A stretch of 64,000 bases of DNA from Sphingomonas sp. (GTDB lineage Bacteria; Pseudomonadota; Alphaproteobacteria; Sphingomonadales; Sphingomonadaceae), in assembly GCF_017304635.1 (NCBI RefSeq), contig NZ_JAFKMA010000003.1, positions 5,001 through 69,000 of the forward strand, in the 5' to 3' direction. Both the position numbers and the translations under genes were made by a program. Positions 1 through 64,000 of the stretch are shown here, piece after piece; position 1 is the first letter of the stretch; each line of letters opens with the position of its first letter. The notes below the pieces were generated by a model. That model was given only the letters and a program-made list of their open reading frames with translations. It did no database searches and was not told the origin of the DNA.

Positions 1-18
1 GCTACATGGGTTCCCGTC

Positions 19-1494
19 ATGGAAAGTACCGCCGCCCCGTCGAATCAACCCGCAGAATCGCTCGCATCGCGGGTTCGCAGCGCCGTGATCTGGCGATCGG
101 GCAGCCAGATTCTCGCGCAGATCGTGCAATGGGCCGCCACCTTCCTCGTGATTCGAATCCTGTCGCCGGCCGATTACGGTCTGTTCGCGATGACCGGGGT
201 GGTGCTGGTCTTCCTTAACATGCTCAACGGCTATGGCCTCGCGAGCGGACTGATCCAGCAGCAGGACGTGACACGGCAGCAGATCCGCCAGCTGTTCGGC
301 ATGCTGCTCGTGCTGAACGTGACGCTGGGGGTGGCGCAGGTCGCGCTCGCGCCGCTCGCCGCGGCCTATTATCGCCAGCCGGAAGTCGCGAACCTGCTGC
401 GCGTGCAGGCGCTGCTCTATCTGGCGACGCCGTTCATCGCCCTGCCCTATGCCTTGCTCAGCCGCGAGATGGAGTTCGCCGCCCAAGCGCGGATCAATAT
501 CCTGGCCAGCATCGCCAGCGCGGCCGCCGCGCTCGGCGGTGCGCTCGTGCATCTGGGCGTCTGGACGCTGGTGTTCGCGCCGACGGTGCTGTTCGGGGTC
601 CGCGCGATCGGCATGACGATCGCGGCACGGACGTTCGTGCGGCCGAGCTTCGACTTTCGCGGCGCCGGGCACCTGGCGCGCTATGGCGGCGTGATGGCGG
701 CGGGGCAGCTGTTCTGGTTCCTGCAAAGCCAGTGCGACGTGTTCATCGCCGGCCGCAGCTTTTCCGCGCACGAGCTCGGCATCTACACGACCAGTCTGTT
801 CCTGACGCAGATCTTCGTGTCGAAGTTCGTGCCGCCGCTCAACGAGGTCGCCTTCTCCGCCTACGCCCGGATCCAGCACGACGATCAGGCGATCGCGCGC
901 GCGTTCGTGCGCGCGACGCAAGTCATCATGGTCGCCGCGCTGCCCTTCTACCTCGGCCTCGCCGCGACCGCCGAGCCGCTGGTGCTGACGATGCTGGGGG
1001 AAAAGTGGGCGGAAGCGGTGCCGGTCGTGCACCTGCTCGCGTTCGCGATGCCGTTCATGACACTCCAGGTGCTGCTGTCCCCCGCGTGCGACGCGCGCGG
1101 GCGGCCGAGCGTGGGGATGAAGAACGGCGCGTTCGGCGCGCTGGTGCTGGCGGCGAGCTTCGTCGTCGGGGTGCGGTGGGGCGCGAGCGGGATCGCGGTG
1201 GCGTGGGTCGTCGCCTATCCGCTTTATCTTGGCGTCAGCCTGTGGCGATCGTTGCCGGTGATCGGCGCGCGGGCGCGCGACCTCGCCGTCGCGATCGCCC
1301 CACCGTTGTTCGCGGCGACGGCGATGGCGCTGGTCGTGACGATCGTCGATCGCCTGCTGCCGGCGATGGTGCCGGCGATGCGGCTTGCGATGCTGAGCGC
1401 GACCGGCGCGGCGGTATATGGCCTGTGGCTATGGGTGTTCGCGCGCGATCTGGTGCGCGAACTGGTCGGATTGGTGCGCAACCGGGGCGGGTGA
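19..1494 (+). CDS. Polysaccharide/lipopolysaccharide flippase (Wzx-like, MVF superfamily)
   Basis: A 491-residue integral membrane protein with about 12-14 hydrophobic segments and almost no soluble domain. The N-terminal part (residues ~20-50, RSAVIWRSGSQILAQ followed by a long hydrophobic stretch) and the central AGRSFSAHELGIYTTSLF segment are typical of the oligosaccharide flippase family that moves undecaprenyl-linked sugars across the inner membrane. The ATG at 19 is the first in frame and the preceding 18 bases end the window, so any upstream operon partner is not visible. The substrate cannot be told from sequence, although exosortase-A-type glycan genes at the other end of the window show this genome makes exopolysaccharide. 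The family call is firm; the specific glycan is unknown. Confidence 0.88.
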   Translation: MESTAAPSNQPAESLASRVRSAVIWRSGSQILAQIVQWAATFLVIRILSPADYGLFAMTGVVLVFLNMLNGYGLASGLIQQQDVTRQQIRQLFGMLLVLNVTLGVAQVALAPLAAAYYRQPEVANLLRVQALLYLATPFIALPYALLSREMEFAAQARINILASIASAAAALGGALVHLGVWTLVFAPTVLFGVRAIGMTIAARTFVRPSFDFRGAGHLARYGGVMAAGQLFWFLQSQCDVFIAGRSFSAHELGIYTTSLFLTQIFVSKFVPPLNEVAFSAYARIQHDDQAIARAFVRATQVIMVAALPFYLGLAATAEPLVLTMLGEKWAEAVPVVHLLAFAMPFMTLQVLLSPACDARGRPSVGMKNGAFGALVLAASFVVGVRWGASGIAVAWVVAYPLYLGVSLWRSLPVIGARARDLAVAIAPPLFAATAMALVVTIVDRLLPAMVPAMRLAMLSATGAAVYGLWLWVFARDLVRELVGLVRNRGG

Positions 1495-1511
1495 TCGCCT
1501 TTCGGCGATGA

Positions 1512-1593
1512 GCGGTGCCGGCCCGCTCCCCCACCCAACCGCCCAGTCATCGTATCCTATGGGCGGTCGGGTGGGGGAGCGGGCCGGCACCGC
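1512..1593. repeat. 82-bp near-perfect hairpin between convergent genes (family A, copy 1)
   Basis: Two 34-base arms (1512-1545 and 1560-1593) pair with a single mismatch around a 14-base loop. The arms contain GGTGCCGGCCCGCTCCCC. The loop on the minus strand reads TAGGATAcgatgac. It begins 17 bases after the flippase stop and ends 8 bases before the stop of the convergent CBS gene. A diverged copy occurs at 50856-50932 in the same convergent setting. It probably acts as a bidirectional transcription barrier or RNA-stabilising structure; there is no U-tract. Confidence 0.85.
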
Positions 1594-1601
1594 GCTAACA
1601 A

Positions 1602-2030
1602 CTACGCCGACTGGATGTAGTCACGCATCGCCGCGGCATCCGCTTCGATCCGGTCGATGCGGTATTTGACGAGGTCGCCGATCGAGACGAGGCCGACCAG
1701 CCGGTCGTCCTCGACCACCGGCAAATGACGAATGCGGCGCTGCGTCATCAGGCTGAGCGCGCCGAGCACGGCATGATCGCGTTCGACCGTGATCGCGGGC
1801 GCGGTCATCGCGTCCGCCACCGGGCGCTGCAACCCGCCCGCGCCATGCGCCGCCAGGCAATGAATCACGTCGCGTTCCGAAAAGATGCCCGCGACCGCGT
1901 CGTCGCGCATCACCGGCACCGCGCCGATGCGATGCTCCGCCAGCAACGCCAGCGCGTCGGCCACGCTCGCGTCGGCGGCGATCGTCGTCACCGCATCGCC
2001 CTTGCCCTGGAGGATCGTCGCGATCGTCAT
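1602..2030 (-). CDS. CBS-domain protein
   Basis: A 142-residue protein made of two CBS motifs (about residues 8-60 and 72-128). Each has the usual V-x-D-A-L..HRIGAVPV and HLPVVEDDRLVGLVSIGDL pattern. CBS pairs bind adenine nucleotides and usually sense energy state. Free-standing proteins of this length are common in Alphaproteobacteria, and the direct target here is not visible. The ATG at 2030 is chosen because an AGGAGA Shine-Dalgarno sequence lies about 7 bases upstream and the family begins MTIATILQGKGD. A longer in-frame extension to 2150 lacks homology and runs into the terminator at 2131-2170. Convergent with the flippase across the family A hairpin. Confidence 0.9.
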   Translation of the reverse strand: MTIATILQGKGDAVTTIAADASVADALALLAEHRIGAVPVMRDDAVAGIFSERDVIHCLAAHGAGGLQRPVADAMTAPAITVERDHAVLGALSLMTQRRIRHLPVVEDDRLVGLVSIGDLVKYRIDRIEADAAAMRDYIQSA

Positions 2031-2130
2031 GGCCGGTCTCCTGCTGCCGGCGGGCATGATTCCACTTTTCGCGCATGATGAAAAGGTTGCGGATACTGCG
2101 GTAGATCGGCCAATACCGAGGCTCACCAAC

Positions 2131-2170
2131 GAAAACGCCCGACCGGACACGAGTCCAGCCGGGCGTTTTC
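2131..2170. terminator. Intrinsic terminator (bidirectional hairpin)
   Basis: GAAAACGCCCG pairs with CGGGCGTTTTC around a short interior, giving a GC stem flanked by A- and T-runs on both strands. It lies downstream of the DUF4167 gene on the minus strand (stop at 2230). A degenerate REP-like palindrome (GTCACCCCGC...) fills 2184-2224 between them. Confidence 0.8.
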
Positions 2171-2229
2171 AATTCCACTTCGTCACCCCGCAAAGAAGCG
2201 GGACCCCGGCCCGGAGGCTAGGATGACGA

Positions 2230-3015
2230 TTATTCCGCGGCGTCGGCCTCGGCGGCCGGACGGCGGCGAGTGCGGCGCGGCTTGGCGGGCTCGCCCTCGT
2301 CGCCGGACGTGATGCCGAGCGACGGCGGCAGCAGCGCGGCATCGAACGCCTCACCCTCGCTCGCCTCGACCACGCGCGGTTCGCGACGCGGACGACCGCG
2401 GCGCGGCACCTCGCGTTCGGCGACCGGCGCCGCCGCTGCGGGCGCTTCGCCATTCAGTTCGTCGCCGTCATTGGCGGCGCGGACGGCACGGTTGCCGCGA
2501 TCCTCGCGATCGTTGCGGCTGCCCGCCTCGCGATCGTTCCGCTCGGCGCGATTGCCGCGGTCTTCGCGCTCGGCCCGCTCCGGACGCTCGCCGCGTTCGG
2601 GACGGTCCATCCGCTCCTGGCGGTCGTTGCGACCCTGGCGCTGGTTGCGGTCGAAGCGTTCGGTGCGTTCCTCACGCACCGTCTCGCCGTCATTGCCCTC
2701 GTCGTCGAAGCCCTCGTCCTCGTCGTCGAACGAATCCTCGCGCCCGCGGCGCTGCTGGTTCTGTTCCTCGAAGCGGCTGCGGCTTTCCGCCAGCACGCGG
2801 AAATAATGGTCCGCGAACTGGAGGTAATATTCGGTGTTGACGCGGTCGCCCTGGCGCTGCGCGTCGGCGGCGAGCGTCTTGTACTTTTCGTAGAGCTGGT
2901 TGGCATTGCCCCGTGCGCGATTGTCGATGCGGTTGCCGTTGCCGGCGGGATTGCCACCCTGACGCTGTCCACCGCGCCCGCGACGGCGGCCGGCCTGACG
3001 ATTGTTGTTAATCAA
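2230..3015 (-). CDS. DUF4167 domain protein (Arg/Asp/Glu-rich)
   Basis: A 261-residue protein with a conserved N-terminal DUF4167 domain. It begins INNNRQAGRRRGRGG, and residues ~30-85 include YEKYKTLAADAQRQGD and YYLQFADHYFRVL. A long low-complexity tail of RNDRE/RPERGERPE-type repeats follows, then a basic C terminus. The family is confined to Alphaproteobacteria and its function is not established; the basic, disordered composition would suit nucleic-acid binding (inference). I place the start at the TTG at 3015, because the family starts exactly at xINNNRQ and an AAGGACCACAGG ribosome-binding region precedes it. The longer ATG at 3102 adds 29 residues without family resemblance. Confidence 0.85.
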   Translation of the reverse strand: MINNNRQAGRRRGRGGQRQGGNPAGNGNRIDNRARGNANQLYEKYKTLAADAQRQGDRVNTEYYLQFADHYFRVLAESRSRFEEQNQQRRGREDSFDDEDEGFDDEGNDGETVREERTERFDRNQRQGRNDRQERMDRPERGERPERAEREDRGNRAERNDREAGSRNDREDRGNRAVRAANDGDELNGEAPAAAAPVAEREVPRRGRPRREPRVVEASEGEAFDAALLPPSLGITSGDEGEPAKPRRTRRRPAAEADAAE

Positions 3016-3323
3016 AGTCCTGTGGTCCTTGTGCTCAAGCAAACAAACCCGGCCTTGCTCCTCATTCGGATGCAAACCCCACGCATCCCGACGGGATGCC
3101 ATCAGCTACGCGCCGTCCGCACCGTTGCCCGACACGGGTTCCGGCACCGAAGGCCTAGTCATGGCCACCGGACGAGCGGCCGTATGACGAAGGATTGGGC
3201 GAGCCCGCGAATTCACCGCTATCGGTTGAAATCGTTCGCCCCTGTCGCTCCATTAGCGGGTGCCGGGCATTCTTCCAAGCGGAAATGTGGGGAACCCCCT
3301 GCCCCAGATCAAGCCAGTCCGAA
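3016..3323. other. Gene-free interval between DUF4167 and prmC
   Basis: 308 bases with no convincing coding frame. It should hold the promoter and leader of the minus-strand DUF4167 gene, and a small perfect hairpin (GCATCCC-GAC-GGGATGC, 3083-3099) lies in that leader. The remainder is the 3' flank of the prmC operon; I see no clear intrinsic terminator there. Confidence 0.5.
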
Positions 3324-4136
3324 TCAGGGCCGCGCGACGAGGCAACGATCGCGCCCGGCAAGGTCGCGATGGAGCGCGACGGTCAGCCCGACCGACGCCA
3401 GCAGCGCGGTGACCGCCGCCGCCTGCGTCGCGCCGATCTCGATCGCCGCCATGCCGCCCGGCGCGATCAGCCGCGGCAGCTGCGTCGCGAGGATGCGGTA
3501 ATCGTCCAGCCCGTCCGCTCCGGCGAACAGCGCGCCCGCCGGTTCGTGATCGCGCACATCGGGCGGCAACGGCTCGTCGGTCGCGATATAGGGCGGGTTG
3601 CACAGGACGAGGTCGAATCGGTCGGCGATGCCGGCACCCCAATCGCCGATCGCGAACCGGGCGCGGTCCGCCATACCGAGCCGCTCGGCATTGCCCCGCG
3701 CATAGTCTAGCGCGCGGTCGGACGCGTCGACACCCAGCCCCGTCGCCTCGGGCCATTCCGCCAGCGCGGAGAGCAGTAACGTGCCCGGCCCCGTGCCGAG
3801 GTCGAGGATCGTCGCCGGCGCACGCCCCACGAAATGCGCGACCGCCGCCTCGATCAGCGTCTCGCTATCGGGTCGCGGGACCAGCACGCCCGGCCCGACC
3901 GCCAGCTCGATCGTCCAGAATGCGCGGCGGCCGGTGATGTAGGCGACCGGCTCATGCGCCAGCCGACGCGCGACGAACGCGTCGAACCCCGGCGGCGACA
4001 TCTCGTCGAGATGCCGCAACAACAAAGCGTCGCGCGGAACGCCGAGCGCGTGCGCCATCAACAGTTCGGCATCGAGGCGCGGCGTGTCGGAGACGGTGGC
4101 GAGCGTACGGGTCGCTGCGGAAAGTGCGGCTCTCAT
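3324..4136 (-). CDS. prmC: Peptide chain release factor N5-glutamine methyltransferase PrmC (HemK)
   Basis: Methylates the glutamine of the GGQ motif in release factors RF1/RF2 using SAM. The 270-residue protein has an N-terminal helical release-factor-binding domain (ARRLAHEPVAYITGRRAFW around residue 70) and a Rossmann methyltransferase domain. That domain carries the SAM motif ILDLGTGPGTLLLSAL and the diagnostic catalytic NPPY motif in LVLCNPPYIATDEP. It is last in the minus-strand order hisS-prfA-DUF559-prmC. prfA encodes its substrate, so the pairing is functional. The ATG at 4136 shares a base with the TGA of the DUF559 gene (TGATG), implying translational coupling; a TTG one codon upstream is the alternative start. 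Confidence 0.96.
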   Translation of the reverse strand: MRAALSAATRTLATVSDTPRLDAELLMAHALGVPRDALLLRHLDEMSPPGFDAFVARRLAHEPVAYITGRRAFWTIELAVGPGVLVPRPDSETLIEAAVAHFVGRAPATILDLGTGPGTLLLSALAEWPEATGLGVDASDRALDYARGNAERLGMADRARFAIGDWGAGIADRFDLVLCNPPYIATDEPLPPDVRDHEPAGALFAGADGLDDYRILATQLPRLIAPGGMAAIEIGATQAAAVTALLASVGLTVALHRDLAGRDRCLVARP

Positions 4137-4531
4137 CAAAGCCCCTCCCCTTCAGGGGAGGGGTTGGGGTGGGGGCCGGACCAGCGATCCGGTCGACGTG
4201 CGAGTGCGGCGGCAATCGTCGCCACGACGCCTTCAAGGCTGTTTCGAACGTCGGCATTGGTTATGCGAACCGTCTCAAAACCCCTCGCCGCCAGATAACG
4301 ATCTCGGCGGGCATCACTGGGCGCGTCATGCGTGTCGCCGTCCACCTCGACGATCAGACCCTTCGCCGGGCAAAAGAAATCGCAAATATAAGGGAAGATG
4401 ACGGCCTGACGCCGGAACTTGTGATTCTCAAGCCGTGAGTTCGACAGTTGCCGCCATAACCTGACTTCCCACTCCGTCGGATTTCGACGAAGTTCCTTGG
4501 CACGCTGAACAAGCTCGGCTTCCGTTACCAT
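4136..4531 (-). CDS. DUF559 endonuclease-fold protein inserted between prfA and prmC
   Basis: A 131-residue DUF559 protein, a Vsr-like PD-(D/E)xK-fold family usually annotated as an endonuclease-domain protein of unproven role. Visible motifs are the N-terminal R-x-N-P-T-E-W-E-V-R-L-W-R-Q-L helix, KFRRQAVIFPYICDFFCP, and LIVEVDGDTHD with the catalytic-type E/D cluster. The last ~13 residues (GPHPNPSPEGEGL) are encoded by a REP repeat at 4141-4174. An inverted copy of that repeat (4533-4566) abuts the start. The gene and its two repeats exactly fill the gap between the stop of prfA and the start of prmC, which are normally adjacent, so it looks like an inserted cassette. The start at 4531 (MVTEAELVQ) is preferred over 4543. 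Confidence 0.85.
   Translation of the reverse strand: MVTEAELVQRAKELRRNPTEWEVRLWRQLSNSRLENHKFRRQAVIFPYICDFFCPAKGLIVEVDGDTHDAPSDARRDRYLAARGFETVRITNADVRNSLEGVVATIAAALARRPDRWSGPHPNPSPEGEGL
4141..4174 (+). repeat. REP-like palindrome flanking DUF559 (family B, left copy)
   Basis: CCCCTCCCCTTCAGGGGAGG followed by GGTTGGGGTGGGGG. It encodes the C-terminal tail of the DUF559 protein and lies 5 bases from the prmC start codon. It is the inverse of the copy at 4533-4566. Confidence 0.85.
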
Positions 4532-4532
4532 G

Positions 4533-4566
4533 CCCCACCCCAACCCCTCCCCTGAAGGGGAAGGGG
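4533..4566 (-). repeat. REP-like palindrome flanking DUF559 (family B, right copy)
   Basis: CCCCACCCCAACCCCTCCCC followed by TGAAGGGGAAGGGG, in inverted orientation to the copy at 4141-4174. It overlaps the region just upstream of the DUF559 start and ends 3 bases from the prfA stop codon. Confidence 0.85.
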
Positions 4567-4569
4567 CTT

Positions 4570-5649
4570 TTAGCCATCCAGACTCGCCAGCCGTTCCGCT
4601 TCGTCCTCGGCGATCAGCGCGCCGATCAGCTCGTCCATGTCGCCCATCAGGATTTCGGGCAGGCGGTGGAGAGTCAGGTTGATGCGGTGGTCGGTCACCC
4701 GTCCTTGCGGGAAATTATAGGTGCGGATGCGTTCGGAGCGGTCGCCCGATCCGACCATCGACTGACGCGCGCCGGCGCGTTCGGATGCCAGCCGCTCGCG
4801 CTCGGCTTCGTACAGGCGCGTGCGCAACACTTTCATAGCTTTCGCGCGATTCTTGATTTGCGAACGCTCGTCCTGCTGGATCACGACGGTGCCGGTGGGC
4901 AAGTGCGTGATGCGCACCGCCGAATCGGTCGTGTTGACCCCCTGTCCGCCCGGCCCCGACGAGCGATAGATGTCGATCCGCAGATCCTTGTCGTCGATCT
5001 GGAGGTCGACCTCCTCCGCCTCGGGCAACACTGCGACGGTCGCGGCGGAGGTGTGGATGCGCCCGCCACTTTCGGTCGCGGGCACGCGCTGGACGCGATG
5101 CGCGCCGCTTTCGAACTTCAGCCGGGCGAACACGCCCTTGCCCTCGACCGAGACGATCGCTTCCTTGTAGCCGCCGAGTTCGGCCGGGCTCGCCGAGATC
5201 AGTTCGACCCGCCAGCCGCGATTCTCGGCATAGCGCTGGTACATGCGCAGCAGGTCGCCGGCGAACAACGCCGCCTCGTCGCCACCCACCCCGGCGCGGA
5301 TCTCAAGCATCGCCGCGCGCTCGTCGGCGGCGTCGCGCGGCAGTAGCGCCAGCGCCAGCGCGCGCTCGGCGGCGGGCAGCCCCTCGCGGATCGTCTCGAT
5401 CTCCTCGCGCGCCATCGCCTTCAGCTCGCCGTCGGCGTCGTCGCCCTCGGCCATCTGGCTCAGCGTATCGAGTTCGGCGCGGAGCCGGCGCACCTCGGCG
5501 GCGGCGGCGGCGACCGGCTCGACCTCGGCATATTCCTTGGATACCTGGACGAAGCGATCGCCGGCCAGTTCGCCCGACGCCATCAACGCCGCCAGCTCGT
5601 CCCGCCGCGCCTCGATCTGCGCGATCCGTTGGGGGGAGATGGTGGTCAT
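4570..5649 (-). CDS. prfA: Peptide chain release factor 1
   Basis: Reads UAA and UAG stop codons and triggers peptidyl-tRNA hydrolysis on the ribosome. At 359 residues it has the normal RF1 length. It carries the stop-codon-recognition tripeptide PAT in [21 protein letters not shown], the catalytic GGQ in [17 protein letters not shown], and the conserved [17 protein letters not shown] segment. PAT, rather than the SPF of RF2, identifies RF1. Its ATG at 5649 overlaps the hisS stop in an ATGA arrangement, and the methyltransferase gene prmC lies downstream beyond the inserted DUF559 gene. Confidence 0.98.
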
Positions 5650-6968
5650 TTGCCCTTGCGACTCAAATTTGCCTGCAGCGTAAACCCAAAGTCGGTTTCA
5701 ACAGGCCCAGTGAGTTCAAAGTCCGCCCCTAGCGCAGAGAAAAGTCGCCCACTCACTTCGGGCACAATTGCCATATCGCGTGCTCTCGACGTGAGCCTAA
5801 GCGAGATTTTGCCGTCTTCGATCAGACCCAAGTTCAGAAAGTGCGAGGCGCCCGCCGTCATCGCGTCCTTGAAACGCTTTTTCGCGCCCGTTTTGTAGGA
5901 CGACCGGAGCGACAATCCAACTCGTCGAAGGCTCGCTTCGATGCCTGTTACCCAATCTTCCCCGACGAGATCGTCGATAATGGCAACGTCCGGTGCGACA
6001 GCTCCCTGCGCATCAATCAACATCGCCAGCCGTTCGACGCCCGCGGCCCAGCCCACCGCGGGCGTGTGCGGGCCGCCCAACTGCTCGATCAGGCCGTCAT
6101 AGCGCCCGCCGCCCAGCACCGTCCCCTGCGCGCCGAGCCGATCGGTGACGAACTCGAACGCGGTGTGGCGATAGTAATCGAGCCCGCGCACCAGCCGGCT
6201 GTTGCGCGTCCAGGCGACGCCGGCCGCGTCGAGCCCCTTGGTCACCGCCTCGAAATACGCGCCCGCCTCGCTGGTCAGGTGCGCGTCGATGTCGGGGGCG
6301 GCGTCGGCGATCGGGCGGTCGCGCGGATCCTTGCTGTCGAGGATGCGCATCGGGTTCTTGGCCAGCCGGGTCAGGCTGTCCTCCGACAGGTCGCCGCGAT
6401 GTTGTTCGAAATGCGCGACCAGCGCCGTCCGCCACGCATCGCGCGTCTCGGCGTCGCCCAGCGTGTTGAGTTGCAGCGTCACGCCCTCGGTGATGCCGAG
6501 CTCGCGCAGCAACTGGTCGGCGAACGCGAGCAGTTCGACGTCGGCGGCGGGCTCGGCCGCGCCGATCACTTCGGCGTCGATCTGGTGGAACTGGCGATAG
6601 CGGCCCTTTTGCGGGCGTTCGTAGCGGAACACCGCGCCGCTCGTGACCAGCTTCAGCGGCGCATATTGCTGCCACCCCTCGGTCAGGTACGCGCGGGCGA
6701 TCCCGGCGGTGAATTCCGGGCGCAAGGTGATCGAATCGCCGCCGCGATCCTCGAACGTGTACATTTCCTTGGAGACGACGTCGGTGGTCTCGCCGATCGA
6801 ACGGGCGAAGACCTGCGTGTCCTCGAACATCGGGATGTCGATGCGCTGGAACGCGTAGAGCCGGCGGACATGCTCGAACGCCTCCAGCACGCGGGCGAAG
6901 CGGCGTTGCTCCGGCCCGAAGATGTCCTGCGTTCCGCGGATGCGTTTGGGAGTTTCGATGCGCGCCAT
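5646..6968 (-). CDS. hisS: Histidyl-tRNA synthetase
   Basis: Charges tRNA-His. The 440-residue protein shows class II motifs: motif 2 in [19 protein letters not shown], the histidine-binding [16 protein letters not shown], and motif 3 in [16 protein letters not shown]-terminal anticodon-binding domain spans roughly residues 340-440. The start at 6968 ([15 protein letters not shown]) matches the family N terminus. The open frame continues upstream to 7712, but that extension overlaps the divergent DUF1345 gene antisense and is spurious. First gene of the hisS-prfA-DUF559-prmC order, divergent from DUF1345 with 51 bases between the starts. Confidence 0.97.
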
Positions 6969-7019
6969 GGTGGCGGCGCTCTCTAGCGGTCCGCCCGCCG
7001 ACGCGCTAGCCTCTCGCGC

Positions 7020-7667
7020 ATGGCCGTCAACCTGGGCAAGCGGATCGCCCCACCGCGCTTCCTGATCTTCCTCGCGGTGTTCGCGATCGGGCTGGCGGTC
7101 GCGATCCCGGCGCTGGGGTGGGGCCGGGGATCGCTCGCGGCGTTCGACGTCGCGAGCGCGACGTTCCTGGCGATGATGCTGTACGTCTTCCGCCATCGCA
7201 GCTCGACCGCGCAGATGCGCGCGGCGGCCAGCGCCAACGACGCCAACCGCGCGGTGCTGCTCGGTCTGTCGGGGATCATCACCCTGGTCGTGCTGGTCGC
7301 GGTCGGCAACGAGCTCCACGGCAAGGGCAATCCGTTGACGATCGCGCTGGTGATCGTCAGCCTGGTGCTGACCTGGCTGTTCTCGAACGTCGTGTACGCG
7401 CTGCACTACGCGCACCTGTATTATTCGGATTGCGACGGCGACGGGAACGACAATGGCGGGATCGACTTTCCCGGCCACGACGACCCCGATTACTGGGATT
7501 TCTGCTATTTCAGCTTCACGCTGGGGATGACCTTCCAGACCAGCGACGTGAATATCTCGTCGCGCCGCATCCGCTTCATCTCGCTCGGCCAGTGCTTCGC
7601 GGCGTTCGTGTTCAACCTGGGCGTGCTGGCGTTCACGATCAACACGATCGGCGGCGGCGGGAGTTGA
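7020..7667 (+). CDS. DUF1345 membrane protein
   Basis: A 215-residue inner-membrane protein with five or so transmembrane segments (residues ~13-30, 40-55, 78-98, 105-128 and 188-208). The conserved [20 protein letters not shown] block after an acidic [12 protein letters not shown] loop is characteristic of DUF1345. The function is not established for this family. Divergent from hisS. Confidence 0.88.
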
Positions 7668-7720
7668 TGCGCGCTCGGCTATGCAGCCGCACCGGCCACT
7701 CCCCCCAAACACCCACTGGA

Positions 7721-7771
7721 CTAGGACTGTATTGCTGTCCTAGGACGCGGACATTCCAAGGAAAGGTCCGC
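7721..7771 (+). promoter_or_regulatory. Operator-like palindrome and SD-enclosing hairpin before the M61 gene
   Basis: CTAGGAC and GTCCTAG (7721-7727 and 7737-7743) form a perfect inverted repeat with a 9-base spacer. A second inverted repeat (GCGGAC 7747-7752, GTCCGC 7766-7771) brackets the AAGGAAAGG ribosome-binding site, so the start region of the downstream gene could be sequestered in RNA. The binding factor is unknown. Confidence 0.45.
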
Positions 7772-7778
7772 TCCACTC

Positions 7779-9695
7779 ATGATCCGTCGCGCCGCGTTCG
7801 CCGTCCTGCTTGCCGCGTCCGCCACCACCGCGCTCGCGCAGAGCCACAATTCGAAGCCGCAGCCGGTGCCGGTGGTCGACACGATCCCGCCCGCGGTCGA
7901 CACCCCCTATCCCGGCACGATGACGATCGACATCGACGCGACCGACACCGCGCGCGGCATCTTCACCATCCATCAGACCATCCCAGTCGCCAAGACCGGC
8001 GACTTCGTGCTGCTGTTTCCGAAATGGGTGCCCGGCGGCCACACTCCGCGCAACGAGATCGAGAAGATGGTCGGCCTGCGCGTGACGGGCGGCGGCAAGG
8101 CGATCCCGTGGACTCGAGACACAGTCGACATGTACGCCTTTCACCTCGACGTGCCGCGCGGCGTGAAGACGCTTCAGGTCGATTTCCAGTACGCCACCGC
8201 GACTCGCGCCGACCAGGGCCGCACGATGGTGACGCCCAACCTCATCAGCCTGGAGCCGATCGTCACCAGCTTCTACCCCGCCGGCTATTTCGTGCGGCAA
8301 ATCCCGGTGAAGCTGACGGTGAAATATCCGGAGGGCTGGACCGCGGCGTCGGCACTGAACGCACGCGTGTCGGGATCGACCTACAGCTACGAGCCGACCA
8401 ATTACGAGATCCTGATCGACTCCCCGATCCTGGCCGGGCGCTATTACCGGAAGTTCGCGCTGTCGCCGCAGGTCAACCTGAACGCCTTCGCCGACAATCC
8501 GCAGGAGCTGGCGGCGGCGACGCCGGAGATGATCGCCGCGCACAAGGGCATCGTCGACCAGGCGGTGAAACTGTTCGCCGCGCAGCATTACGACCATTAC
8601 GAATTCCTGATGTCGATCTCCAACGAGCTCGGCGGGATCGGGCTCGAGCATCACCGCTCGACCGAGATCGGGGTGCGGCTGGGCTATTTCAGCGAGTGGG
8701 CGATGAATGCCGCCTCGCGCAACGTCGTGCCGCACGAATACACTCATAGCTGGGACGGCAAATTCCGCCGCGGCGCCGAATTGTGGACGCCCGATTATCG
8801 GTACCCGATGCGCGACATGAGCCTGTGGGTGTACGAAGGGCAGACGCAGTTCTGGGGCTATGTCCTCCAGGCGCGCGCGGGTCTGGTCAGCAAGCAGGAC
8901 ACGCTCGACCAATATGCCGCGATCGCCGCGAACCTCGACAACACGCCGGGCCGCAACTGGCGCGCGCTGATCGACACCACCAACAGCCCGATCATCTCCA
9001 ACCGCAAGCCGATGGCGTGGACCAGCTATCAGCGCGGGGAGGAATATTACAACGAGGGCCTGCTGGTCTGGATGGAAGTCGATTCGATCCTGCGCGAACG
9101 CAGCCATGGCACCAGGTCGATGGACGATTTCGCGAAGGCGTTCTTCGGCATCAACGATGGCGACTGGGGCGAGGTGACGTACACGTTCGACGACGTCGTC
9201 CGCACGCTCAACGACATCCAGCCGTACGACTGGCGCGGCTTCCTCACCAAGCGCCTGACCGAAGTCGGTCAGCCTGCCCCGATCGGCGGGTTCGAGCGCA
9301 ACGGCTACAAACTGGTCTATACCGACGTGCCGACGACGGCGACGCGGCCGAGCGACCCGTCGCGGCGGATGGCCGACTTCAACTATTCGCTCGGGCTCGG
9401 CATCGGCAGCGACGGCACGCTGTCGACGGTCCGCTGGGGCAGCCCGGCGTTCGACGCGGGCCTGACGGTCGGCGATGCGATCATCGCGGTCGGCGACATG
9501 GGCTATAGCGAGGCGCGGCTGAAGGCGGCGGTGGTCGCGGCGCGCGGGACGAAGGAGCCGATCGTGCTGACGATCAAGGCCGGCGAACAGGTCCGCACGG
9601 TCAAGCTCGATTACCATGACGGGCTGCGCTACCCGCATCTGGTCAAGGTCGGCACCGGCGAAACCGGACTGGACAAACTTCTCAGCCCCCGCTGA
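7779..9695 (+). CDS. M61 family metallopeptidase with PDZ domain
   Basis: A 638-residue exported zinc peptidase of the glycyl-aminopeptidase (M61) family. A signal peptide occupies residues 1-21 (cleavage after ALAQ). The N-terminal beta domain is followed by the thermolysin-like catalytic core with the HEYTH zinc motif near residue 318 and the third ligand in VYEGQTQFWG about 30 residues later. A PDZ domain follows near residues 530-610 (LGIGSDGTLSTVRWGSPAFDAGL, TVGDAIIAVGD). It is expected in the periplasm and acts on peptides with small N-terminal residues by family precedent. The start is preceded by an AAGGAAAGG ribosome-binding site inside a potential hairpin. Confidence 0.93.
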   Translation: MIRRAAFAVLLAASATTALAQSHNSKPQPVPVVDTIPPAVDTPYPGTMTIDIDATDTARGIFTIHQTIPVAKTGDFVLLFPKWVPGGHTPRNEIEKMVGLRVTGGGKAIPWTRDTVDMYAFHLDVPRGVKTLQVDFQYATATRADQGRTMVTPNLISLEPIVTSFYPAGYFVRQIPVKLTVKYPEGWTAASALNARVSGSTYSYEPTNYEILIDSPILAGRYYRKFALSPQVNLNAFADNPQELAAATPEMIAAHKGIVDQAVKLFAAQHYDHYEFLMSISNELGGIGLEHHRSTEIGVRLGYFSEWAMNAASRNVVPHEYTHSWDGKFRRGAELWTPDYRYPMRDMSLWVYEGQTQFWGYVLQARAGLVSKQDTLDQYAAIAANLDNTPGRNWRALIDTTNSPIISNRKPMAWTSYQRGEEYYNEGLLVWMEVDSILRERSHGTRSMDDFAKAFFGINDGDWGEVTYTFDDVVRTLNDIQPYDWRGFLTKRLTEVGQPAPIGGFERNGYKLVYTDVPTTATRPSDPSRRMADFNYSLGLGIGSDGTLSTVRWGSPAFDAGLTVGDAIIAVGDMGYSEARLKAAVVAARGTKEPIVLTIKAGEQVRTVKLDYHDGLRYPHLVKVGTGETGLDKLLSPR

Positions 9696-9853
9696 CGCGG
9701 TTTTTTCCAACTTTCGGCCAACGGCATACCGGAAACGACGCGATTTCGCATAAAACGGCGGTGGTCAACGCGCCGCCGCCGGGGTAAGCGCGCGCCGCCC
9801 GATCATCCGGCGCCGCGCTCTCCTGGCCGGCGCCTTTTCCAAACAGGACCATC

Positions 9854-10390
9854 ATGAACATCGACCTGATCCCGACCGGCGACAATCCGCCCGAGAGCCT
9901 CAACGTCGTCATCGAGGTGCCGGTTGGCGGCGAGCCGGTGAAGTACGAATTCGACAAGAAATCGGGCGCACTGTTCGTCGATCGCATCCTGCACACGCCG
10001 ATGCGCTACCCCGCCAATTACGGCTTCGTGCCGCACACGCTGAGCCCCGACGGCGACCCGCTCGACGCGCTGGTGATCGCGCGCTCGCCGTTCGTGCCGG
10101 GCTGCGTCGTGCGCGCGCGGCCGATCGGCGTGCTGAACCTGGAGGACGAGCATGGCGGCGACGAAAAGCTGATCTGCGTCCCCGTCGATTCGACCTTCCC
10201 ATATTATTCGGACGTCGGCGAGCGGCAGGACCTGCCGTCGATCGTGCTCCAGCAGATCGAGCACTTCTTCACCCACTACAAGGATCTGGAAGCCGAGAAG
10301 TGGGTCCGCATCGGCAAGTGGGGCGACGCCGACGACGCGAAGCGCATCGTGCTGGAGGCGATCGACCGCGCGAAGGAAGCGAAGGCGTAA
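9854..10390 (+). CDS. ppa: Inorganic pyrophosphatase
   Basis: A family I soluble pyrophosphatase of 178 residues, hydrolysing PPi to phosphate in the cytoplasm to drive biosynthetic reactions. Seen directly are EVPVGGEPVKYEFDKKSGALFVDR, the PANYGFVPHT block, and the metal-binding DGDPLDALVI (D-x-D-P-x-D signature) followed by VPVDSTFPYYSDV. A CAGGA ribosome-binding site precedes the ATG. Single gene. Confidence 0.97.
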   Translation: MNIDLIPTGDNPPESLNVVIEVPVGGEPVKYEFDKKSGALFVDRILHTPMRYPANYGFVPHTLSPDGDPLDALVIARSPFVPGCVVRARPIGVLNLEDEHGGDEKLICVPVDSTFPYYSDVGERQDLPSIVLQQIEHFFTHYKDLEAEKWVRIGKWGDADDAKRIVLEAIDRAKEAKA

Positions 10391-10406
10391 ACGTGCGCGG
10401 GCGCGC

Positions 10407-10886
10407 TCAGTCGCGCCCGGCCAGCCTGTCGAGCGCCGTGCCGCTGACGCGGCGGACGGTCCATTCGTCCAGGCTCTCCGCCCCCATCGCGGTGTAGAAC
10501 TCGACCGCGGGCATGTTCCAGTCGAGCACCGCCCATTCGAACCGCGCGCAGTCGCGGTCGATCGCCAACCCCGCGAGGTGACGGAGCAGCGCGGTGCCGA
10601 CGCCCGACCCCCGCGCGTCGGGCGTCACGTACAGATCCTCGAGATAGAGGCCCTTGCGCCCCGACCAGGTCGAGAAATTGTGGAAGAACAGCGCAAAGCC
10701 GACCGCCGTGCCGTCACGCTCGGCGATCACCGCCTCGGCCGAGCGTTCGGCGAACAGCGCATGGGCCAGCATGTCCTCGGTCGCGACCACGGCGTCGGGC
10801 TCGCGCTCGAACGCAGCGAGTTCGCGGACCAATCGCAGGATAAGCGCGACATCGCTCGGTACGGCTGGTCGGATCATCAGCTTCAC
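10407..10886 (-). CDS. GNAT N-acetyltransferase
   Basis: A 159-residue single-domain GNAT protein. The acetyl-CoA-binding motif is in LYLEDLYVTPDARGSGVGTALLRHLAG (Q/R-x-x-G-x-G/A type), followed by FEWAVLDWNMPAVEFYTAMGAESL. This profile resembles the diamine/spermidine N-acetyltransferase-like branch, but the substrate is not determined. The GTG at 10886 overlaps the stop of the upstream DMT gene (GTGA), so the two are translationally coupled; an ATG three codons later (10877) is an alternative. Confidence 0.85.
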   Translation of the reverse strand: MKLMIRPAVPSDVALILRLVRELAAFEREPDAVVATEDMLAHALFAERSAEAVIAERDGTAVGFALFFHNFSTWSGRKGLYLEDLYVTPDARGSGVGTALLRHLAGLAIDRDCARFEWAVLDWNMPAVEFYTAMGAESLDEWTVRRVSGTALDRLAGRD

Positions 10887-11776
10887 AGCGCTGCCTCCAC
10901 ATCGGTCACGTCGCGCCGGCGCGCGGCGATCAGGCAGCCCAGGATGATGAGCGCCGCCCCGGTCAGCGTATAGGGCGCGACCGGCTCGCGGAACACCACC
11001 CAGCCCCACAGCGACGCCCAGACGAACCCGGTATATTCGGTCGGCGCCAGATAGTTCGCCTCGCCCCGCGCATAGGCCCAGGCCAGGATCAGCAGCGACA
11101 CCGTCGCCAGCGCCGCCGCCCCGACGATCGCCGGCACGTGCTGCGCGTCCGGCATGCGAACCATGAACGGCGCCACACACGCGAAGATCGCGCCGACGAT
11201 CACGCTCTGGAAGAACGCGACTTCGCTCGGCCCGGCGACCAGCGCCTGCTGCCGCATCAGCACGATGTTGTAGGCGTAGCAGACCGCCGAGATCAGCACC
11301 GCGATCGTGCCACGAAAGCGGTCGGGATCGGGCGCCGTCGTCGCCTGGCCGAGCAGGATGACGCCGACCCCGGCGAAGGCGACTATCGCCGCCACGATCG
11401 CTCGGCGGGGGATATGCTCGTGCAGCACCAGCGCCGCGCCGAACAGAGCGAGCAAAGGTGCGATGAACGCCAGCGCGATCGCCTGCGCCATAGGCACGCG
11501 CGCCAGCCCCCAGAAGAACGTCACCGCCATCACCGCCGACACGCCCCCGCGGATCAGGTGCACGCGCATCACGTGGCGCGACGGCCAGCCCCGCCGCCGC
11601 GGCAGATAGAGCAGCCCGGTCAGTACGATCCCGGCCAGCGTCCGCCAGAACAACGTATCGATCGCGCCGATCTGCCGCACGAGCCCCTTCATCACCGCGT
11701 CCATCGACGAGAAGATCGCGATGCCGAGCACCGCGACCGCGAAGACGACCGGCTGGGATGGTGCGGGGCGGGACAT
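10883..11776 (-). CDS. EamA/DMT family transporter
   Basis: A 297-residue inner-membrane protein with ten predicted transmembrane helices in two EamA repeats (roughly residues 10-140 and 155-290). The second repeat contains the family-typical ANYLAPTEYTGFVWASLWGWVVFREP. Likely exports metabolites or drugs; the substrate is unknown. The start at 11776 (MSRPAPSQPVVF) is chosen because the longer frame to 11857 translates a REP repeat (SRFRGDDG). Coupled to the downstream GNAT gene. Confidence 0.9.
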   Translation of the reverse strand: MSRPAPSQPVVFAVAVLGIAIFSSMDAVMKGLVRQIGAIDTLFWRTLAGIVLTGLLYLPRRRGWPSRHVMRVHLIRGGVSAVMAVTFFWGLARVPMAQAIALAFIAPLLALFGAALVLHEHIPRRAIVAAIVAFAGVGVILLGQATTAPDPDRFRGTIAVLISAVCYAYNIVLMRQQALVAGPSEVAFFQSVIVGAIFACVAPFMVRMPDAQHVPAIVGAAALATVSLLILAWAYARGEANYLAPTEYTGFVWASLWGWVVFREPVAPYTLTGAALIILGCLIAARRRDVTDVEAAL

Positions 11777-11800
11777 GGCGTGCGGATAGCGTGCCTCCAC

Positions 11801-11922
11801 CCAACCGTCATCCCCGCGAAAGCGGGAACCCATCTCCTGCCGTCGGCCCGAACGCAAGGGCGGCTTCGGTCGCTGCGGGAGGTGGGTTCCCGCTTTCGCG
11901 GGGATGACGGTAGGAGGGTTGG
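11801..11922. repeat. Inverted pair of REP elements (family C)
   Basis: GTCATCCCCGCGAAAGCGGG (in 11807-11831) and its inverse TTCCCGCTTTCGCGGGGATG (in 11887-11911) face each other across ~55 bases, with outer CCAACC/GGTTGG ends. This is a BIME-like arrangement. Single copies or variants of the same family recur at 25450-25477, 30498-30530 and 30567-30592. Confidence 0.85.
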
Positions 11923-11925
11923 TCT

Positions 11926-12447
11926 TTATTTCAGCGTCATCGTGTCGCCGCTGATCGCCACGCTGTCGAGGTGACGGAGAAAGTTCTGGCCCAAGAGCGA
12001 GACCGTCAACCCGTCGATCACCAGCGCGCGGACGCCGTCGACCCGCTTGCCGTCGAGCACGACGTCGCGCAGTTCGACCTCCTGCCCCTGCAACGCCCCG
12101 CCCGCGCCGGTCCCGACGGTGGTGAACTGCGCCGGGTCGAACTGGACGCCGGCGCGGCGGGCATCGTCCTGAGTCAGAGCGACGACGCTGGCGCCGGTAT
12201 CGACGACGAACTTGATCGGCTCGCCGTTGACGTCGGCGACGGTGGAGAAATGGCCGTTGTCCTGCCGCTCGATCACGGTCGGCTGCGGCACATCGGCGAC
12301 GGTGACGGAGGCGGCCAGCGGGCGCGTCGTTGCCGCCGACGACGCGGCGGGGACCGGGGCTACCACGACCCCGCGCGGCTTGCCGCTCGGCCAGGCGAGC
12401 CCGATCGCGACGCCGACCACCATCACCGAAACGAGTGCGACCTTCAT
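11926..12447 (-). CDS. Retropepsin-like aspartic protease (TIGR02281-type)
   Basis: A 173-residue membrane-anchored protein. One N-terminal transmembrane/signal segment (residues ~3-17) and an Ala/Pro linker lead to a clan AA retropepsin domain. The domain shows the catalytic DTGA in KFVVDTGASVVALTQDDARRAG and the LLGQNFLRHLDSV flap region. Single-domain bacterial retropepsins of this type are presumed to dimerise and face the periplasm. The physiological substrate is unknown. Confidence 0.88.
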   Translation of the reverse strand: MKVALVSVMVVGVAIGLAWPSGKPRGVVVAPVPAASSAATTRPLAASVTVADVPQPTVIERQDNGHFSTVADVNGEPIKFVVDTGASVVALTQDDARRAGVQFDPAQFTTVGTGAGGALQGQEVELRDVVLDGKRVDGVRALVIDGLTVSLLGQNFLRHLDSVAISGDTMTLK

Positions 12448-12507
12448 GCCGCCCGCGCTAACGCCATCGGCTTAGGGCGCGCTTGCCCGTTATGGTGAAC
12501 GCCGCGC

Positions 12508-12993
12508 TTACCGTGCCGGCGCGGCGGCGAAATAGTCGTAGATCGCGGTTTCGCTGCGCGTCGACGCATTGTGCCAGGTCGGCGCGTCGGCGAGGTTGAG
12601 CGGCTTGCCGGCCGAATCGAGCACCAGCACGGTCGGCGTGCCCTTGATCCCGTCGAGCCCGAAGCGCCGTGCGAGGTCGAGGTTGCGATCCTTCTGCCCC
12701 ACGTCGATCCAGGCGATGACGTAGCGCGGCGCCAGCATCGCGCGGAACCGCGGCGTCGCGAACCAGCCGGCGAGCGCGCGGCTGTCGTGACACCAGTTCG
12801 CGCCGAATACCAGGATCACGCGATGGCCGTCCGCTTTCGCCCGCGCCAGCACCGCGGCGACGTCGCCCGGTCCCTTCGTCGGATCGCCGAACGGCTTCGC
12901 TTCGGGATGCGCCACCGCGACCGGCGGCGCGTCTCTCGCCACCGCCGTGACCGGCGCCAGCATCGCGGCCAGCGTGAGCGCCACCTGCCTCAC
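12508..12993 (-). CDS. Thioredoxin-fold periplasmic protein
   Basis: A 161-residue protein with an N-terminal signal peptide (residues ~1-22, [17 protein letters not shown]) and a thioredoxin-like domain. In place of CxxC it has [13 protein letters not shown], leaving only one cysteine in the active-site position (W-C-H-D-S), so a classical disulfide exchange is unlikely. [18 protein letters not shown] supplies the conserved cis-Pro. The GTG at 12993 overlaps the ispG stop (GTGA), so it is coupled to ispG, although no functional link is obvious. Confidence 0.82.
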
Positions 12994-14105
12994 GCGGCGC
13001 GCGCCTGCTCGCCCGCCTCGATCTCCGCGGCCTTCGCCTCGACCAGCTTGACGATATGCTCGATCATGTCGGCGTCCTGCACGTGATGATCGGTAACGCC
13101 TGACAGATACACCATATGCTTGCCGTTGCCGCCGCCGGTGATGCCGATATCGGTCTCGCGCGCCTCGCCCGGGCCGTTGACGACGCAGCCGAGCACCGAG
13201 AGGCTCATCGGTGTGCGGATATGCTGGAGCCGTTCCTCCAGCGCCTGCACCGTGCGGATCACGTCGAAGCCCTGCCGCGCGCAGCTCGGGCACGACACCA
13301 CGCGCACGCCGCGATTGCGGATACCCAGCGCCTTCAGAATCTCGAACCCGACGCGCACTTCGTCCTCGGGCTCGGCCGAGAGCGAGACGCGGATCGTGTC
13401 GCCGATCCCGTACCAGAGAAGCGAACCGATCCCGATCGAGGACTTGACCGTCCCGCCGACGAACCCGCCCGCCTCGGTAATGCCCAGGTGCAGCGGACAG
13501 TCAACGACCTCGGCGAGTTGCTGGTACGCGGCGACCGCGAGGAACAGATCGCTGGCCTTCACCGCCACCTTGAACTCGTGGAAGTCGCGATCCTGTAGCA
13601 GCTTGATATGATCGAGCGCGCTTTCGACCAGCGCGTCGGGGCACGGCTCGCCGTACTTCTCCAGCAGGTCCTTTTCGAGCGACCCGGCATTGACGCCAAT
13701 GCGGATCGCGCAGCCATTGGCCTTCGCCGCCGCCACGACCTCGTTCACGCGTTCGGCCGAACCGATATTGCCGGGATTGATGCGCAAACATGCCGCCCCC
13801 GCATCCGCCGCCTCCAGCGCGCGCTTGTAGTGGAAATGGATGTCGGCGACGATCGGCACGCGCGCCGCCCGCACGATCTGCTTCAGCGCGGCGGTCGAAT
13901 CGGTGTCCGGGCACGACACGCGGATGATGTCGACCCCGGCCTCCTCGCAGCGGCGAATCTGGTCGATCGTCGCGCGCGGGTCGCTGGTCGGCGTGTTGGT
14001 CATCGTCTGGACGGTGACGGGCGCATCGCCGCCGACGGGGACGTTGCCGACCATGATCTGGCGGCTCTTGCGGCGCGTGATGTCGCGCCAGGGACGGACT
14101 GACAT
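12990..14105 (-). CDS. ispG: 4-hydroxy-3-methylbut-2-enyl diphosphate synthase (IspG/GcpE)
   Basis: Penultimate step of the MEP isoprenoid pathway, converting MEcPP to HMBPP with a [4Fe-4S] cluster. The 371-residue protein begins [17 protein letters not shown]. It has the TIM-barrel stretch [20 protein letters not shown], the cluster cysteines in [15 protein letters not shown] and [11 protein letters not shown], and the conserved terminal [17 protein letters not shown]. Followed by a coupled thioredoxin-fold gene. Confidence 0.97.
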
Positions 14106-14243
14106 GGGGAGCGCCTATACGCCGAACGCCGCTCCGCGCCAAGGTAATCGCCACGGTCGAGGGAACGACGAGCCGCGCGAAATATTGTCGCAGATCATGT
14201 CGTTTTGCACATTCAGCGTTGCCCGGCCGGCGCCCGCCTCTAC

Positions 14244-15479
14244 ATGGCGCCCGCGATGAGACGGCATTACGGCATGGACTGGTTGAGGATCGGCGCGTTC
14301 GCGCTCCTGATCCTGTATCATGCCGCGATGGTGTTCACGCCCTGGGGCTTCCATGTGAAGACCGAGCGACCGATCGAATGGATGTCGGTCGCGATGCTCA
14401 TCACCAATCCGTGGCGGCTGACGCTGCTGTTCCTGGTGTCGGGCTATGCCAGCCGCGCCTTGCTCGCCAAGTCAGACGGGGTCGGCGCGTTCCTGTCGAG
14501 CCGGACCGCGCGCCTGCTGATCCCCCTGGCGTTCGGCATCGCGGTGATGGTGCCGCCGCAAAGCTGGGTCGAGCTGGTGACTCAGCACGCCTATCCGCAC
14601 GGCTTCGGCTATTTCCTGCTGCACGATTATTTCGCGTTCGACGATGCGGTCGGGATCGGCCTGCCGACCTGGAACCACCTCTGGTTCGTCGCCTATCTGT
14701 TCACATATACCGCTGCGCTCGCCCTATTGCTCGTCCTGCCCTGGCCGGCGCGGACGCAGCATTGGTTCGATCGCGCGTTCGGCGGGTGGCGCGCGCTGGT
14801 GCTGCCGACGCTGTACCTGATCCTGAGCCAGGTCGTCATCTTCCACCGCTGGGCCGATACGCAGGATCTGATCCACGACGGCACCGCGCATCTGGCGTTC
14901 TTCCCCGCGTTTCTGTTCGGGTTCGCGCTGGCCCGCTCGCCGAGCGTCATGGCCGGGTTTGTGCGCTGGTGGCCGGTCGCGGCGGTGCTGGCGGCGGGCA
15001 GCTACGCGGTCGGCGCCGGGATCGAGCTGGCCTATCCCGACGGCGGACCCTTTCCGCCGCCGTGGATCGCCGACCAGATGCTGGTCGCGCACCAGATCCA
15101 GTCCTGGACGACCGTCGCCGCCCTGGTCGGCATCGCCGAACGCTACCTCAATCGCGACGCCCCGTTCCGCAGCATGCTGACGGAGGCGGTGTTCCCCTTC
15201 TACCTGATCCACCAGACGATCATCGTGCTGGTCGAATATTGGGTGCGACCGCTCGGGATCGGCGCGGCGGGGGAATTCAGCGTGCTGGTGATCGCGACCG
15301 TCGCCGGTTGCTGGGCGTTCTACCGCATCGGGCGCGAGATCGGCTGGCTGCGCCCGTTGATCGGGTTGCGGCGGCTGGGTCCGGAGCCTAGGGCGTCGGG
15401 CCATGACCGACCCCAAGAGCTGGACGCTCGTGATCCATGGCGGCGCCGGCGAAATCGCCCGCAGCCGGACCTCGCCTGA
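14244..15479 (+). CDS. Acyltransferase 3 family membrane protein
   Basis: About 411 residues with 10-11 transmembrane helices. The family hallmarks are RHYGMDWLRIGAFALLILYHAAM at the N terminus, the R-x-x-R-L-L-I-P-L segment, LPTWNHLWFVAYLF, and the late FYLIHQTIIVLVEYW motif. Such enzymes transfer acyl groups to surface glycans or other extracytoplasmic acceptors; the substrate is unknown. The start is uncertain: MAPAMRRHYG at 14244 or MRRHYG at 14256, with no strong ribosome-binding site for either. The last 77 bases overlap the start of the isoaspartyl peptidase gene in another frame. Confidence 0.85.
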   Translation: MAPAMRRHYGMDWLRIGAFALLILYHAAMVFTPWGFHVKTERPIEWMSVAMLITNPWRLTLLFLVSGYASRALLAKSDGVGAFLSSRTARLLIPLAFGIAVMVPPQSWVELVTQHAYPHGFGYFLLHDYFAFDDAVGIGLPTWNHLWFVAYLFTYTAALALLLVLPWPARTQHWFDRAFGGWRALVLPTLYLILSQVVIFHRWADTQDLIHDGTAHLAFFPAFLFGFALARSPSVMAGFVRWWPVAAVLAAGSYAVGAGIELAYPDGGPFPPPWIADQMLVAHQIQSWTTVAALVGIAERYLNRDAPFRSMLTEAVFPFYLIHQTIIVLVEYWVRPLGIGAAGEFSVLVIATVAGCWAFYRIGREIGWLRPLIGLRRLGPEPRASGHDRPQELDARDPWRRRRNRPQPDLA

Positions 15480-16332
15480 GACCGACGCGGCCCTGCGCGA
15501 CGCACTCGCGCGCGCGCTGACGGCCGGCGGCGACATCCTGAGCAGCGGCGGCGCGGCGCTCGACGCGGTCGAGGCGGCGGTGCGCGTGCTGGAGGACGAT
15601 CCGCACTTCAACGCCGGGCGCGGTTCGGCCTTCACGTTCGAGGGCACCAACGAGCTCGACGCGGCGATCATGGCCGGCGACACGCTCGCCGCCGGATCGA
15701 TCGCCGGGGTGACCGCGACGAAAAACCCGGTGACGCTGGCGCGCGCGGTGATGGAGCAGAGCAGCCACGTCCTGCTCGGGCGCGAGGGTGCCGACCAGTT
15801 CAGCCGCGACCACGACCTCGAACAGACCGACCCCGCCTGGTTCGCGACCCCAGAGCGCCGCCGCCAACTCGACGAATTGCTGGCGAACGGCGGCAAATAC
15901 GATGTCGAAATGAAATACGGCACGGTCGGCGCGGTGGCACGCGACACAAGCGGCCACCTCGCCGCCGCGACCTCGACCGGCGGGGTGACCGGCAAGCGCT
16001 GGGGACGGATCGGCGATTCGCCGCTGATCGGCGCAGGCACCTATGCCGACGATCGCGGCGCCGCCGTCTCGTGCACCGGCGCCGGCGAGTTCTTCATCCG
16101 CGAAAGCGTCGCCTTCCAGATCAACGCTCGCGTCCGCTTCCTGGGCGAGCCGCTACAGGTCGCCGCCGACACGGTGATGGCCGAGGTCAAGGCATTGGGC
16201 GGCACCGGCGGCGTCATCGTCACCGCCGCCGACGGCGACGCGGCCTGGAGCTTCACCACCAGCAGCATGTATCGCGGGCGCGCGTCGTCGGACGGCGCGG
16301 CGGTGGTCGCGCTCTACGCCGACGAGGACTGA
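15403..16332 (+). CDS. iaaA: Isoaspartyl peptidase/L-asparaginase (Ntn hydrolase)
   Basis: A 309-residue type III asparaginase precursor that cleaves itself before a catalytic threonine. The predicted nucleophile is Thr174 in KYGTVGAVARD, followed by AAATSTGG. The N terminus has WTLVIHGGAGEI, and the alpha subunit includes DPHFNAGRGSAFTFEG. It hydrolyses beta-aspartyl (isoAsp) dipeptides and L-asparagine. Its TGA overlaps the ATG of the next gene (TGATG). Confidence 0.94.
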   Translation: MTDPKSWTLVIHGGAGEIARSRTSPETDAALRDALARALTAGGDILSSGGAALDAVEAAVRVLEDDPHFNAGRGSAFTFEGTNELDAAIMAGDTLAAGSIAGVTATKNPVTLARAVMEQSSHVLLGREGADQFSRDHDLEQTDPAWFATPERRRQLDELLANGGKYDVEMKYGTVGAVARDTSGHLAAATSTGGVTGKRWGRIGDSPLIGAGTYADDRGAAVSCTGAGEFFIRESVAFQINARVRFLGEPLQVAADTVMAEVKALGGTGGVIVTAADGDAAWSFTTSSMYRGRASSDGAAVVALYADED

Positions 16333-17939
16333 TGACGCAGCGCTACGACGCGCTGATCGTCGGCGGCGGGCATAACGGCCTCGTCTGCGCCTTCTACCTC
16401 GCCCGGGCCGGACTGAAGGTGCGCGTGCTGGAGCGGCGGCACATCGTCGGCGGCGCGGCGGTGACCGAGGAGTTCGCCCCCGGGTTCCGCAACTCGACCG
16501 CCAGCTACACCGTCAGCCTGCTGCGTCCGAAGATCATCCGCGACATGCGCCTGTACGAGCGCGGCTGGTGCGTCGTCGAGCGGCCGATCAGCAATTTCCT
16601 GCCGCACGACGGCGGCTATCTGAAGCTCGGCGGTGGGACGGCACGGACGCAGGCCGAGTTCGCGCGGTTTTCGACGAAGGACGCCGCCGCGCTGCCCGCG
16701 TACGAGGCGGCGTTGGAGCGCGTCGCGCAGGTGCTCCGCGACCTCGCGCTCGAGACGCCGCCCAAGGCCGGTGGCGGCGTCCGTGCCCTGCTCGCTGCGG
16801 CCGCGCAGGGCCGTGCGATGACACGCCTGCCGATCGCCGCGCAGCGCGACGCGCTCGACCTGTTCGTGAAGTCGGCGCGCGATTTCCTCGACGGCTGGTT
16901 CGAGAACGACTTCGTCAAGGCGGCGTTCGGTTTCGACGCGGTGGTCGGCAATTATGCCAGCCCCGACACGCCGGGCAGCGCCTATGTCCTGCTCCACCAT
17001 GTCTTCGGCGAAGTGAACGGCAAGCCCGGCGCCTGGGGCCACAGCGTCGGCGGCATGGGCGCGATCACGCAGTTCATGGCGGAGGCGTGCCGCGAGGTCG
17101 GCGTCGAGATCAGCGTGGAAGCGCCGGTCGCACGGATATTGGTGGATAGCGGCAAGGCGGTCGGCGTCCGGCTCGAATCGGGCGAGGAGATCGCCGCGCG
17201 GATCGTCGCCGCCAATGTCGGGCCAGCGTTGCTGTTCCGCCGGATGGTGGACCGCGCCGACCTGCCTGCCGACTTCGCGCGTCGCATCGACCGCTACAAG
17301 ATCGGCTCGGGTACGTTCCGGATGAACGTCGCGCTGAGCGAATTGCCCGACTTCACCGTCCTGCCCGGCACCGCGCCGGCCGAGCACCACGCGAGCGGCA
17401 TCGTGATCGCGCCGACGCTCGACTACATGGACCGCGCGTTCGCCGATGCTAGGGCCAAGGGCTGGTCCGACGCGCCGATCGTCGAGATGACGATCCCGAG
17501 CCTGGTCGACGACGGCCTGGCGCCTGCCGGCGCGCATGTCGCCAGCCTGTTCTGCCAGCAATTCGCGCCCGACCTGCCGGATGGTCGCAGCTGGGATGAC
17601 GAGCGCGAAGCCGCCGCCGACCGTATCGTCGCCACGGTCACCGCGCACGCGCCCAACTTCGCCGGATCGATCGTCGCGCGGCAGATCCACTCGCCGCTCG
17701 ACCTCGAACGCAAGTTCGGGCTGGTCGGCGGCGACATCTTCCACGGCCATATGTCGCTCGACCAATTGTGGGCGGCTCGGCCGGTGCTCGGGCATGGCGA
17801 TTATCGCTCGCCGATCGCAGGGCTCTATTTGTGCGGATCGGGGACGCATCCCGGCGGCGGTGTGACGGGCGCGCCGGGACACAATGCCGCGCGCGAAATC
17901 CTGCGCGACCGCTCGCTATTCGGCGGGCTGCTCCGCTAG
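16332..17939 (+). CDS. FAD-dependent NAD(P)/FAD oxidoreductase (phytoene dehydrogenase-like)
   Basis: A 535-residue flavoprotein. It opens with a Rossmann FAD-binding motif (ALIVGGGHNGLVCAFYLARA, GxGxxG) followed by VLERRHIVGGAAVTEEFAPG, and ends with the second FAD-contact GLYLCGSGTHPGGGVTGAPG. This architecture belongs to the CrtI/amine-oxidase superfamily, in the branch related to pyridine nucleotide-disulfide oxidoreductase domain protein 2 (PYROXD2), not the carotenoid desaturases themselves. The start at 16332 is translationally coupled to iaaA, so the long frame from 16071 is not used. The final 24 bases overlap the convergent APC permease gene. Confidence 0.88.
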   Translation: MTQRYDALIVGGGHNGLVCAFYLARAGLKVRVLERRHIVGGAAVTEEFAPGFRNSTASYTVSLLRPKIIRDMRLYERGWCVVERPISNFLPHDGGYLKLGGGTARTQAEFARFSTKDAAALPAYEAALERVAQVLRDLALETPPKAGGGVRALLAAAAQGRAMTRLPIAAQRDALDLFVKSARDFLDGWFENDFVKAAFGFDAVVGNYASPDTPGSAYVLLHHVFGEVNGKPGAWGHSVGGMGAITQFMAEACREVGVEISVEAPVARILVDSGKAVGVRLESGEEIAARIVAANVGPALLFRRMVDRADLPADFARRIDRYKIGSGTFRMNVALSELPDFTVLPGTAPAEHHASGIVIAPTLDYMDRAFADARAKGWSDAPIVEMTIPSLVDDGLAPAGAHVASLFCQQFAPDLPDGRSWDDEREAAADRIVATVTAHAPNFAGSIVARQIHSPLDLERKFGLVGGDIFHGHMSLDQLWAARPVLGHGDYRSPIAGLYLCGSGTHPGGGVTGAPGHNAAREILRDRSLFGGLLR

Positions 17940-19205
17940 CCCGCGCTTGGGTCGCAGGAGGTAGAGCGGCAACGCCGTCGCCATTAGCGCGAAGCTCAGC
18001 GCGAACGCCTTCTCTCCAGCGCCGACGAACGCCACGACCGCGAAGGCCAGCCCGACCAGCGCCGCCGGCACCGCGATGCGATGTTTGAGCGCGGCGACCG
18101 CGATCGCCGCGTAAAGCCACAGCGTCGAACAGGTCGCGAGCGTCGCGACGAACACGAACACCTGACCCAGCGACGCGCTGGCGTTCGACAGGACGAGCAG
18201 GCTCGCCAGCGTCGACGAGACGACCAGCACGCGCACCGGCACGTCGCGTGCCGACACGCGGCCGAACCAGCCGGGCAGCAACCCGGCGCGCGCCATGCCG
18301 AGCGGCACCTCGCCCTGGATCAGCACCCAGCCGTTGAGCGCGCCGATCGCGGCGATCCCGGCAAATGCGGCGATCGCGAGCGCCGGCCCCGCGCTCCAGA
18401 AGGTCGACACGAGTAGTTCGAACGGCGCTCCCGACGCGGCGAGCGTCGTCGCCGGCAAGGTGAGGAAGGCGATGCTGACCAGGATATAGAGCAACCCGGT
18501 TCCCGCCGTTCCCGCCATCGACGCGCGCATGACGTTGCGTGCCGGATCGCGCACGCGTTCGGCGGCCACCCCGGCGGCTTCGAACCCGACCAGCGGGTAC
18601 AGCGTCAACGTGACCGCGCTGGCGATGCTCCCGATCGCGATCCCGCCGCTCGCCAGCGAAGCCCGGCCGGTCGCCAAGCCACCGCCGGCAAGGACAATGA
18701 CCGTCACCAGCGGGATCAGCTTCAGCGCGGTCGTCACCACCTGGAACCGTCCCGCCGCCTTCGCTCCCCCGAGATTGAGCAGGGTGAGCAGCCAGATCAG
18801 CGCCACCGCCGTCAACGCGCCGTTGAGCGGGGTCGCGCGGACCCAGGGCACGAACGATCCGAGATAGCTGGCGGCGGCGATCGAGATGCCGGCATTGGCC
18901 GACCACACGCCGACCCAATAGCTCCAGCCGACCATCACGCCGGCCAGTTCGCCCAGCGCCGCACCGGTGACCGCCACGGCGCCGCTCGCCTGCGGCATCG
19001 CCTGCGCCAGTCGGGCCATGGTGAAGGCCAGCGCCACCGCGCCGCCGATGCTGATCCCCCAGGCCGCCACCGCGGTCCAGCCGAGCGGCGCGAGCCCGAC
19101 CGGCATCAGGAAGATGCCCGACCCGATCATCCCGCCGACGACCAAAGCGGTCGCCATCCAGAACCCGAACGGCCGCCGGATGACCTGTTCGTCGATCGTG
19201 TCCAT
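17916..19205 (-). CDS. APC family amino acid permease
   Basis: A 429-residue, 12-helix transporter. The first helix has the substrate-binding GGMIGSGIFLMP of the amino acid-polyamine-organocation superfamily, and LYPLVGFEAAGVAAERVRDPARN is the conserved helix 6 region. By similarity to the YjeH/arginine-agmatine antiporter branch it could be an importer, antiporter or exporter; the substrate is not predictable. The start at 19205 (MDTIDEQVIRRPFGFW) fits the family, and the longer frame to 19325 is rejected. It overlaps the convergent oxidoreductase by 24 bases. Confidence 0.9.
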   Translation of the reverse strand: MDTIDEQVIRRPFGFWMATALVVGGMIGSGIFLMPVGLAPLGWTAVAAWGISIGGAVALAFTMARLAQAMPQASGAVAVTGAALGELAGVMVGWSYWVGVWSANAGISIAAASYLGSFVPWVRATPLNGALTAVALIWLLTLLNLGGAKAAGRFQVVTTALKLIPLVTVIVLAGGGLATGRASLASGGIAIGSIASAVTLTLYPLVGFEAAGVAAERVRDPARNVMRASMAGTAGTGLLYILVSIAFLTLPATTLAASGAPFELLVSTFWSAGPALAIAAFAGIAAIGALNGWVLIQGEVPLGMARAGLLPGWFGRVSARDVPVRVLVVSSTLASLLVLSNASASLGQVFVFVATLATCSTLWLYAAIAVAALKHRIAVPAALVGLAFAVVAFVGAGEKAFALSFALMATALPLYLLRPKRGLAEQPAE

Positions 19206-19282
19206 CGTCCGCTCCCCCGTATCGCACCCGAGTGAAGCACGTAACGCTGTCCCGCGCCAGCACCGCGCGCTACAGTCGGGGG

Positions 19283-20386
19283 ATGGCATCGTCGCCCCCC
19301 GCCGCCCCGCGCCCCGCCGCCCCACTTCCCACCGACGTGCGTCGCGCGACCATCGTCCGGGCGAGCTTCATTGCGATCATCGCCCTGCTGGGCCTGTGGG
19401 TCGCGCACAATTTCCTGCCCGCGCTGATCTGGGCGGTGGTGATCGCGGTCGCGATCGACCCGCTGGTGCAACGCGCCGAACGGCATTTCCCGCAGGCACG
19501 CCCGAGCCTGATCGCGCTGGGCTTCACCGTGGCGGTCGCGTTGCTGATCCTGCTGCCGGTCGGGTTCGGCCTCGCGCAGGGCGCGCGGGAGGCGCACGAT
19601 GCGCTGGCGTGGATCAAGGACGCGCGCGAACACGGCGTCCCGCCCCCGGCATGGATCGCCACCTTGCCGTTTGGCAGCAGCGAGGTCGCGAGCTGGTGGC
19701 AGGCCAATCTGGCCGATCCTGCCGCCGCCAACGAGTTCTTCCACCACCTGACCGGCACGACGATGCGGACGCGCACGCGGCTGATCGGGTTCGGGCTGAT
19801 CCATCGCTCGGTGATCTTCGGCTTCACGCTACTGGCGCTGTTCTTCCTGATCCGCGACCGCGACGCGATCGTCGCGCAGTTTCGCACGGTCAGCGCGAAG
19901 GTGCTCGGGCCGGCGGGGGAGCGGATCGGGCGACAGGCGCTGCTGTCGGTGCGCGGGACGATCGACGGGCTGGTGCTGGTCGGGATGGGTGAAGGCGCGA
20001 TCATGGCGGTCGTCTATGTCGTGCTCGGCGTGCCGCATCCGATCCTGCTCGGGCTAGCCACCGGGATCGCCGCGATGATCCCGTTCGGCGCCGCGGTAGT
20101 GCTGGCGATCGCTGCCCTGCTACTGCTCGTCCAGAGCTCGGTCAGCGGCGCGATCGCGGTCGGGGCGATCGGCCTCGTCGTGGTGTTCGTCGCCGACCAT
20201 TTCGTGCGGCCCGCCCTGATCGGCGGCGCGACGCGACTGCCGTTCCTATGGGTGCTGATCGGCATCCTGGGCGGAGTCGAGACGCTCGGGCTGCTGGGCC
20301 TGTTCGTCGGGCCGGCGACGATGGCGGTGCTGGTGATGCTGTGGCGCGAGCTGGTCGCGGGCAAGCCGGATGCGCCGGTGGCTTGA
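19283..20386 (+). CDS. AI-2E family transporter (PerM/TqsA-like)
   Basis: A 367-residue membrane protein with 7-8 helices. Typical features are the N-terminal ALIWAVVIAVAIDPLVQRAER, a long central periplasmic loop (residues ~95-160), and the C-terminal PALIGGATRLPFLWVLIGILGGVETLGLLGLFVGP motif of the family. Members export quorum signals or act as Na+/H+ antiporters; neither can be chosen here. The ATG at 19283 is preceded by a CGGGGG ribosome-binding-like stretch. Confidence 0.9.
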   Translation: MASSPPAAPRPAAPLPTDVRRATIVRASFIAIIALLGLWVAHNFLPALIWAVVIAVAIDPLVQRAERHFPQARPSLIALGFTVAVALLILLPVGFGLAQGAREAHDALAWIKDAREHGVPPPAWIATLPFGSSEVASWWQANLADPAAANEFFHHLTGTTMRTRTRLIGFGLIHRSVIFGFTLLALFFLIRDRDAIVAQFRTVSAKVLGPAGERIGRQALLSVRGTIDGLVLVGMGEGAIMAVVYVVLGVPHPILLGLATGIAAMIPFGAAVVLAIAALLLLVQSSVSGAIAVGAIGLVVVFVADHFVRPALIGGATRLPFLWVLIGILGGVETLGLLGLFVGPATMAVLVMLWRELVAGKPDAPVA

Positions 20387-20419
20387 ACGGGCAAGTCGGG
20401 CGCGGCTAGAGCAGGCGAC

Positions 20420-22069
20420 ATGACGAACCGCACTGCCGCCCGCATCCTGGTCGACCAACTGATCGCGCAGGGCGTCGACCGCGCGACCTGCGTGCCGGGC
20501 GAAAGCTATCTCGCGGTGCTCGACGCGCTGATCGACAGCGGCATAGACCTGCTGACCTGCCGTGCCGAGGGTGGCGCGGCGATGATGGCGGAAGCGTATG
20601 GCAAGCTGACCGGGCGGCCCGGCATCTGCTTCGTGACGCGCGGGCCGGGCGCGACCAACGCCAGCCCCGGCCTGCACATCGCGATGCAGGATTCGACGCC
20701 GCTGATCCTGTTCGTCGGCCAGATCGAGCGCGGCATGCGCGACCGCGAGGCGTTTCAGGAGCTCGATTACCGCGCGACCTTCGGCGCGCTGGCCAAGTGG
20801 GTGGTGGAGATCGACGATACGGCGCGCATCCCGGAGATCGTCGCGCGCGCCTTTCGTGTCGCGATGCAGGGGCGGCCGGGCCCGGTCGTGATCGCGCTAC
20901 CGGAGGATATGCTGGTCGATAGCGCCGAGGTCGCCGACGCGCCGCGCGTCGAGCCGGTCGATGCGGCGCCCTCGCCCGCCGACATCGATGCGCTCGGCGA
21001 GTTGCTGGCCGCCGCGCGCAACCCGGTCGCGATCGTCGGCGGATCGCGCTGGACGGCGGCGGCGCGCGACGCGATGGTCGAGTTCGCGCACCGGCTGTCG
21101 CTGCCCGTCGCGGCGCAGTTTCGCCGCGCGCCGCTGTTCCCCGCGACCGACGATCATTTCATCGGCGACCTCGGCCTCGCGCCCAACTCGAGGCTGATCG
21201 CGCGGGTGAAGGCCGCCGACCTCGTCCTGCTGATCGGCGGGCGGATGTCGGAGATCGCGTCGCAATCCTATACCTTGCTCGACATTCCGGCGGGCGCGCA
21301 GCGGCTGGTTCACGTCCATCCCGACCCGATGGAGCTCGGCCGCGTCTATCAGCCGACCCGCTCGATCAATGCGACGCCGGGCGCGTTCCTGTCGGCGGCC
21401 GAGCGGATCGCGCCGCGCGCGGGCGACGTGACCGAGGCGCGCGCCGATTACCTCGCCTGGTCCGACACGCCGCCGCGCGTGCCCGGAGACTTTCAGTACG
21501 GCGAAGTGATGGCGTGGCTGCGCGACCGCCTGCCGGCCGATGCCGTGATCTGCAACGGCGCCGGGAACTTCGCGAGCTGGATCCACCGTTACTACCGCTT
21601 CCGTGATTTCGGCACGCAGCTCGCGCCGACCAGCGGATCGATGGGCTACGGACTGCCCGCCGGCGTCATGGCCAAGCGGCAGAAACCCGGCAGCATCGTC
21701 CTGACGATCGCCGGCGACGGTGATTTCCTGATGAACGGGCAGGAGTTCGCGACGGCAGTGCATCACGGCATCCCGCTGATGGTCATGGTGATCGACAACG
21801 GCATCTATGGAACGATCCGGATGCACCAGGAGCGGCACTATCCCGGCCGCGTGTCGGCAACGGCGCTGACCAACCCGGATTTCGCTGCGTTGGCGCGGGC
21901 CTATGGCGGGCACGGCGAGACGGTGACGACCACCGCGGAGTTCGCGCCAGCGTTCGAACGCGCGCTGGCGAGCGGGAAGCCGGCGATCCTGCATTGCCGC
22001 CTCGATCCCCAGGCGATTACGCCGACGGCGACACTGGATGGGATTCGGGAAGCGGCGTTGAAGGGGTAA
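20420..22069 (+). CDS. Thiamine diphosphate-dependent enzyme (acetolactate synthase large-subunit-like)
   Basis: A 549-residue ThDP enzyme with the usual three domains. Residues 1-170 are the Pyr domain with the catalytic glutamate in CRAEGGAAMMAEAYGK. The central domain covers ~190-320. The PP domain has the cofactor motif GDGDFLMNGQEFATAVHHG...VIDNGIYG (GDG-x~25-N). It resembles IlvB-type proteins used outside branched-chain synthesis, and no IlvN small subunit is adjacent. A role in 2-oxo acid decarboxylation or carboligation is likely, but the substrate is unknown. Confidence 0.87.
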   Translation: MTNRTAARILVDQLIAQGVDRATCVPGESYLAVLDALIDSGIDLLTCRAEGGAAMMAEAYGKLTGRPGICFVTRGPGATNASPGLHIAMQDSTPLILFVGQIERGMRDREAFQELDYRATFGALAKWVVEIDDTARIPEIVARAFRVAMQGRPGPVVIALPEDMLVDSAEVADAPRVEPVDAAPSPADIDALGELLAAARNPVAIVGGSRWTAAARDAMVEFAHRLSLPVAAQFRRAPLFPATDDHFIGDLGLAPNSRLIARVKAADLVLLIGGRMSEIASQSYTLLDIPAGAQRLVHVHPDPMELGRVYQPTRSINATPGAFLSAAERIAPRAGDVTEARADYLAWSDTPPRVPGDFQYGEVMAWLRDRLPADAVICNGAGNFASWIHRYYRFRDFGTQLAPTSGSMGYGLPAGVMAKRQKPGSIVLTIAGDGDFLMNGQEFATAVHHGIPLMVMVIDNGIYGTIRMHQERHYPGRVSATALTNPDFAALARAYGGHGETVTTTAEFAPAFERALASGKPAILHCRLDPQAITPTATLDGIREAALKG

Positions 22070-22082
22070 GATTTGAGGAAAC

Positions 22083-22136
22083 GACACGGCAAAGCCGCGT
22101 CGTCGGTCGTTACTGCGCAATGCCGGCCGGACTTTC
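22083..22136 (-). repeat. 3'-end palindromic repeat (family E)
   Basis: Contains GACCGACGACGCGGCTTTGC in minus orientation plus a CCGGCCGGC end. It begins 14 bases after the stop of the ThDP gene. Other copies lie at 40629-40682, 43549-43606 and 45733-45785, each just downstream of a gene. Confidence 0.75.
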
Positions 22137-22175
22137 GCCTACCGCGACTTAAGTTACTTAAATCGCTACGAAAGC

Positions 22176-22249
22176 TGGAGCGGGTGAAGGGAATCGAACC
22201 CTCGTCGTAAGCTTGGGAAGCTTCTGCTCTACCATTGAGCTACACCCGC
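22176..22249 (-). tRNA. tRNA-Gly (CCC)
   Basis: The minus strand reads GCGGGTG-TA-GCTC...GAGC, then anticodon arm GAAGC-TTCCCAA-GCTTA, variable loop, T arm with GGTTCGATTCC, and CACCCGC-T-CCA. The seven-base acceptor stem is perfect, anticodon bases are CCC, and the CCA end is encoded. The outermost anticodon-stem pair is a G-A mismatch. Confidence 0.95.
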
Positions 22250-22296
22250 TCGGGAGAAGGGCGGATACCGAAGCCGGGGCGGGCGCGCAAGCGCGT

Positions 22297-24081
<1,785 letters not shown>

Positions 24082-24104
24082 CGGCGTTCTGATCCAGAAA
24101 TTGG

Positions 24105-24174
24105 CCTCCCCGGCGAAGGCCGGGGTCCAGTTGCGAGCGGCTCGATGCTGGACCCCGGCCTTCGCCGGGGAGGC
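24105..24174. repeat. Inverted pair of REP elements (family C variant)
   Basis: CCTCCCCGGCGAAGGCCGGG with GTCCAG (24105-24130) and its inverse CTGGACCCCGGCCTTCGCCG with GGGAGGC (24148-24174), separated by 17 bases. It lies in the divergent interval between the ABC-F gene and the PepSY gene, so it is likely transcribed in one leader. Confidence 0.8.
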
Positions 24175-24309
24175 GTGTGGGTGATGCTGCCGGCTCATTA
24201 AAGGTCTCTGCGCTCGCTGCAACCTCCCGAACCCGGCCTGGCGCGAGCCCGCCGGACGTCGCCGACAGCCGCGCGGCGGCGTTCACAAGCTGTTCAAACC
24301 CCGATCCTT

Positions 24310-24633
24310 ATGCCACCGGTCATGTCGATGCTTGCCGTAATCGCCCTGTTGTCCGTCACGCCGACCGTTCCCGCGCCGGTGGACCTCGACCCGTGCCAGC
24401 AGCGCCGGGGCGATCGCAGCGGCGTGTTCCAGGCGATGCGCGAGGGGCGCACGCTGCCCCTGCCCGAAATCGAGCGGCGCGTGATCCCGGCGATGCGCGG
24501 CGCGCAGTATCTGGGACCGGAGTTCGATCCCGACAGCGGCATTTACACGCTGAAGTTCCTGCGCGATGGATCGGTCATCTGGCTGAAGGTGGATGGCCGG
24601 TCCGGCCAGATCATCGGCCGCGAGGGATATTAA
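24310..24633 (+). CDS. PepSY-like periplasmic protein
   Basis: A 107-residue exported protein. An N-terminal hydrophobic signal segment (residues ~5-20, MSMLAVIALLSVTPTVPA) precedes a PepSY-type domain (LPLPEIERRVIPAMRG...YTLKFLRDGSVIWLKVDGRSGQIIGREG). Small PepSY proteins often sit next to PhoPQ-type two-component genes, and here a response regulator follows 33 bases downstream. A role as periplasmic modulator of the neighbouring kinase is inference. Confidence 0.8.
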   Translation: MPPVMSMLAVIALLSVTPTVPAPVDLDPCQQRRGDRSGVFQAMREGRTLPLPEIERRVIPAMRGAQYLGPEFDPDSGIYTLKFLRDGSVIWLKVDGRSGQIIGREGY

Positions 24634-24666
24634 CGGGCGCCCGCCGCCCGCTGACAGGGGAAGATC

Positions 24667-25350
24667 ATGCGCGTTCTGATCGTCGAGGACGAACCCAATC
24701 TACGCCAGCAGTTGCAGAACACGCTGGAAGGCGCCGGCTATGCCGTCGACACCGCCGGCGACGGCGAGGAGGGCCTGTTCCTGGGCGAGACCGAAGCGTA
24801 CGACGCGATCGTGCTCGACCTCGGTCTGCCGGAGATCGACGGGCTGACCGTGCTCGACCGCTGGCGCAAGCAGGGCAAGGCGACGCCGGTGCTGGTGCTG
24901 ACCGCGCGCGACAGCTGGTCGGACAAGGTGGCCGGGCTCGACGCCGGCGCCGACGATTATGTCGCCAAGCCGTTCCAGACCGAGGAGCTGATCGCCCGCC
25001 TGCGCGCGCTGATCCGCCGCGCGTCGGGCAATGCCTCGTCCGAATTGATCGCCGGCGACGTCCGGCTCGACACGCGCTCGGGCAAGGTCACGCTGGCGGG
25101 CGACCCGGTCAAGCTGACCGCGCAGGAATACAAGTTGCTCAGCTACCTGCTCCACCACAAGGGCAAGATCGTCAGCCGCACCGAGCTGATCGAGCATATC
25201 TACGACCAGGATTTCGACCGCGATTCGAACACGATCGAGGTGTTCGTGACGCGCATCCGCAAGAAACTGGGCCAGGACGTCATCACCACGATCCGCGGGC
25301 TCGGCTACAGCCTCGACGATCCCGACGCGCCGCCCCGCGCGACCGAGTGA
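24667..25350 (+). CDS. OmpR/PhoP-family response regulator
   Basis: A 227-residue regulator. The receiver domain (residues 1-115) has the acidic pocket VEDEPN, phospho-acceptor Asp near residue 51 in AIVLDLGLPEIDG, and the conserved lysine in VAKPFQTEEL. The C-terminal winged-helix DNA-binding domain has LTAQEYKLLSYLLHHKGKIVSR and FVTRIRKKLG...TIRGLGYSL. Its pattern is close to PhoP/QseB-type regulators. It forms a cluster with the upstream PepSY protein and the downstream kinase. Confidence 0.95.
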   Translation: MRVLIVEDEPNLRQQLQNTLEGAGYAVDTAGDGEEGLFLGETEAYDAIVLDLGLPEIDGLTVLDRWRKQGKATPVLVLTARDSWSDKVAGLDAGADDYVAKPFQTEELIARLRALIRRASGNASSELIAGDVRLDTRSGKVTLAGDPVKLTAQEYKLLSYLLHHKGKIVSRTELIEHIYDQDFDRDSNTIEVFVTRIRKKLGQDVITTIRGLGYSLDDPDAPPRATE

Positions 25351-25449
25351 TGGTAGCCATCGCCGGCGCTTCGTTTCTTCATAGCCGTCACCTGCGCGTA
25401 AGCGGAGGCCCATCTCGCGCCGTTGCATCCGACGATCCGGCTGGCAGCC

Positions 25450-25477
25450 GGGTCCCCGCTTTCGCGGGGATGACGGG
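25450..25477. repeat. Single REP (family C) inside the two-component cluster
   Basis: A palindromic GTCCCCGCTTTCGCGGGGAT core followed by GACGG lies between the response regulator stop and the kinase start, ending about 10 bases before the kinase ATG. Confidence 0.75.
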
Positions 25478-25486
25478 TTGACATCG

Positions 25487-26905
25487 ATGGCGGAGCAAGA
25501 CCCCAAGATTATCGCGACCGCTCCCGCAGCGACGTCCGCCGCCGACGGCCCCCGCGCGCCGTTGGTGACACCGGTGACGGGGTCGCTCGGCCGGCGCATG
25601 ATCCTGATCGCGGCGGTGTGGATCACGCTGCTGCTCGGCGCGGGCGGCTTCGCGCTCGATCGCGTGCTGACCAACGCCGTCACGCGCAATTTCGACAGCC
25701 AGCTCGAGATCGTGCTGACCTCGCTGTTCACGTCGGCGGAGATCGGGTCGGACGGCGAGGTCAATTTCAACCGCGGCCCCGCCGACCAGCGTTTCCTCGA
25801 ACCCTATTCGGGGCTCTACTGGCAAGTGTCGGCGCCGGGCAAGGACACGTTCCCCTCGCGATCGCTGTGGGACCGCCGGCTGGCCTATGGCGACAATCAC
25901 TACGACCTGAACGCGCACATCTACGACAGCAATCAGTTCAAGGACGAGAAGCTGCGCGTGATCGAGCGCGACGTCCGCATCCCGGGGTCGCCGACGCGCT
26001 GGCGGTTTCAGGTGGCGCAGAGTCGCGACGGGCTGGACGCCGACATCCACGTCCTGCGGCAGACGCTGTTGCGCAGCTTCGCGCTGCTCGCACTCGGTCT
26101 GATCGCGCTGGCGGGGTTGCAGACGTGGTACGGATTGCGGCCGCTTCGGCGGTTGCGGCTGGGGATCGCGCGGCTGCGCGGCGGCCTCGCGACGCGGATC
26201 GACGGCGCGATGCCCGCCGAGGTCGCGCCGATGGTCGAGGAACTGAACGCGCTGATCGAGCATAACGATCGTCAGGCGGAGGAAGCGCGGCGCCACGCCG
26301 GCAATCTGGCGCACGCGCTGAAGACGCCGCTGACCGTCATCATGAACTCGGCCACCGCGCACGCCGACGACCTGGCCGAGACGGTAATCCGCGAGGCGCG
26401 GACGATGCGGCGGCAGGTCGACCACCATCTGGCGCGCGCGCGGGCGGTCGGGCGGCGCGGATCGGCGCACAGCCGCGCCGACGTCTGGCCGAGCCTCGAA
26501 TCGGTCGAGCGCGCGGTGTCGCGCCTCTACCCCCACGTCCGCATCGACGCCGACGGCGCCAAGGACCTGCGCGCGCATGTCGAGCGGCAGGATCTCGACG
26601 AGATGCTCGGCAACCTGATCGAGAATGCCGCCAAGTACGGCGGCGGCAGCGTGTTCGTGACCGTCCGCGCGCAGGCCGGGTTCGTCGAGATCCTGGTCGA
26701 GGACGACGGCGTCGGCATCCCGGAAGCGGAGCGCGTCCGCATCTTCGATCGCGGCGCCCGGCTCGATACGGGGAAGCCCGGGACCGGCCTCGGCCTCGCC
26801 ATCGTCCGCGACGTCGCCGAAATCTACGAGGGCACGGTCAGCCTGGAGGAAAGCGAGGATCTGGGCGGGCTGCTGGTCCGGCTCCGGCTGCCGGCGGCGA
26901 GTTAG
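25487..26905 (+). CDS. Sensor histidine kinase
   Basis: A 472-residue inner-membrane kinase. TM1 is at residues ~38-58 (RRMILIAAVWITLLLGAGGF) and TM2 near 190-210, with a periplasmic sensor domain between them (QRFLEPYSGLYWQVSAPGK). The dimerisation domain has phospho-accepting His near residue 278 in GNLAHALKTPLTVIMNSA. The HATPase domain follows, with N-box DEMLGNLIENAAKYG, EDDGVGIPEAER and GTGLGLAIVRDVAE. This PhoQ-like layout fits the upstream PhoP-like regulator. The ATG at 25487 is chosen; a TTG at 25478 is possible. A REP hairpin separates it from the regulator gene by 136 bases. Confidence 0.94.
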   Translation: MAEQDPKIIATAPAATSAADGPRAPLVTPVTGSLGRRMILIAAVWITLLLGAGGFALDRVLTNAVTRNFDSQLEIVLTSLFTSAEIGSDGEVNFNRGPADQRFLEPYSGLYWQVSAPGKDTFPSRSLWDRRLAYGDNHYDLNAHIYDSNQFKDEKLRVIERDVRIPGSPTRWRFQVAQSRDGLDADIHVLRQTLLRSFALLALGLIALAGLQTWYGLRPLRRLRLGIARLRGGLATRIDGAMPAEVAPMVEELNALIEHNDRQAEEARRHAGNLAHALKTPLTVIMNSATAHADDLAETVIREARTMRRQVDHHLARARAVGRRGSAHSRADVWPSLESVERAVSRLYPHVRIDADGAKDLRAHVERQDLDEMLGNLIENAAKYGGGSVFVTVRAQAGFVEILVEDDGVGIPEAERVRIFDRGARLDTGKPGTGLGLAIVRDVAEIYEGTVSLEESEDLGGLLVRLRLPAAS

Positions 26906-27158
26906 GGTCGATCGACATTCGGCTGATTGGCAGTGACGGATCGGCCAAAATGACACGTCACCCCGGCCTTGTGCCGGGGTCCACGAGGCGGCTTTTTCAT
27001 ACCAGAGTATCGAGCGATGCGCTGACGTTACGGAGGACGCCGGCACAAGGCCGGGGTGACGAGAATGTTTTATGAAAACCCGCTTTAAGCAAAGGGAGTA
27101 ATCCAGCCGTGCCTCCTTACTGGATTGCTTCGCTACGCACGGCGGTCTGACAACGAAC
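26906..27158. repeat. Repeat-filled interval (MITE-end motif, REP pair and Ala-type repeat)
   Basis: No gene is seen. GATCGACATTCGGCT at 26910-26924 matches the terminal repeat of the element at 30457-30638. A REP pair follows (GTCACCCCGGCCTTGTGCCG near 26959 and its inverse near 27040-27060). CTGGATTGCTTCGCTACGC at 27119-27138 is a third dispersed repeat, also present at 43616-43693. Confidence 0.7.
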
Positions 27159-27188
27159 AAGGGCGCGACCGTCGCCGGTCGCGCCCTT
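27159..27188 (-). terminator. Intrinsic terminator
   Basis: A perfect 12-bp stem AAGGGCGCGACC / GGTCGCGCCCTT with a 6-base loop. On the minus strand it is followed by TTGTT. It lies 23 bases beyond the stop of the glycine-zipper gene at 27212. Confidence 0.85.
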
Positions 27189-27211
27189 CCCATAGTCGCT
27201 GGGCGGCTACC

Positions 27212-27526
27212 TTAGCGGCAGCGGCGCTTCGCGGTGACGGTCTTGTCGATCGCCTGGCCGCCGAGCGCGCCCGCGGCGCCGCCGACGACGGTGCCGAGCA
27301 GCTTGTCGCCACGGCCCGCAATGCCGTTGCCGACCAGCGCGCCGGCGACGCCGCCGACCACCAGGCCGGTCGTGCCGTTCGAGCGGCGGCAATAGGTGCG
27401 GCCGTCCTGACCGCGCCACTCGCGATACTTGTAAAATTTGCGCGACTGCGCCTCGGCGGCCGGTACGACCGCTACGGTCGAAGCCACAATCGTCGTCGCC
27501 GCCAAAGCGAGCATCAGCTTACGCAT
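27212..27526 (-). CDS. Glycine-zipper (2TM) envelope protein, copy 1
   Basis: A 104-residue exported protein: signal peptide at residues 1-26 (cleavage near AEAQ), a short YKYREWRGQDGRTYCRRS segment, then a glycine zipper (GLVVGGVAGALVGNGIAG...LLGTVVGGAAGALGGQAID) and a basic RRC end. Such proteins probably sit in the envelope and oligomerise through the zipper. It is a paralogue of the gene immediately upstream (27553-27858), with the same layout and the same GDKLLGTVVGG core, so the pair arose by tandem duplication. Confidence 0.85.
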   Translation of the reverse strand: MRKLMLALAATTIVASTVAVVPAAEAQSRKFYKYREWRGQDGRTYCRRSNGTTGLVVGGVAGALVGNGIAGRGDKLLGTVVGGAAGALGGQAIDKTVTAKRRCR

Positions 27527-27552
27527 ATCATCCTCCTTTTATCGTTATCGAA

Positions 27553-27858
27553 TCAGCGGCAGCGGCGATGCGCGGTTATCGTGCGATCGATCGCCCGGCC
27601 GCCGAACGCGCCGGCGACGCCGCCGACCACGGTGCCGAGCAGCTTGTCGCCATGGCCCGCAATGCCGTTACCGATCAACGCACCGCCGACGCCGCCGACG
27701 ACCGCGCCGGTCGTGCCGCCCGAATGGGTGCAATAGGTATGGCCGCCGCGCCCGTGATAGGTGCGATAATAGTGCCGGCGCGCTTCCGCCGAGGTCGGAA
27801 CGCCGAGCGACGCGGCCGTCAATGCGGCGGCGCCGAGGCCGAGGAACATGGTACGCAT
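27553..27858 (-). CDS. Glycine-zipper (2TM) envelope protein, copy 2
   Basis: A 101-residue paralogue of the adjacent gene: signal peptide residues 1-25, then RTYHGRGGHTYCTHSGGTTG, the zipper VVGGVGGALIGNGIAGHGDK and the RRC end. The start at 27858 has an AAAGGGA ribosome-binding site. Upstream in-frame residues up to 27981 have no signal-like character and are excluded. Its function in the envelope is unknown. Confidence 0.84.
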   Translation of the reverse strand: MRTMFLGLGAAALTAASLGVPTSAEARRHYYRTYHGRGGHTYCTHSGGTTGAVVGGVGGALIGNGIAGHGDKLLGTVVGGVAGAFGGRAIDRTITAHRRCR

Positions 27859-28969
27859 GGTAAAATCCCTTTGCTCTGGATCAATGCCACCCCATCCAAC
27901 GTCTCGTGTCGCGATTGGGTTGCATTGTCTCATGGATTCATTTCGGGAGCGTTCCGGCATGCGCGACAGGATCGTGCGCACGGCCGGTTGACAGTGAAAC
28001 CATCATGCCCGTTTTCCACGTTATCCACAGGCCCCGCGCCGCCATTCCCGCTTGGCGCGACTCGCGATCGGTGACAGCATCATGACATCGAGATCGCGAC
28101 GATCCGCCGAGAAATCGGTAGAAAGTTCAAGACCTTGATCTTCTAGATGAAAAGGCGCCGCAAGGTTGCCGGACGATCGCGAAGGGTGGGATATCGGTCC
28201 CCGCAACGTTCGATGGCGCCGCGCAAGCGGTACGGTTGGACCAGCACGCCGAGACGCCTGCCGACGCGCAAGCGGATGCTTCGGCGTTCGTTTGAGCAGG
28301 CCGCCGGTGGCCGGGAAAGCTGAGACGTCCTCGGACGGATCGCACCCGGCCCCGACGACCGAACCGGACGAGCAGGTGGACCCGGCCGAGCGATCGGCTC
28401 CGTCAAACCGCTTGGACGGTGCACCATTCGCAACTGGCCTTCAAGCCTATCGGATGGGGCGAACGCTGGCGGACGATCGGCTTCGGGTCGAACGGAAACC
28501 GGCGGCGAAGCTCGAAAAACGCCTTCGGGCGCGACGAGTGGAGCAAGCCGCGATGTCGGAAGCGCTTCGGCGCGTCGGATGTCACGGTTCGCGATGTGAG
28601 GACCGTCTCCGGACGGGCCGCGCGGAGCGAGAAACGCGAACGTTGCGCCGGCCTTCGGGCCGCGCGCAACCGAGCAACCCGCGAAACCTGGCGCCGCTCG
28701 CGCAAGCAAGCAGCACGGACGTAGCGAGCCGCCGAAACCAGATGGGCTGGCCCAACGCTTCGGCCGACGGCCCGCAAATCGAAGTCCGGCGTCCGGGGAG
28801 TCGGTGGCAACACCGGCTCCCCAATTGCGTCTTGGGGGTTGCGATACTTCCCGTAGGCGGCTGGCAACTAGCGCGCGATGCTACATCTGTGATTGCAATT
28901 GGGTGGATTGCGGTCCGACAGCTTCGCAGTGAAATAGGTTACGTGGCCGACATTGAAGCGGAGCCGTTC
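27859..28969. other. 1.1-kb interval without a recognised gene
   Basis: The part near 28012-28029 holds two abutting DnaA-box-like 9-mers. From ~28140 to ~28860 the sequence is GC-rich with many short repeats of AACGCCTTCGGGCG/AGCGCTTCGGCGCG type. Frames stay open on both strands (for example 28403-28867 minus, 154 codons) but are Arg/Pro-rich and resemble nothing I know. From ~28870 the composition becomes clearly less GC-rich and runs into the SMI1/KNR4 gene. Confidence 0.5.
28012..28029 (+). promoter_or_regulatory. Two abutting DnaA-box-like 9-mers
   Basis: TTTTCCACG followed immediately by TTATCCACA. The second is a perfect match to the classical DnaA box TTATNCACA; the first has two differences from it. 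Two sites alone do not make an origin, and titration or regulatory binding is equally possible. Confidence 0.3.
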
Positions 28970-29335
28970 ATGCCTTTTCCGGTTTCAGAGCAACGGATAG
29001 TAGATGCTGAAGAGGCACTGGGTAGAGCGTTTCCGCCGGAATTGCGGCGGCGATTAATGCGAGAAAACGGAGGTGAGATTTCCCTCGAAGACGACGACTG
29101 GTCTCTTCACCCGGTCTGGGACCCAACGGATCGCAAAACGATGGGCCGGAGTGCGAGCCATATTATAGCGGAGACGGCGACAGCGCGTTCTTGGGAATCA
29201 TTCCCATCGGACGGGGTCTCTTTAGCGTCGAATGGCACCGGTGATCGACCCATCGTACTCGGATGCGCGGATCAAATCTTTTTGTGGGAGCATGAAACCG
29301 GTAAGTGTCTTCCGGTGGAGGCGGATTGGCTATGA
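28970..29335 (+). CDS. SMI1/KNR4 family protein (orphan immunity-type)
   Basis: A 121-residue protein with the SMI1/KNR4 (SUKH) pattern: an initial helix ending VDAEEALGRAFPPELRRRLMRENGGEI, then a beta-rich part with FPSDGVSLASNGTGDRPIVLG and a terminal IFLWEHETGKCLPVEADWL. In bacteria this superfamily mostly supplies immunity proteins to contact-dependent or polymorphic toxins. No toxin is seen nearby, so it may be an orphan. The ATG at 28970 has a GGAG ribosome-binding site six bases upstream. Codon use is visibly less GC-rich than the surrounding genes, suggesting acquisition. Confidence 0.8.
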   Translation: MPFPVSEQRIVDAEEALGRAFPPELRRRLMRENGGEISLEDDDWSLHPVWDPTDRKTMGRSASHIIAETATARSWESFPSDGVSLASNGTGDRPIVLGCADQIFLWEHETGKCLPVEADWL

Positions 29336-29549
29336 CGCGGTGACGGCAACGTCGAGAAAGCTTTCAACGTCGCGAAAAGCTGGAACTGGTTCGTTTGCCG
29401 TCATTCAATTCCATATGAAGCACGTCGCCAGCAACGGTTTGCTGTGACTGTCGAAGAGTCATTGGCAAGCCAGACAAGCCGCCTGCCGTAAGGCGCGTTC
29501 CCGCCGCCAACCGCTTTCAACGGCCAAGACTCACGGCTAGGGCGAAGCC

Positions 29550-30194
29550 ATGCTCCCCCCGCCCCCACAATGGCTGCCGGCGATCGCGCCGTGGCTCGAT
29601 CTGGCGGGGTTGGTCGTGTTTGCGGCATCGGGGGCGCTGGCGGCGGCGAAGCGGGGGCAGACGATCGTGACGCTGTCGTTCTTCGCGCTGGTCACCGGGG
29701 TCGGCGGCGGGACGGTGCGCGACCTGCTGATCTCGGCACCCGTCTTCTGGATCCACGACAGCCGCGCCGCCGCCGCGTGCCTGATCGTCGCGTTCGCGGT
29801 GTGGCTGACGCCGGCGGGGTGGTGGCGGGGCGCGGCGCTCGACTGGTTCGATGCGGTGGGGCTCGCGGCCTATTCGGTGTTCGGCGCGGCCAAGGCGATC
29901 GGGTACGGCGTGCCCCCGGTGCCGGCGGCGCTGATGGGAGTGGTGACGGCGTGCGTCGGCGGGATCATCCGCGACGTGCTGGCCGGGGTGCCGTCGATCC
30001 TGTTGCGGCCGGAAATCTACGTGACCGCCGCGGCGCTGGCGAGCGGACTGTATGTCGGGCTCGGGCTGGCCGGCGTGCCGCTGCCGGTCGCGGCGGTGGC
30101 GGGGGCGCTGGCCGGGTTCGCGTTGCGCGCGGCGGCGATCCACTGGAAGCTGGCGCTGCCCGCCTATCAGCAGGTAAGCGAGCGGAGCGATTAG
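29550..30194 (+). CDS. TRIC-family cation channel protein (UPF0126/YicG-like)
   Basis: A 214-residue inner-membrane protein built of two repeats of three helices plus a seventh. Each repeat carries the diagnostic glycine-rich turn: TGVGGGTVRDLL near residue 50 and ACVGGIIRDVLAGVP near residue 135. The bacterial homologues of trimeric intracellular cation channels conduct monovalent cations. The physiological role here is unknown. No clear operon partner. Confidence 0.93.
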   Translation: MLPPPPQWLPAIAPWLDLAGLVVFAASGALAAAKRGQTIVTLSFFALVTGVGGGTVRDLLISAPVFWIHDSRAAAACLIVAFAVWLTPAGWWRGAALDWFDAVGLAAYSVFGAAKAIGYGVPPVPAALMGVVTACVGGIIRDVLAGVPSILLRPEIYVTAAALASGLYVGLGLAGVPLPVAAVAGALAGFALRAAAIHWKLALPAYQQVSERSD

Positions 30195-30642
30195 CCGGGC
30201 GGTCGTTCCCCGGAACTGGGTGACGTGCCCCGCGACGATCCGTCAGCCCAGCCGGGTGCCGGCGTATGCAACGCCGCGTGGGCATCGCTTGATCCGCTTG
30301 CGCTAGAGAAAGCGGCCTGGTGGACCCCGGCACAGGGCCGGGGTGACGGCCTTTGCTATCGGGTGACCGGGTTCCGATACCGAATGTCGATCGGCCCAAA
30401 CCCGTTCGAAGCAGGAACCGCCGCCGACGCTGCGGTCACGCGCGGCGCCTAGGACGGATCGACATTCAGCTAACCGGTGAACGTCACTTCCATGTTCGTC
30501 ATCCCCGCGCAGTCGGGGATCCAGACTGGCTATATCCACAGCTTAAAACCGCCATTCTCGCGACTCTGGATCCCCGCCTGCGCGGGGATGACGAGCAACA
30601 GGTGGCTCGAAACGCTACATCATAGCTGAATGTCGATCGACG
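30195..30642. repeat. Repeat-rich interval with a MITE-like element
   Basis: No gene is seen in 448 bases. A REP palindrome (GGACCCCGGCACAGGGCCGG..., 30322-30349) is followed by an isolated inverse GATCGACATTCGGT end (30379-30392). Then comes a 182-bp element at 30457-30638 with perfect 15-bp inverted ends (GATCGACATTCAGCT / AGCTGAATGTCGATC) enclosing two facing REPs (30498-30530, 30567-30592). Confidence 0.7.
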
Positions 30643-31206
30643 CTAGTCCCGCACCATCCCGACCTCGCTGAACGGGCGGACGTCGCCCGGCGGGATCGTC
30701 GCGTCGGTCAGTTCGCGCTGCCAGAAGCCGACATCGACCCAGCGTCCTTGCTTGTAGCCCATTTCGCGCAGCACGCCGGCGCGGCGGAAGCCGGTCGCCT
30801 CGTGCAACTGGATCGAATGGTCGTTGGGCAGCGCGATGACGCCGACGGCGTGGACGAATCCCTGCGCGCGCAACGTCTTGACGAGCGACTGGTAGAGCAG
30901 CCGCCCAACCCCCTGCCCCTGCGCCGCGCCCGACACATAGACCGAGGTCTCGACCACCCAGCGATAGGCGGGGCGCTCACGGAACTGGGTGGCGTAGGCG
31001 TAGGCGAGCACGCCGTCGCCCTCCGCCTCGCCGTTGGTCGCGACCAGCCACGGATAGAGCCCGCCCGACGCCGCCATCCGCGTGCGGATCGCGCGGGCAT
31101 CGGGCGCCTCCGTCTCGAAGCTGACGGTGCCGGTCAGGACGTAGGGCGCATAGATCGCGGCGATCGCCGCGGCATCGTCCGGCCGGGCGGGCCGGAGCGC
31201 GATCAC
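30643..31206 (-). CDS. GNAT N-acetyltransferase (phosphinothricin acetyltransferase-like)
   Basis: A 187-residue GNAT enzyme. Residues 1-60 (RPARPDDAAAIAAIYAPYVLTGTVSFETEAPD) and the RWVVETSVYVSGAAQGQGVGRLLYQSL acetyl-CoA motif match the Pat/Bar-like family, which acetylates phosphinothricin, methionine sulfone or similar compounds. HEATGFRRAGVLREMGYKQGRWVDVGFWQREL is the conserved C-terminal part. The GTG at 31206 overlaps the sppA stop (GTGA), indicating coupled translation. Confidence 0.9.
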   Translation of the reverse strand: MIALRPARPDDAAAIAAIYAPYVLTGTVSFETEAPDARAIRTRMAASGGLYPWLVATNGEAEGDGVLAYAYATQFRERPAYRWVVETSVYVSGAAQGQGVGRLLYQSLVKTLRAQGFVHAVGVIALPNDHSIQLHEATGFRRAGVLREMGYKQGRWVDVGFWQRELTDATIPPGDVRPFSEVGMVRD

Positions 31207-33086
31207 GACCAGATCGCCTTCAGCGCCATCGCCAGCAGCGAGGTGTCGGCGGGGCTCGCGCGCATGTCGCCGAACCCGCCGCATTCGAGGCAGCGGGCCT
31301 GGACCGAGCGAACCTGCGACAGCCGCTTCGCGTCGCCGATCGCGCGCGCCAGCATGTCGTGGCGCTCGGCAGCGATCACCGCGAACACGCCGCGCGCCTG
31401 ATCGTCCGACGCGCTGTCGTCGTCGCGGTCGCCCGCCCAGCCGGCGACGAGGCGGCTGAACCAGCTCGGCGGCTTTTCGAGATAGACTCGCTCGACATTG
31501 GCCGGGTCGAGCTTGGCGCGCCGTGCGGCCTCGGCGACGGCGTCGTCGAGCGTGCCGAAGCGATCGACCAGCCCGAGCTGGCGCGCACTGCCGCCGTCCC
31601 ACACCCGACCCTGGCCGATCTCGTTGACGCGTTCCGGCGTCATGTGGCGCGCGGCGGCGACGCGGCCGATGAACTGGGCATAGCCATGCTCGATCGATTT
31701 CTGCAGGATCGCATCGACCTGCGGCGTCGTGCCGCCGGTCACGTCGGGCTGGCCGGACAGCGGCGTGGTCTTCACGCCGTCGGTCGTGATGCCGAGCTTG
31801 GCGAGCGAGTTCTCGAACGTCGGGATGATGCCGAAGATGCCGATCGAGCCGGTGATCGTGTTCGGTTCGGCGAAGACGATGTCGCCCGCGGTCGACACCC
31901 AATAGCCGCCCGACGCGGCGAGGCCGCCCATCGACACGACGATCGGCAGCCCCTGGCGCTTCGCCTCCAGGATCGCCTGGCGGATCGTCTCCGACGCCAG
32001 CGCCGAACCGCCGGGCGAATCGATCCGCACGACCAGCGCCTTCAACTCTTTCTTCCCGAGACCGTCGAGTACTGCCTGCGCGATGGTGTCGCCGCCGGCC
32101 GATCCCGCCCCCGCCTTGCCGTCGACGATCTCGCCGGCGACGGTGACGATGCCGACCTTGTCGCCGCCGGTGGGTAGCGGATTGGCCTCGACCCAGTCGT
32201 CATATTTGATCGTCGCATAGTCGCCCGGCACGCTCTTGGCCGCCGGTCCCGCGAGTTCCGCGACGCGTTTGCCGAACGCCAGCCGGTCGCCGAGCTTGTC
32301 GACCAGCCCGGCCGCCAGATTGGCCTTGGCGATGTCGCCATCGGTCGCCGCCACCGCCTGGTCCGGGTTGGTCAGGAAGCCGTCGATCTGCGCCTTTGGC
32401 CGCGCCTGATGGACCAGGTCCTTCCACTGCTGGAACAGCGTGCCGTAGAGGGCGGTCGCCGCTTCCTTCGCCTCGGGCGACTGGTCGGCGCGGATATAGG
32501 GCTCGACGTACGACTTGAACTTGCCGACGCGATAGACGTGGACGTTGACGCCGAGCTTGTCGATCAGCCCCTTGTAATAGAGCTGGTTGCCGCCGGGGCC
32601 GGCGAACAGCGTGCCGCCCATCGGATCGACCCACACTTCGCTGGCGCTGGAGGCAAGCAGGTACGCGCCGTCGGTATAGGCGGTGGCATAGGCCAGCACC
32701 GGCTTCTTCGCGTCGCGCACGCGGCGGATCGCGGCGGCGACTTCGCCGACCGCGGCGGGATAGCCGCCGCCATAGCCGTCGAGGTCGAGCACCACGACCT
32801 TGACGCGATCATCGGTACGCGCGGCGTCGAGCGCGCGGATCAGGTCGCGCAGGCGGAACTGGCGGCCCGGCGTGTCGCCCTGTGCCGCGGCGAGCGGGCT
32901 GGCATTGGCGGGTTGCTCGACGATCGCGCCGTTCAGCTTGAGCAACAGCGCCCCGGTCCGCACCGACCCGTTGGGCTTGGCCGACAGCGCCATGAACAAC
33001 GCGCCGAAGAACAGCAGCATGAACAGCAGGACCATCAGGTCCTTGATCCCGACCAGGACCTTCCAGGCGCCGCGAACCAGTTTCAT
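31203..33086 (-). CDS. sppA: Signal peptide peptidase SppA (67-kDa type)
   Basis: An inner-membrane serine protease of 627 residues that degrades cleaved signal peptides. One N-terminal transmembrane anchor (residues ~16-40, KDLMVLLFMLLFFGALFMAL) is followed by two tandem SppA domains, as in E. coli SppA. The catalytic Lys is expected in the first repeat (VYRVGKFKSYVEPYIRA) and the Ser in the second (SMGGLAASGGYWVSTAGD). The start at 33086 has AAGGA eight bases upstream. Coupled to the downstream GNAT gene. Confidence 0.95.
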   Translation of the reverse strand: MKLVRGAWKVLVGIKDLMVLLFMLLFFGALFMALSAKPNGSVRTGALLLKLNGAIVEQPANASPLAAAQGDTPGRQFRLRDLIRALDAARTDDRVKVVVLDLDGYGGGYPAAVGEVAAAIRRVRDAKKPVLAYATAYTDGAYLLASSASEVWVDPMGGTLFAGPGGNQLYYKGLIDKLGVNVHVYRVGKFKSYVEPYIRADQSPEAKEAATALYGTLFQQWKDLVHQARPKAQIDGFLTNPDQAVAATDGDIAKANLAAGLVDKLGDRLAFGKRVAELAGPAAKSVPGDYATIKYDDWVEANPLPTGGDKVGIVTVAGEIVDGKAGAGSAGGDTIAQAVLDGLGKKELKALVVRIDSPGGSALASETIRQAILEAKRQGLPIVVSMGGLAASGGYWVSTAGDIVFAEPNTITGSIGIFGIIPTFENSLAKLGITTDGVKTTPLSGQPDVTGGTTPQVDAILQKSIEHGYAQFIGRVAAARHMTPERVNEIGQGRVWDGGSARQLGLVDRFGTLDDAVAEAARRAKLDPANVERVYLEKPPSWFSRLVAGWAGDRDDDSASDDQARGVFAVIAAERHDMLARAIGDAKRLSQVRSVQARCLECGGFGDMRASPADTSLLAMALKAIWS

Positions 33087-33430
33087 GAGGGGCATTCCTT
33101 CCGCGAGGCGCCGGGCGGCGCTCGACGTCTGCGATAGCCGCAAGTGTGTGGTGGGAGCAATACGCAACAGCCGTTTCCTCTCCCCTGGACAGGGGAGAGG
33201 GATACCGCAGCTTAGCGGCGCAGCCGCTTAGCGAAGGTTGGGTGAGGGGTCGAGCGAGCCGGAGGCTCGCGTGCTCGCAAGCGCGAGCACCACCCCTCAC
33301 CCAGCTTCGACTAGGGCCGCGCTGAAGGAGCGCGACCTAAGTCTGCGCAACCCTCTCCCCTCTGCGAGGGGCGAGGGAAAGGACGGAAAGAAAGTGGCCA
33401 GTCCTGAAAACATCGGCTAACCGCCCCGCC
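33087..33430. repeat. Complex inverted repeat array (BIME-like)
   Basis: No gene is seen. Within 33177-33377, TCTCCCCTGGACAGGGGAGA and GGTTGGGTGAGGGGT are mirrored by ACCCCTCACCCAGC and CTCTCCCCTCTGCGAGGGG. In the middle are hairpins AGCGGCGCAGCCGCT, GAGCCGGAGGCTC, GTGCTCGCAAGCGCGAGCAC and CGCGCTGAAGGAGCGCG. It occupies the divergent interval between sppA and the MATE gene, so it lies next to both promoters. Confidence 0.75.
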
Positions 33431-34849
33431 ATGGACGCGCCGGTCGCCCTGACGCCGCTGGCCGGCCCGCCCCCTGTGACGACGCGCGACGAATATCGCG
33501 CCTTGTTCCGGCTCGCCGCGCCGCTGGTCGGCGCGAACCTGTTGCAGATGGCGGTCTATGCGATCGACGTGATGTTCGTGGCGCGGCTGTCGGCGATCGA
33601 CTTCGCCGCCTCGACGCTGGGCGTGTTCCTGCTGAGCCTCATCATGTGGGCGCTGATCGGGTTCACCGGCGCCTGCGCCCCGCTGATCGCCGCCGAGCTC
33701 GGCGCGCGGGCACATGCCGTCCGCCAGGTGCGGCGATCGTTCCGCATGGCGATGTGGCTCGGCGCGATCAGCGGGGCGTTCGGCATGATCGTGCTGGCGA
33801 ACGGCGAGCGCATCCTGCTCGCGCTCGGCCAGAACCCGCAGGTGGCGGCGCGCAGCGGCGCGTTCCTGACCATCCTGCTGTGGGTGATGCTGCCCAACAT
33901 CTGGGCGGGGGTGATGCGGACGGTGGCGGCGGCGCTCGGCCGGCCCGGCTGGGCGATGCTGGTGACGGCGTGCGCGGTCGGCACCAACGCGCTCGGCAAC
34001 TGGCTGCTGGTGTTCGGCCATGGCGGCTTTCCCGCGCTGGGGCTGGAGGGGTCGGCGATCGCCAGCCTGTTCACCGCGACCGCGATGATGCTGGCCTATG
34101 TCGCGATCTTCGCGTTCGACCGGCGGCTGCGGCGATACCGCCTGTTCGGCAAATGGTGGGTGCCGCACTGGCGCCGCATGGGCGAGATCGCCAAGCTGGG
34201 CGCGCCGATCGCGCTGACCTTCACGCTGGAGGGCGGGCTGTTCGGCGGGGCGGCGTTCCTGATGGGACTGATCGGCGTGACCGAGGTAGCCGCGCACGCG
34301 ATCGCGCTCAACATCGCCGCCTTGTCGTTCCAGGTGCCGTTCGGGATCGCGCAGGCGGCGACGATCCGCGTCGGCATGGCCTATGGCGCACGCGACCTGG
34401 CGTGGATCGGCCGCGCCGGCTGGGCGGCGATCGTCAGCGGCACCGGCTTCATGGCGCTGACCGCCGCCGCGATCTGGCTGGCGCCGAAGCTGATCGTCGG
34501 CATCTATGTCGACGTGAACGACCCGACGCGTACGCGGGAGATCGCGCTGGCGCTGGACTATCTCGTCGTCGCCGCGGCGTTCCAGCTATTCGACGGGGCG
34601 CAGGCGGTCGCGGCGGGATCGCTGCGCGGGTTGCAGGACACGCGCGTGCCGATGGTGATCGCGGCGTTCGGCTATTGGGTCGCCGGGTTCGGCACCGCCA
34701 TATTCCTCGGTTTCCGCGCCGGGTGGCAGGGAGTCGGCATCTGGGTCGGGCTCGCGGTCGGACTGGCCGTCGTGTCGGTGCTGCTGGTCGCGCGCTGGGC
34801 GATGCGCGATCGGCTCGTCCTGCTCCCCGCTCCGCGCGACGAAAAATAG
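33431..34849 (+). CDS. MATE family efflux transporter
   Basis: A 472-residue, 12-helix protein of the MATE (NorM) family. The two homologous halves begin RLAAPLVGANLLQMAVYAIDVMFVARLS and KLGAPIALTFTLEGGLFGGAAFLMG. Loop segments such as ALNIAALSFQVPFGIAQAATIRVGMAYGA are classic. It exports cationic drugs or metabolites against Na+ or H+; the substrate is not predictable. Single gene upstream of groESL. Confidence 0.95.
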   Translation: MDAPVALTPLAGPPPVTTRDEYRALFRLAAPLVGANLLQMAVYAIDVMFVARLSAIDFAASTLGVFLLSLIMWALIGFTGACAPLIAAELGARAHAVRQVRRSFRMAMWLGAISGAFGMIVLANGERILLALGQNPQVAARSGAFLTILLWVMLPNIWAGVMRTVAAALGRPGWAMLVTACAVGTNALGNWLLVFGHGGFPALGLEGSAIASLFTATAMMLAYVAIFAFDRRLRRYRLFGKWWVPHWRRMGEIAKLGAPIALTFTLEGGLFGGAAFLMGLIGVTEVAAHAIALNIAALSFQVPFGIAQAATIRVGMAYGARDLAWIGRAGWAAIVSGTGFMALTAAAIWLAPKLIVGIYVDVNDPTRTREIALALDYLVVAAAFQLFDGAQAVAAGSLRGLQDTRVPMVIAAFGYWVAGFGTAIFLGFRAGWQGVGIWVGLAVGLAVVSVLLVARWAMRDRLVLLPAPRDEK

Positions 34850-34861
34850 TCGCGCGCGGCA

Positions 34862-34890
34862 TTGACGCTCGGCAAGGCGCTGCACATATG
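34862..34890 (+). promoter_or_regulatory. Predicted groESL promoter (-35/-10)
   Basis: TTGACG (34862-34867), 17 bases, CATATG (34885-34890). It lies just upstream of the CIRCE operator and 69 bases before the groES start. A housekeeping-type promoter is suggested; a heat-shock sigma-32 site is not clearly separable. Confidence 0.55.
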
Positions 34891-34898
34891 CGCGCCGC

Positions 34899-34923
34899 TG
34901 GCACTCGATCGACTCGAGTGCCA
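34899..34923 (+). promoter_or_regulatory. CIRCE operator (HrcA-binding site)
   Basis: TGGCACTC-N9-GAGTGCCA is a perfect inverted repeat matching the TTAGCACTC-N9-GAGTGCTAA CIRCE consensus. It sits between the predicted promoter and groES, the usual place for HrcA repression of groESL in Alphaproteobacteria. Confidence 0.92.
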
Positions 34924-34958
34924 ATATGTTTCCAGTTCAAACAATGAGGGCTTCAGCA

Positions 34959-35246
34959 ATGAACTTCCGTCCGTTGCACGACCGCGTTCTCGTCCGCCGC
35001 ATCGAGGCCGACGAAAAGACCGCGGGCGGGATCATCATCCCCGACACCGCCAAGGAAAAGCCGCAGGAGGGCGAGGTCATCGCCGCCGGCGCCGGCACCA
35101 AGGACGAGGCCGGCAAGGTCACGCCGCTCGACGTCAAGGCGGGCGACAAGATCCTGTTCGGCAAGTGGTCGGGCACCGAGGTCAAGCTGAACGGCGAAGA
35201 CCTGCTCATCATGAAGGAATCGGACATTCTGGGCATCGTCGGCTGA
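34959..35246 (+). CDS. groES: Co-chaperonin GroES
   Basis: A 95-residue lid subunit of the GroEL chaperonin. It shows [35 protein letters not shown] with the mobile loop, and ends [16 protein letters not shown]. The start at 34959 is chosen by family alignment and a GAGGG ribosome-binding site; an upstream in-frame ATG at 34926 overlaps the end of the operator region. First gene of groESL. Confidence 0.98.
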
Positions 35247-35292
35247 CGCCAGCCCGTCCAACATCTACCCCCGTCAATTTCTTCAATTTTGA

Positions 35293-36948
<1,656 letters not shown>

Positions 36949-36956
36949 TTTCGGAC

Positions 36957-37144
36957 CGGGGCAGCGCGAGCTGCCCCGGACACGAAATCCGAACGGCCGG
37001 CGAGCCGCAGGCTCGACCGACGGCGCGGATTAACTCCGCGCCGCCCCGGCCCGAAGTACCAGCCCACGGCGCGGAAATCCCGTCCGCACCGCCCGCTCGA
37101 AGCAAAGAAAAGGGCCGACGGATCAATCCGCCGGCCCTCTTGTT
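36957..37144 (+). terminator. Hairpin chain and intrinsic terminator after groEL
   Basis: In order: CCGGGGCAGCGCGAGCTGCC-CCGG (36957-36980), a CGAGCCGCAGGCTCG hairpin near 37000, GGCGCGGATTAACTCCGCGC-C near 37020-37040, and finally a 13-bp stem AGGGCCG...CGGCCCT (37111-37138) followed by CTTGTT. The last is a plausible rho-independent terminator. The others may protect the 3' end or belong to a repeat family with variable stems. Confidence 0.75.
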
Positions 37145-37216
37145 ATGCCTGAGAGTTGGCTAATGGGTGGGAAGCGAACATTGCCCTTTTGAGGCCATGG
37201 GCGCATCCTGCGGCGC

Positions 37217-37513
37217 ATGGCTCCAAACGATCTCGACGCGCTGCTTGAACTGGTTCACGACGAACAGAGCTTCGGCTCGTTCCTTCATGCTTTGGCGGCA
37301 GACTTCGACGCCGATCGGGAAATATATGAAGCAAATCCGGATGAATATAAGTATTCATCCGGGCCGCTTGGCTGGGAAGTGGGGACGATTTCGGATTTTC
37401 TCTATGGTGCGGCCGCTGAAGCGGGTCGGCGGCCGCCTCTCCGACCAGAAGTCGCTCAAAACCCGTGGAAGCGCTGCGCTGAAATGCTTCTTACAGCCAA
37501 AATAATGGAATAG
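37217..37513 (+). CDS. DUF7660-type small protein
   Basis: A 98-residue protein: LDALLELVHDEQSFGSFLHALAADF, then PLGWEVGTISDFLYGAAAEA, and ending NPWKRCAEMLLTAKIME. This order of an acidic helix, a G-W-E-x-G-T-I-x-D-F-L motif and a final W..A.xLxxAKxxE matches what I recall of DUF7660, often found beside immunity-like genes; no function is assigned. Composition is less GC-rich than that of its neighbours, suggesting acquisition. The ribosome-binding site is weak. Confidence 0.7.
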   Translation: MAPNDLDALLELVHDEQSFGSFLHALAADFDADREIYEANPDEYKYSSGPLGWEVGTISDFLYGAAAEAGRRPPLRPEVAQNPWKRCAEMLLTAKIME

Positions 37514-37579
37514 GATCGTCGGCTTAACCTGTCGGCCCTGTGATAGATCGAGCGGGTGTCGACGTCCGCAAATGGGTCG

Positions 37580-38071
37580 TTACCGGCCATCACCCTCCCC
37601 CCGATACACCATCGCCACGTTGCACCGCTCATACCGCGCGCCGAACTCCGCCATGATCCCCACGTCGTGGACGAACCCCAGCTTCTCATACAGATGCACA
37701 CCCGCGGCGCCCTTCGCGTTGCTGAGCAAATAGAGCCGGTCGCAACCCATCGCGAAGGCGCGCTCGATCGTGGCGCGGAGCAGGAACTCACCCGCCTTGC
37801 GCCCGCGCGCTTCGGGCATGACGCCCATCTTGGTCAGCTCGAACTGGCGCTCGCCGGTCTTTTGCAACGCGCAGGTGCCGACGATGCCGAGTTCGGGGTC
37901 CGCGACGAACAGGATCGCGCCACCGCGATCGACGATGCGGGCGCGCGGGTTCTCGAGCACGTCGATGTCGGTCGGCTCCAGCCGATACATGTCGGCGATC
38001 CACTGCGCGTTGATCCGGTAGAAATCGGGCGCGAGCGCGTCGCTGAATTCGTGCAGGGTGAAGTCGGTCAT
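37580..38071 (-). CDS. GNAT N-acetyltransferase
   Basis: A 163-residue GNAT protein. FYRINAQWIADMYRLEPTD near the N terminus is followed by the acetyl-CoA motif FELTKMGVMPEARGRKAGEFLLRATIERA and a final YLLSNAKGAAGVHLYEKLGF. Substrate unknown. It is divergently arranged with the M3 peptidase gene, 113 bases apart. Confidence 0.87.
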   Translation of the reverse strand: MTDFTLHEFSDALAPDFYRINAQWIADMYRLEPTDIDVLENPRARIVDRGGAILFVADPELGIVGTCALQKTGERQFELTKMGVMPEARGRKAGEFLLRATIERAFAMGCDRLYLLSNAKGAAGVHLYEKLGFVHDVGIMAEFGARYERCNVAMVYRGEGDGR

Positions 38072-38184
38072 CGCTACGGTCTGGCGTCGGCGGGCGACGG
38101 GCGCAAGCCGTCGAAATCGCGCTTCCCTTTCGGCGGCGCTCGCGACACAGTCGCGGCCATCATATCACTCCCCGAGGATCGACC

Positions 38185-40044
38185 ATGACCGCATTGTCCC
38201 GCCGTGAAGCCATCGCCGCCGCGGCGCTCGCCAGTACGGTCGCCGCGTTGCCGGCCTGGGCGCAAGCGACGGGCGGCGGCGCGCAATGGGATCTGGGCGA
38301 CCTCTACCCCAGCGACGCCGCGTGGGATGCCGCGCGCAAGGCCGCGCTGGCCGCGATCCCCGGACTCGCCAAGTATCAGGGCAAGCTGGGCGACAGCGCC
38401 GACACGCTCGCCGCCTTCCTGGTCGCGCAGTCCGACCTCGGCCGCACGATCGGCCGCATCTACACCTATGCCAGCCTGAAGGGGGACGAGGACCTCCGCG
38501 TCGCCGCCAATCAGGAGCACGAGGCGCAGGCGACCGATCTCTATACCGCGTTCGGCGAGGCGACCGCCTGGGCCAGCCCAGAAATCCTCAGCCTGGGCAA
38601 GGCGAAGATCGACCAGTTCGTCGCGAGCAACGCCACGCTGAAGAAGCGGTTCGACTTCGCGCTGGCCGATACCGAACGCCAGGCCGCCCACACGCTGACG
38701 CCGGAAAGCGAGGCAATCCTCGCCGGGGCCGGCGCGCCGCTGGCGGGGCCGGGCAATATCCGCGAGCAACTCGTCGCCTCCGACATTCCCTGGCCGACGA
38801 TCACGCTGTCGACGGGGAAGCAGGTGCGGCTCGACGACCAGGCCTATACGCTGACGCGCAACGCGCCCAACCGCGCCGACCGCAAATTGGTGTTCGACAC
38901 GTTCTGGGCCGAATACGGCAGGTTCCAGAGCTCGCTCGGCGCGGCCTATGCGTCGAAGATCAAGGCCGACATCTTCCGCAAGAAGGCGCGCAAATATCCG
39001 ACCTCGCTCGCGATGGCGCTGTCGGGCAACAACGTGCCGGAAGGGGTGTACCGCACGCTGGTCGCGGAGACCAACAACGGCCTGACTCAGCTTCACCGCT
39101 ATTTCGAACTGCGCCGCCGCCTGCTCGGCCTGCCCGACATGGCCTATTACGACATCTATCCGCCGCTGGTGCAGCTCGACAAGCGCGTGACGGTGCCGGA
39201 GATGCGCGGGATCACGATCGAGGCGGTCAAGCCGCTCGGCCCCGAATATGCCGAGATCTTCGCCAAGGCGACCGCGGGCAAGTGGATGGATCCTCTGCCC
39301 CGCCCCGGCAAGAAATCGGGCGCGTACATGAACCCCGGCGCGGCGTACGACGTGCATCCATATCTGCTGCTCAACCTGGGCGAGAATTACGACGGGCTGA
39401 CCACCTACGCCCACGAATGGGGCCATGCGATGCACTCGCTGCTCGCGAACAAATACCAGGTTTACGACAAGTCCGACTATCCGATCTTCACCGCGGAGAT
39501 CGCCTCGACCTGCAACGAGCAGTTGCTCGCCGCGTACATGGTCGCGAAGGCCAGGACCAAACAGGAGAAGATCTTCTACCTCGGCCAACAGCTCGAGAGC
39601 ATCCGCGGCACTTTCTACCGTCAGGCGATGTTCGCCGAGTTCGAGCTCGCCGCGCACGACAAGGCGGAGGCCGGCGAGGGCATGTCGGGCGAGAAGTTCA
39701 GCGCGATGTATCTCGACCTGTTGAAGCGCTATCACGGGCCGAAGGTCGCGATCTCCGACACCTATGCGTCGGAATGGGCGTATATCCCGCATTTCTACAA
39801 CAGCTTCTACGTCTATCAGTATGCGACCTGCATCTCGGCGGCGTCGTATTTCGCGCGGTCGATCCTGAAGGGCGGTGCGAAGGAGCGCGACAATTACCTG
39901 AGCGTGCTGAAGGCGGGTGGGTCGGACTATCCGTACGACATCCTGAAGCGCGCCGGCCTCGATATGGCGTCACCGGCGCCGTACCAGGCGGTGGTCGCGA
40001 CGTTCAAGGACACGCTCGACCAGGTCGAAGGGCTGATGGCGTGA
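38185..40044 (+). CDS. M3 family oligoendopeptidase (PepF-like), Tat-exported
   Basis: A 619-residue zinc oligopeptidase. The catalytic HEWGH is at residues ~410-414 (TYAHEWGHAMHSLLA), with the third ligand in TAEIASTCNE. The N terminus, LSRREAIAAAALASTVAALPAWAQA, is a plausible twin-arginine signal peptide (S-R-R-x-x-I plus AxA cleavage near residue 26), so the enzyme probably acts in the periplasm. Its TGA overlaps the GTG of the following DUF4142 gene. Confidence 0.93.
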   Translation: MTALSRREAIAAAALASTVAALPAWAQATGGGAQWDLGDLYPSDAAWDAARKAALAAIPGLAKYQGKLGDSADTLAAFLVAQSDLGRTIGRIYTYASLKGDEDLRVAANQEHEAQATDLYTAFGEATAWASPEILSLGKAKIDQFVASNATLKKRFDFALADTERQAAHTLTPESEAILAGAGAPLAGPGNIREQLVASDIPWPTITLSTGKQVRLDDQAYTLTRNAPNRADRKLVFDTFWAEYGRFQSSLGAAYASKIKADIFRKKARKYPTSLAMALSGNNVPEGVYRTLVAETNNGLTQLHRYFELRRRLLGLPDMAYYDIYPPLVQLDKRVTVPEMRGITIEAVKPLGPEYAEIFAKATAGKWMDPLPRPGKKSGAYMNPGAAYDVHPYLLLNLGENYDGLTTYAHEWGHAMHSLLANKYQVYDKSDYPIFTAEIASTCNEQLLAAYMVAKARTKQEKIFYLGQQLESIRGTFYRQAMFAEFELAAHDKAEAGEGMSGEKFSAMYLDLLKRYHGPKVAISDTYASEWAYIPHFYNSFYVYQYATCISAASYFARSILKGGAKERDNYLSVLKAGGSDYPYDILKRAGLDMASPAPYQAVVATFKDTLDQVEGLMA

Positions 40045-40625
40045 CACGTACCGCGATCGTGCTGCTGGCGGCGACCGCGCTTGCCGCGTGTTCGAAGGGC
40101 GAATCGGCCAACACGGTCGACGCGCCCGCCGCCCCCGCCCCGATCAACATGGCGGGCATGAGCGGCATGATGATGGGCGAGAAATTCAAGGCTGCGCAGA
40201 CCGCCGGGCAATCCTTCATCAACTCCGCCGCCGCCGCCGATGCGTTCGAACTGACGGCCGCGAGGATGGCGCTGACCGCCTGGCGATCGCCGCAGGTCAA
40301 GACGTTCGCCGCCGCGATGATCGCGGCACACGCGGCATCGGCCGCGAAACTGAAGACGGTGATGGCCGGGATGCACCCGCCGATGACGCCCGAGCTGCAT
40401 TTCACCAAGGCGCAGCAGGCGATGCTCGACGGGCTGAAGGGCAAGACGGGCGCGGCGTTCGATGCCGCCTATGCCGCCGCCGAGGTCGCGTCGCATCAGA
40501 ACACGGTGGGGGGCCTCACCTATTTCTCGCAGAACGGCAACGACTGGCCCGAGTTGAAGCAATATGCCGGCGCGTGGTTGCCGACCGAGGCAGAACATCT
40601 GCGGATGGCGAAGGGCTTGAAGTAG
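40041..40625 (+). CDS. DUF4142 lipoprotein
   Basis: A 194-residue lipoprotein. Its signal peptide ends in a lipobox (LLAATALAAC, Cys near residue 18). The DUF4142 helical domain includes FINSAAAADAFELTAARMALTAWRSPQVKTFAAAMIAAHAASAAKL. DUF4142 domains are ferritin-like four-helix bundles of unknown role. The GTG start at 40041 overlaps the upstream stop (GTGA). Confidence 0.86.
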   Translation: MTRTAIVLLAATALAACSKGESANTVDAPAAPAPINMAGMSGMMMGEKFKAAQTAGQSFINSAAAADAFELTAARMALTAWRSPQVKTFAAAMIAAHAASAAKLKTVMAGMHPPMTPELHFTKAQQAMLDGLKGKTGAAFDAAYAAAEVASHQNTVGGLTYFSQNGNDWPELKQYAGAWLPTEAEHLRMAKGLK

Positions 40626-40628
40626 GCT

Positions 40629-40682
40629 GGGACGACGCGGCAAAGTCGTGTCGTCGGTCGGCACCGGGGCGCCCCCGGCCGG
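40629..40682 (-). repeat. 3'-end palindromic repeat (family E)
   Basis: GACGACGCGGCAAAGTCGTG followed by TCGTCGGTCGG, then CCCCCGGCCGGG. It starts within 5 bases of the DUF4142 stop. Same family as at 22083, 43549 and 45733. Confidence 0.7.
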
Positions 40683-40719
40683 GATCGCCGCAGCACGCCG
40701 CGCCCGCGAATTAGCCGCA

Positions 40720-41784
40720 CTAATTCTTGGGTTCGCTCGCTTTCATCGCTTCGATCAGCTTCTTCACTTCCTGGCTGCGGCCGCGCGGCATCACCAATAC
40801 GTCGCGGCCGTTGGCGACGACGATCAGGTCGCTGACGCCGACCAGCGCGACGCGGACGCCGTCCGCGTGGATCAGGCTGTTCTCGGTCTCGACCGCGACG
40901 ACGTCGCCCTTGCAGACGTTGCCCGTCGCATCACAATGGCTGATCTCGTGCAGCGCATCCCAGCTGCCGACGTCGCTCCAGCCCATGCTGACCGGCACGA
41001 CGGCCACACGTTCCGCTTTCTCCATCACCGCATAGTCGATCGATTCGGAGGGGCTGGCCGCGAACGTCTCGGCATCGGGATAGACGCGATTGCCTTCGCG
41101 CGACGCCTTCAGCATCGCCTGTTGCGCGGCGTGCAGCATGTCGGGCGCATGTACCGCCAGCGCACCCAAAAACGCGTCGGCGCGGAACAGGAAGATACCG
41201 CCGTTCCAGACGTGGTCGCCCGCCGCCAGCATTGCCTCCGCCCGGTCGCGTGGCGGCTTCTCGACGAACTTGGCGACCTTGTGCACGCGCGGGCCGACGC
41301 TCTCGCCGACATGGATCCAGCCATAGCCGGTCTCCGGCGCGTGCGGGTCGATGCCGAACGTCACCAGCCAGCCCTGCTCGACCATCGGCAGCGCCGCGGC
41401 GATCGCGGCGTGGAAAGCGGGCGTGTCGGCGATGACATGGTCGGACGGCATCACCAGCAACGCGGCGTCCGAGTCCGCGGCCAGTGCGGCCAGCGCGATC
41501 GCCGGCGCGGTGTTGCGCGCGACCGGCTCTAGGATCAGCGTGCTCGCGGGATGGCCGATCGCCTCCAGCTGCGCGTCGATCGGGTCGGCGTGACGCGTAT
41601 TGGCGACGACGATCGGCGCCGCAAAGCCGTCGCTCGCCGTCCGCGCCGCGGTCAGTTGCAGCATGGTACGTTCGGCGGTCAGCGGCAGCAGTTGCTTGGG
41701 CGTTTCCGGCGTCGACATCGGCCACAGCCGCGTGCCCGATCCTCCCGACAGGATGACAGGAATGATCGTCGTCGCGTCAGGCAT
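40720..41784 (-). CDS. manC: Mannose-1-phosphate guanylyltransferase
   Basis: A 354-residue nucleotidyltransferase making GDP-mannose from mannose-1-phosphate and GTP for exopolysaccharide. The signature VILSGGSGTRLWPMS is at residue ~9, with PKQLLPLTAERTML, LLVMPSDHVIAD and FVEKPPRDRAEAMLAAGDHVWNGGIFLFRAD following. The C-terminal phosphomannose isomerase domain of bifunctional ManC/AlgA is absent. The start at 41784 fits the family; the longer frame to 41838 is rejected. Confidence 0.93.
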   Translation of the reverse strand: MPDATTIIPVILSGGSGTRLWPMSTPETPKQLLPLTAERTMLQLTAARTASDGFAAPIVVANTRHADPIDAQLEAIGHPASTLILEPVARNTAPAIALAALAADSDAALLVMPSDHVIADTPAFHAAIAAALPMVEQGWLVTFGIDPHAPETGYGWIHVGESVGPRVHKVAKFVEKPPRDRAEAMLAAGDHVWNGGIFLFRADAFLGALAVHAPDMLHAAQQAMLKASREGNRVYPDAETFAASPSESIDYAVMEKAERVAVVPVSMGWSDVGSWDALHEISHCDATGNVCKGDVVAVETENSLIHADGVRVALVGVSDLIVVANGRDVLVMPRGRSQEVKKLIEAMKASEPKN

Positions 41785-41866
41785 GCACGAATCCTTTTGG
41801 TGCCGGCAATGATCTAGGTAGTTCCCCGCCCGCAGCAAAACTCGTGAGGACGCGGTAAGTTGCGTG

Positions 41867-42622
41867 TCAGATGCCGCCGTCGGTCACGTCGCGGCCCGCG
41901 ATCGTCAATCGCCGGGTCAGGTCGGCGATCGTCGCGTCGACCAATACGGCATCGGGGCTGCGTACGACGAAATTCGCGCCGGTCCTTCCGTCGCGAAAGA
42001 ACGGATAGCTGCCGATCGCGACGCCCCCATGCGCCCGCTCGGTCTCGCGCAACAGGTCGGCGACTTCGCTTTCCGCGACCCAGCAGCCGATCGTCTTGCT
42101 GACCACCGGCCGGCCGCCCTCCAGCGTGCCGGTCAGCGCGTCGAGCATGCCCGCAGTGATGTGCGGCACGCCGGCCATGATGAAGACGTTGCCGATGCGG
42201 ATACCCGGCGCGCCCGATACCTTGTTCTCGATCAGGTCGGCGCCGTCCGGCACGCGCGCCATCCGCAGCCGCGCCGCGGTCGTCCCCCCGCGCGTTGCGT
42301 AATAGCGTTCGAGCACGGCGACCGCCTTGGGATGATGCACCACGCCGACGCCCAGCGCCGCGGCGATCGCGTCGACGGTGATGTCGTCGTGGGTCGGTCC
42401 GATCCCGCCGGTCGTGAACAGATAGTCGTTGCGCGCGCGCAGAGCGTTGACCGCCTCGACGATCGCGTCCTCACGGTCCGCCACCACGCGCACCTCCGCG
42501 AGCCGGATGCCCTGGACGTTGAGCCACGCGGCGATCTGCGCGACGTTCTTGTCCTGCGTCCGGCCGGACAGGATCTCGTCGCCGATCACCACCAACGCCG
42601 CGGTCCAGATGCGCTCGCTCAT
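41867..42622 (-). CDS. Competence/damage-inducible protein A N-terminal type (molybdopterin-binding fold)
   Basis: A 251-residue protein containing only the CinA N-terminal MoaB/Mog-like domain: ALVVIGDEILSGRTQDKN, FTTGGIGPTHDDITVDAIA, VFIMAGVPHITAGMLD. The C-terminal nicotinamide-nucleotide deamidase domain is missing, as in many stand-alone alphaproteobacterial homologues. In related proteins this domain hydrolyses ADP-ribose or NAD-type pyrophosphates, so a nucleotide-repair role is plausible. Divergent from map with 52 bases between the starts. Confidence 0.9.
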   Translation of the reverse strand: MSERIWTAALVVIGDEILSGRTQDKNVAQIAAWLNVQGIRLAEVRVVADREDAIVEAVNALRARNDYLFTTGGIGPTHDDITVDAIAAALGVGVVHHPKAVAVLERYYATRGGTTAARLRMARVPDGADLIENKVSGAPGIRIGNVFIMAGVPHITAGMLDALTGTLEGGRPVVSKTIGCWVAESEVADLLRETERAHGGVAIGSYPFFRDGRTGANFVVRSPDAVLVDATIADLTRRLTIAGRDVTDGGI

Positions 42623-42674
42623 GTCCGCTCGCTTAGCCTCGCAAAATCGCGCCGTCATCGCTATATCGCGCGCC

Positions 42675-43502
42675 ATGACCGAATACGTGACCGTGACCAG
42701 CGACGCGCATCTCGAGCGCAACGGCGCCATCAAGCTCTATAGCCGCGATGCCTTCGACGGCATGCACAAGGCCGGGCGCCTGGCCGCCGAGACGCTCGAC
42801 ATGCTGGTGCCGCATGTGGTGCCGGGGATGACGACGGGCGAATTGGACGACCTAATCCGCAATTTCATGGTCGCGGGCGGCGCGGCGCCGGCGACGCTCG
42901 GCTATCGCGGCTACACGCATTCGAGCTGCATCTCGATCAACCACGTCGTCTGTCACGGCATTCCGGGCGAGCGGCAGCTTAAGGACGGCGACATCGTCAA
43001 CATCGACGTGACGCCGCTGCTCGACGGCTGGCACGGCGACACCAGCCGCATGTACCTGGTCGGCGACACCGTCTCGATCAAGGCGAAGCGGCTGGTCGAC
43101 GTGACCTACGAATGCCTGATGCTCGGGATCGAGCAGGCCAAGCCGGGCAACACGATGGGCGACGTCGCGCATGCGATCCAGCGCCATGCCGAGGCGCACC
43201 GCTTCGGCGTCGTCCGCGATTTCTGCGGCCACGGCGTCGGCCGCCTGTTCCACGACGCGCCCGAAGTCGTCCATGTCGGCCGCCCCGGCACCGGCCCGGA
43301 ATTGAAGCCCGGCATGATCTTCACGATCGAGCCGATGATAAATATCGGCAAGCCCGACGTGAAGCTGCTCGACGACGGCTGGACCGCCGTCACCCGCGAC
43401 CGCTCGCTGTCGGCGCAGTTCGAGCACTCGATCGGCATCACCGAAGACGGATGCGAGATCTTCACGGCGAGCCCGGCTGGGTTCGATAAACCGCCATACT
43501 GA
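42675..43502 (+). CDS. map: Methionine aminopeptidase, type I
   Basis: Removes initiator methionine from nascent proteins. The 275-residue protein has the pita-bread fold with all five metal ligands in recognisable contexts: DIVNIDVTPLLDGWHGDTSRMY (two Asp), FCGHGVGRLFHDAPEV (His), MIFTIEPMI (Glu) and SAQFEHSIGIT (Glu). The start at 42675 (MTEYVTVTSDAHLERNGAI) agrees with family lengths. Confidence 0.97.
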   Translation: MTEYVTVTSDAHLERNGAIKLYSRDAFDGMHKAGRLAAETLDMLVPHVVPGMTTGELDDLIRNFMVAGGAAPATLGYRGYTHSSCISINHVVCHGIPGERQLKDGDIVNIDVTPLLDGWHGDTSRMYLVGDTVSIKAKRLVDVTYECLMLGIEQAKPGNTMGDVAHAIQRHAEAHRFGVVRDFCGHGVGRLFHDAPEVVHVGRPGTGPELKPGMIFTIEPMINIGKPDVKLLDDGWTAVTRDRSLSAQFEHSIGITEDGCEIFTASPAGFDKPPY

Positions 43503-43548
43503 GCGCCGGCAAGGAATTTAGCATAAGCTAAATTCGCGCTTGAGGCGC

Positions 43549-43606
43549 TCACGGCCGGCCTTGCTTCGGCAAGGACCGACGACGCGGCTTTGCCGCGGCG
43601 GACTTC
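43549..43606 (+). repeat. 3'-end palindromic repeat (family E)
   Basis: CGGCCGGCCTTGCTTCGGCA then AGGACCGACGACGCGGCTTT and GCCGCGGCG. Nearly identical to the copy at 45733-45785 and more diverged from those at 22083 and 40629. Confidence 0.8.
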
Positions 43607-43614
43607 GACGTCGT

Positions 43615-44173
<559 letters not shown>

Positions 44174-44176
44174 CCC

Positions 44177-44245
44177 GATCCGTCGCCCCGGCGAAGGCCG
44201 GGGCCTCTCAATTACTCAGCGACCCCGGCTTTCGCCGGGGTGACG
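44177..44245. repeat. Inverted REP pair between glnB and glnA (family C variant)
   Basis: GCCCCGGCGAAGGCCGGGGC and ACCCCGGCTTTCGCCGGGGT separated by about 18 bases, filling most of the 88-base glnB-glnA spacer. Such intra-operon palindromes often mark differential mRNA stability (family knowledge). Confidence 0.8.
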
Positions 44246-44261
44246 ACAAGAAGGAAACACC

Positions 44262-45674
44262 ATGGCGACGTCCGCGAACGACATCCTGAGCAAGATCAAG
44301 GAAGAGGAGATCGAGTGGGTCGACCTGCGCTTCACCGATCCCAAGGGCAAGTGGCAGCATCTGACGATGGTGTCGTCGGTGGTCGGCGAGGACGAGCTGA
44401 CCGACGGCTTCATGTTCGACGGGTCGTCGATCGAGGGCTGGAAGGCGATCAACGAGTCGGACATGATTCTGAAGCCGGATCTGGACGCGACATTCATCGA
44501 TCCGTTCTCGGCGACGCCGATGCTGATCCTGGTGTGCGACATCGTCGAGCCGTCGACCGGCGAGCTCTACGCTCGCGACCCGCGTTCGACCGCCAAGCGC
44601 GCCGAGGCGTATCTCAAGACCACGGGCATCGGCGACACCGTCTATGTCGGTCCCGAGGCCGAGTTCTTCATGTTCGACAACGTCCAGTTCGAGACGAGCT
44701 ATGCGCAGTCGTTCTACAAGATCGACGATATCGAACTGCCGACCAACAGCGGCCGCGATTATGAGGGCGGCAATCTCGGCCATCGTCCGCGCGCCAAGGG
44801 CGGCTACTTCCCGGTCGCACCGGTCGACTCGGCGGTCGATATTCGCGGCGAGATGGTCTCGACCATGCTCGAAATGGGCCTGCCCTGCGACAAGCATCAC
44901 CACGAGGTCGCCGCCGCACAGCACGAGCTCGGCCTGACCTTCGGCACGCTGACCCAGACCGCCGACCGCATGCAGGTGTACAAGTATGTCGTGCACCAGG
45001 TCGCGCACGCCTATGGCAAGTCGGCGACCTTCATGCCGAAGCCGATCAAGGAAGATAACGGCTCGGGCATGCACACCCACCTGTCGATCTGGAAAGGCAA
45101 GGAGCCGCTGTTCGCGGGCAACGGCTATGCCGGGTTGAGCGATATGTGCCTCTATTTCATCGGCGGCATCATCAAGCATGCCAAGGCGCTCAACGCCTTC
45201 ACCAACCCGACCACCAACAGCTACAAGCGGCTGGTGCCGGGCTACGAAGCGCCGGTGCTGCTGGCCTATTCGTCGCGCAACCGCTCGGCGTCGTGCCGTA
45301 TTCCGTACGGCACCGGCGCCAAGGCGAAGCGCGTCGAAGTGCGCTTCCCGGACGCGATGGCGAACCCGTATCTCGCGTACGCGGCGCTGTTCATGGCGGG
45401 CCTCGACGGCATCCAGAACCGGCTCCACCCGGGCGAGGCGATGGACAAGAACCTCTACGACCTGCCGCCCGCCGAACTCGCCGAAGTGCCGACCGTGTGC
45501 GGTTCGCTACGCGAAGCGCTCGACAGCCTGGAGGCCGATCACGACTTCCTGCTGAAGGGCGACGTGTTCTCGAAGGATCAGATCGAGGCCTATATCGAGA
45601 TCAAGCGCGCCGACGTCGCCCGGTTCGAGATGACCCCGAGCCCGGTTGAGTTCGATATGTACTACAGCGCGTAG
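44262..45674 (+). CDS. glnA: Glutamine synthetase, type I
   Basis: Forms glutamine from glutamate, ammonia and ATP. The 470-residue GSI-beta protein has [11 protein letters not shown], metal-binding [15 protein letters not shown]-binding [40 protein letters not shown], and the adenylylation Tyr in [12 protein letters not shown] near residue 397. It follows glnB after a REP pair and is terminated by a strong hairpin. Confidence 0.98.
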
Positions 45675-45732
45675 AGCCGACCACGTTCGGCCCTGCGCGA
45701 TCGAGGCGAAGCCGACGATCGCGACGCGCTGT

Positions 45733-45827
45733 ACGGCCGGCCTTGCTAAGGCAAGGACCGACGACGCGGCTTCGCTGCGGCGACACGGAAAAAAGGGCGC
45801 CCGGATCACGCCGGGCGCCCTTTTTTC
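45733..45827 (+). terminator. Family E repeat followed by intrinsic terminator after glnA
   Basis: 45733-45785 is a family E copy (CGGCCGGCCTTGCTAAGGCA...). It is followed at 45791-45827 by AAAAGGGCGCCCGG / CCGGGCGCCCTTTTTT, a strong GC stem with a T6 tract, a clear rho-independent terminator. Confidence 0.92.
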
Positions 45828-45896
45828 ATCGTGCAACATCTGCATCCACGATTGCATCGATTCAGCAATGTTTCGCCCCTGCAACGGGCGTATACG

Positions 45897-46712
45897 ATGG
45901 CTAGCGGCAACCGCCGCGCCACGCCGCTTGTCCGCGGCATCTTCGAGGCAAACGTGCTTCCCCTGACATGGCTGTTTTTCGCTGTGCCGACCGGCATCGC
46001 CCTGCTGCTCGCGCTTAAGTCGTTCGGCATCAACCAGGAATATGAGCGCGGCGTCGTCTTCCGGCTCGGGCGCCTGCAATCGAGCAAAGGACCGGGCTGG
46101 TTCTGGCTGATCCCGATCGTCGAACGCGTCGTGAAGGTCGACACGCGCACCATCACCTACGCCCTCGACGCGCAGGAGACGGTAACGCGCGACGGCGTGG
46201 CGGTGCGCGTGAATGCCGTCATCTGGTTCCGCGCGTTCGATCCGGCGGGGGTGGTCACGACGGTGACCAACTGGACTTCGGCGATCGTCCAGGCGGCCGA
46301 GACCGCCATGCGCGACGCGATCGGTCAGTCGGACCTCGACCAGATGCTGAAGGACCGTACCGTCATCAACGCGCGGCTGCTCGACCTGCTGACGTCGCGC
46401 TGCAACCGCTGGGGCGTCGAGTTCGATTCGGTCGAGATCAAGGACCTCGACATTCCGCCGCAGATGCAGCGCGCGATCGCCAAGGAGGCCGAAGCGATCC
46501 GCGAGAAGCGCGCACGCATCATCAAGGCGGAGGGCGAGCAGGAAGCGTCGCGCAAGCTGACCGAGGCGGCGGCCGAGATCGGCCGCGTCCCCGGCGCGCT
46601 GGAACTCCGGCGATTGCAGACGCTGACGGAGATCGGCGTCGAGCACAATTCGACTATCATCGCGATGTTCCCGACCGAATTGCTCGACGCGGCGAAGAAG
46701 CTGGCGGGCTGA
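45897..46712 (+). CDS. SPFH/band 7 protein (slipin)
   Basis: A 271-residue membrane-associated protein. One N-terminal hydrophobic hairpin (residues ~20-42) precedes the band 7 domain (INQEYERGVVFRLGRLQSSKGPGWFWLIPIVERVVKVD and VTRDGVAVRVNAVIWFR). A coiled-coil rich in A/E follows (KEAEAIREKRARIIKAEGEQEASRKL). Slipins organise membrane microdomains and often pair with NfeD, but no NfeD gene is adjacent. The start at 45897 gives a sensible family N terminus. Confidence 0.93.
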   Translation: MASGNRRATPLVRGIFEANVLPLTWLFFAVPTGIALLLALKSFGINQEYERGVVFRLGRLQSSKGPGWFWLIPIVERVVKVDTRTITYALDAQETVTRDGVAVRVNAVIWFRAFDPAGVVTTVTNWTSAIVQAAETAMRDAIGQSDLDQMLKDRTVINARLLDLLTSRCNRWGVEFDSVEIKDLDIPPQMQRAIAKEAEAIREKRARIIKAEGEQEASRKLTEAAAEIGRVPGALELRRLQTLTEIGVEHNSTIIAMFPTELLDAAKKLAG

Positions 46713-46791
46713 TCCCTGCGCGCGCCGGCCGGACTCCAGCGCGGTCATGTAGGCGAGTACCGCCACGGCGCGCGATCGCGCCGGGACAAAC

Positions 46792-46827
46792 AAAAAGGGG
46801 CACGGTCAGACCCCGCGCCCCTTTTTC
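46792..46827. terminator. Intrinsic terminator (bidirectional)
   Basis: AAAAAGGGGC...GCCCCTTTTT with a 15-base interior lies between the convergent slipin and GapR genes, with T-runs on both strands. Confidence 0.85.
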
Positions 46828-46880
46828 ATCGCTTCTCGCCGTTCTTAGGCCAATGCCGGCGCGGACCCCCGCGCCAGCGA

Positions 46881-47147
46881 TCACAGCATGCCCAGCGCCT
46901 GCATGTAGGTTTCGAGGATCGCTTCCTCCTCGTGATATTCCTCGCGCTTCTTCTTGCGGATCGACATGATCTTGCGGATCGCCTTGGTGTCGTACCCGCG
47001 GCTCTTCGCCTCGGCCATCACGTCCTTGATGTCGTCGGCGATGCCCTTCTTCTCTTCCTCGAGCCGCTCGGCGCGCTCGATCAGCAGCTTCAGTTCCTCG
47101 GCGGCGACGCGTCCGCCGCCCATGCCCTCACCACGTTCCTCGACCAT
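46881..47147 (-). CDS. gapR: GapR-family DNA-binding protein (DUF2312)
   Basis: An 88-residue all-helical protein with the GapR/DUF2312 pattern: [47 protein letters not shown], then a basic [24 protein letters not shown]. In Caulobacter GapR encircles overtwisted DNA ahead of forks and RNA polymerase. Length and key basic residues are conserved here. Confidence 0.93.
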
Positions 47148-47225
47148 AAATCCCCGTTAGATGAAAAGCGGCGCTCCGGGCGCTCGCAATGGAACCGGGG
47201 GCAATAGCCAGCACGCCCCGATTCG

Positions 47226-47516
47226 TCACGCGTTCTTCGCGACGCTTTCCTCCATCCGCCGCAACTGCTCGGGCGTCGCTTCCCCTTGATGCGCAGCGCG
47301 CCATTCGTCGTACGGCATGCCGTAGATCACCTCGCGCGCCGCCGCCTTGTCGAGGCCGCCGGCCTCCCCCACCCAGTCGGACAGGCAGTTGCGGCAGAAT
47401 CCGGCAAGTCCCATCAAATCAATGTTCTGCGCGTCGCTGCGATGGCGCAGGTGACGCACCAGCCGGCGGAACGCCGCCGCCGCCACCGCATCGTCGAGTC
47501 GATCGAGGCTATCCAT
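47226..47516 (-). CDS. DUF1244 protein
   Basis: A 96-residue protein matching DUF1244: AAAFRRLVRHLRHRSDAQNIDLMGLAGFCRNCLSDWV, with a conserved C-x-x-C pair, then YGMPYDEWRAAHQ. The family is small, soluble and of unknown function, with metal binding suspected from the cysteines. Confidence 0.92.
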   Translation of the reverse strand: MDSLDRLDDAVAAAAFRRLVRHLRHRSDAQNIDLMGLAGFCRNCLSDWVGEAGGLDKAAAREVIYGMPYDEWRAAHQGEATPEQLRRMEESVAKNA

Positions 47517-47586
47517 TCGTATGCTCCAAGGTTGATCCGGCGCAGATAGGGGCTACAGCCGGCGCGCGACAAGCGAAGAGGATCGC

Positions 47587-49041
47587 ATGACCAAGGCCAC
47601 CGCCCCCCGCTCTCGCAAGGTCCGCGTGCTCGCGACGCTCGGCCCGGCGAGCAACACGCCCGAAATGATCGGCAAGCTGTTCGAGGCGGGCGCCGACGCG
47701 TTTCGCGTCAACATGAGCCATGGCGACCAGGCGTCGAAGGTCAGCGTGATCGAGGCGATCCGCGGGCTGGAGAAGAGATACGGCCGGCCGACGACGATCC
47801 TCGCCGACTTGCAAGGGCCCAAGCTGCGCGTCGGCAAGTTCGCCGAGGGGCGCGTTATGCTGGAGACCGACAGCATGTTCGTGCTCGACCGCGACAAGGC
47901 GCCGGGCGACGCGAGCCGCGTCGAACTGCCGCATCGCGAGATTTTCGAGGCGATGGAGGTCGGCGCGCGGTTGCTGCTCGACGACGGCAAGCTGGTGCTG
48001 CGCGTGCTCGAATGCGGGCCCGACCGGATCGTCACCAACGTCGAGGTCGGCGGCGCGCTGTCGAACAACAAGGGCCTCAACGTGCCCGACGTGGTCGTGC
48101 CGATGGCGGCGCTGACCGAAAAGGACCGTAGCGACCTGTCGTTCGCGGTCGAGCAGGGCGTTGACTGGATCGCGCTGAGCTTCGTCCAGCGGCCCGACGA
48201 TCTGTGGGAAGCGCGCAAGCTGATCGGCGGCAAGGCGGCATTGCTCGCGAAGATCGAGAAGCCGGCGGCGATCGACCGACTGGAGGAAATCGTCGAGGCG
48301 TGCGACGGCGTGATGGTCGCGCGCGGTGACCTGGGCGTCGAGCTGCCACCGCAGTCGGTGCCGCCGTTGCAGAAGCGGATCGTCGAGACCGCGCGCCGCC
48401 AAGGCAAGCCGGTGGTCGTCGCGACGCAGATGCTCGAATCGATGATCGAAAGCCCCTCCCCAACTCGCGCCGAAGTCTCCGACGTCGCGACCGCGATCTA
48501 TGACGGCGCCGACGCGATCATGCTGTCGGCGGAGTCGGCGGCGGGCAAGTGGCCGATCGAATCGGTCGCGATGATGAACGCGATCGGCGAGGCGGTGGAG
48601 CGCGACCCGATGCACGGCGACCGCATCCACTTCACCGTGGTGCAGTCCGACCCGACCACCGCCGATGCGCTGTCGGAAGCGGCCAAGAACATCGCCCGCA
48701 CGATCGACGCCGCCGCGATCGTCTGCTTCACCAGCAGCGGATCGACCGCGCGGCGCATCGCGCGCGAGCGGCCGTCGGTGCCGCTGATGGTGCTGACCCC
48801 GAAGATGGAGACGGCGCGGCGAACCGGCCTGCTGTGGGGCGCCTATGCCGTCCACACCCGCGACGTCGATTCGTTCGAGGACATGGTCGCCAAGGCCAAG
48901 CGCATGGTGCTGCGTCACAAGCTCGCGGCGGCGGGCGACCGGGTGATCGTGATGGCCGGCGTGCCGTTCAAGACACCGGGATCGACCAACGTGCTCCATG
49001 TCGTGCGGATCGTCGGTGACGAGTTGAAGGGATACAACTGA
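47587..49041 (+). CDS. pyk: Pyruvate kinase
   Basis: Final step of glycolysis, phosphoenolpyruvate plus ADP to pyruvate plus ATP. The 484-residue protein has RVLATLGPASNTPEM, VNMSHGD, the catalytic lysine motif LLAKIEKPAAIDRLEEIVEACDGVMVARGDLGVELP, and ATQMLESMIESPSPTRAEVSDVATAIYDGADAIMLSAESA. The C-terminal allosteric domain is complete. Confidence 0.97.
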   Translation: MTKATAPRSRKVRVLATLGPASNTPEMIGKLFEAGADAFRVNMSHGDQASKVSVIEAIRGLEKRYGRPTTILADLQGPKLRVGKFAEGRVMLETDSMFVLDRDKAPGDASRVELPHREIFEAMEVGARLLLDDGKLVLRVLECGPDRIVTNVEVGGALSNNKGLNVPDVVVPMAALTEKDRSDLSFAVEQGVDWIALSFVQRPDDLWEARKLIGGKAALLAKIEKPAAIDRLEEIVEACDGVMVARGDLGVELPPQSVPPLQKRIVETARRQGKPVVVATQMLESMIESPSPTRAEVSDVATAIYDGADAIMLSAESAAGKWPIESVAMMNAIGEAVERDPMHGDRIHFTVVQSDPTTADALSEAAKNIARTIDAAAIVCFTSSGSTARRIARERPSVPLMVLTPKMETARRTGLLWGAYAVHTRDVDSFEDMVAKAKRMVLRHKLAAAGDRVIVMAGVPFKTPGSTNVLHVVRIVGDELKGYN

Positions 49042-49068
49042 CGCCGGGGCATAAAGCGCCCTGCCCCT

Positions 49069-49356
49069 CTAGTCCCCGTCGATTACCAGCAGGTCGAGCG
49101 TTGCGCGCCCCGCGTCGCGCGCGGTGACTTCGGCGCTCGCGACGAACCCGCTCCGCATCGGTAAATCCGCTTCCGGCAGCGATGCCAGCCAGGCGTCGAG
49201 CGCCTGATCGTCCGCCGCCGCCACTCCGACCGTCAACCGCTCGCCGACGAACAGCGCCGATGCCCAGCGCCGCCGCCGCACCGCGCTCGCGCTGACCGCC
49301 AGGGGCGCGGCCGACCGCACCAGCGCGCGCAGGCATTCCGCTTCGCGCCCGCTCAT
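49069..49356 (-). CDS. Hypothetical protein, second gene of a putative SOS-linked pair
   Basis: A 95-residue protein (MSGREAECLRALVRSAAPL... ending TLDLLVIDGD) that I do not recognise. It is small, soluble, Ala/Arg-rich, and predicted alpha/beta. The ATG at 49356 overlaps the TGA of the upstream small gene (ATGA), so the pair is co-translated from the divergent promoter that carries the SOS-type box at 49567. No function is assigned. Confidence 0.7.
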   Translation of the reverse strand: MSGREAECLRALVRSAAPLAVSASAVRRRRWASALFVGERLTVGVAAADDQALDAWLASLPEADLPMRSGFVASAEVTARDAGRATLDLLVIDGD

Positions 49357-49535
49357 CGCACCGAATCCTGCCCGCGGATGAACCCCAGTACGCGCGCCGC
49401 CGTCGCTGCCCGCGGCTCGCGCCCCATCCGCAAATCGAGCACGAAGCGCGGATCGTTGACCGCCAGCCGCCCGAACTTGGTCGGCGCCATTCCCGATCGC
49501 CGTAGAAACTTCTCCACTTCCCACCCGACATGCAT
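49353..49535 (-). CDS. Small putative DNA-binding protein, first gene of the pair
   Basis: A 60-residue basic protein (MHVGWEVEKFLRRSGMAPTK...). The R-R-S-G-M-x-x-T-x-F-G-R-L-A-V-x-D segment and following DPRFVLDLRMGREPR resemble a short helix-turn-helix, as in phage-type regulators. The start at 49535 has AAAGGG eight bases upstream. Its promoter contains GTTC-N7-GTTC, and it is coupled to the downstream hypothetical gene. A regulatory or DNA-damage role is inference. Confidence 0.65.
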   Translation of the reverse strand: MHVGWEVEKFLRRSGMAPTKFGRLAVNDPRFVLDLRMGREPRAATAARVLGFIRGQDSVR

Positions 49536-49566
49536 CGACAACACCCTTTCGACTCGCTCGATGTAT

Positions 49567-49581
49567 GTTCTTGTTCTGTTC
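49567..49581. promoter_or_regulatory. SOS-type LexA box GTTC-N7-GTTC
   Basis: GTTCTTGTTCTGTTC fits exactly the alphaproteobacterial LexA direct repeat GTTCN7GTTC (read GAACN7GAAC on the other strand). It lies 32 bases upstream of the minus-strand small gene and 47 bases upstream of the plus-strand S24 regulator, between plausible -35 and -10 elements for the minus-strand promoter. Confidence 0.65.
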
Positions 49582-49597
49582 GTATTTCCAACTTGTC

Positions 49598-49611
49598 TAG
49601 GAAATTTCCTA
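49598..49611. promoter_or_regulatory. Perfect 14-bp palindrome before the S24 regulator
   Basis: TAGGAAATTTCCTA, perfectly self-complementary, sits 16 bases upstream of the GTG start of the LexA-like regulator. It is a candidate autoregulatory operator distinct from the SOS box. Confidence 0.5.
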
Positions 49612-49627
49612 CGACTATGGATCGATC

Positions 49628-50248
49628 GTGGCGGAGGTCCGGTCGACTTTGGTGCAATTGGCGGAGGCGCGCGGAATCAGCCTCGCGCGGCTGTCGCGCA
49701 TGGTCGGGCGTAACGAGGCGTATCTTCAGCAGTTCGTGAAGCGCGGCACCCCCCGCCGGCTTGACGAAGACGCGCGGCGATTGCTTGCGGCATTCTTCGG
49801 CGTCGACGACAGCATATTGGGGGGCGAGCCGCGCGACGACATGGTCGCGGTGCCGCGCATCGATGCCGAGGCGGCGGCCGGTCCCGGACGGCTGGTCGAG
49901 GACGATCGCATCGTCGGTGAGGAGCGGATCGACCCGCGCGTCGTGGCGCGGCTCGGCGTGACGCCCGGCGCGCTCACCATGATCGTCGCGCGCGGCGAAT
50001 CGATGGAGCCGACCATCGCCGATGGCGATGCCTTGTTCGTCGATACCGCCGATCGCCGGCTGTCGTCGCGCGCCGGGCTGTTCGTGTTGCGGCTCGACGG
50101 CGCGTTGCTGGTCAAGCGAGTCGCGCGGATCGGGTTCGACCTGCACATCGCCAGCGACAATCCGGTGACGCCGGCGATCGCACCGGTACGCGCCGACCGC
50201 GCCGACATCGTCGGCCGCGTGGTGCGCCTGACGCGGTCGCTGCGCTGA
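49628..50248 (+). CDS. LexA-like S24 family transcriptional regulator
   Basis: A 206-residue protein. Residues 1-60 form a helix-turn-helix (ARGISLARLSRMVGRNEAYLQQFVKRG), followed by a linker with an Ala-Gly pair (EAAAGPGRL) that could be an autocleavage site. The S24 peptidase domain has the catalytic Ser in VARGESMEPTIADGD and Lys in GALLVKRVARIG. This is the phage C2/LexA-like architecture, not canonical LexA, which has a different winged helix. The start is GTG at 49628. Divergent from the small two-gene operon across the SOS-type box. Confidence 0.87.
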   Translation: MAEVRSTLVQLAEARGISLARLSRMVGRNEAYLQQFVKRGTPRRLDEDARRLLAAFFGVDDSILGGEPRDDMVAVPRIDAEAAAGPGRLVEDDRIVGEERIDPRVVARLGVTPGALTMIVARGESMEPTIADGDALFVDTADRRLSSRAGLFVLRLDGALLVKRVARIGFDLHIASDNPVTPAIAPVRADRADIVGRVVRLTRSLR

Positions 50249-50276
50249 CCGTCAGCCGCGACTGTCGATTAGCCGA

Positions 50277-50456
50277 TCAGCGCCGTTCCCGCAGCCACAC
50301 CGCGACCGCGGCCGCGATGCCCACGCCGGTACCGATTAGCAGCGCCGTCGTCGCATGTCCCGCGACCACCCCGTACGCGGCGCCGGCGATGATGCCGATC
50401 GCGACCAGGCAACCGCCGGCGGGGGGATTATTCGAGGGGGCGGGCGGACGTTCCAT
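50277..50456 (-). CDS. Small membrane protein
   Basis: A 59-residue protein: a Pro-rich N terminus (MERPPAPSNNPPAGG) followed by two transmembrane segments (CLVAIGIIAGAAYGVVAG and TTALLIGTGVGIAAAVAVWL) and a basic tail. Not recognised. The start at 50456 is the ATG before the hydrophobic region. It is divergent from the sigma-54-type gene at 50642. Confidence 0.6.
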   Translation of the reverse strand: MERPPAPSNNPPAGGCLVAIGIIAGAAYGVVAGHATTALLIGTGVGIAAAVAVWLRERR

Positions 50457-50475
50457 GGCGCTAGCGCGTCTGGCA

Positions 50476-50513
50476 TGTTCCGGATCGGGACGCCAGTGTC
50501 CCGCACCGGGACA
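50476..50513 (+). promoter_or_regulatory. Tandem upstream activator sites (TGTYCCG-N3-CGGGACR)
   Basis: TGTTCCG-GAT-CGGGACG (50476-50492) and TGTCCCG-CAC-CGGGACA (50497-50513) share one palindromic pattern. Their centres are 21 bp apart (two helical turns, same DNA face). They lie roughly 75-100 bases upstream of the sigma-54-type promoter at 50579, the usual place for an enhancer-binding protein. Confidence 0.7.
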
Positions 50514-50578
50514 ATAGAGACAGGATCCCGATGGTGCGTTTACCACCGCGATCCGCACCCTTCCGCCGATCCCCGCCG

Positions 50579-50595
50579 CTGGCACGATGCTTGTA
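50579..50595 (+). promoter_or_regulatory. Near-consensus sigma-54 promoter
   Basis: CTGGCACGATGCTTGTA matches the YTGGCACGrNNNTTGCW consensus at all but one position (GT instead of GC at -12), with correct GG-to-G spacing. Transcription would start near 50606, leaving a ~36-base leader with GGAG before the ATG at 50642. The glnB promoter at 43789 carries the same GT variant. Confidence 0.75.
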
Positions 50596-50641
50596 GCGGC
50601 GCGGTGGACCGCACGGACGCGGCCAGTCTCTGGAGTATCGC

Positions 50642-50848
50642 ATGCATCTGTTCCTCGCCGACCGTATGTCCGTCCAGGCCGCCGAGGAACTGATCGCATC
50701 GTTCGGGGATCATGCCGAGCTCGAAGCCGCGGCGCGCGCCGACAAGAGCCGTAACCTGGGCAACCACATCCACTTCTGCCGCTGGCGCCAGATCGAACGA
50801 CTGATCGGGGTGATGGCCGCCGACCGCGCGGTCGGCACCGTGCACTGA
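50642..50848 (+). CDS. Small conserved protein under sigma-54-type control
   Basis: A 68-residue soluble protein. Its C-terminal block NHIHFCRWRQIERLIGVM, ending in GTVH, resembles a motif I recall in multicopy small sphingomonad proteins of unknown function; no domain is assigned with confidence. CTGGAG six bases upstream of the ATG is a good ribosome-binding site. The gene is preceded by the sigma-54-type promoter and tandem activator palindromes, so expression should depend on RpoN and an NtrC-family activator. The exosortase-A genes at 61 kb make the PEP-CTERM regulator PrsR one candidate activator (inference). Confidence 0.75.
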   Translation: MHLFLADRMSVQAAEELIASFGDHAELEAAARADKSRNLGNHIHFCRWRQIERLIGVMAADRAVGTVH

Positions 50849-50855
50849 AGCCAGG

Positions 50856-50932
50856 GCGGCACCGGCCCGCTCCCCTACCCGGCCTCCCGTTTAGGATATG
50901 CTATGGGAGGTGGAGGAGTGGGCCGGTGCCGC
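50856..50932. repeat. ~77-bp hairpin between convergent genes (family A, copy 2)
   Basis: Arms share GGCACCGGCCC and CTCCCC/GGAG elements with the copy at 1512-1593, with a 4-base bulge and some G-U-type changes. The loop reads TTAGGATATGCTA, again containing TAGGATA. It starts 7 bases after the stop of the small gene and ends 6 bases before the purK stop. Confidence 0.8.
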
Positions 50933-50938
50933 TGCAAA

Positions 50939-52021
50939 CTACGCCGGCAGGTCGCGCCGCAGTCGGGTGACATGGCCCATCTTGCGCCCCGGTCGCGCAT
51001 CGCCCTTGCCGTAGAGGTGGAGGTGGGCGCCGGGCTCGGCGAGGATTTCGACCCAGCGGTCGCCGGCGTCGCCGATCAGATTCTCCATCTCGACCGCCGG
51101 CGCGGTCAGCGCGGTATCGCCGAGTGGCAGGCCGGCGATCGCGCGGATGTGGTTCTCGAACTGCGATGCCACCGCGCCTTCGATCGTCCAGTGCCCCGAA
51201 TTGTGCACGCGCGGCGCCATTTCGTTGAACACCGGCCCGGCGGCGGTCGCGAAGAACTCGCACGCCAGCACGCCGACATAATCGAGCGTGTCGGCGATCC
51301 GCCCGGTCAGCGCGGCAGCGACGCCCCATTGCGCGGCGATCTCGGCCGGCGCCGGCAAGGTCGAGGTCGCGAGGATACCGTCCACGTGCCGGTTCCACGG
51401 CGGCGGGTAGCTGACCATCGCACCGCCGGTGCCGCGCGCCAGGATGATCGAGAATTCGTGGCTGAACTCGACAAATCCTTCCAGGATCGCCGGACGCCCG
51501 CCGATCGCGCTCCACGCCGCCTCGGCTTCGTCGGGCGCGGCGATGCGCACCTGCCCCTTGCCGTCATAGCCGAGCCGCAGCGTCTTCAGGATCGCGGGCG
51601 CACCGATCTCGCCGAGCGCCGCGCGCAGTTCCTCCAGCGTCTCGACGCGCCGCCACGGCGCGGTCCGGCCGCCGATCGCATCGACGAACGCCTTCTCGTT
51701 GGCACGGTCTTGCGCGATCGCCAGCGCGGCGGGCGCGGGATGGACCGGCACCTTGCCCGCCAGATAGTCGATCGGCTCGATCGCGATATTCTCGAACTCG
51801 TAGGTCACGACGTCGCAACGCGCCGCCATCTCGTCGAGCACGATGCGGCTGTGATAGTCGGCGCGGGTAAAGCTTGACGCGGTCTGCGCCGCGACGCTTT
51901 CGGCATCGGGCGCGAGGATGTGGGTGTGGTAGCCGAGCTCGGCGGCCGCCGACGCCAGCATCCGGCCGAGCTGGCCGCCGCCGAGGATGCCGATCGTGGA
52001 GCCGGGGGGCAGGACTGTCAC
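50939..52021 (-). CDS. purK: N5-carboxyaminoimidazole ribonucleotide synthase
   Basis: Purine pathway: carboxylates AIR to N5-CAIR with ATP and bicarbonate. The 360-residue ATP-grasp protein begins GSTIGILGGGQLGRMLASAAAELG, has LKTLRLGYDGKGQ, EGFVEFSHEFSIILARG and EFFATAAGPVFNEMAPRVHNSGHWTIEGA. It is downstream of purE, whose product mutates its product to CAIR. Confidence 0.97.
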   Translation of the reverse strand: MTVLPPGSTIGILGGGQLGRMLASAAAELGYHTHILAPDAESVAAQTASSFTRADYHSRIVLDEMAARCDVVTYEFENIAIEPIDYLAGKVPVHPAPAALAIAQDRANEKAFVDAIGGRTAPWRRVETLEELRAALGEIGAPAILKTLRLGYDGKGQVRIAAPDEAEAAWSAIGGRPAILEGFVEFSHEFSIILARGTGGAMVSYPPPWNRHVDGILATSTLPAPAEIAAQWGVAAALTGRIADTLDYVGVLACEFFATAAGPVFNEMAPRVHNSGHWTIEGAVASQFENHIRAIAGLPLGDTALTAPAVEMENLIGDAGDRWVEILAEPGAHLHLYGKGDARPGRKMGHVTRLRRDLPA

Positions 52022-52069
52022 GCGATACCTCCCGAAATCGGTTCGAACAGAGCTTGTAAAAAGAAGACC

Positions 52070-52097
52070 GGCCCTTCGACAAGCTCAGGGCGAACGG
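52070..52097. repeat. Dispersed palindrome GCCCTTCGACAAGCTCAGGG (family F)
   Basis: GGCCCTTCGACAAGCTCAGG then GCGAACGG lies between purE and purK. The core self-pairs weakly. This exact sequence type is a common intergenic repeat in proteobacteria (family knowledge). Confidence 0.8.
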
Positions 52098-52106
52098 AAT
52101 GTGGAA

Positions 52107-52586
52107 CTATTCGGGATCGATCGCGACGCCATCGGTCTGGTTCGCGCGCCACGCTTGCAATCGTTCGGCCAGCGCGTCGTCGCTCGTCGCCAGTATCGCT
52201 GCCGCCAGCAGGCCGGCATTGATCGCGCCGGGCTTGCCGATCGCCAGCGCGCCCACCGGAATACCGCCCGGCATCTGGACGATCGAATAGAGGCTGTCGA
52301 CGCCCTTCAGCGCCTTACTCTCGACCGGCACGCCGAGCACCGGCAGATGCGTCATCGCCGCCGCCATGCCGGGCAGGTGCGCCGCACCGCCAGCGCCCGC
52401 GATGATGACCTTCAATCCGCGACCGGCCGCGCTATTCGCATAATCGTAGAGGCGTTGTGGCGTACGGTGAGCCGATACGACCTTCGTTTCGTACGGCACG
52501 CCCAATCCGTCGAGCTTGTCGGCGGCATGGCGCATCGTGTCCCAATCGGACGTGCTGCCCATGATGATGCCGACCAACGGTTGCAT
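52107..52586 (-). CDS. purE: N5-carboxyaminoimidazole ribonucleotide mutase
   Basis: Converts N5-CAIR to CAIR. The 159-residue class I PurE has [54 protein letters not shown] and the [23 protein letters not shown] block. It is the first gene of purE-purK. Its leader contains the nested 270-bp element at 52629-52898. Confidence 0.97.
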
Positions 52587-52628
52587 CGCCGCCGCCTAGC
52601 CGGGGTGACGCGTCAGGGCAACCGCTCT

Positions 52629-52898
52629 AGGGTCCAAACTCAAGCAGGACAAGGATCATGATCGCCCGGAGAAGGCCACCGGCAAGGAGCGTAGCGCCGT
52701 CGCGTAGCAGAGCTACGCGCAAGCAAGCGACGCCGTCCGGTGGCCTTCTCCAGGCGACCGCCTGCGGCGGCGGGCCGATTTCGGCGCCGGGCAGCGTTGC
52801 TTGGCGGTCAAGATGCCTCAGCATCGCTCCCTTCGCGCGCCTTGCCCGACACCGAAATCGGCTCCGTCATGACCCTGTCCTGATTGAGTTTGGACCCT
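52629..52898 (-). repeat. 270-bp nested inverted-repeat element upstream of purE
   Basis: 32-33-bp terminal inverted repeats (AGGGTCCAAACTCA...) at 52629-52661 and 52867-52898 enclose two arms. Arm A is 52662-52682 with 52737-52757, 21 bp, capped by CGCGTAGC-AGA-GCTACGCG. Arm B is 52775-52793 with 52843-52861, 19 bp, capped by GATGC-CTCA-GCATC. All three mismatches in arms A and B are C-A on the plus strand but G-U in the minus-strand RNA. It ends at the stop codon of the upstream gene and 42 bases before purE. MITE or structured purE leader. Confidence 0.7.
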
Positions 52899-53356
52899 TA
52901 GCAATGTCGCGCCAGCGCCAGCCCGCGCAGGAAGCCGCGCCGCGCCAGCCCGGCCTGGATGCCGATCGCCTTGCGCCGGTCGGCGGCGGCGGCGCCGCTG
53001 ACCTCGCGCACCACGCCGCGGAACGGGATCAGCGAGTTGACCACCGCTTTCCCGCCGAGCGCCGCCAGCGTCTCCGGCCGCGGCCCGCCACGATCGAGAT
53101 CGGGGCCGAGCACGGCATCGAGCGAGCGAAGCTGTGCGCGGATCGCGGGACATTTGCTGAGGCCCGCCGTCGCATAGGGCGCCTGCGCCGCGCGAGTCAG
53201 GACCGGTGGCACCTTCGTCTTGGCGAGCCCGACGTCGCGCACCGGCTGCGACACGATGCGTCCGGCCTGGTCGATGTTCGATCGCTTGTGCTGGGCGGAA
53301 GCGATACTCGACAGGGCAAGCAGAGCGGCGGCAATGGCAAGGCTTCGGATCATCAT
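52898..53356 (-). CDS. Sphingomonad secreted protein, tandem copy 2
   Basis: A 152-residue exported protein: signal peptide residues 1-22 (IAAALLALSSIASAQ), then a shared family body SQPVRDVGLAKTKVPPVLTRAAQAPY, GGKAVVNSLIPFRGVVREVSGAAAADRR and a Cys-terminal tail. I know no named domain; the family looks restricted to sphingomonads. The ATG at 53356 overlaps the TGA of its upstream paralogue. The TAA stop touches the end of the nested element. Confidence 0.78.
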   Translation of the reverse strand: MMIRSLAIAAALLALSSIASAQHKRSNIDQAGRIVSQPVRDVGLAKTKVPPVLTRAAQAPYATAGLSKCPAIRAQLRSLDAVLGPDLDRGGPRPETLAALGGKAVVNSLIPFRGVVREVSGAAAADRRKAIGIQAGLARRGFLRGLALARHC

Positions 53357-53847
53357 TGTCCCGGCTGGCAGTTGCGCGTGGTATAGACGCCGCGCAGGAA
53401 CCCGCGCTGGGCAATCCCGGCATCGGTCGCGGCGGCGAGGCGGCGGTCGGCGGCGGCCGCGCCGCTGATCTCGCGCACCACGCCGCGGAACGGGATCAGC
53501 GAATTGACCACCGCCTTGCCGCCCGCGGCGACCAGCGTGTCGCCCTTCTTCGGGCCGTCGTCGAAATCGGGACCAAGTGCGGTGTCGAGGTCACCGAGCT
53601 TGGCGGCGATCGCGCCGCAATCGCTCATGCCCTCGAGCGTATACGGCCCCTGCGCCGCGACTTGGAGTACCGGCGGGATCTTCGTCTTGGCGACGCCGAC
53701 GTCGCGCGCCGGCTGCGAGATGATGTGCTCGGCCTTGTCCATGTTCGACGATTGCTGCTCCGGGGGCGGCGGCGGAGGCGGCACGTCCTGCGCGGCGGCG
53801 ATGGCGGGCACCGCGAGCGACATGGCGATCATGATGCGGATCAACAT
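53353..53847 (-). CDS. Sphingomonad secreted protein, tandem copy 1
   Basis: A 164-residue paralogue of the downstream gene: signal peptide residues 1-20 (IMIAMSLAVPAIAAAQ), a VPPPPPPPEQQ linker, then SQPARDVGVAKTKIPPVLQVAAQGPY and GGKAVVNSLIPFRGVVREISGAAAADRR. The two are translationally coupled through ATGA. The invariant PFRGVVREVSGA-type block, two cysteines, and tandem duplication suggest a heteromeric or envelope role, but no function is known. Confidence 0.78.
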   Translation of the reverse strand: MLIRIMIAMSLAVPAIAAAQDVPPPPPPPEQQSSNMDKAEHIISQPARDVGVAKTKIPPVLQVAAQGPYTLEGMSDCGAIAAKLGDLDTALGPDFDDGPKKGDTLVAAGGKAVVNSLIPFRGVVREISGAAAADRRLAAATDAGIAQRGFLRGVYTTRNCQPGQ

Positions 53848-53922
53848 GGCCCGACAACACCGCATGTCGCGCGCGGTTCCCGGACGCTGGCGCGGCAAGC
53901 GGGCACCCCCTATGATGACGCC

Positions 53923-54876
53923 ATGACGGACGAAACCAATCGCACACGCAATCGCGCGTTGCTGGGGCTGGCGGCGGTCGCGGTCGCAGGGTCCGGCGTG
54001 GCGCTGGCGCGCACGATCGGCGCGCGGGTGGCGCGCGGCCGGCGCGATCGCGGGCTGTCGTTCGGAACCGTCCGGGTGCATGGCGCCGTGCTGCATTTCG
54101 CGCGGACCGGGCGCGGACCGGCGCTGATTCTGCTCCACGGTTTCCCGCAGGATTGGAGCGAGTGGCGCCCGGTCCTCGCGCGGCTGGCCAAACGCTATAC
54201 CGTCGTCGCGGTCGATCTGCGCGGGATCGGCCAGTCGACCGCCGGCTCGGCGAAGTTCGACGCCGCGACGATGGCGGCGGACGTCCACGAATTCGCCGGC
54301 GCGCTCAAGCTCGACCGGCCGTATGTCGTCGGCCACGATATCGGCGGGATGGTCGCGCATGCCTATGCCCGGCTGTATCCCGCCGACCTGCGCGGGGCGA
54401 TGATCCTGGACGTGCCGGTGCCGGGACTGGACGGCTGGGACGAGGCGGTGTCCGGTCCGGCCGCGTGGCACGTTGGATTCCTGCAGACGCCCGATCTGCC
54501 CGAGGAGCTGGTCGCCGGGCGGCATGCCGCGTTCCTCGGACATTTCCTGCGCATGGGCGCGCATTCGCCCGATGCCGTGGACGAAGCGCTCCGGGCCTAT
54601 GCCGCGCCAGCGCAATTCCACGCGGCGTGCGAGATGTATCGCGCCTTCCCCGCCAACGTCGCGTTCGGCGCCGAACAACGCGGGCTCAACGAGGTGCCGA
54701 TCGTCTACGGTACCGGCGACGCCTCGCCGTTCGCCCCGCTCGCCGATCGTATCGTCGCCGCGCTGAAGGACAGCGGCTTCACCGACGTTACTCGCGCGAC
54801 CGTGCCCGACGCAGTGCACTATCTCGTCGCCGACAACCCTGACGCCACCGCCACCTTGATCGAGCGACACGCCTGA
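53923..54876 (+). CDS. Alpha/beta hydrolase (epoxide hydrolase/dehalogenase-like)
   Basis: A 317-residue protein with an N-terminal hydrophobic stretch (residues ~12-32) and an alpha/beta-hydrolase core. HGFPQDWSEW is the oxyanion motif (HGxP). The nucleophile elbow is VVGHDIGGMVAHA, where Asp rather than Ser indicates an epoxide hydrolase or haloalkane dehalogenase mechanism. The C-terminal His is in TVPDAVHYLVADNPD, an atypical context. The start at 53923 excludes a long spurious upstream extension. Substrate unknown. Confidence 0.88.
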   Translation: MTDETNRTRNRALLGLAAVAVAGSGVALARTIGARVARGRRDRGLSFGTVRVHGAVLHFARTGRGPALILLHGFPQDWSEWRPVLARLAKRYTVVAVDLRGIGQSTAGSAKFDAATMAADVHEFAGALKLDRPYVVGHDIGGMVAHAYARLYPADLRGAMILDVPVPGLDGWDEAVSGPAAWHVGFLQTPDLPEELVAGRHAAFLGHFLRMGAHSPDAVDEALRAYAAPAQFHAACEMYRAFPANVAFGAEQRGLNEVPIVYGTGDASPFAPLADRIVAALKDSGFTDVTRATVPDAVHYLVADNPDATATLIERHA

Positions 54877-54880
54877 GCGT

Positions 54881-55567
54881 TTACCGCTCGCTCAGATAGT
54901 AGCGATCGGTCGCGTTTAGCCGGTCGTCGAGTTCGTACACGATCGGCTGGCCGGTCGGGATTTCGAGCCCGGTGATCTCGTCGTCGGCGATATTCGACAG
55001 ATGCTTGACCAGCGCGCGGAGCGAATTGCCATGGGCGGAGATCAATACGCGCTGGCCGTCCTTCAGCGCCGGTGCGATGCGGCCTTCCCAATAGGACAAC
55101 ACACGGGCGATCGTGTCCTTCAGGCTTTCGGTCTGCGGAATCGCGATGCCGGCATAGCGACGGTCGTTGGTCAGGTCGAAGTCACCACCCGCCTCCATCG
55201 CCGGCGGCGGAATGTCGAAGCTGCGGCGCCAGATGTGCACCTGCTCCGCCCCATGGCGCGCCGCTGTTTCCGCCTTGTCGAGCCCGGTCAGCCCGCCATA
55301 ATGCCGCTCGTTCAACCGCCAGTCCTTCTCGACCGGCAGCCACAGGCGCCCCATCGCCTCCAGCGCGAAATGCAGCGTCTTGATCGCGCGCGTCTGCAAC
55401 GACGTGAAGCACTGGTCGAAATCGAGGCCCTTGGCGGCCATCAGTTCGCCTGCCGCCCTGGCCTCGGCCGCGCCCTGCTCGGTCACGTCGACGTCCCACC
55501 AGCCGGTGAAGCGATTCTCCAGGTTCCAGGCCGACTGGCCGTGGCGGATCAGGACGAGCGTGGGCAT
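54881..55567 (-). CDS. gpmA: 2,3-bisphosphoglycerate-dependent phosphoglycerate mutase
   Basis: Interconverts 3- and 2-phosphoglycerate in glycolysis. The 228-residue protein has the phospho-histidine motif [49 protein letters not shown] and the second catalytic histidine in [17 protein letters not shown]. The start at 55567 ([10 protein letters not shown]) is at the expected distance from the motif. Convergent with the alpha/beta hydrolase gene with only 4 bases between. Confidence 0.97.
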
Positions 55568-55641
55568 CGGGGCACTCCTTGCGGGCGGATGGCGCGCTCT
55601 GTAGCGATTGCGGGGGCAACGGCAAACCGGAGAGAAGAACC

Positions 55642-56367
55642 ATGGCGATCGTGCGGCAGACCCTGGTGTATGACGGCCCCGGCGGCCCGTTCGAAGGCGT
55701 GATCGCCTATGACGACGAGGTCGAGGCCGCGCGGCCCGGCGTGATGGTCGTGCCCAACGTGCTGGGCCAGAAGGAAGCCGATAATGTCCACGCGGAGAAT
55801 CTGGCGAAGCTCGGCTATGTCGGGTTCGCCTGTGACGTGTATGGCCAGGGCAAACGGACGACACGCGGGCCCGACCAGGGCAAATACATGAACGAGATGC
55901 AGGCGGACCGCGGTCTGCTGCGCGACCGGCTGGCGGCGAGCCTCGCCACGCTGAAAGGGTTCGCCTTCGTCGATTCGGCCAAGACCGCGGCGTTCGGCTA
56001 TTGCTTCGGCGGCAAGTGCGTCCTCGACATGGCGCGTGCGGGTCTCGATTTCCTCGGCGGGGTCAGCTTCCACGGCGTCTACGACCGGCCCGACTATGCC
56101 ACTGTCACGCCAATCCGGCCCAAGTTGCTGGTCTGCCACGGCTGGGACGACCCGATCGGTCCGCCTGAGGCGGTGGTGGCGCTCGGCAAGGAACTGACCG
56201 ACGGCGGCGCCGACTGGCAGATCCACGCCTATGGCGGTGCCGGCCACGCCTTCACCGACGTGGAGCTGAAGGGCAAGACGATCGCGCCGGGCGTCGGCTA
56301 CGATGAAAAAGCCGACCGCCGCAGCTGGGAAGCGGCGAAGGACTTTTTGGCGGAGGTGTTTGAATAA
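55642..56367 (+). CDS. Dienelactone hydrolase family protein
   Basis: A 241-residue alpha/beta hydrolase. The Cys nucleophile is in [14 protein letters not shown]; Asp in [13 protein letters not shown] and His in [13 protein letters not shown] complete the triad. This is the family of carboxymethylenebutenolidase and related esterases, and no aromatic-degradation genes are adjacent. The start at 55642 has AGAGAAG upstream. After it the sequence becomes less GC-rich for ~600 bases. Confidence 0.9.
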
Positions 56368-56591
56368 GATCGCTGCACTCGCACCAGCCCGAGTCTTATA
56401 TTCCGCGCGATCACAATTGAATCCGCTTTGGTATCAAGAAAGGCGTGCGAAGCGTCATCTTTCATCGAACCTCGCGTTGGACGAGGCAACGCAACGACCG
56501 TTTTGAACCCATCCTAGGTTCGGCGACTTTTAAGAACGACTTACTCTTGCTGCGGAGGCGAAACTACTCGCCCCATAGCAGGAGAGAGTGA

Positions 56592-56957
56592 ATGGCGGAC
56601 GATAAGCTACCGCATTTCGACCCGAAAATCATCGATCAGACGCTGGCGGCAGCGCAGGCACATGGTCGGTCATTGCAGGCTCAAACCGTCGATCATACGA
56701 TGGGATTGACGGACGGCGCGCTCAAGCTCGGTGCTCAATGCATAAGCGTGACCGTTCAAAATGGTCAGGTCTGTCTCGAGCTCCCGCTGGGGATCGGAAA
56801 GGTCTGCCTTCCCGTGCCTGGTTGGGTTCCGAGCGGCACGGCGGCACAAGCCTGCCTCGATATCTGTACCAAGTTCGGTTTCCCTTGCGGCGTAGAGGTC
56901 ACCGTTTCGGTCGCGGGCCAACGCATCCTGCAAAAAGGGTTTGGCTGTAGTTGCTGA
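56592..56957 (+). CDS. Orphan Cys-rich small protein
   Basis: A 121-residue protein without a signal peptide. Eight cysteines lie in the second half (AQCISV, GQVCLEL, GKVCLPV, QACLDIC, FPCGVEV, and the C-terminal GFGCSC), after an uncharged helical N terminus (MADDKLPHFDPKIIDQTLAA). Not recognised. AGGAGAGAG just upstream is an excellent ribosome-binding site. The gene and its upstream 220 bases are less GC-rich than the surroundings. A 17-bp hairpin follows. Metal binding, a secreted disulfide-rich protein, or a peptide precursor are all conceivable; none is shown. Confidence 0.7.
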   Translation: MADDKLPHFDPKIIDQTLAAAQAHGRSLQAQTVDHTMGLTDGALKLGAQCISVTVQNGQVCLELPLGIGKVCLPVPGWVPSGTAAQACLDICTKFGFPCGVEVTVSVAGQRILQKGFGCSC

Positions 56958-56968
56958 TCGGAGCGAAA

Positions 56969-57007
56969 GCGGCGTTGGCGACCAGTGCTCTCTGGTCACC
57001 AACGCCG
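56969..57007. terminator. 17-bp hairpin between convergent genes
   Basis: GCGGCGTTGGCGACCAG pairs with CTGGTCACCAACGCCGC (one mismatch) around a 6-base loop, between the Cys-rich gene and the M14 peptidase stop. There is no U-tract; it is a barrier-type structure, unrelated in sequence to family A. Confidence 0.65.
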
Positions 57008-57012
57008 CCCCC

Positions 57013-58137
57013 TCAAATCCCGTCGATCACCTCCGCGATCGTCTCCAGGCACGCGACCGCGAGCACCTTGCATCGGTCCGGTGACCAACCGAACTCCGCA
57101 TCCGGGTTGGGATCGTGGTCCTTGAACGGCATTTCCAGCGTCATCGCGACCGAGCCGTAGCGTTCGGCGAGCTGGTTGGTCGACATGGTCAGGTTGGCCT
57201 TGCCCGGCGCGGACTTGTCATAGCCCTGTTCGGTCTGGAATTCGGGCGTGCGCGCGGCCAGGCGGCGGCCGAAGTCGTAGAATTTCTCGCCGAACGCGTC
57301 GGTCCAGCTAGGGATGCCCTCATAGCCCGCCAGGAAATTGGCCGGGATCGCCTCGTCGCCGTGCACGTCCATCGCCAGCGCGACACCGGTCGCGTCCATC
57401 GCGTCACGGACCAGCTTGACCTCGGGGCTGCGCTCCATCGTCGGCGCGTGCCATTCGCGGTTGAGGTTCACGCCGACGGCATTGGTCCGCAGATGCCCGC
57501 GATAGGTGCCGTCCGGGTTCATGTTGGGCACCACATGGAACGTGCATTTCGCCTTGACCGCCTCCGCCGCCGGGCTGGTCAGCCATTCGAGCGCGCCCTC
57601 CATCCACCATTCGGCCATGCTCTCGCCGGGATGCTGGCGCGCATAGAGCCAGACCGGCTTCGGCCCGCTGCCGATGGTGAACAGGTCGATCGCGCGGCCG
57701 TCGATGCTGTGGCCGAGCTCACGGTGCGTGACGCCGGGCTTGGCGGCGTATTCGGCGACCAGCGCCTCATGCCGCTCCATCGTGTAGGGCGCGAAATAGG
57801 CGAACCAGATGACTTGTGCGTCGCCCGTCCAGTCGAACTCCAGCACGCCATCGGCATAGCGCGTCGGGACTTGCCGCCAATGGACGCGATCGGTCGAGGC
57901 CCGCGCCTGATAGCCCGGCCAGCCGAACGGATAGGCCGAGCCGCCGGCATTGAGGATGCGGAAGGTCAGCGTCCGCCCCGCCGCATTGGCGACGCGGAAC
58001 GAGAACCATTGGTAGAAATCCGAATCTTGGTCCTTGCGGATGTTCAGGTCGATTCGGTCGCCATCGATGGCGACGAGGTCGATATTGCCGCCGTCGAAGG
58101 TGGCGGAGAGGGCGGGCTGGGTCGAAATGTCGGTCAT
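57013..58137 (-). CDS. M14 family metallocarboxypeptidase (cytosolic carboxypeptidase-like)
   Basis: A 374-residue protein. An N-terminal beta domain (residues ~10-130, SFRVANAAGRTLTFRILNAG) precedes the M14 catalytic domain. Zinc ligands are in ARQHPGESMAEWWMEG (H-x-x-E) and AMDVHGDE (His), with the catalytic Glu in MTLEMPFKDHDPN. NPDGTYRGHLRTNAVGVNLNREW is the classic arginine-bearing block. This layout resembles AGBL/CCP-type enzymes. The ATG overlaps the TGA of the DUF4136 gene (ATGA). Confidence 0.92.
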   Translation of the reverse strand: MTDISTQPALSATFDGGNIDLVAIDGDRIDLNIRKDQDSDFYQWFSFRVANAAGRTLTFRILNAGGSAYPFGWPGYQARASTDRVHWRQVPTRYADGVLEFDWTGDAQVIWFAYFAPYTMERHEALVAEYAAKPGVTHRELGHSIDGRAIDLFTIGSGPKPVWLYARQHPGESMAEWWMEGALEWLTSPAAEAVKAKCTFHVVPNMNPDGTYRGHLRTNAVGVNLNREWHAPTMERSPEVKLVRDAMDATGVALAMDVHGDEAIPANFLAGYEGIPSWTDAFGEKFYDFGRRLAARTPEFQTEQGYDKSAPGKANLTMSTNQLAERYGSVAMTLEMPFKDHDPNPDAEFGWSPDRCKVLAVACLETIAEVIDGI

Positions 58138-58727
58138 TTCACCTCGATAGTGCGTCCGGATTCGCCGGGGAAGCCCGTGAACAGCGCACCGGCCAGCTTC
58201 GCCGACAGCGGTATCGCCTCCGGCCGGCCGGGCGTGCGGACCGCCCGGCCCTGGGCGCGGCCTTCCCACACGCCCTGGTCGCCCGCGCGCAGGTCGATCT
58301 TGACCGACAATTCGGTCGCGACCGCCTCGCGCAGCTTGCCGCGGCCGATCGGGATGCCGACGCCGCCGCCGATCCCGACCCCGCCGCCGCGCCCGCCGCT
58401 ATAGGTGCCCCCACCCAGGCCGATGCTGAACGAGGACGGCTCGCGGAACGGATGGACGTCGCTGCGCACCGCGACGCGCGCGAGGTAGGTCGGCTTGGCG
58501 TCGACGGGCACGACGGTATAGCCTCGCTGCGTCAGCGCACTCGCCACCGCGTCGGCATAGCCGGAGAAATCGGAGCCTTCGAGCGCACCACGGTCGGCCA
58601 CCACCGCGATCGTGCCGGGCGCGACTTGATCGACGTGGAACCGCGTCACCTCGACCGGATAGCTTGCCGTCGATGCCGCGCATCCCGCCGCCAGCAACGC
58701 CCCCGCCAATACGATCACGTTCCGCAT
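58134..58727 (-). CDS. DUF4136 lipoprotein
   Basis: A 197-residue lipoprotein: signal peptide with a lipobox (LAGALLAAGC, Cys near residue 16), then a DUF4136-like core (APGTIAVVADRGALEGSDFSGYADAVASALTQRGY). It is interrupted by a Gly-rich segment (GLGGGTYSGGRGGGVGIGGG) and ends FTGFPGESGRTIEVK. Function unknown. GGAG lies eight bases before the ATG at 58727. Coupled to the downstream M14 gene. Confidence 0.85.
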   Translation of the reverse strand: MRNVIVLAGALLAAGCAASTASYPVEVTRFHVDQVAPGTIAVVADRGALEGSDFSGYADAVASALTQRGYTVVPVDAKPTYLARVAVRSDVHPFREPSSFSIGLGGGTYSGGRGGGVGIGGGVGIPIGRGKLREAVATELSVKIDLRAGDQGVWEGRAQGRAVRTPGRPEAIPLSAKLAGALFTGFPGESGRTIEVK

Positions 58728-58879
58728 CTGCTTTACTCCACGCTCGTCGTTGCCCAAGTGCAACGCATCGGCCCGCCGACCCGTTTCGCGCACGGCGTTC
58801 GGGTTGACTTCGCCAGACACCCGCTATAGGCGCGCGCCTTCACTTTCCATCGCCAGAATCGAAAAAGAAGCGCGCTCCC

Positions 58880-59005
58880 ATGAAGATCCGCAATTCCCTG
58901 AAGTCGCTCAAGGACCGGCATCGCGACAACCGCGTGATCCGTCGTCGTGGCCGCACCTACGTCATCAACAAGACGAACCGTCGTTTCAAGGCGCGTCAGG
59001 GCTGA
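58880..59005 (+). CDS. rpmJ: Ribosomal protein bL36
   Basis: A 41-residue protein, [20 protein letters not shown]...[13 protein letters not shown], exactly the alphaproteobacterial bL36 form that lacks the zinc cysteines. A monocistronic gene on the large subunit. A hairpin chain follows at 59016-59116. Confidence 0.96.
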
Positions 59006-59015
59006 GGCTGAGGCA

Positions 59016-59116
59016 GCGGATTAGCAGAGCTAATCCGTGAATGGCCGAAGCTCGGCCGGCGGGTCGCGCAGCAGCCCGTCCGACGACACCGGATTTACTC
59101 CGGTGTCGGGCTGCGG
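59016..59116 (+). repeat. Hairpin chain after rpmJ
   Basis: GCGGATTAGC-AGA-GCTAATCCGT near 59016-59038, GGCCGAAGCTCGGCC near 59043, and CGACACCGGA-TTTAC-TCCGGTGTCG nested in CAGCCCG/CGGGCTG near 59079-59114. It has the same style as the chain after groEL, with different stem sequences. Confidence 0.65.
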
Positions 59117-59126
59117 CCCTCACAAC

Positions 59127-59771
59127 ATGACCCAGCCGTCATCCGTCATCTTCGATGTCGGTCGCGTGCTGTTCGATTGGGACCTGCGGTTCCTGTACGA
59201 GCGTCTCATCCCCGAGGATGCGGCGCTCGACGCGTTCCTGCGCAACGTGGTCACGACACAGTGGCATTTCCAGCACGACGCCGGGCGGCCGTTCGCGGAG
59301 ACGTCGGCCGAGTTGACCGCGCTGTATCCGCATCATGCCGAGCTGATCGCCGCGCTCGGCCCGCGCTTCAACGAGACCAACCGCGCGATGATGCCGGGGA
59401 TGGAGGCGTTGGTCGCGGAACTCGATGCGGCGGGCGTGCCGCTCTACGCGATCACCAACTTTTCGGGCGAGTTCTTCCCGCCGTTCCGCGCAAAATGGGC
59501 GGCCGTGTTCGACCGGTTCCGCGACGTGGTCGTGTCGGGCGACGAGAAATTGATGAAGCCTGACGCCGGGATCTATCACCTCGCGCTCGACCGGTTCGGC
59601 CTGGACGCCGCACAAGCCATATTCGTCGACGACAATGCCGCCAATGTCGCGGGGGCGGAAGCGGTCGGGATGCACGCCGTGCTGTTCACCGGCGAGCCGC
59701 GATTGCGGGCCGACCTACGCCGATTGGGATTTCCGCTCGCGGATCAAAAGACCGCTGCATCAACGCTTTGA
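59127..59771 (+). CDS. HAD superfamily phosphatase (YihX-like)
   Basis: A 214-residue HAD protein. Motif I is VIFDVGRVLFDWD, with Gly in place of the second Asp as in YihX-type proteins, then TNFSG as motif II and KPDAGIYHLALDRFG with the lysine of motif III. VFVDDNAANVAGAEAVGMHAV is motif IV. It probably dephosphorylates a small sugar or nucleotide phosphate. Confidence 0.92.
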   Translation: MTQPSSVIFDVGRVLFDWDLRFLYERLIPEDAALDAFLRNVVTTQWHFQHDAGRPFAETSAELTALYPHHAELIAALGPRFNETNRAMMPGMEALVAELDAAGVPLYAITNFSGEFFPPFRAKWAAVFDRFRDVVVSGDEKLMKPDAGIYHLALDRFGLDAAQAIFVDDNAANVAGAEAVGMHAVLFTGEPRLRADLRRLGFPLADQKTAASTL

Positions 59772-59798
59772 TTACGGACGCCGATTAGGGTCGCCGGC

Positions 59799-60194
59799 AT
59801 GAGTGGCCAGTTCGTCGCGCGATGCGATTCCGACCGTAACCTGATCCAATACACGCTCGACGGCTTTTTCGGCCCGGACGACCTCGGCACGATCCAGGCC
59901 GAACGGCGCGCGGCACATGACCAGTTGCACTGCGGGCCCAACCAGCATGTGACGCTGTGCGATGTCCGTGGCTGCAAGATCCAGTCGCAGGCGGTGCTCG
60001 CGATGTTCCGCACGATCGTCGGCGAGGAGAGCGGGCGCGCGCGTCGACTGGCGTTTGTCACTGGCGAGTCGCTCGCGCGCACGCAGGTTCGCCGCATCCG
60101 CGACGCCGATCCGCAACGGATCGGGGTGTTCGAGACATCCGAGCTCGCGGAACGCTGGCTGCTCGCCGAGCCGGACGTACCGCTCGCGGCGTAG
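59799..60194 (+). CDS. Hypothetical protein (STAS-like fold possible)
   Basis: A 131-residue soluble protein: FVARCDSDRNLIQYTLDGFFGPDDL, HVTLCDVRGCKIQSQAVLAMFRTIV, then LAFVTGESLARTQVRRI and FETSELAERWLLAEP. The alternating beta/alpha pattern and the C-terminal helix resemble SpoIIAA/STAS-type domains often seen in sphingomonads, but I do not assign a function. Confidence 0.65.
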   Translation: MSGQFVARCDSDRNLIQYTLDGFFGPDDLGTIQAERRAAHDQLHCGPNQHVTLCDVRGCKIQSQAVLAMFRTIVGEESGRARRLAFVTGESLARTQVRRIRDADPQRIGVFETSELAERWLLAEPDVPLAA

Positions 60195-60247
60195 CCTCGC
60201 ATCAAGCCCAGCGTGCCGGGGCTGTGGCTATCGCCGACGCGCCGGCC

Positions 60248-61099
60248 TCAGCCGACGCGGCGGGCCAGCGCGCGCAGCGTGGCGAGCGTTTCCTCGAGCG
60301 ACGGATCGGCCGACGGCTGCGGCTCGACCGCAGCGGGCGCCGGCTGCTGACGAGCGACGCCACGCTCCAGTCGGGCGAGCAGATCGTGGATCGTCGCCTG
60401 CGGCAACGGCGTCGTCGGATCGGTGCCGGCGACCGGCGGCATCACGAAGGTCTCGATCCGCTCGTGCGCGGCGAAGCGAGGCGCCGCGACGGGATCCGGC
60501 TTCGGCGTCGGCGCGATGACCTCGAGCGGGGTGAACGGCTGAATCGGCGCCGGGGCGACGGGATCGGCTGGCCGCACGATCGGCAACGGATCGGGTTCGG
60601 GCAGCGGCGCTTCGAACGGCGACAGGTAATTCGCCATCGGCGTGTCGAGATCGATCGGCAGCGCGCGCTCGACCGGCTCGACGGCCTCCGCCTTCACTTC
60701 CAGGAACGGCGTGCCGAGGTCGCGGTGCGCGAACACCGGGCGGCGCGCCGGCGCATCGGGGTGGGCGTCGGCGCGGCGAAGCACGGGAACGCCGTCCCGC
60801 GCCGCATGGCGTTGCGCCAGCATCGTGCGCGTGCCGACCAGCAGGAAGATACCGAACCAGATCGCCCCGCCCGCCCCGATCCCGGCGAGCATCGCCGCCG
60901 TCAGCCGTGCGGTCGTGCCGAGCGGCGGTTGCGCCGCGGTCAGCAACGACGCGATGCCGCTGTCGACCGCCATGTCTTCCAGGACCGCGACCGGCATCAG
61001 CAGGAATGCGATCGCGACGATCGCCCCCACGACGATCCCCGCGGCCGGCGCGATCGGCACGGCGATTCGGCGATCGCCGCCGGTGGCCCGGTCGGTCAT
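60248..61099 (-). CDS. Sphingomonad membrane protein of unknown function
   Basis: About 283 residues with two transmembrane segments (residues ~16-34 and 58-90, GAGGAIWFGIFLLVG). A long cytoplasmic or periplasmic Pro/Ala-rich tail follows, with the conserved VPVLRRADAHPDAPARRPVFAHRDLGTPFLEV motif. It ends with a short helix HDLLARLERG and SLEETLATLRALARR. Start uncertain: MTDRATGGDRR at 61099 (after the upstream gene stop) or MDAIMG at 61147, which would overlap the glycosyltransferase gene by 31 bases. Confidence 0.7.
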   Translation of the reverse strand: MTDRATGGDRRIAVPIAPAAGIVVGAIVAIAFLLMPVAVLEDMAVDSGIASLLTAAQPPLGTTARLTAAMLAGIGAGGAIWFGIFLLVGTRTMLAQRHAARDGVPVLRRADAHPDAPARRPVFAHRDLGTPFLEVKAEAVEPVERALPIDLDTPMANYLSPFEAPLPEPDPLPIVRPADPVAPAPIQPFTPLEVIAPTPKPDPVAAPRFAAHERIETFVMPPVAGTDPTTPLPQATIHDLLARLERGVARQQPAPAAVEPQPSADPSLEETLATLRALARRVG

Positions 61100-61116
61100 C
61101 GCCCGAATCGTCGGAA

Positions 61117-62361
61117 TTATGCGCTGGCGACCCATGATGGCGTCCATGTGAGACCCGATTTCCGCTGTTCAACTAGTGTTTGGTAAACGGGGGCGTAACG
61201 CGAAATGTTTGACGACCAGTTACGGTCCTGCTCGACCCAGCGCCGCGCATCATCGCGGCGCGCGTTCCAGCTCGCCCGATCGGCGAACAGCATCGCCAGC
61301 GCGCGCGCCGCCGCCGCCGGATCGCCCGGCGCGAACAGGGTGCCGGTCTCGCCGTCGCGAATCAGCTCGCGATGGCCGCCGACGTCGGACGCCGCGACCA
61401 GCCGCCGCTGCGCCATCCCCTCCAGCGGCTTGAGCGGAGTCACCAGGTCGGTCAGCCGCATCTTCCTGCGCGGATAGGCCAGCACGTCGACCAGGCTGTA
61501 GTAGCGCTCGACCTCGTCATGCGGCACGCGGCCGACGAAGCGGATCGCGGCGGCGGCCGGCGAGGCGGCGGCCTGCGCGCGCAACGCATCGGCCATCGGC
61601 CCACCGCCGACCAGCAGCAGCTTGGCCTTGGGTCGCGCGGTCAGCAGCAGCGGCATCGCCGCGATCAGATCGTCGAGCCCTTCGTAATCGTAGAAGCTGC
61701 CGATGAAGCCGACCACGTCGTCGCTTGTCGTCAGCCCGAGCTTGGCGGCAAGCTTAGCGTCGCGCGCGACCGGCACGCCGAATAGGTCGAGATCGACGCC
61801 GTTCGGCGACACCATGATCTTGGCCGGATCGATCCCGCGCGCGACCAGGTCGCGGCGCAGCCCGTCACAGATCACCGCGACCGCATCTGCCCGGCGCACC
61901 GCGCGCGTCTCCAGCCACTTGATCGTACGGTATTTGAGTGAGCCCTCGACGCCGGTGCCGTTGCCGACCGCGGCATCCTCCCAGAACGCCCGGATTTCGT
62001 AGAGCACCGGCAGCCTGAGCCGCTTGCCCGCCCGCAACGCGGCGATGCCGTCGAGCACCGGCGAATGGGCGTGGATGACGTCGGGGCGGAATTCCCGCGC
62101 CACCTCGGTCACGCGATCGGTGAGCACGGCGATCTCGCGCCATTCGTGGATCGGGCTCCGCGCCGGTGCGGGCAAAGGGGTGCGGTGGAAGGTGAGGCCG
62201 TCCACGACCTCGCTCGTCGCGCCGCTCGCGCCCTGTCGCGCGCCAGTCACCGCCGCGACCTGCCACCCGTTCGCGATCTGCGCCTTCAGGATGGCGCGCG
62301 TGCGGAAGGTGTAGCCGCTCTGCAGCGGCAATCCATGGTCGAGGACGTGGAGGATGCGCAT
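61117..62361 (-). CDS. Exosortase A-associated glycosyltransferase (GT4 family, TIGR04063-type)
   Basis: A 414-residue GT-B glycosyltransferase. It begins MRILHVLDHGLPLQSGYTFRTRAIL, an N-terminal signature of the exosortase-A-associated subgroup. It has YEIRAFWEDAAVGNGTG and MVSPNGVDLDLFG, with the GT4 donor motif in LTDLVTPLKPLEGMAQRRLV. It transfers a sugar to an exopolysaccharide or PEP-CTERM-linked glycan. The O-glycosylation ligase gene is divergent upstream. Confidence 0.9.
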   Translation of the reverse strand: MRILHVLDHGLPLQSGYTFRTRAILKAQIANGWQVAAVTGARQGASGATSEVVDGLTFHRTPLPAPARSPIHEWREIAVLTDRVTEVAREFRPDVIHAHSPVLDGIAALRAGKRLRLPVLYEIRAFWEDAAVGNGTGVEGSLKYRTIKWLETRAVRRADAVAVICDGLRRDLVARGIDPAKIMVSPNGVDLDLFGVPVARDAKLAAKLGLTTSDDVVGFIGSFYDYEGLDDLIAAMPLLLTARPKAKLLLVGGGPMADALRAQAAASPAAAAIRFVGRVPHDEVERYYSLVDVLAYPRRKMRLTDLVTPLKPLEGMAQRRLVAASDVGGHRELIRDGETGTLFAPGDPAAAARALAMLFADRASWNARRDDARRWVEQDRNWSSNISRYAPVYQTLVEQRKSGLTWTPSWVASA

Positions 62362-62463
62362 CGCGCGGCATCATGCCCCGGCCTCCTTAACGTGACGATA
62401 ACTCGCGGGGGTTAGGCGTTTTCCACCGTTCGTCCGGAACGGAGGATGGGACGGCCGGCACCG

Positions 62464-62592
62464 ATGATCGACAATTTCGCGCTCGGCATCAGCCACGGCC
62501 TCATGCTGCTGACGATCGTCCTGTTGCTGCGCCGCCGCGACTTGGACGACGAGACGCCCGAGCAGAAGACCAAGTCCTTCAAGCGCAAATGA
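62464..62592 (+). CDS. Small membrane protein coupled to the O-glycosylation ligase
   Basis: A 42-residue protein, MIDNFALGISHGLMLLTIVL followed by LLRRRDLDDE and a basic KSFKRK tail: one transmembrane helix and a charged end. Its TGA overlaps the ATG of the ligase gene (AATGATC), which supports translation. An alternative ATG at 62446, directly behind a GGAGG, gives 48 residues. The function is unknown; its location suggests an accessory role in the exosortase-A-associated glycan locus. Confidence 0.6.
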   Translation: MIDNFALGISHGLMLLTIVLLLRRRDLDDETPEQKTKSFKRK

Positions 62593-63959
62593 TCCACGAT
62601 CTCGCCTTTGTCGGGTTCCTGGCCGCGATCATGGGGCTGGCGCTGCGGCGGCCATTCCTGTTCATCCTGGCGTACGTCTATATCGATATCGTCTCGCCGC
62701 AGCGGCTGACCTACACGCTGCTCAATTCGGTGCCGATCTCGCTGATCGCAGTGGCGCTGGCGGTCGGGTCGTGGGCGCTGGTCGACGACAAGAGCGATGC
62801 GCGGGTCGCGCCGCGCCAGCTGATGATCCTGCTGCTGCTCGGCTGGTGTGCGTCGACCACGTTCCGTGCCGATTTCCCGGCCGACGCGCTGGATAAGTGG
62901 GACTGGGTGTGGAAGGCGCTGGCGTTCGCCGCGTTCCTGCCGCTGACGCTGCGCACGCGGCTCCGCATCGAAGCGTTGCTGACCTTCATGGTGCTGTCGG
63001 CCGCCTCGATCGTCATCGTCGGCGGGATCAAGACGCTGGCGGGCGGCGGCGGCTATGGCGAGCTCGACCTGATGGTCTCGAACAATTCGGGTCTGTACGA
63101 GGGCTCGACCATCTCGACCGTGGCCATCGCGATCATCCCGACGATCCTGTGGCTGTCGAAGCACGGCACGATCTTTCCGAACGACTGGAAGCGCAAGCTG
63201 TTCTGCTACGCGCTGATCTTCGCCTGCCTGCTGATCCCGATCGGCACCTCGACGCGGACCGGGCTGCTGTGCATCGGGCTGTGCGCGCTGCTGCTGCTGC
63301 GCGATTCGAAGCGGAAGTTCCTGTATCTCGCGATCATCGGTGCGATGGCGCTGACCGCGATCCCGTTCCTGCCCAAGTCGTTCACCGACCGCATGTCGAC
63401 GATCCAGTCGTACCAGCAGGACGAATCCGCCGCGACTCGAGTCGCCGTCTGGGCGTGGACGTGGGATTACGTGAAGCAGCACCCGATGGGCGGCGGGTTC
63501 GAAATGTATCGCCAGAACCACATCCGCTACGACATCGTGAAGGTGGACGGGACGAAGGACAATGCGAAGCTCGATTCGACGCTGACCACCGATCGCGCGC
63601 GCGCCTATCACTCCGCCTATTTCGAGATGCTGGGCGAGCAGGGCTGGCCCGGTTTCCTGCTGTGGCTCGGGATCGGGCTCGCCGGATTGTTCCGAATGGA
63701 AGTAATCCGCCGCCGCTATCGCAAGGCGGAAGGCGACGAGGCGTGGATCGCGCCGCTCGCGGGCGCGCTGCAATCGGCGCACATCCTCTACATGCTGGGC
63801 GCGTGCTTCATCGCGATCGCCTTCCAGCCGTTCATGCTGATGATGGTCGGCGCGCAGATCGGGCTCGACACCTATCTCAAGCGCAAGCGCGCCGAAGCCA
63901 GCTTCCGTCCGATGAAGCGGGTGCGGCCGATGACGACGCCGCAGCCGGCGCTGGCGTGA
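62589..63959 (+). CDS. Exosortase A-associated O-glycosylation ligase (TIGR03097-type)
   Basis: A 456-residue membrane protein of the O-antigen ligase/Wzy superfamily. It has about 10 helices, the family-typical N terminus LAFVGFLAAIMGLALRRPFLFILAYVYIDIVSPQ, then FRADFPADALDKWDWVWKA. A large periplasmic loop contains GGGFEMYRQNHI and RAYHSAYFEMLGEQGWPGFLLWL, with the conserved His of the ligase active site. In genomes with exosortase A these ligases are proposed to attach glycan to PEP-CTERM proteins. It is coupled to the small gene upstream. Confidence 0.9.
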   Translation: MIHDLAFVGFLAAIMGLALRRPFLFILAYVYIDIVSPQRLTYTLLNSVPISLIAVALAVGSWALVDDKSDARVAPRQLMILLLLGWCASTTFRADFPADALDKWDWVWKALAFAAFLPLTLRTRLRIEALLTFMVLSAASIVIVGGIKTLAGGGGYGELDLMVSNNSGLYEGSTISTVAIAIIPTILWLSKHGTIFPNDWKRKLFCYALIFACLLIPIGTSTRTGLLCIGLCALLLLRDSKRKFLYLAIIGAMALTAIPFLPKSFTDRMSTIQSYQQDESAATRVAVWAWTWDYVKQHPMGGGFEMYRQNHIRYDIVKVDGTKDNAKLDSTLTTDRARAYHSAYFEMLGEQGWPGFLLWLGIGLAGLFRMEVIRRRYRKAEGDEAWIAPLAGALQSAHILYMLGACFIAIAFQPFMLMMVGAQIGLDTYLKRKRAEASFRPMKRVRPMTTPQPALA

Positions 63960-64000
63960 ACGGAGCGCCGACCGAACTGCGCGCGCTCACCTCCGCGCGC
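63956..64000 (+). CDS. Partial gene, possible acyltransferase 3 family (truncated by window end)
   Basis: A GTG at 63956 overlaps the ligase stop (GTGA) and opens a frame reading VNGAPTELRALTSAR to the window end. The E-L-R-A-L-T-S-x-R opening is typical of acyltransferase 3 membrane proteins. Only 15 codons are visible, so the call is tentative. Confidence 0.4.
   Translation, partial: MNGAPTELRALTSAR

Follow-up and report, generated by a model that had tools for sequence, protein, structure and literature searches.

A nested inverted repeat of 270 bp lies just upstream of purE in the window, which is the whole stretch of 64,000 nucleotides of Sphingomonas DNA that was analysed. The locus raises the question of whether purine synthesis is controlled here by a folded RNA leader or whether a mobile element has been inserted between two genes, both of which had been proposed from the letters of the sequence in an earlier note. 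The structure at 52629-52898 belongs to a non-coding family with dispersed copies and is not specific to purE. The reading preferred here, with a probability of about 0.9, is a MITE: a 268-bp non-coding element that goes into the TA of YTAR targets and is probably mobilised in trans by transposases of the IS5 family (IS427-group-like). On this reading its palindromes are not a purE RNA, and their pairing is most likely kept at the DNA level. The features of the locus are as follows.

50939..52021, minus strand: purK (NF004676, TIGR01161, PF02222)
52107..52586, minus strand: purE (TIGR01162, PF00731), 42 bases from 52629
52593..52621, minus strand: putative purE promoter, composed of TTGCCC (52616-52621), a 17-nt spacer and TAGGCG (52593-52598)
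52628..52629, no strand: TA flank on the purE side, presumed copy of a 2-bp target duplication
52629..52660, plus strand: terminal inverted repeat and outer stem, arm 1; its first ~15 bp resemble the ends of IS5-family insertion sequences (ISs)
52630..52897, no strand: mobile core GGGTCC...GGACCC, 268 bp, non-coding; boundaries taken from the terminal inverted repeats, from empty sites and from comparing the flanks of 75 copies
52662..52757, no strand: arm A, a 21-bp stem with a capped hairpin
52758..52770, no strand: small central hairpin between arms A and B
52774..52862, no strand: arm B, a 20-bp stem with a capped hairpin; contains two of the three wobble pairs of the earlier note
52867..52898, minus strand: terminal inverted repeat and outer stem, arm 2, partner of 52629..52660
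52898..53356, minus strand: upstream ORF of 152 aa, secreted-looking by eye, whose TAA stop (52898-52900) abuts the end of the element

The nested inverted repeats described in the earlier note are present and fold far beyond shuffled sequences. In the arm comparison of the window copy, the outer arms (52629-52654/52873-52898) are 92% complementary over 26 nt without gaps, the arm A stem (52662-52682/52737-52757) is 95% complementary over 21 nt and the arm B stem (52774-52793/52843-52862) is 90% complementary over 20 nt. The outer stem and both inner stems of the three-way junction drawn earlier stand, and the additional hairpin at 52758-52770 makes the layout four-way. The fold z-scores are -14.4 for the purE-strand RNA, -12.7 for the opposite-strand RNA and -12.8 for the DNA, and in each case none of 200 shuffles folds equally well. 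The three mismatches of the inner stems, read by eye from the arms, are all C.A on the plus strand and hence G.U on the minus strand, as had been stated for this copy. The G+C content of the element is 66% and that of the window 67.5%. ORFs of at least 100 aa that overlap the element are mechanical and extend out of it, and the 268-bp core contains no transposase gene. A possible ORF in the loop of arm B (GGAGGG..ATG) was considered by eye.

No Pfam or NCBIfam match was obtained for the upstream ORF at 52898-53356. This ORF and a minus-strand ORF ending at 53353 form a tandem of visibly similar putative secreted proteins.

Copies, ends and insertion sites

A genome-wide search for copies, as suggested in the earlier note, detected dispersed copies in the genome of the window and in many other genomes of the genus. 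Seven long matches, one of them the window copy, were obtained in the own genome, which comprises 3.18 Mb in 7 contigs. The element was found in 18 of 61 genomes, the own genome included; all 18 are among the 37 genomes of the genus, and none of the 24 genomes outside the genus contains it. In a genus-wide search at least 132 of 295 genomes gave matches, a lower bound because only two candidates per genome were scored. A pattern scan of named genomes yielded 39 stretches, mostly from Sphingomonas and also from Sphingobium nicotianae, a Qipengyuania MAG and other Sphingomonadales. Plasmid and phage collections gave no element match at E 1e-5. The copies occupy many different gene junctions. From 104 placements, 75 distinct full copies were obtained, of which 74 were aligned (L078, which carries an insertion, was excluded); a later set added 61 copies to give 136, of which 135 were aligned.

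Several variant forms were observed. A second, smaller palindromic repeat composed of two G/C-rich hairpins sits within an arm of the element in L138, L147 and L154, and L157 (locus 1501) is a miniature, about 50 bp long, with hardly more than both ends. Lone element-like ends with no body are present at L132, L133, L141 and L149, two of them upstream of an apparent signal-peptidase gene (by eye).

A search with the end sequence detected element copies, lone ends and two ISs with a similar end type. The proteins of these ISs are IS5-type transposases: both pieces of one IS matched NF033580, and four pieces from two ISs matched DUF4096 or DDE domains, with the transposase pieces lying in different frames. 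Of the eight IS stretches examined, seven have both ends; these seven, of which two belong to the window's own genome, measure 839-853 bp from one TA to the other. The IS ends (e.g., TAGGGTCnGGACYCAT) and the MITE ends (TAGGGTC..ACTCA type) are similar, not letter for letter. In some copies the body is joined to another end, TAGAGCGG, so that one body occurs with at least two end types; no IS with the TAGAGCGG end was found among 10 genomes searched with the exact pattern. Mobilisation in trans by an IS5-family (IS427-group-like) transposase is probable from the shared end type: such transposases would recognise the GGGTC-type ends and move the element. Counting against the MITE reading, the IS ends resemble and do not equal the MITE ends, and the proposed link to a transposase runs through the ends.

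The MITE alternative of the earlier note gains support from these IS-like ends and also from signs of recent transposition, from the TA flanks and from sites that are empty in relatives. In three genomes, pairs of elements that are 93-95% identical are found in flanks that are only 36-45% identical, and one genome (G081) has five copies. The flanks read Y-TA-element-TA-R in nine recent copies, comprising all seven copies of G280 and G081 and both copies of G257. Five relatives match across the gene junction of the window without the element at 73-80% identity. The empty junction of one G280 insertion is spanned by a match in G020, which reads CTCA there in place of the expected TTAA and has small gaps nearby. 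TA is present on both sides in 24 of 75 copies and in 45 of 136 in the larger set; the far flank of the window copy is TT (AA on the minus strand), unlike the TA at the purE side. Over the 75 copies, identity of the 2-bp flanks is at the shuffled level (25 versus a mean of 24.6), and the case for a target duplication therefore comes from the fresh copies, whose flanks point to insertion at a TA within YTAR. A duplication of more than 2 bp was considered and is not supported (the 3-bp flanks are identical in 7 of 75 copies versus 4.2 in shuffles, p = 0.11). The element thus has the properties of a MITE: it is short and lacks a transposase gene, its terminal inverted repeats are IS-like, a TA duplication is seen in fresh copies, and mobile copies are dispersed.

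The insertion sites are associated with stop codons. This was analysed in the 66 of 75 copies with 600 nt or more of flanking sequence on each side. An ORF stop lies within 40 nt of the element, on either side, in 42 of these 66 copies versus 49 of 2365 random placements. The terminal TA is overlapped by an ORF stop in 30 of the 66, and 28 of the 36 stop-overlapping sides are TAG codons completed by the first G of the element. Five copies located between convergent ORFs show this completion on both sides. As a control, 9 of 85 YTAR sites of the window fall inside a stop codon (Fisher p = 1.6e-6, a rough value as the copies span many genomes). Gene ends occur on either side of the element (22 versus 31, p = 0.27), and there is no fixed orientation. 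The copies L082 and L336, which come from two genomes and look like different subfamilies of the element, share one gene junction, perhaps through re-use of the site.

The proposed course of insertion is that the element goes into the TA of a YTAR site; in the window, it would have entered the stop codon of the ORF that precedes purE, or the position beside it. In many copies the TA together with the leading G of the element forms a TAG stop that leaves the protein intact, which may favour survival of the insertion; such insertions would be tolerated because the protein stays unchanged. A transposon of this kind can enter stop codons and supply the host with a new stop from its own end.

Covariation and strand bias of the arms

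Covariation commonly counts as strong proof of a functional RNA, and the window family presents extreme covariation in mobile DNA. In the 74 aligned copies, 70 of the 84 predicted pairs are changed on both sides in at least one copy with the pair kept, and the loops are conserved among copies. In a true RNA, the one-sided changes that are tolerated give G.U on the transcribed strand. The balance of G.U and A.C among broken pairs consequently provides an internal test that separates RNA from DNA-level pairing. RNase P, represented by the 30 best of 61 matches in genomes of the genus, served as the control and showed 82 derived G.U and 8 A.C, with 30 and 37 on the antisense strand. For the element, derived G.U:A.C is 130:109 on the purE strand (Fisher p = 4e-11 versus RNase P) and 129:79 on the non-purE strand, a weak lean (p = 6e-4).

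The individual stems differ in their bias. In the 135 copies, the stems without three special columns have 123 G.U on the purE strand versus 177 on the other. The bias is towards the purE strand in arm B (37:10, plus 72:9 in columns 50 and 52) and towards the other strand in arm A (24:67) and in the outer stem (62:100). Two arm-B columns favour purE-strand G.U by 25:2 and 17:3 in the 74 copies, and purE-strand G.U is the commonest state in columns 153/254 and 181/224. Arms A and B are partly inverted relatives that cross-match in the search of the own genome, and the lean may therefore follow the orientation of the hairpin and not one transcript. The purE-strand wobbles are half of a mirrored pattern. 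The wobble bias toward a purE-strand RNA that had been read from the window copy holds for that copy and for arm B; it does not extend to arm A, the outer stem or the overall ratio. The covariation analysis of aligned copies, also suggested earlier, is similarly divided: pairing covaries strongly, and the strong G.U bias typical of an RNA is absent on the purE strand. As the stems covary without a strong RNA strand bias, pairing is most likely kept at the DNA level.

The arms could be kept complementary by arm-to-arm correction, e.g., by template switching in replication, or alternatively because selection favours a cruciform of the DNA or a structure used in transposition. Template switching creates compensatory changes and loop inversions (PMC8794818). 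In non-orthologous pairs of copies, one-arm differences are flat at 2.7-4.3 per comparison from ~98% to ~80% identity, whereas Watson-Crick changes on both arms are 0 in the 13 pairs at ~98% and reach 13 per comparison in the 299 pairs at ~80%, the paralog pairs in this comparison not being independent of each other. The ortholog pairs L258/259, L260/261 (identical) and L262/263 (one difference) are absent from it because copies with identical flanks were skipped. The flat one-arm and rising two-arm counts suggest that mismatches arise and are then undone or matched. Among the most divergent copies (55-60% identity, unpaired columns), 30-35% of stem pairs are one-arm-different or broken.

We tentatively favour arm-to-arm correction over selection for DNA structure. 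Under it the element would be a concerted palindrome whose arms copy each other in place and generate the covariation expected of an RNA, transversional pair swaps included, without any selection for an RNA; its probability is put slightly below even. The loop of arm A is inverted in 2 of 75 copies (L060 and L064, with one further copy ambiguous), as expected from exchange between arms. At a fixed site, the pair L044/L322 (flanks 84% and 80% identical) has nine two-arm changes and one one-arm change, which is hard to square with selection acting only through transposition. A MITE whose arms are kept by selection for a cruciform or hairpin seen by the transposase or a host protein, and not by arm copying, is also a serious possibility, though we would wager against it. 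The near strand symmetry of mismatches and two-arm changes and the conserved loops are consistent with such selection, and transversions are more abundant among two-arm changes (337 of 952) than among one-arm changes (86 of 424), which plain copying does not predict; the many broken pairs of the most divergent copies count in the same direction. The fixed-site pair L089/L092, with one two-arm and six one-arm changes, also goes against arm copying. A third fixed-site pair, L342/L345, has no two-arm and one one-arm change. The pair L082/L336, with 19 two-arm and four one-arm changes, looks like two subfamilies at one site.

An RNA-level explanation would be a dispersed structured RNA, or a terminator or mRNA-processing site at the 3' ends of genes, that is selected as RNA and only incidentally mobile. 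The stop codons within 40 nt of 42 of the 66 copies, the very strong covariation and a weak excess of G.U pairs in the non-purE strand (129:79, and 177:123 in the fixed stems) are in its favour, but this excess is far under the 82:8 of RNase P, orientation relative to gene ends is not fixed (22 versus 31, p = 0.27), and insertion into the TA of stop codons may alone account for the position. A consensus scan of 52400-53100 found no intrinsic terminator with a T run, and the explanation is considered unlikely.

The purE upstream region

The putative promoter block at 52593-52621 falls between the element and the purE start codon. The upstream comparison took 19 of 30 purE loci, those matching a start pattern. 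TTGCCC-N17-TA was identified in 14 of the 19 regions, the window included (13 of the 18 others), 10 of them at an equal distance from the start codon and four further upstream. Of the remaining regions, two have TTGCTC-N17-TA and three have neither. The block was missed by a sigma-70 consensus scan. Among the other purE loci fetched, 0 of 29 carry the element, and 290 of 295 genomes matched the joined flanks. Rfam searches of window positions 52300-53200 and of six loci gave only sub-threshold matches; a known RNA family was thus rejected for want of a match above the gathering score.

A cis-acting purE-strand RNA leader or riboswitch-like element controlling purEK, as proposed in the earlier note, is rejected on comparative grounds as very improbable: it would agree with a position on the same strand and 42 nt upstream of purE, a distance correctly given before, with the three inner mismatches of the window copy that are all purE-strand wobbles and with the two arm-B columns that favour G.U there, but the element occupies many junctions and none of the 29 other purE loci, five relatives share the junction without it, a conserved promoter-like block separates it from purE, no Rfam family exceeds the threshold, and the bias of arm A and of the outer stem is towards the other strand. 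Transcription of purE starting downstream of 52629, which the earlier note had named as evidence against its leader, is closely approached by this block, on comparative grounds and not by RNA-seq.

One copy (G030:C12:362334-362600) lies ~1.2 kb from the purE match of its genome, which was taken as coincidence. A palindrome, CCCTTCGACAAGCTCAGGGCGAACGG, is located at 52072-52097 between purE and purK and is single in the window; it resembles a common dispersed repeat.

Related systems and other palindromes

The ISs with similar ends resemble the IS427 group of the IS5 family in their end type, their length of 839-853 bp, their two-frame transposase and their TA flanks, the group being named here by resemblance. 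The Paracoccus elements of this group are 832-865 bp long with 2-bp repeats, and 4 bp in one entry (PMC3281130). The window element differs from this group in that it has no transposase gene, contains inner palindromes and has ends identical to those of no IS found here.

Bacterial MITEs such as QMITE2, ERIC, RUP and Chunjie (PMC10969869) are likewise short, non-coding, multi-copy elements with terminal inverted repeats, strong predicted folding and presumed mobilisation in trans. Compared with these, the window family is distinguished by nested four-way covarying palindromes and at least two end types per body, is not AT-rich and regenerates stop codons. Template-switch mutations (PMC8794818) share with the window family seemingly instantaneous compensatory changes and loop inversion; those mutations concern RNA genes, whereas here the process would act on a mobile DNA repeat with no strong RNA strand signature.

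No description of the family was found in the literature searched; ISfinder and most subscription papers lay outside this scope, so one may exist. The unusual feature is the nested, concertedly evolving palindrome, and the mobility of the MITE family is ordinary. If the arms do copy each other, RNA discovery by covariation would meet a natural false positive in this family, which would also offer a natural setting for measuring arm-to-arm correction in bacteria.

Other long palindromes were noticed in the window at 11801-11914, 24104-24174, 26956-27061, 30493-30597 and 43617-43692, of the kinds CGTCATCCCCGCG, CCCCGGC and GTCATTGC..GCAATCCAG. The palindromes at 1512-1593 and 50856-50932 have a common GCGGYRCCGGCCCGCTCCCC arm.
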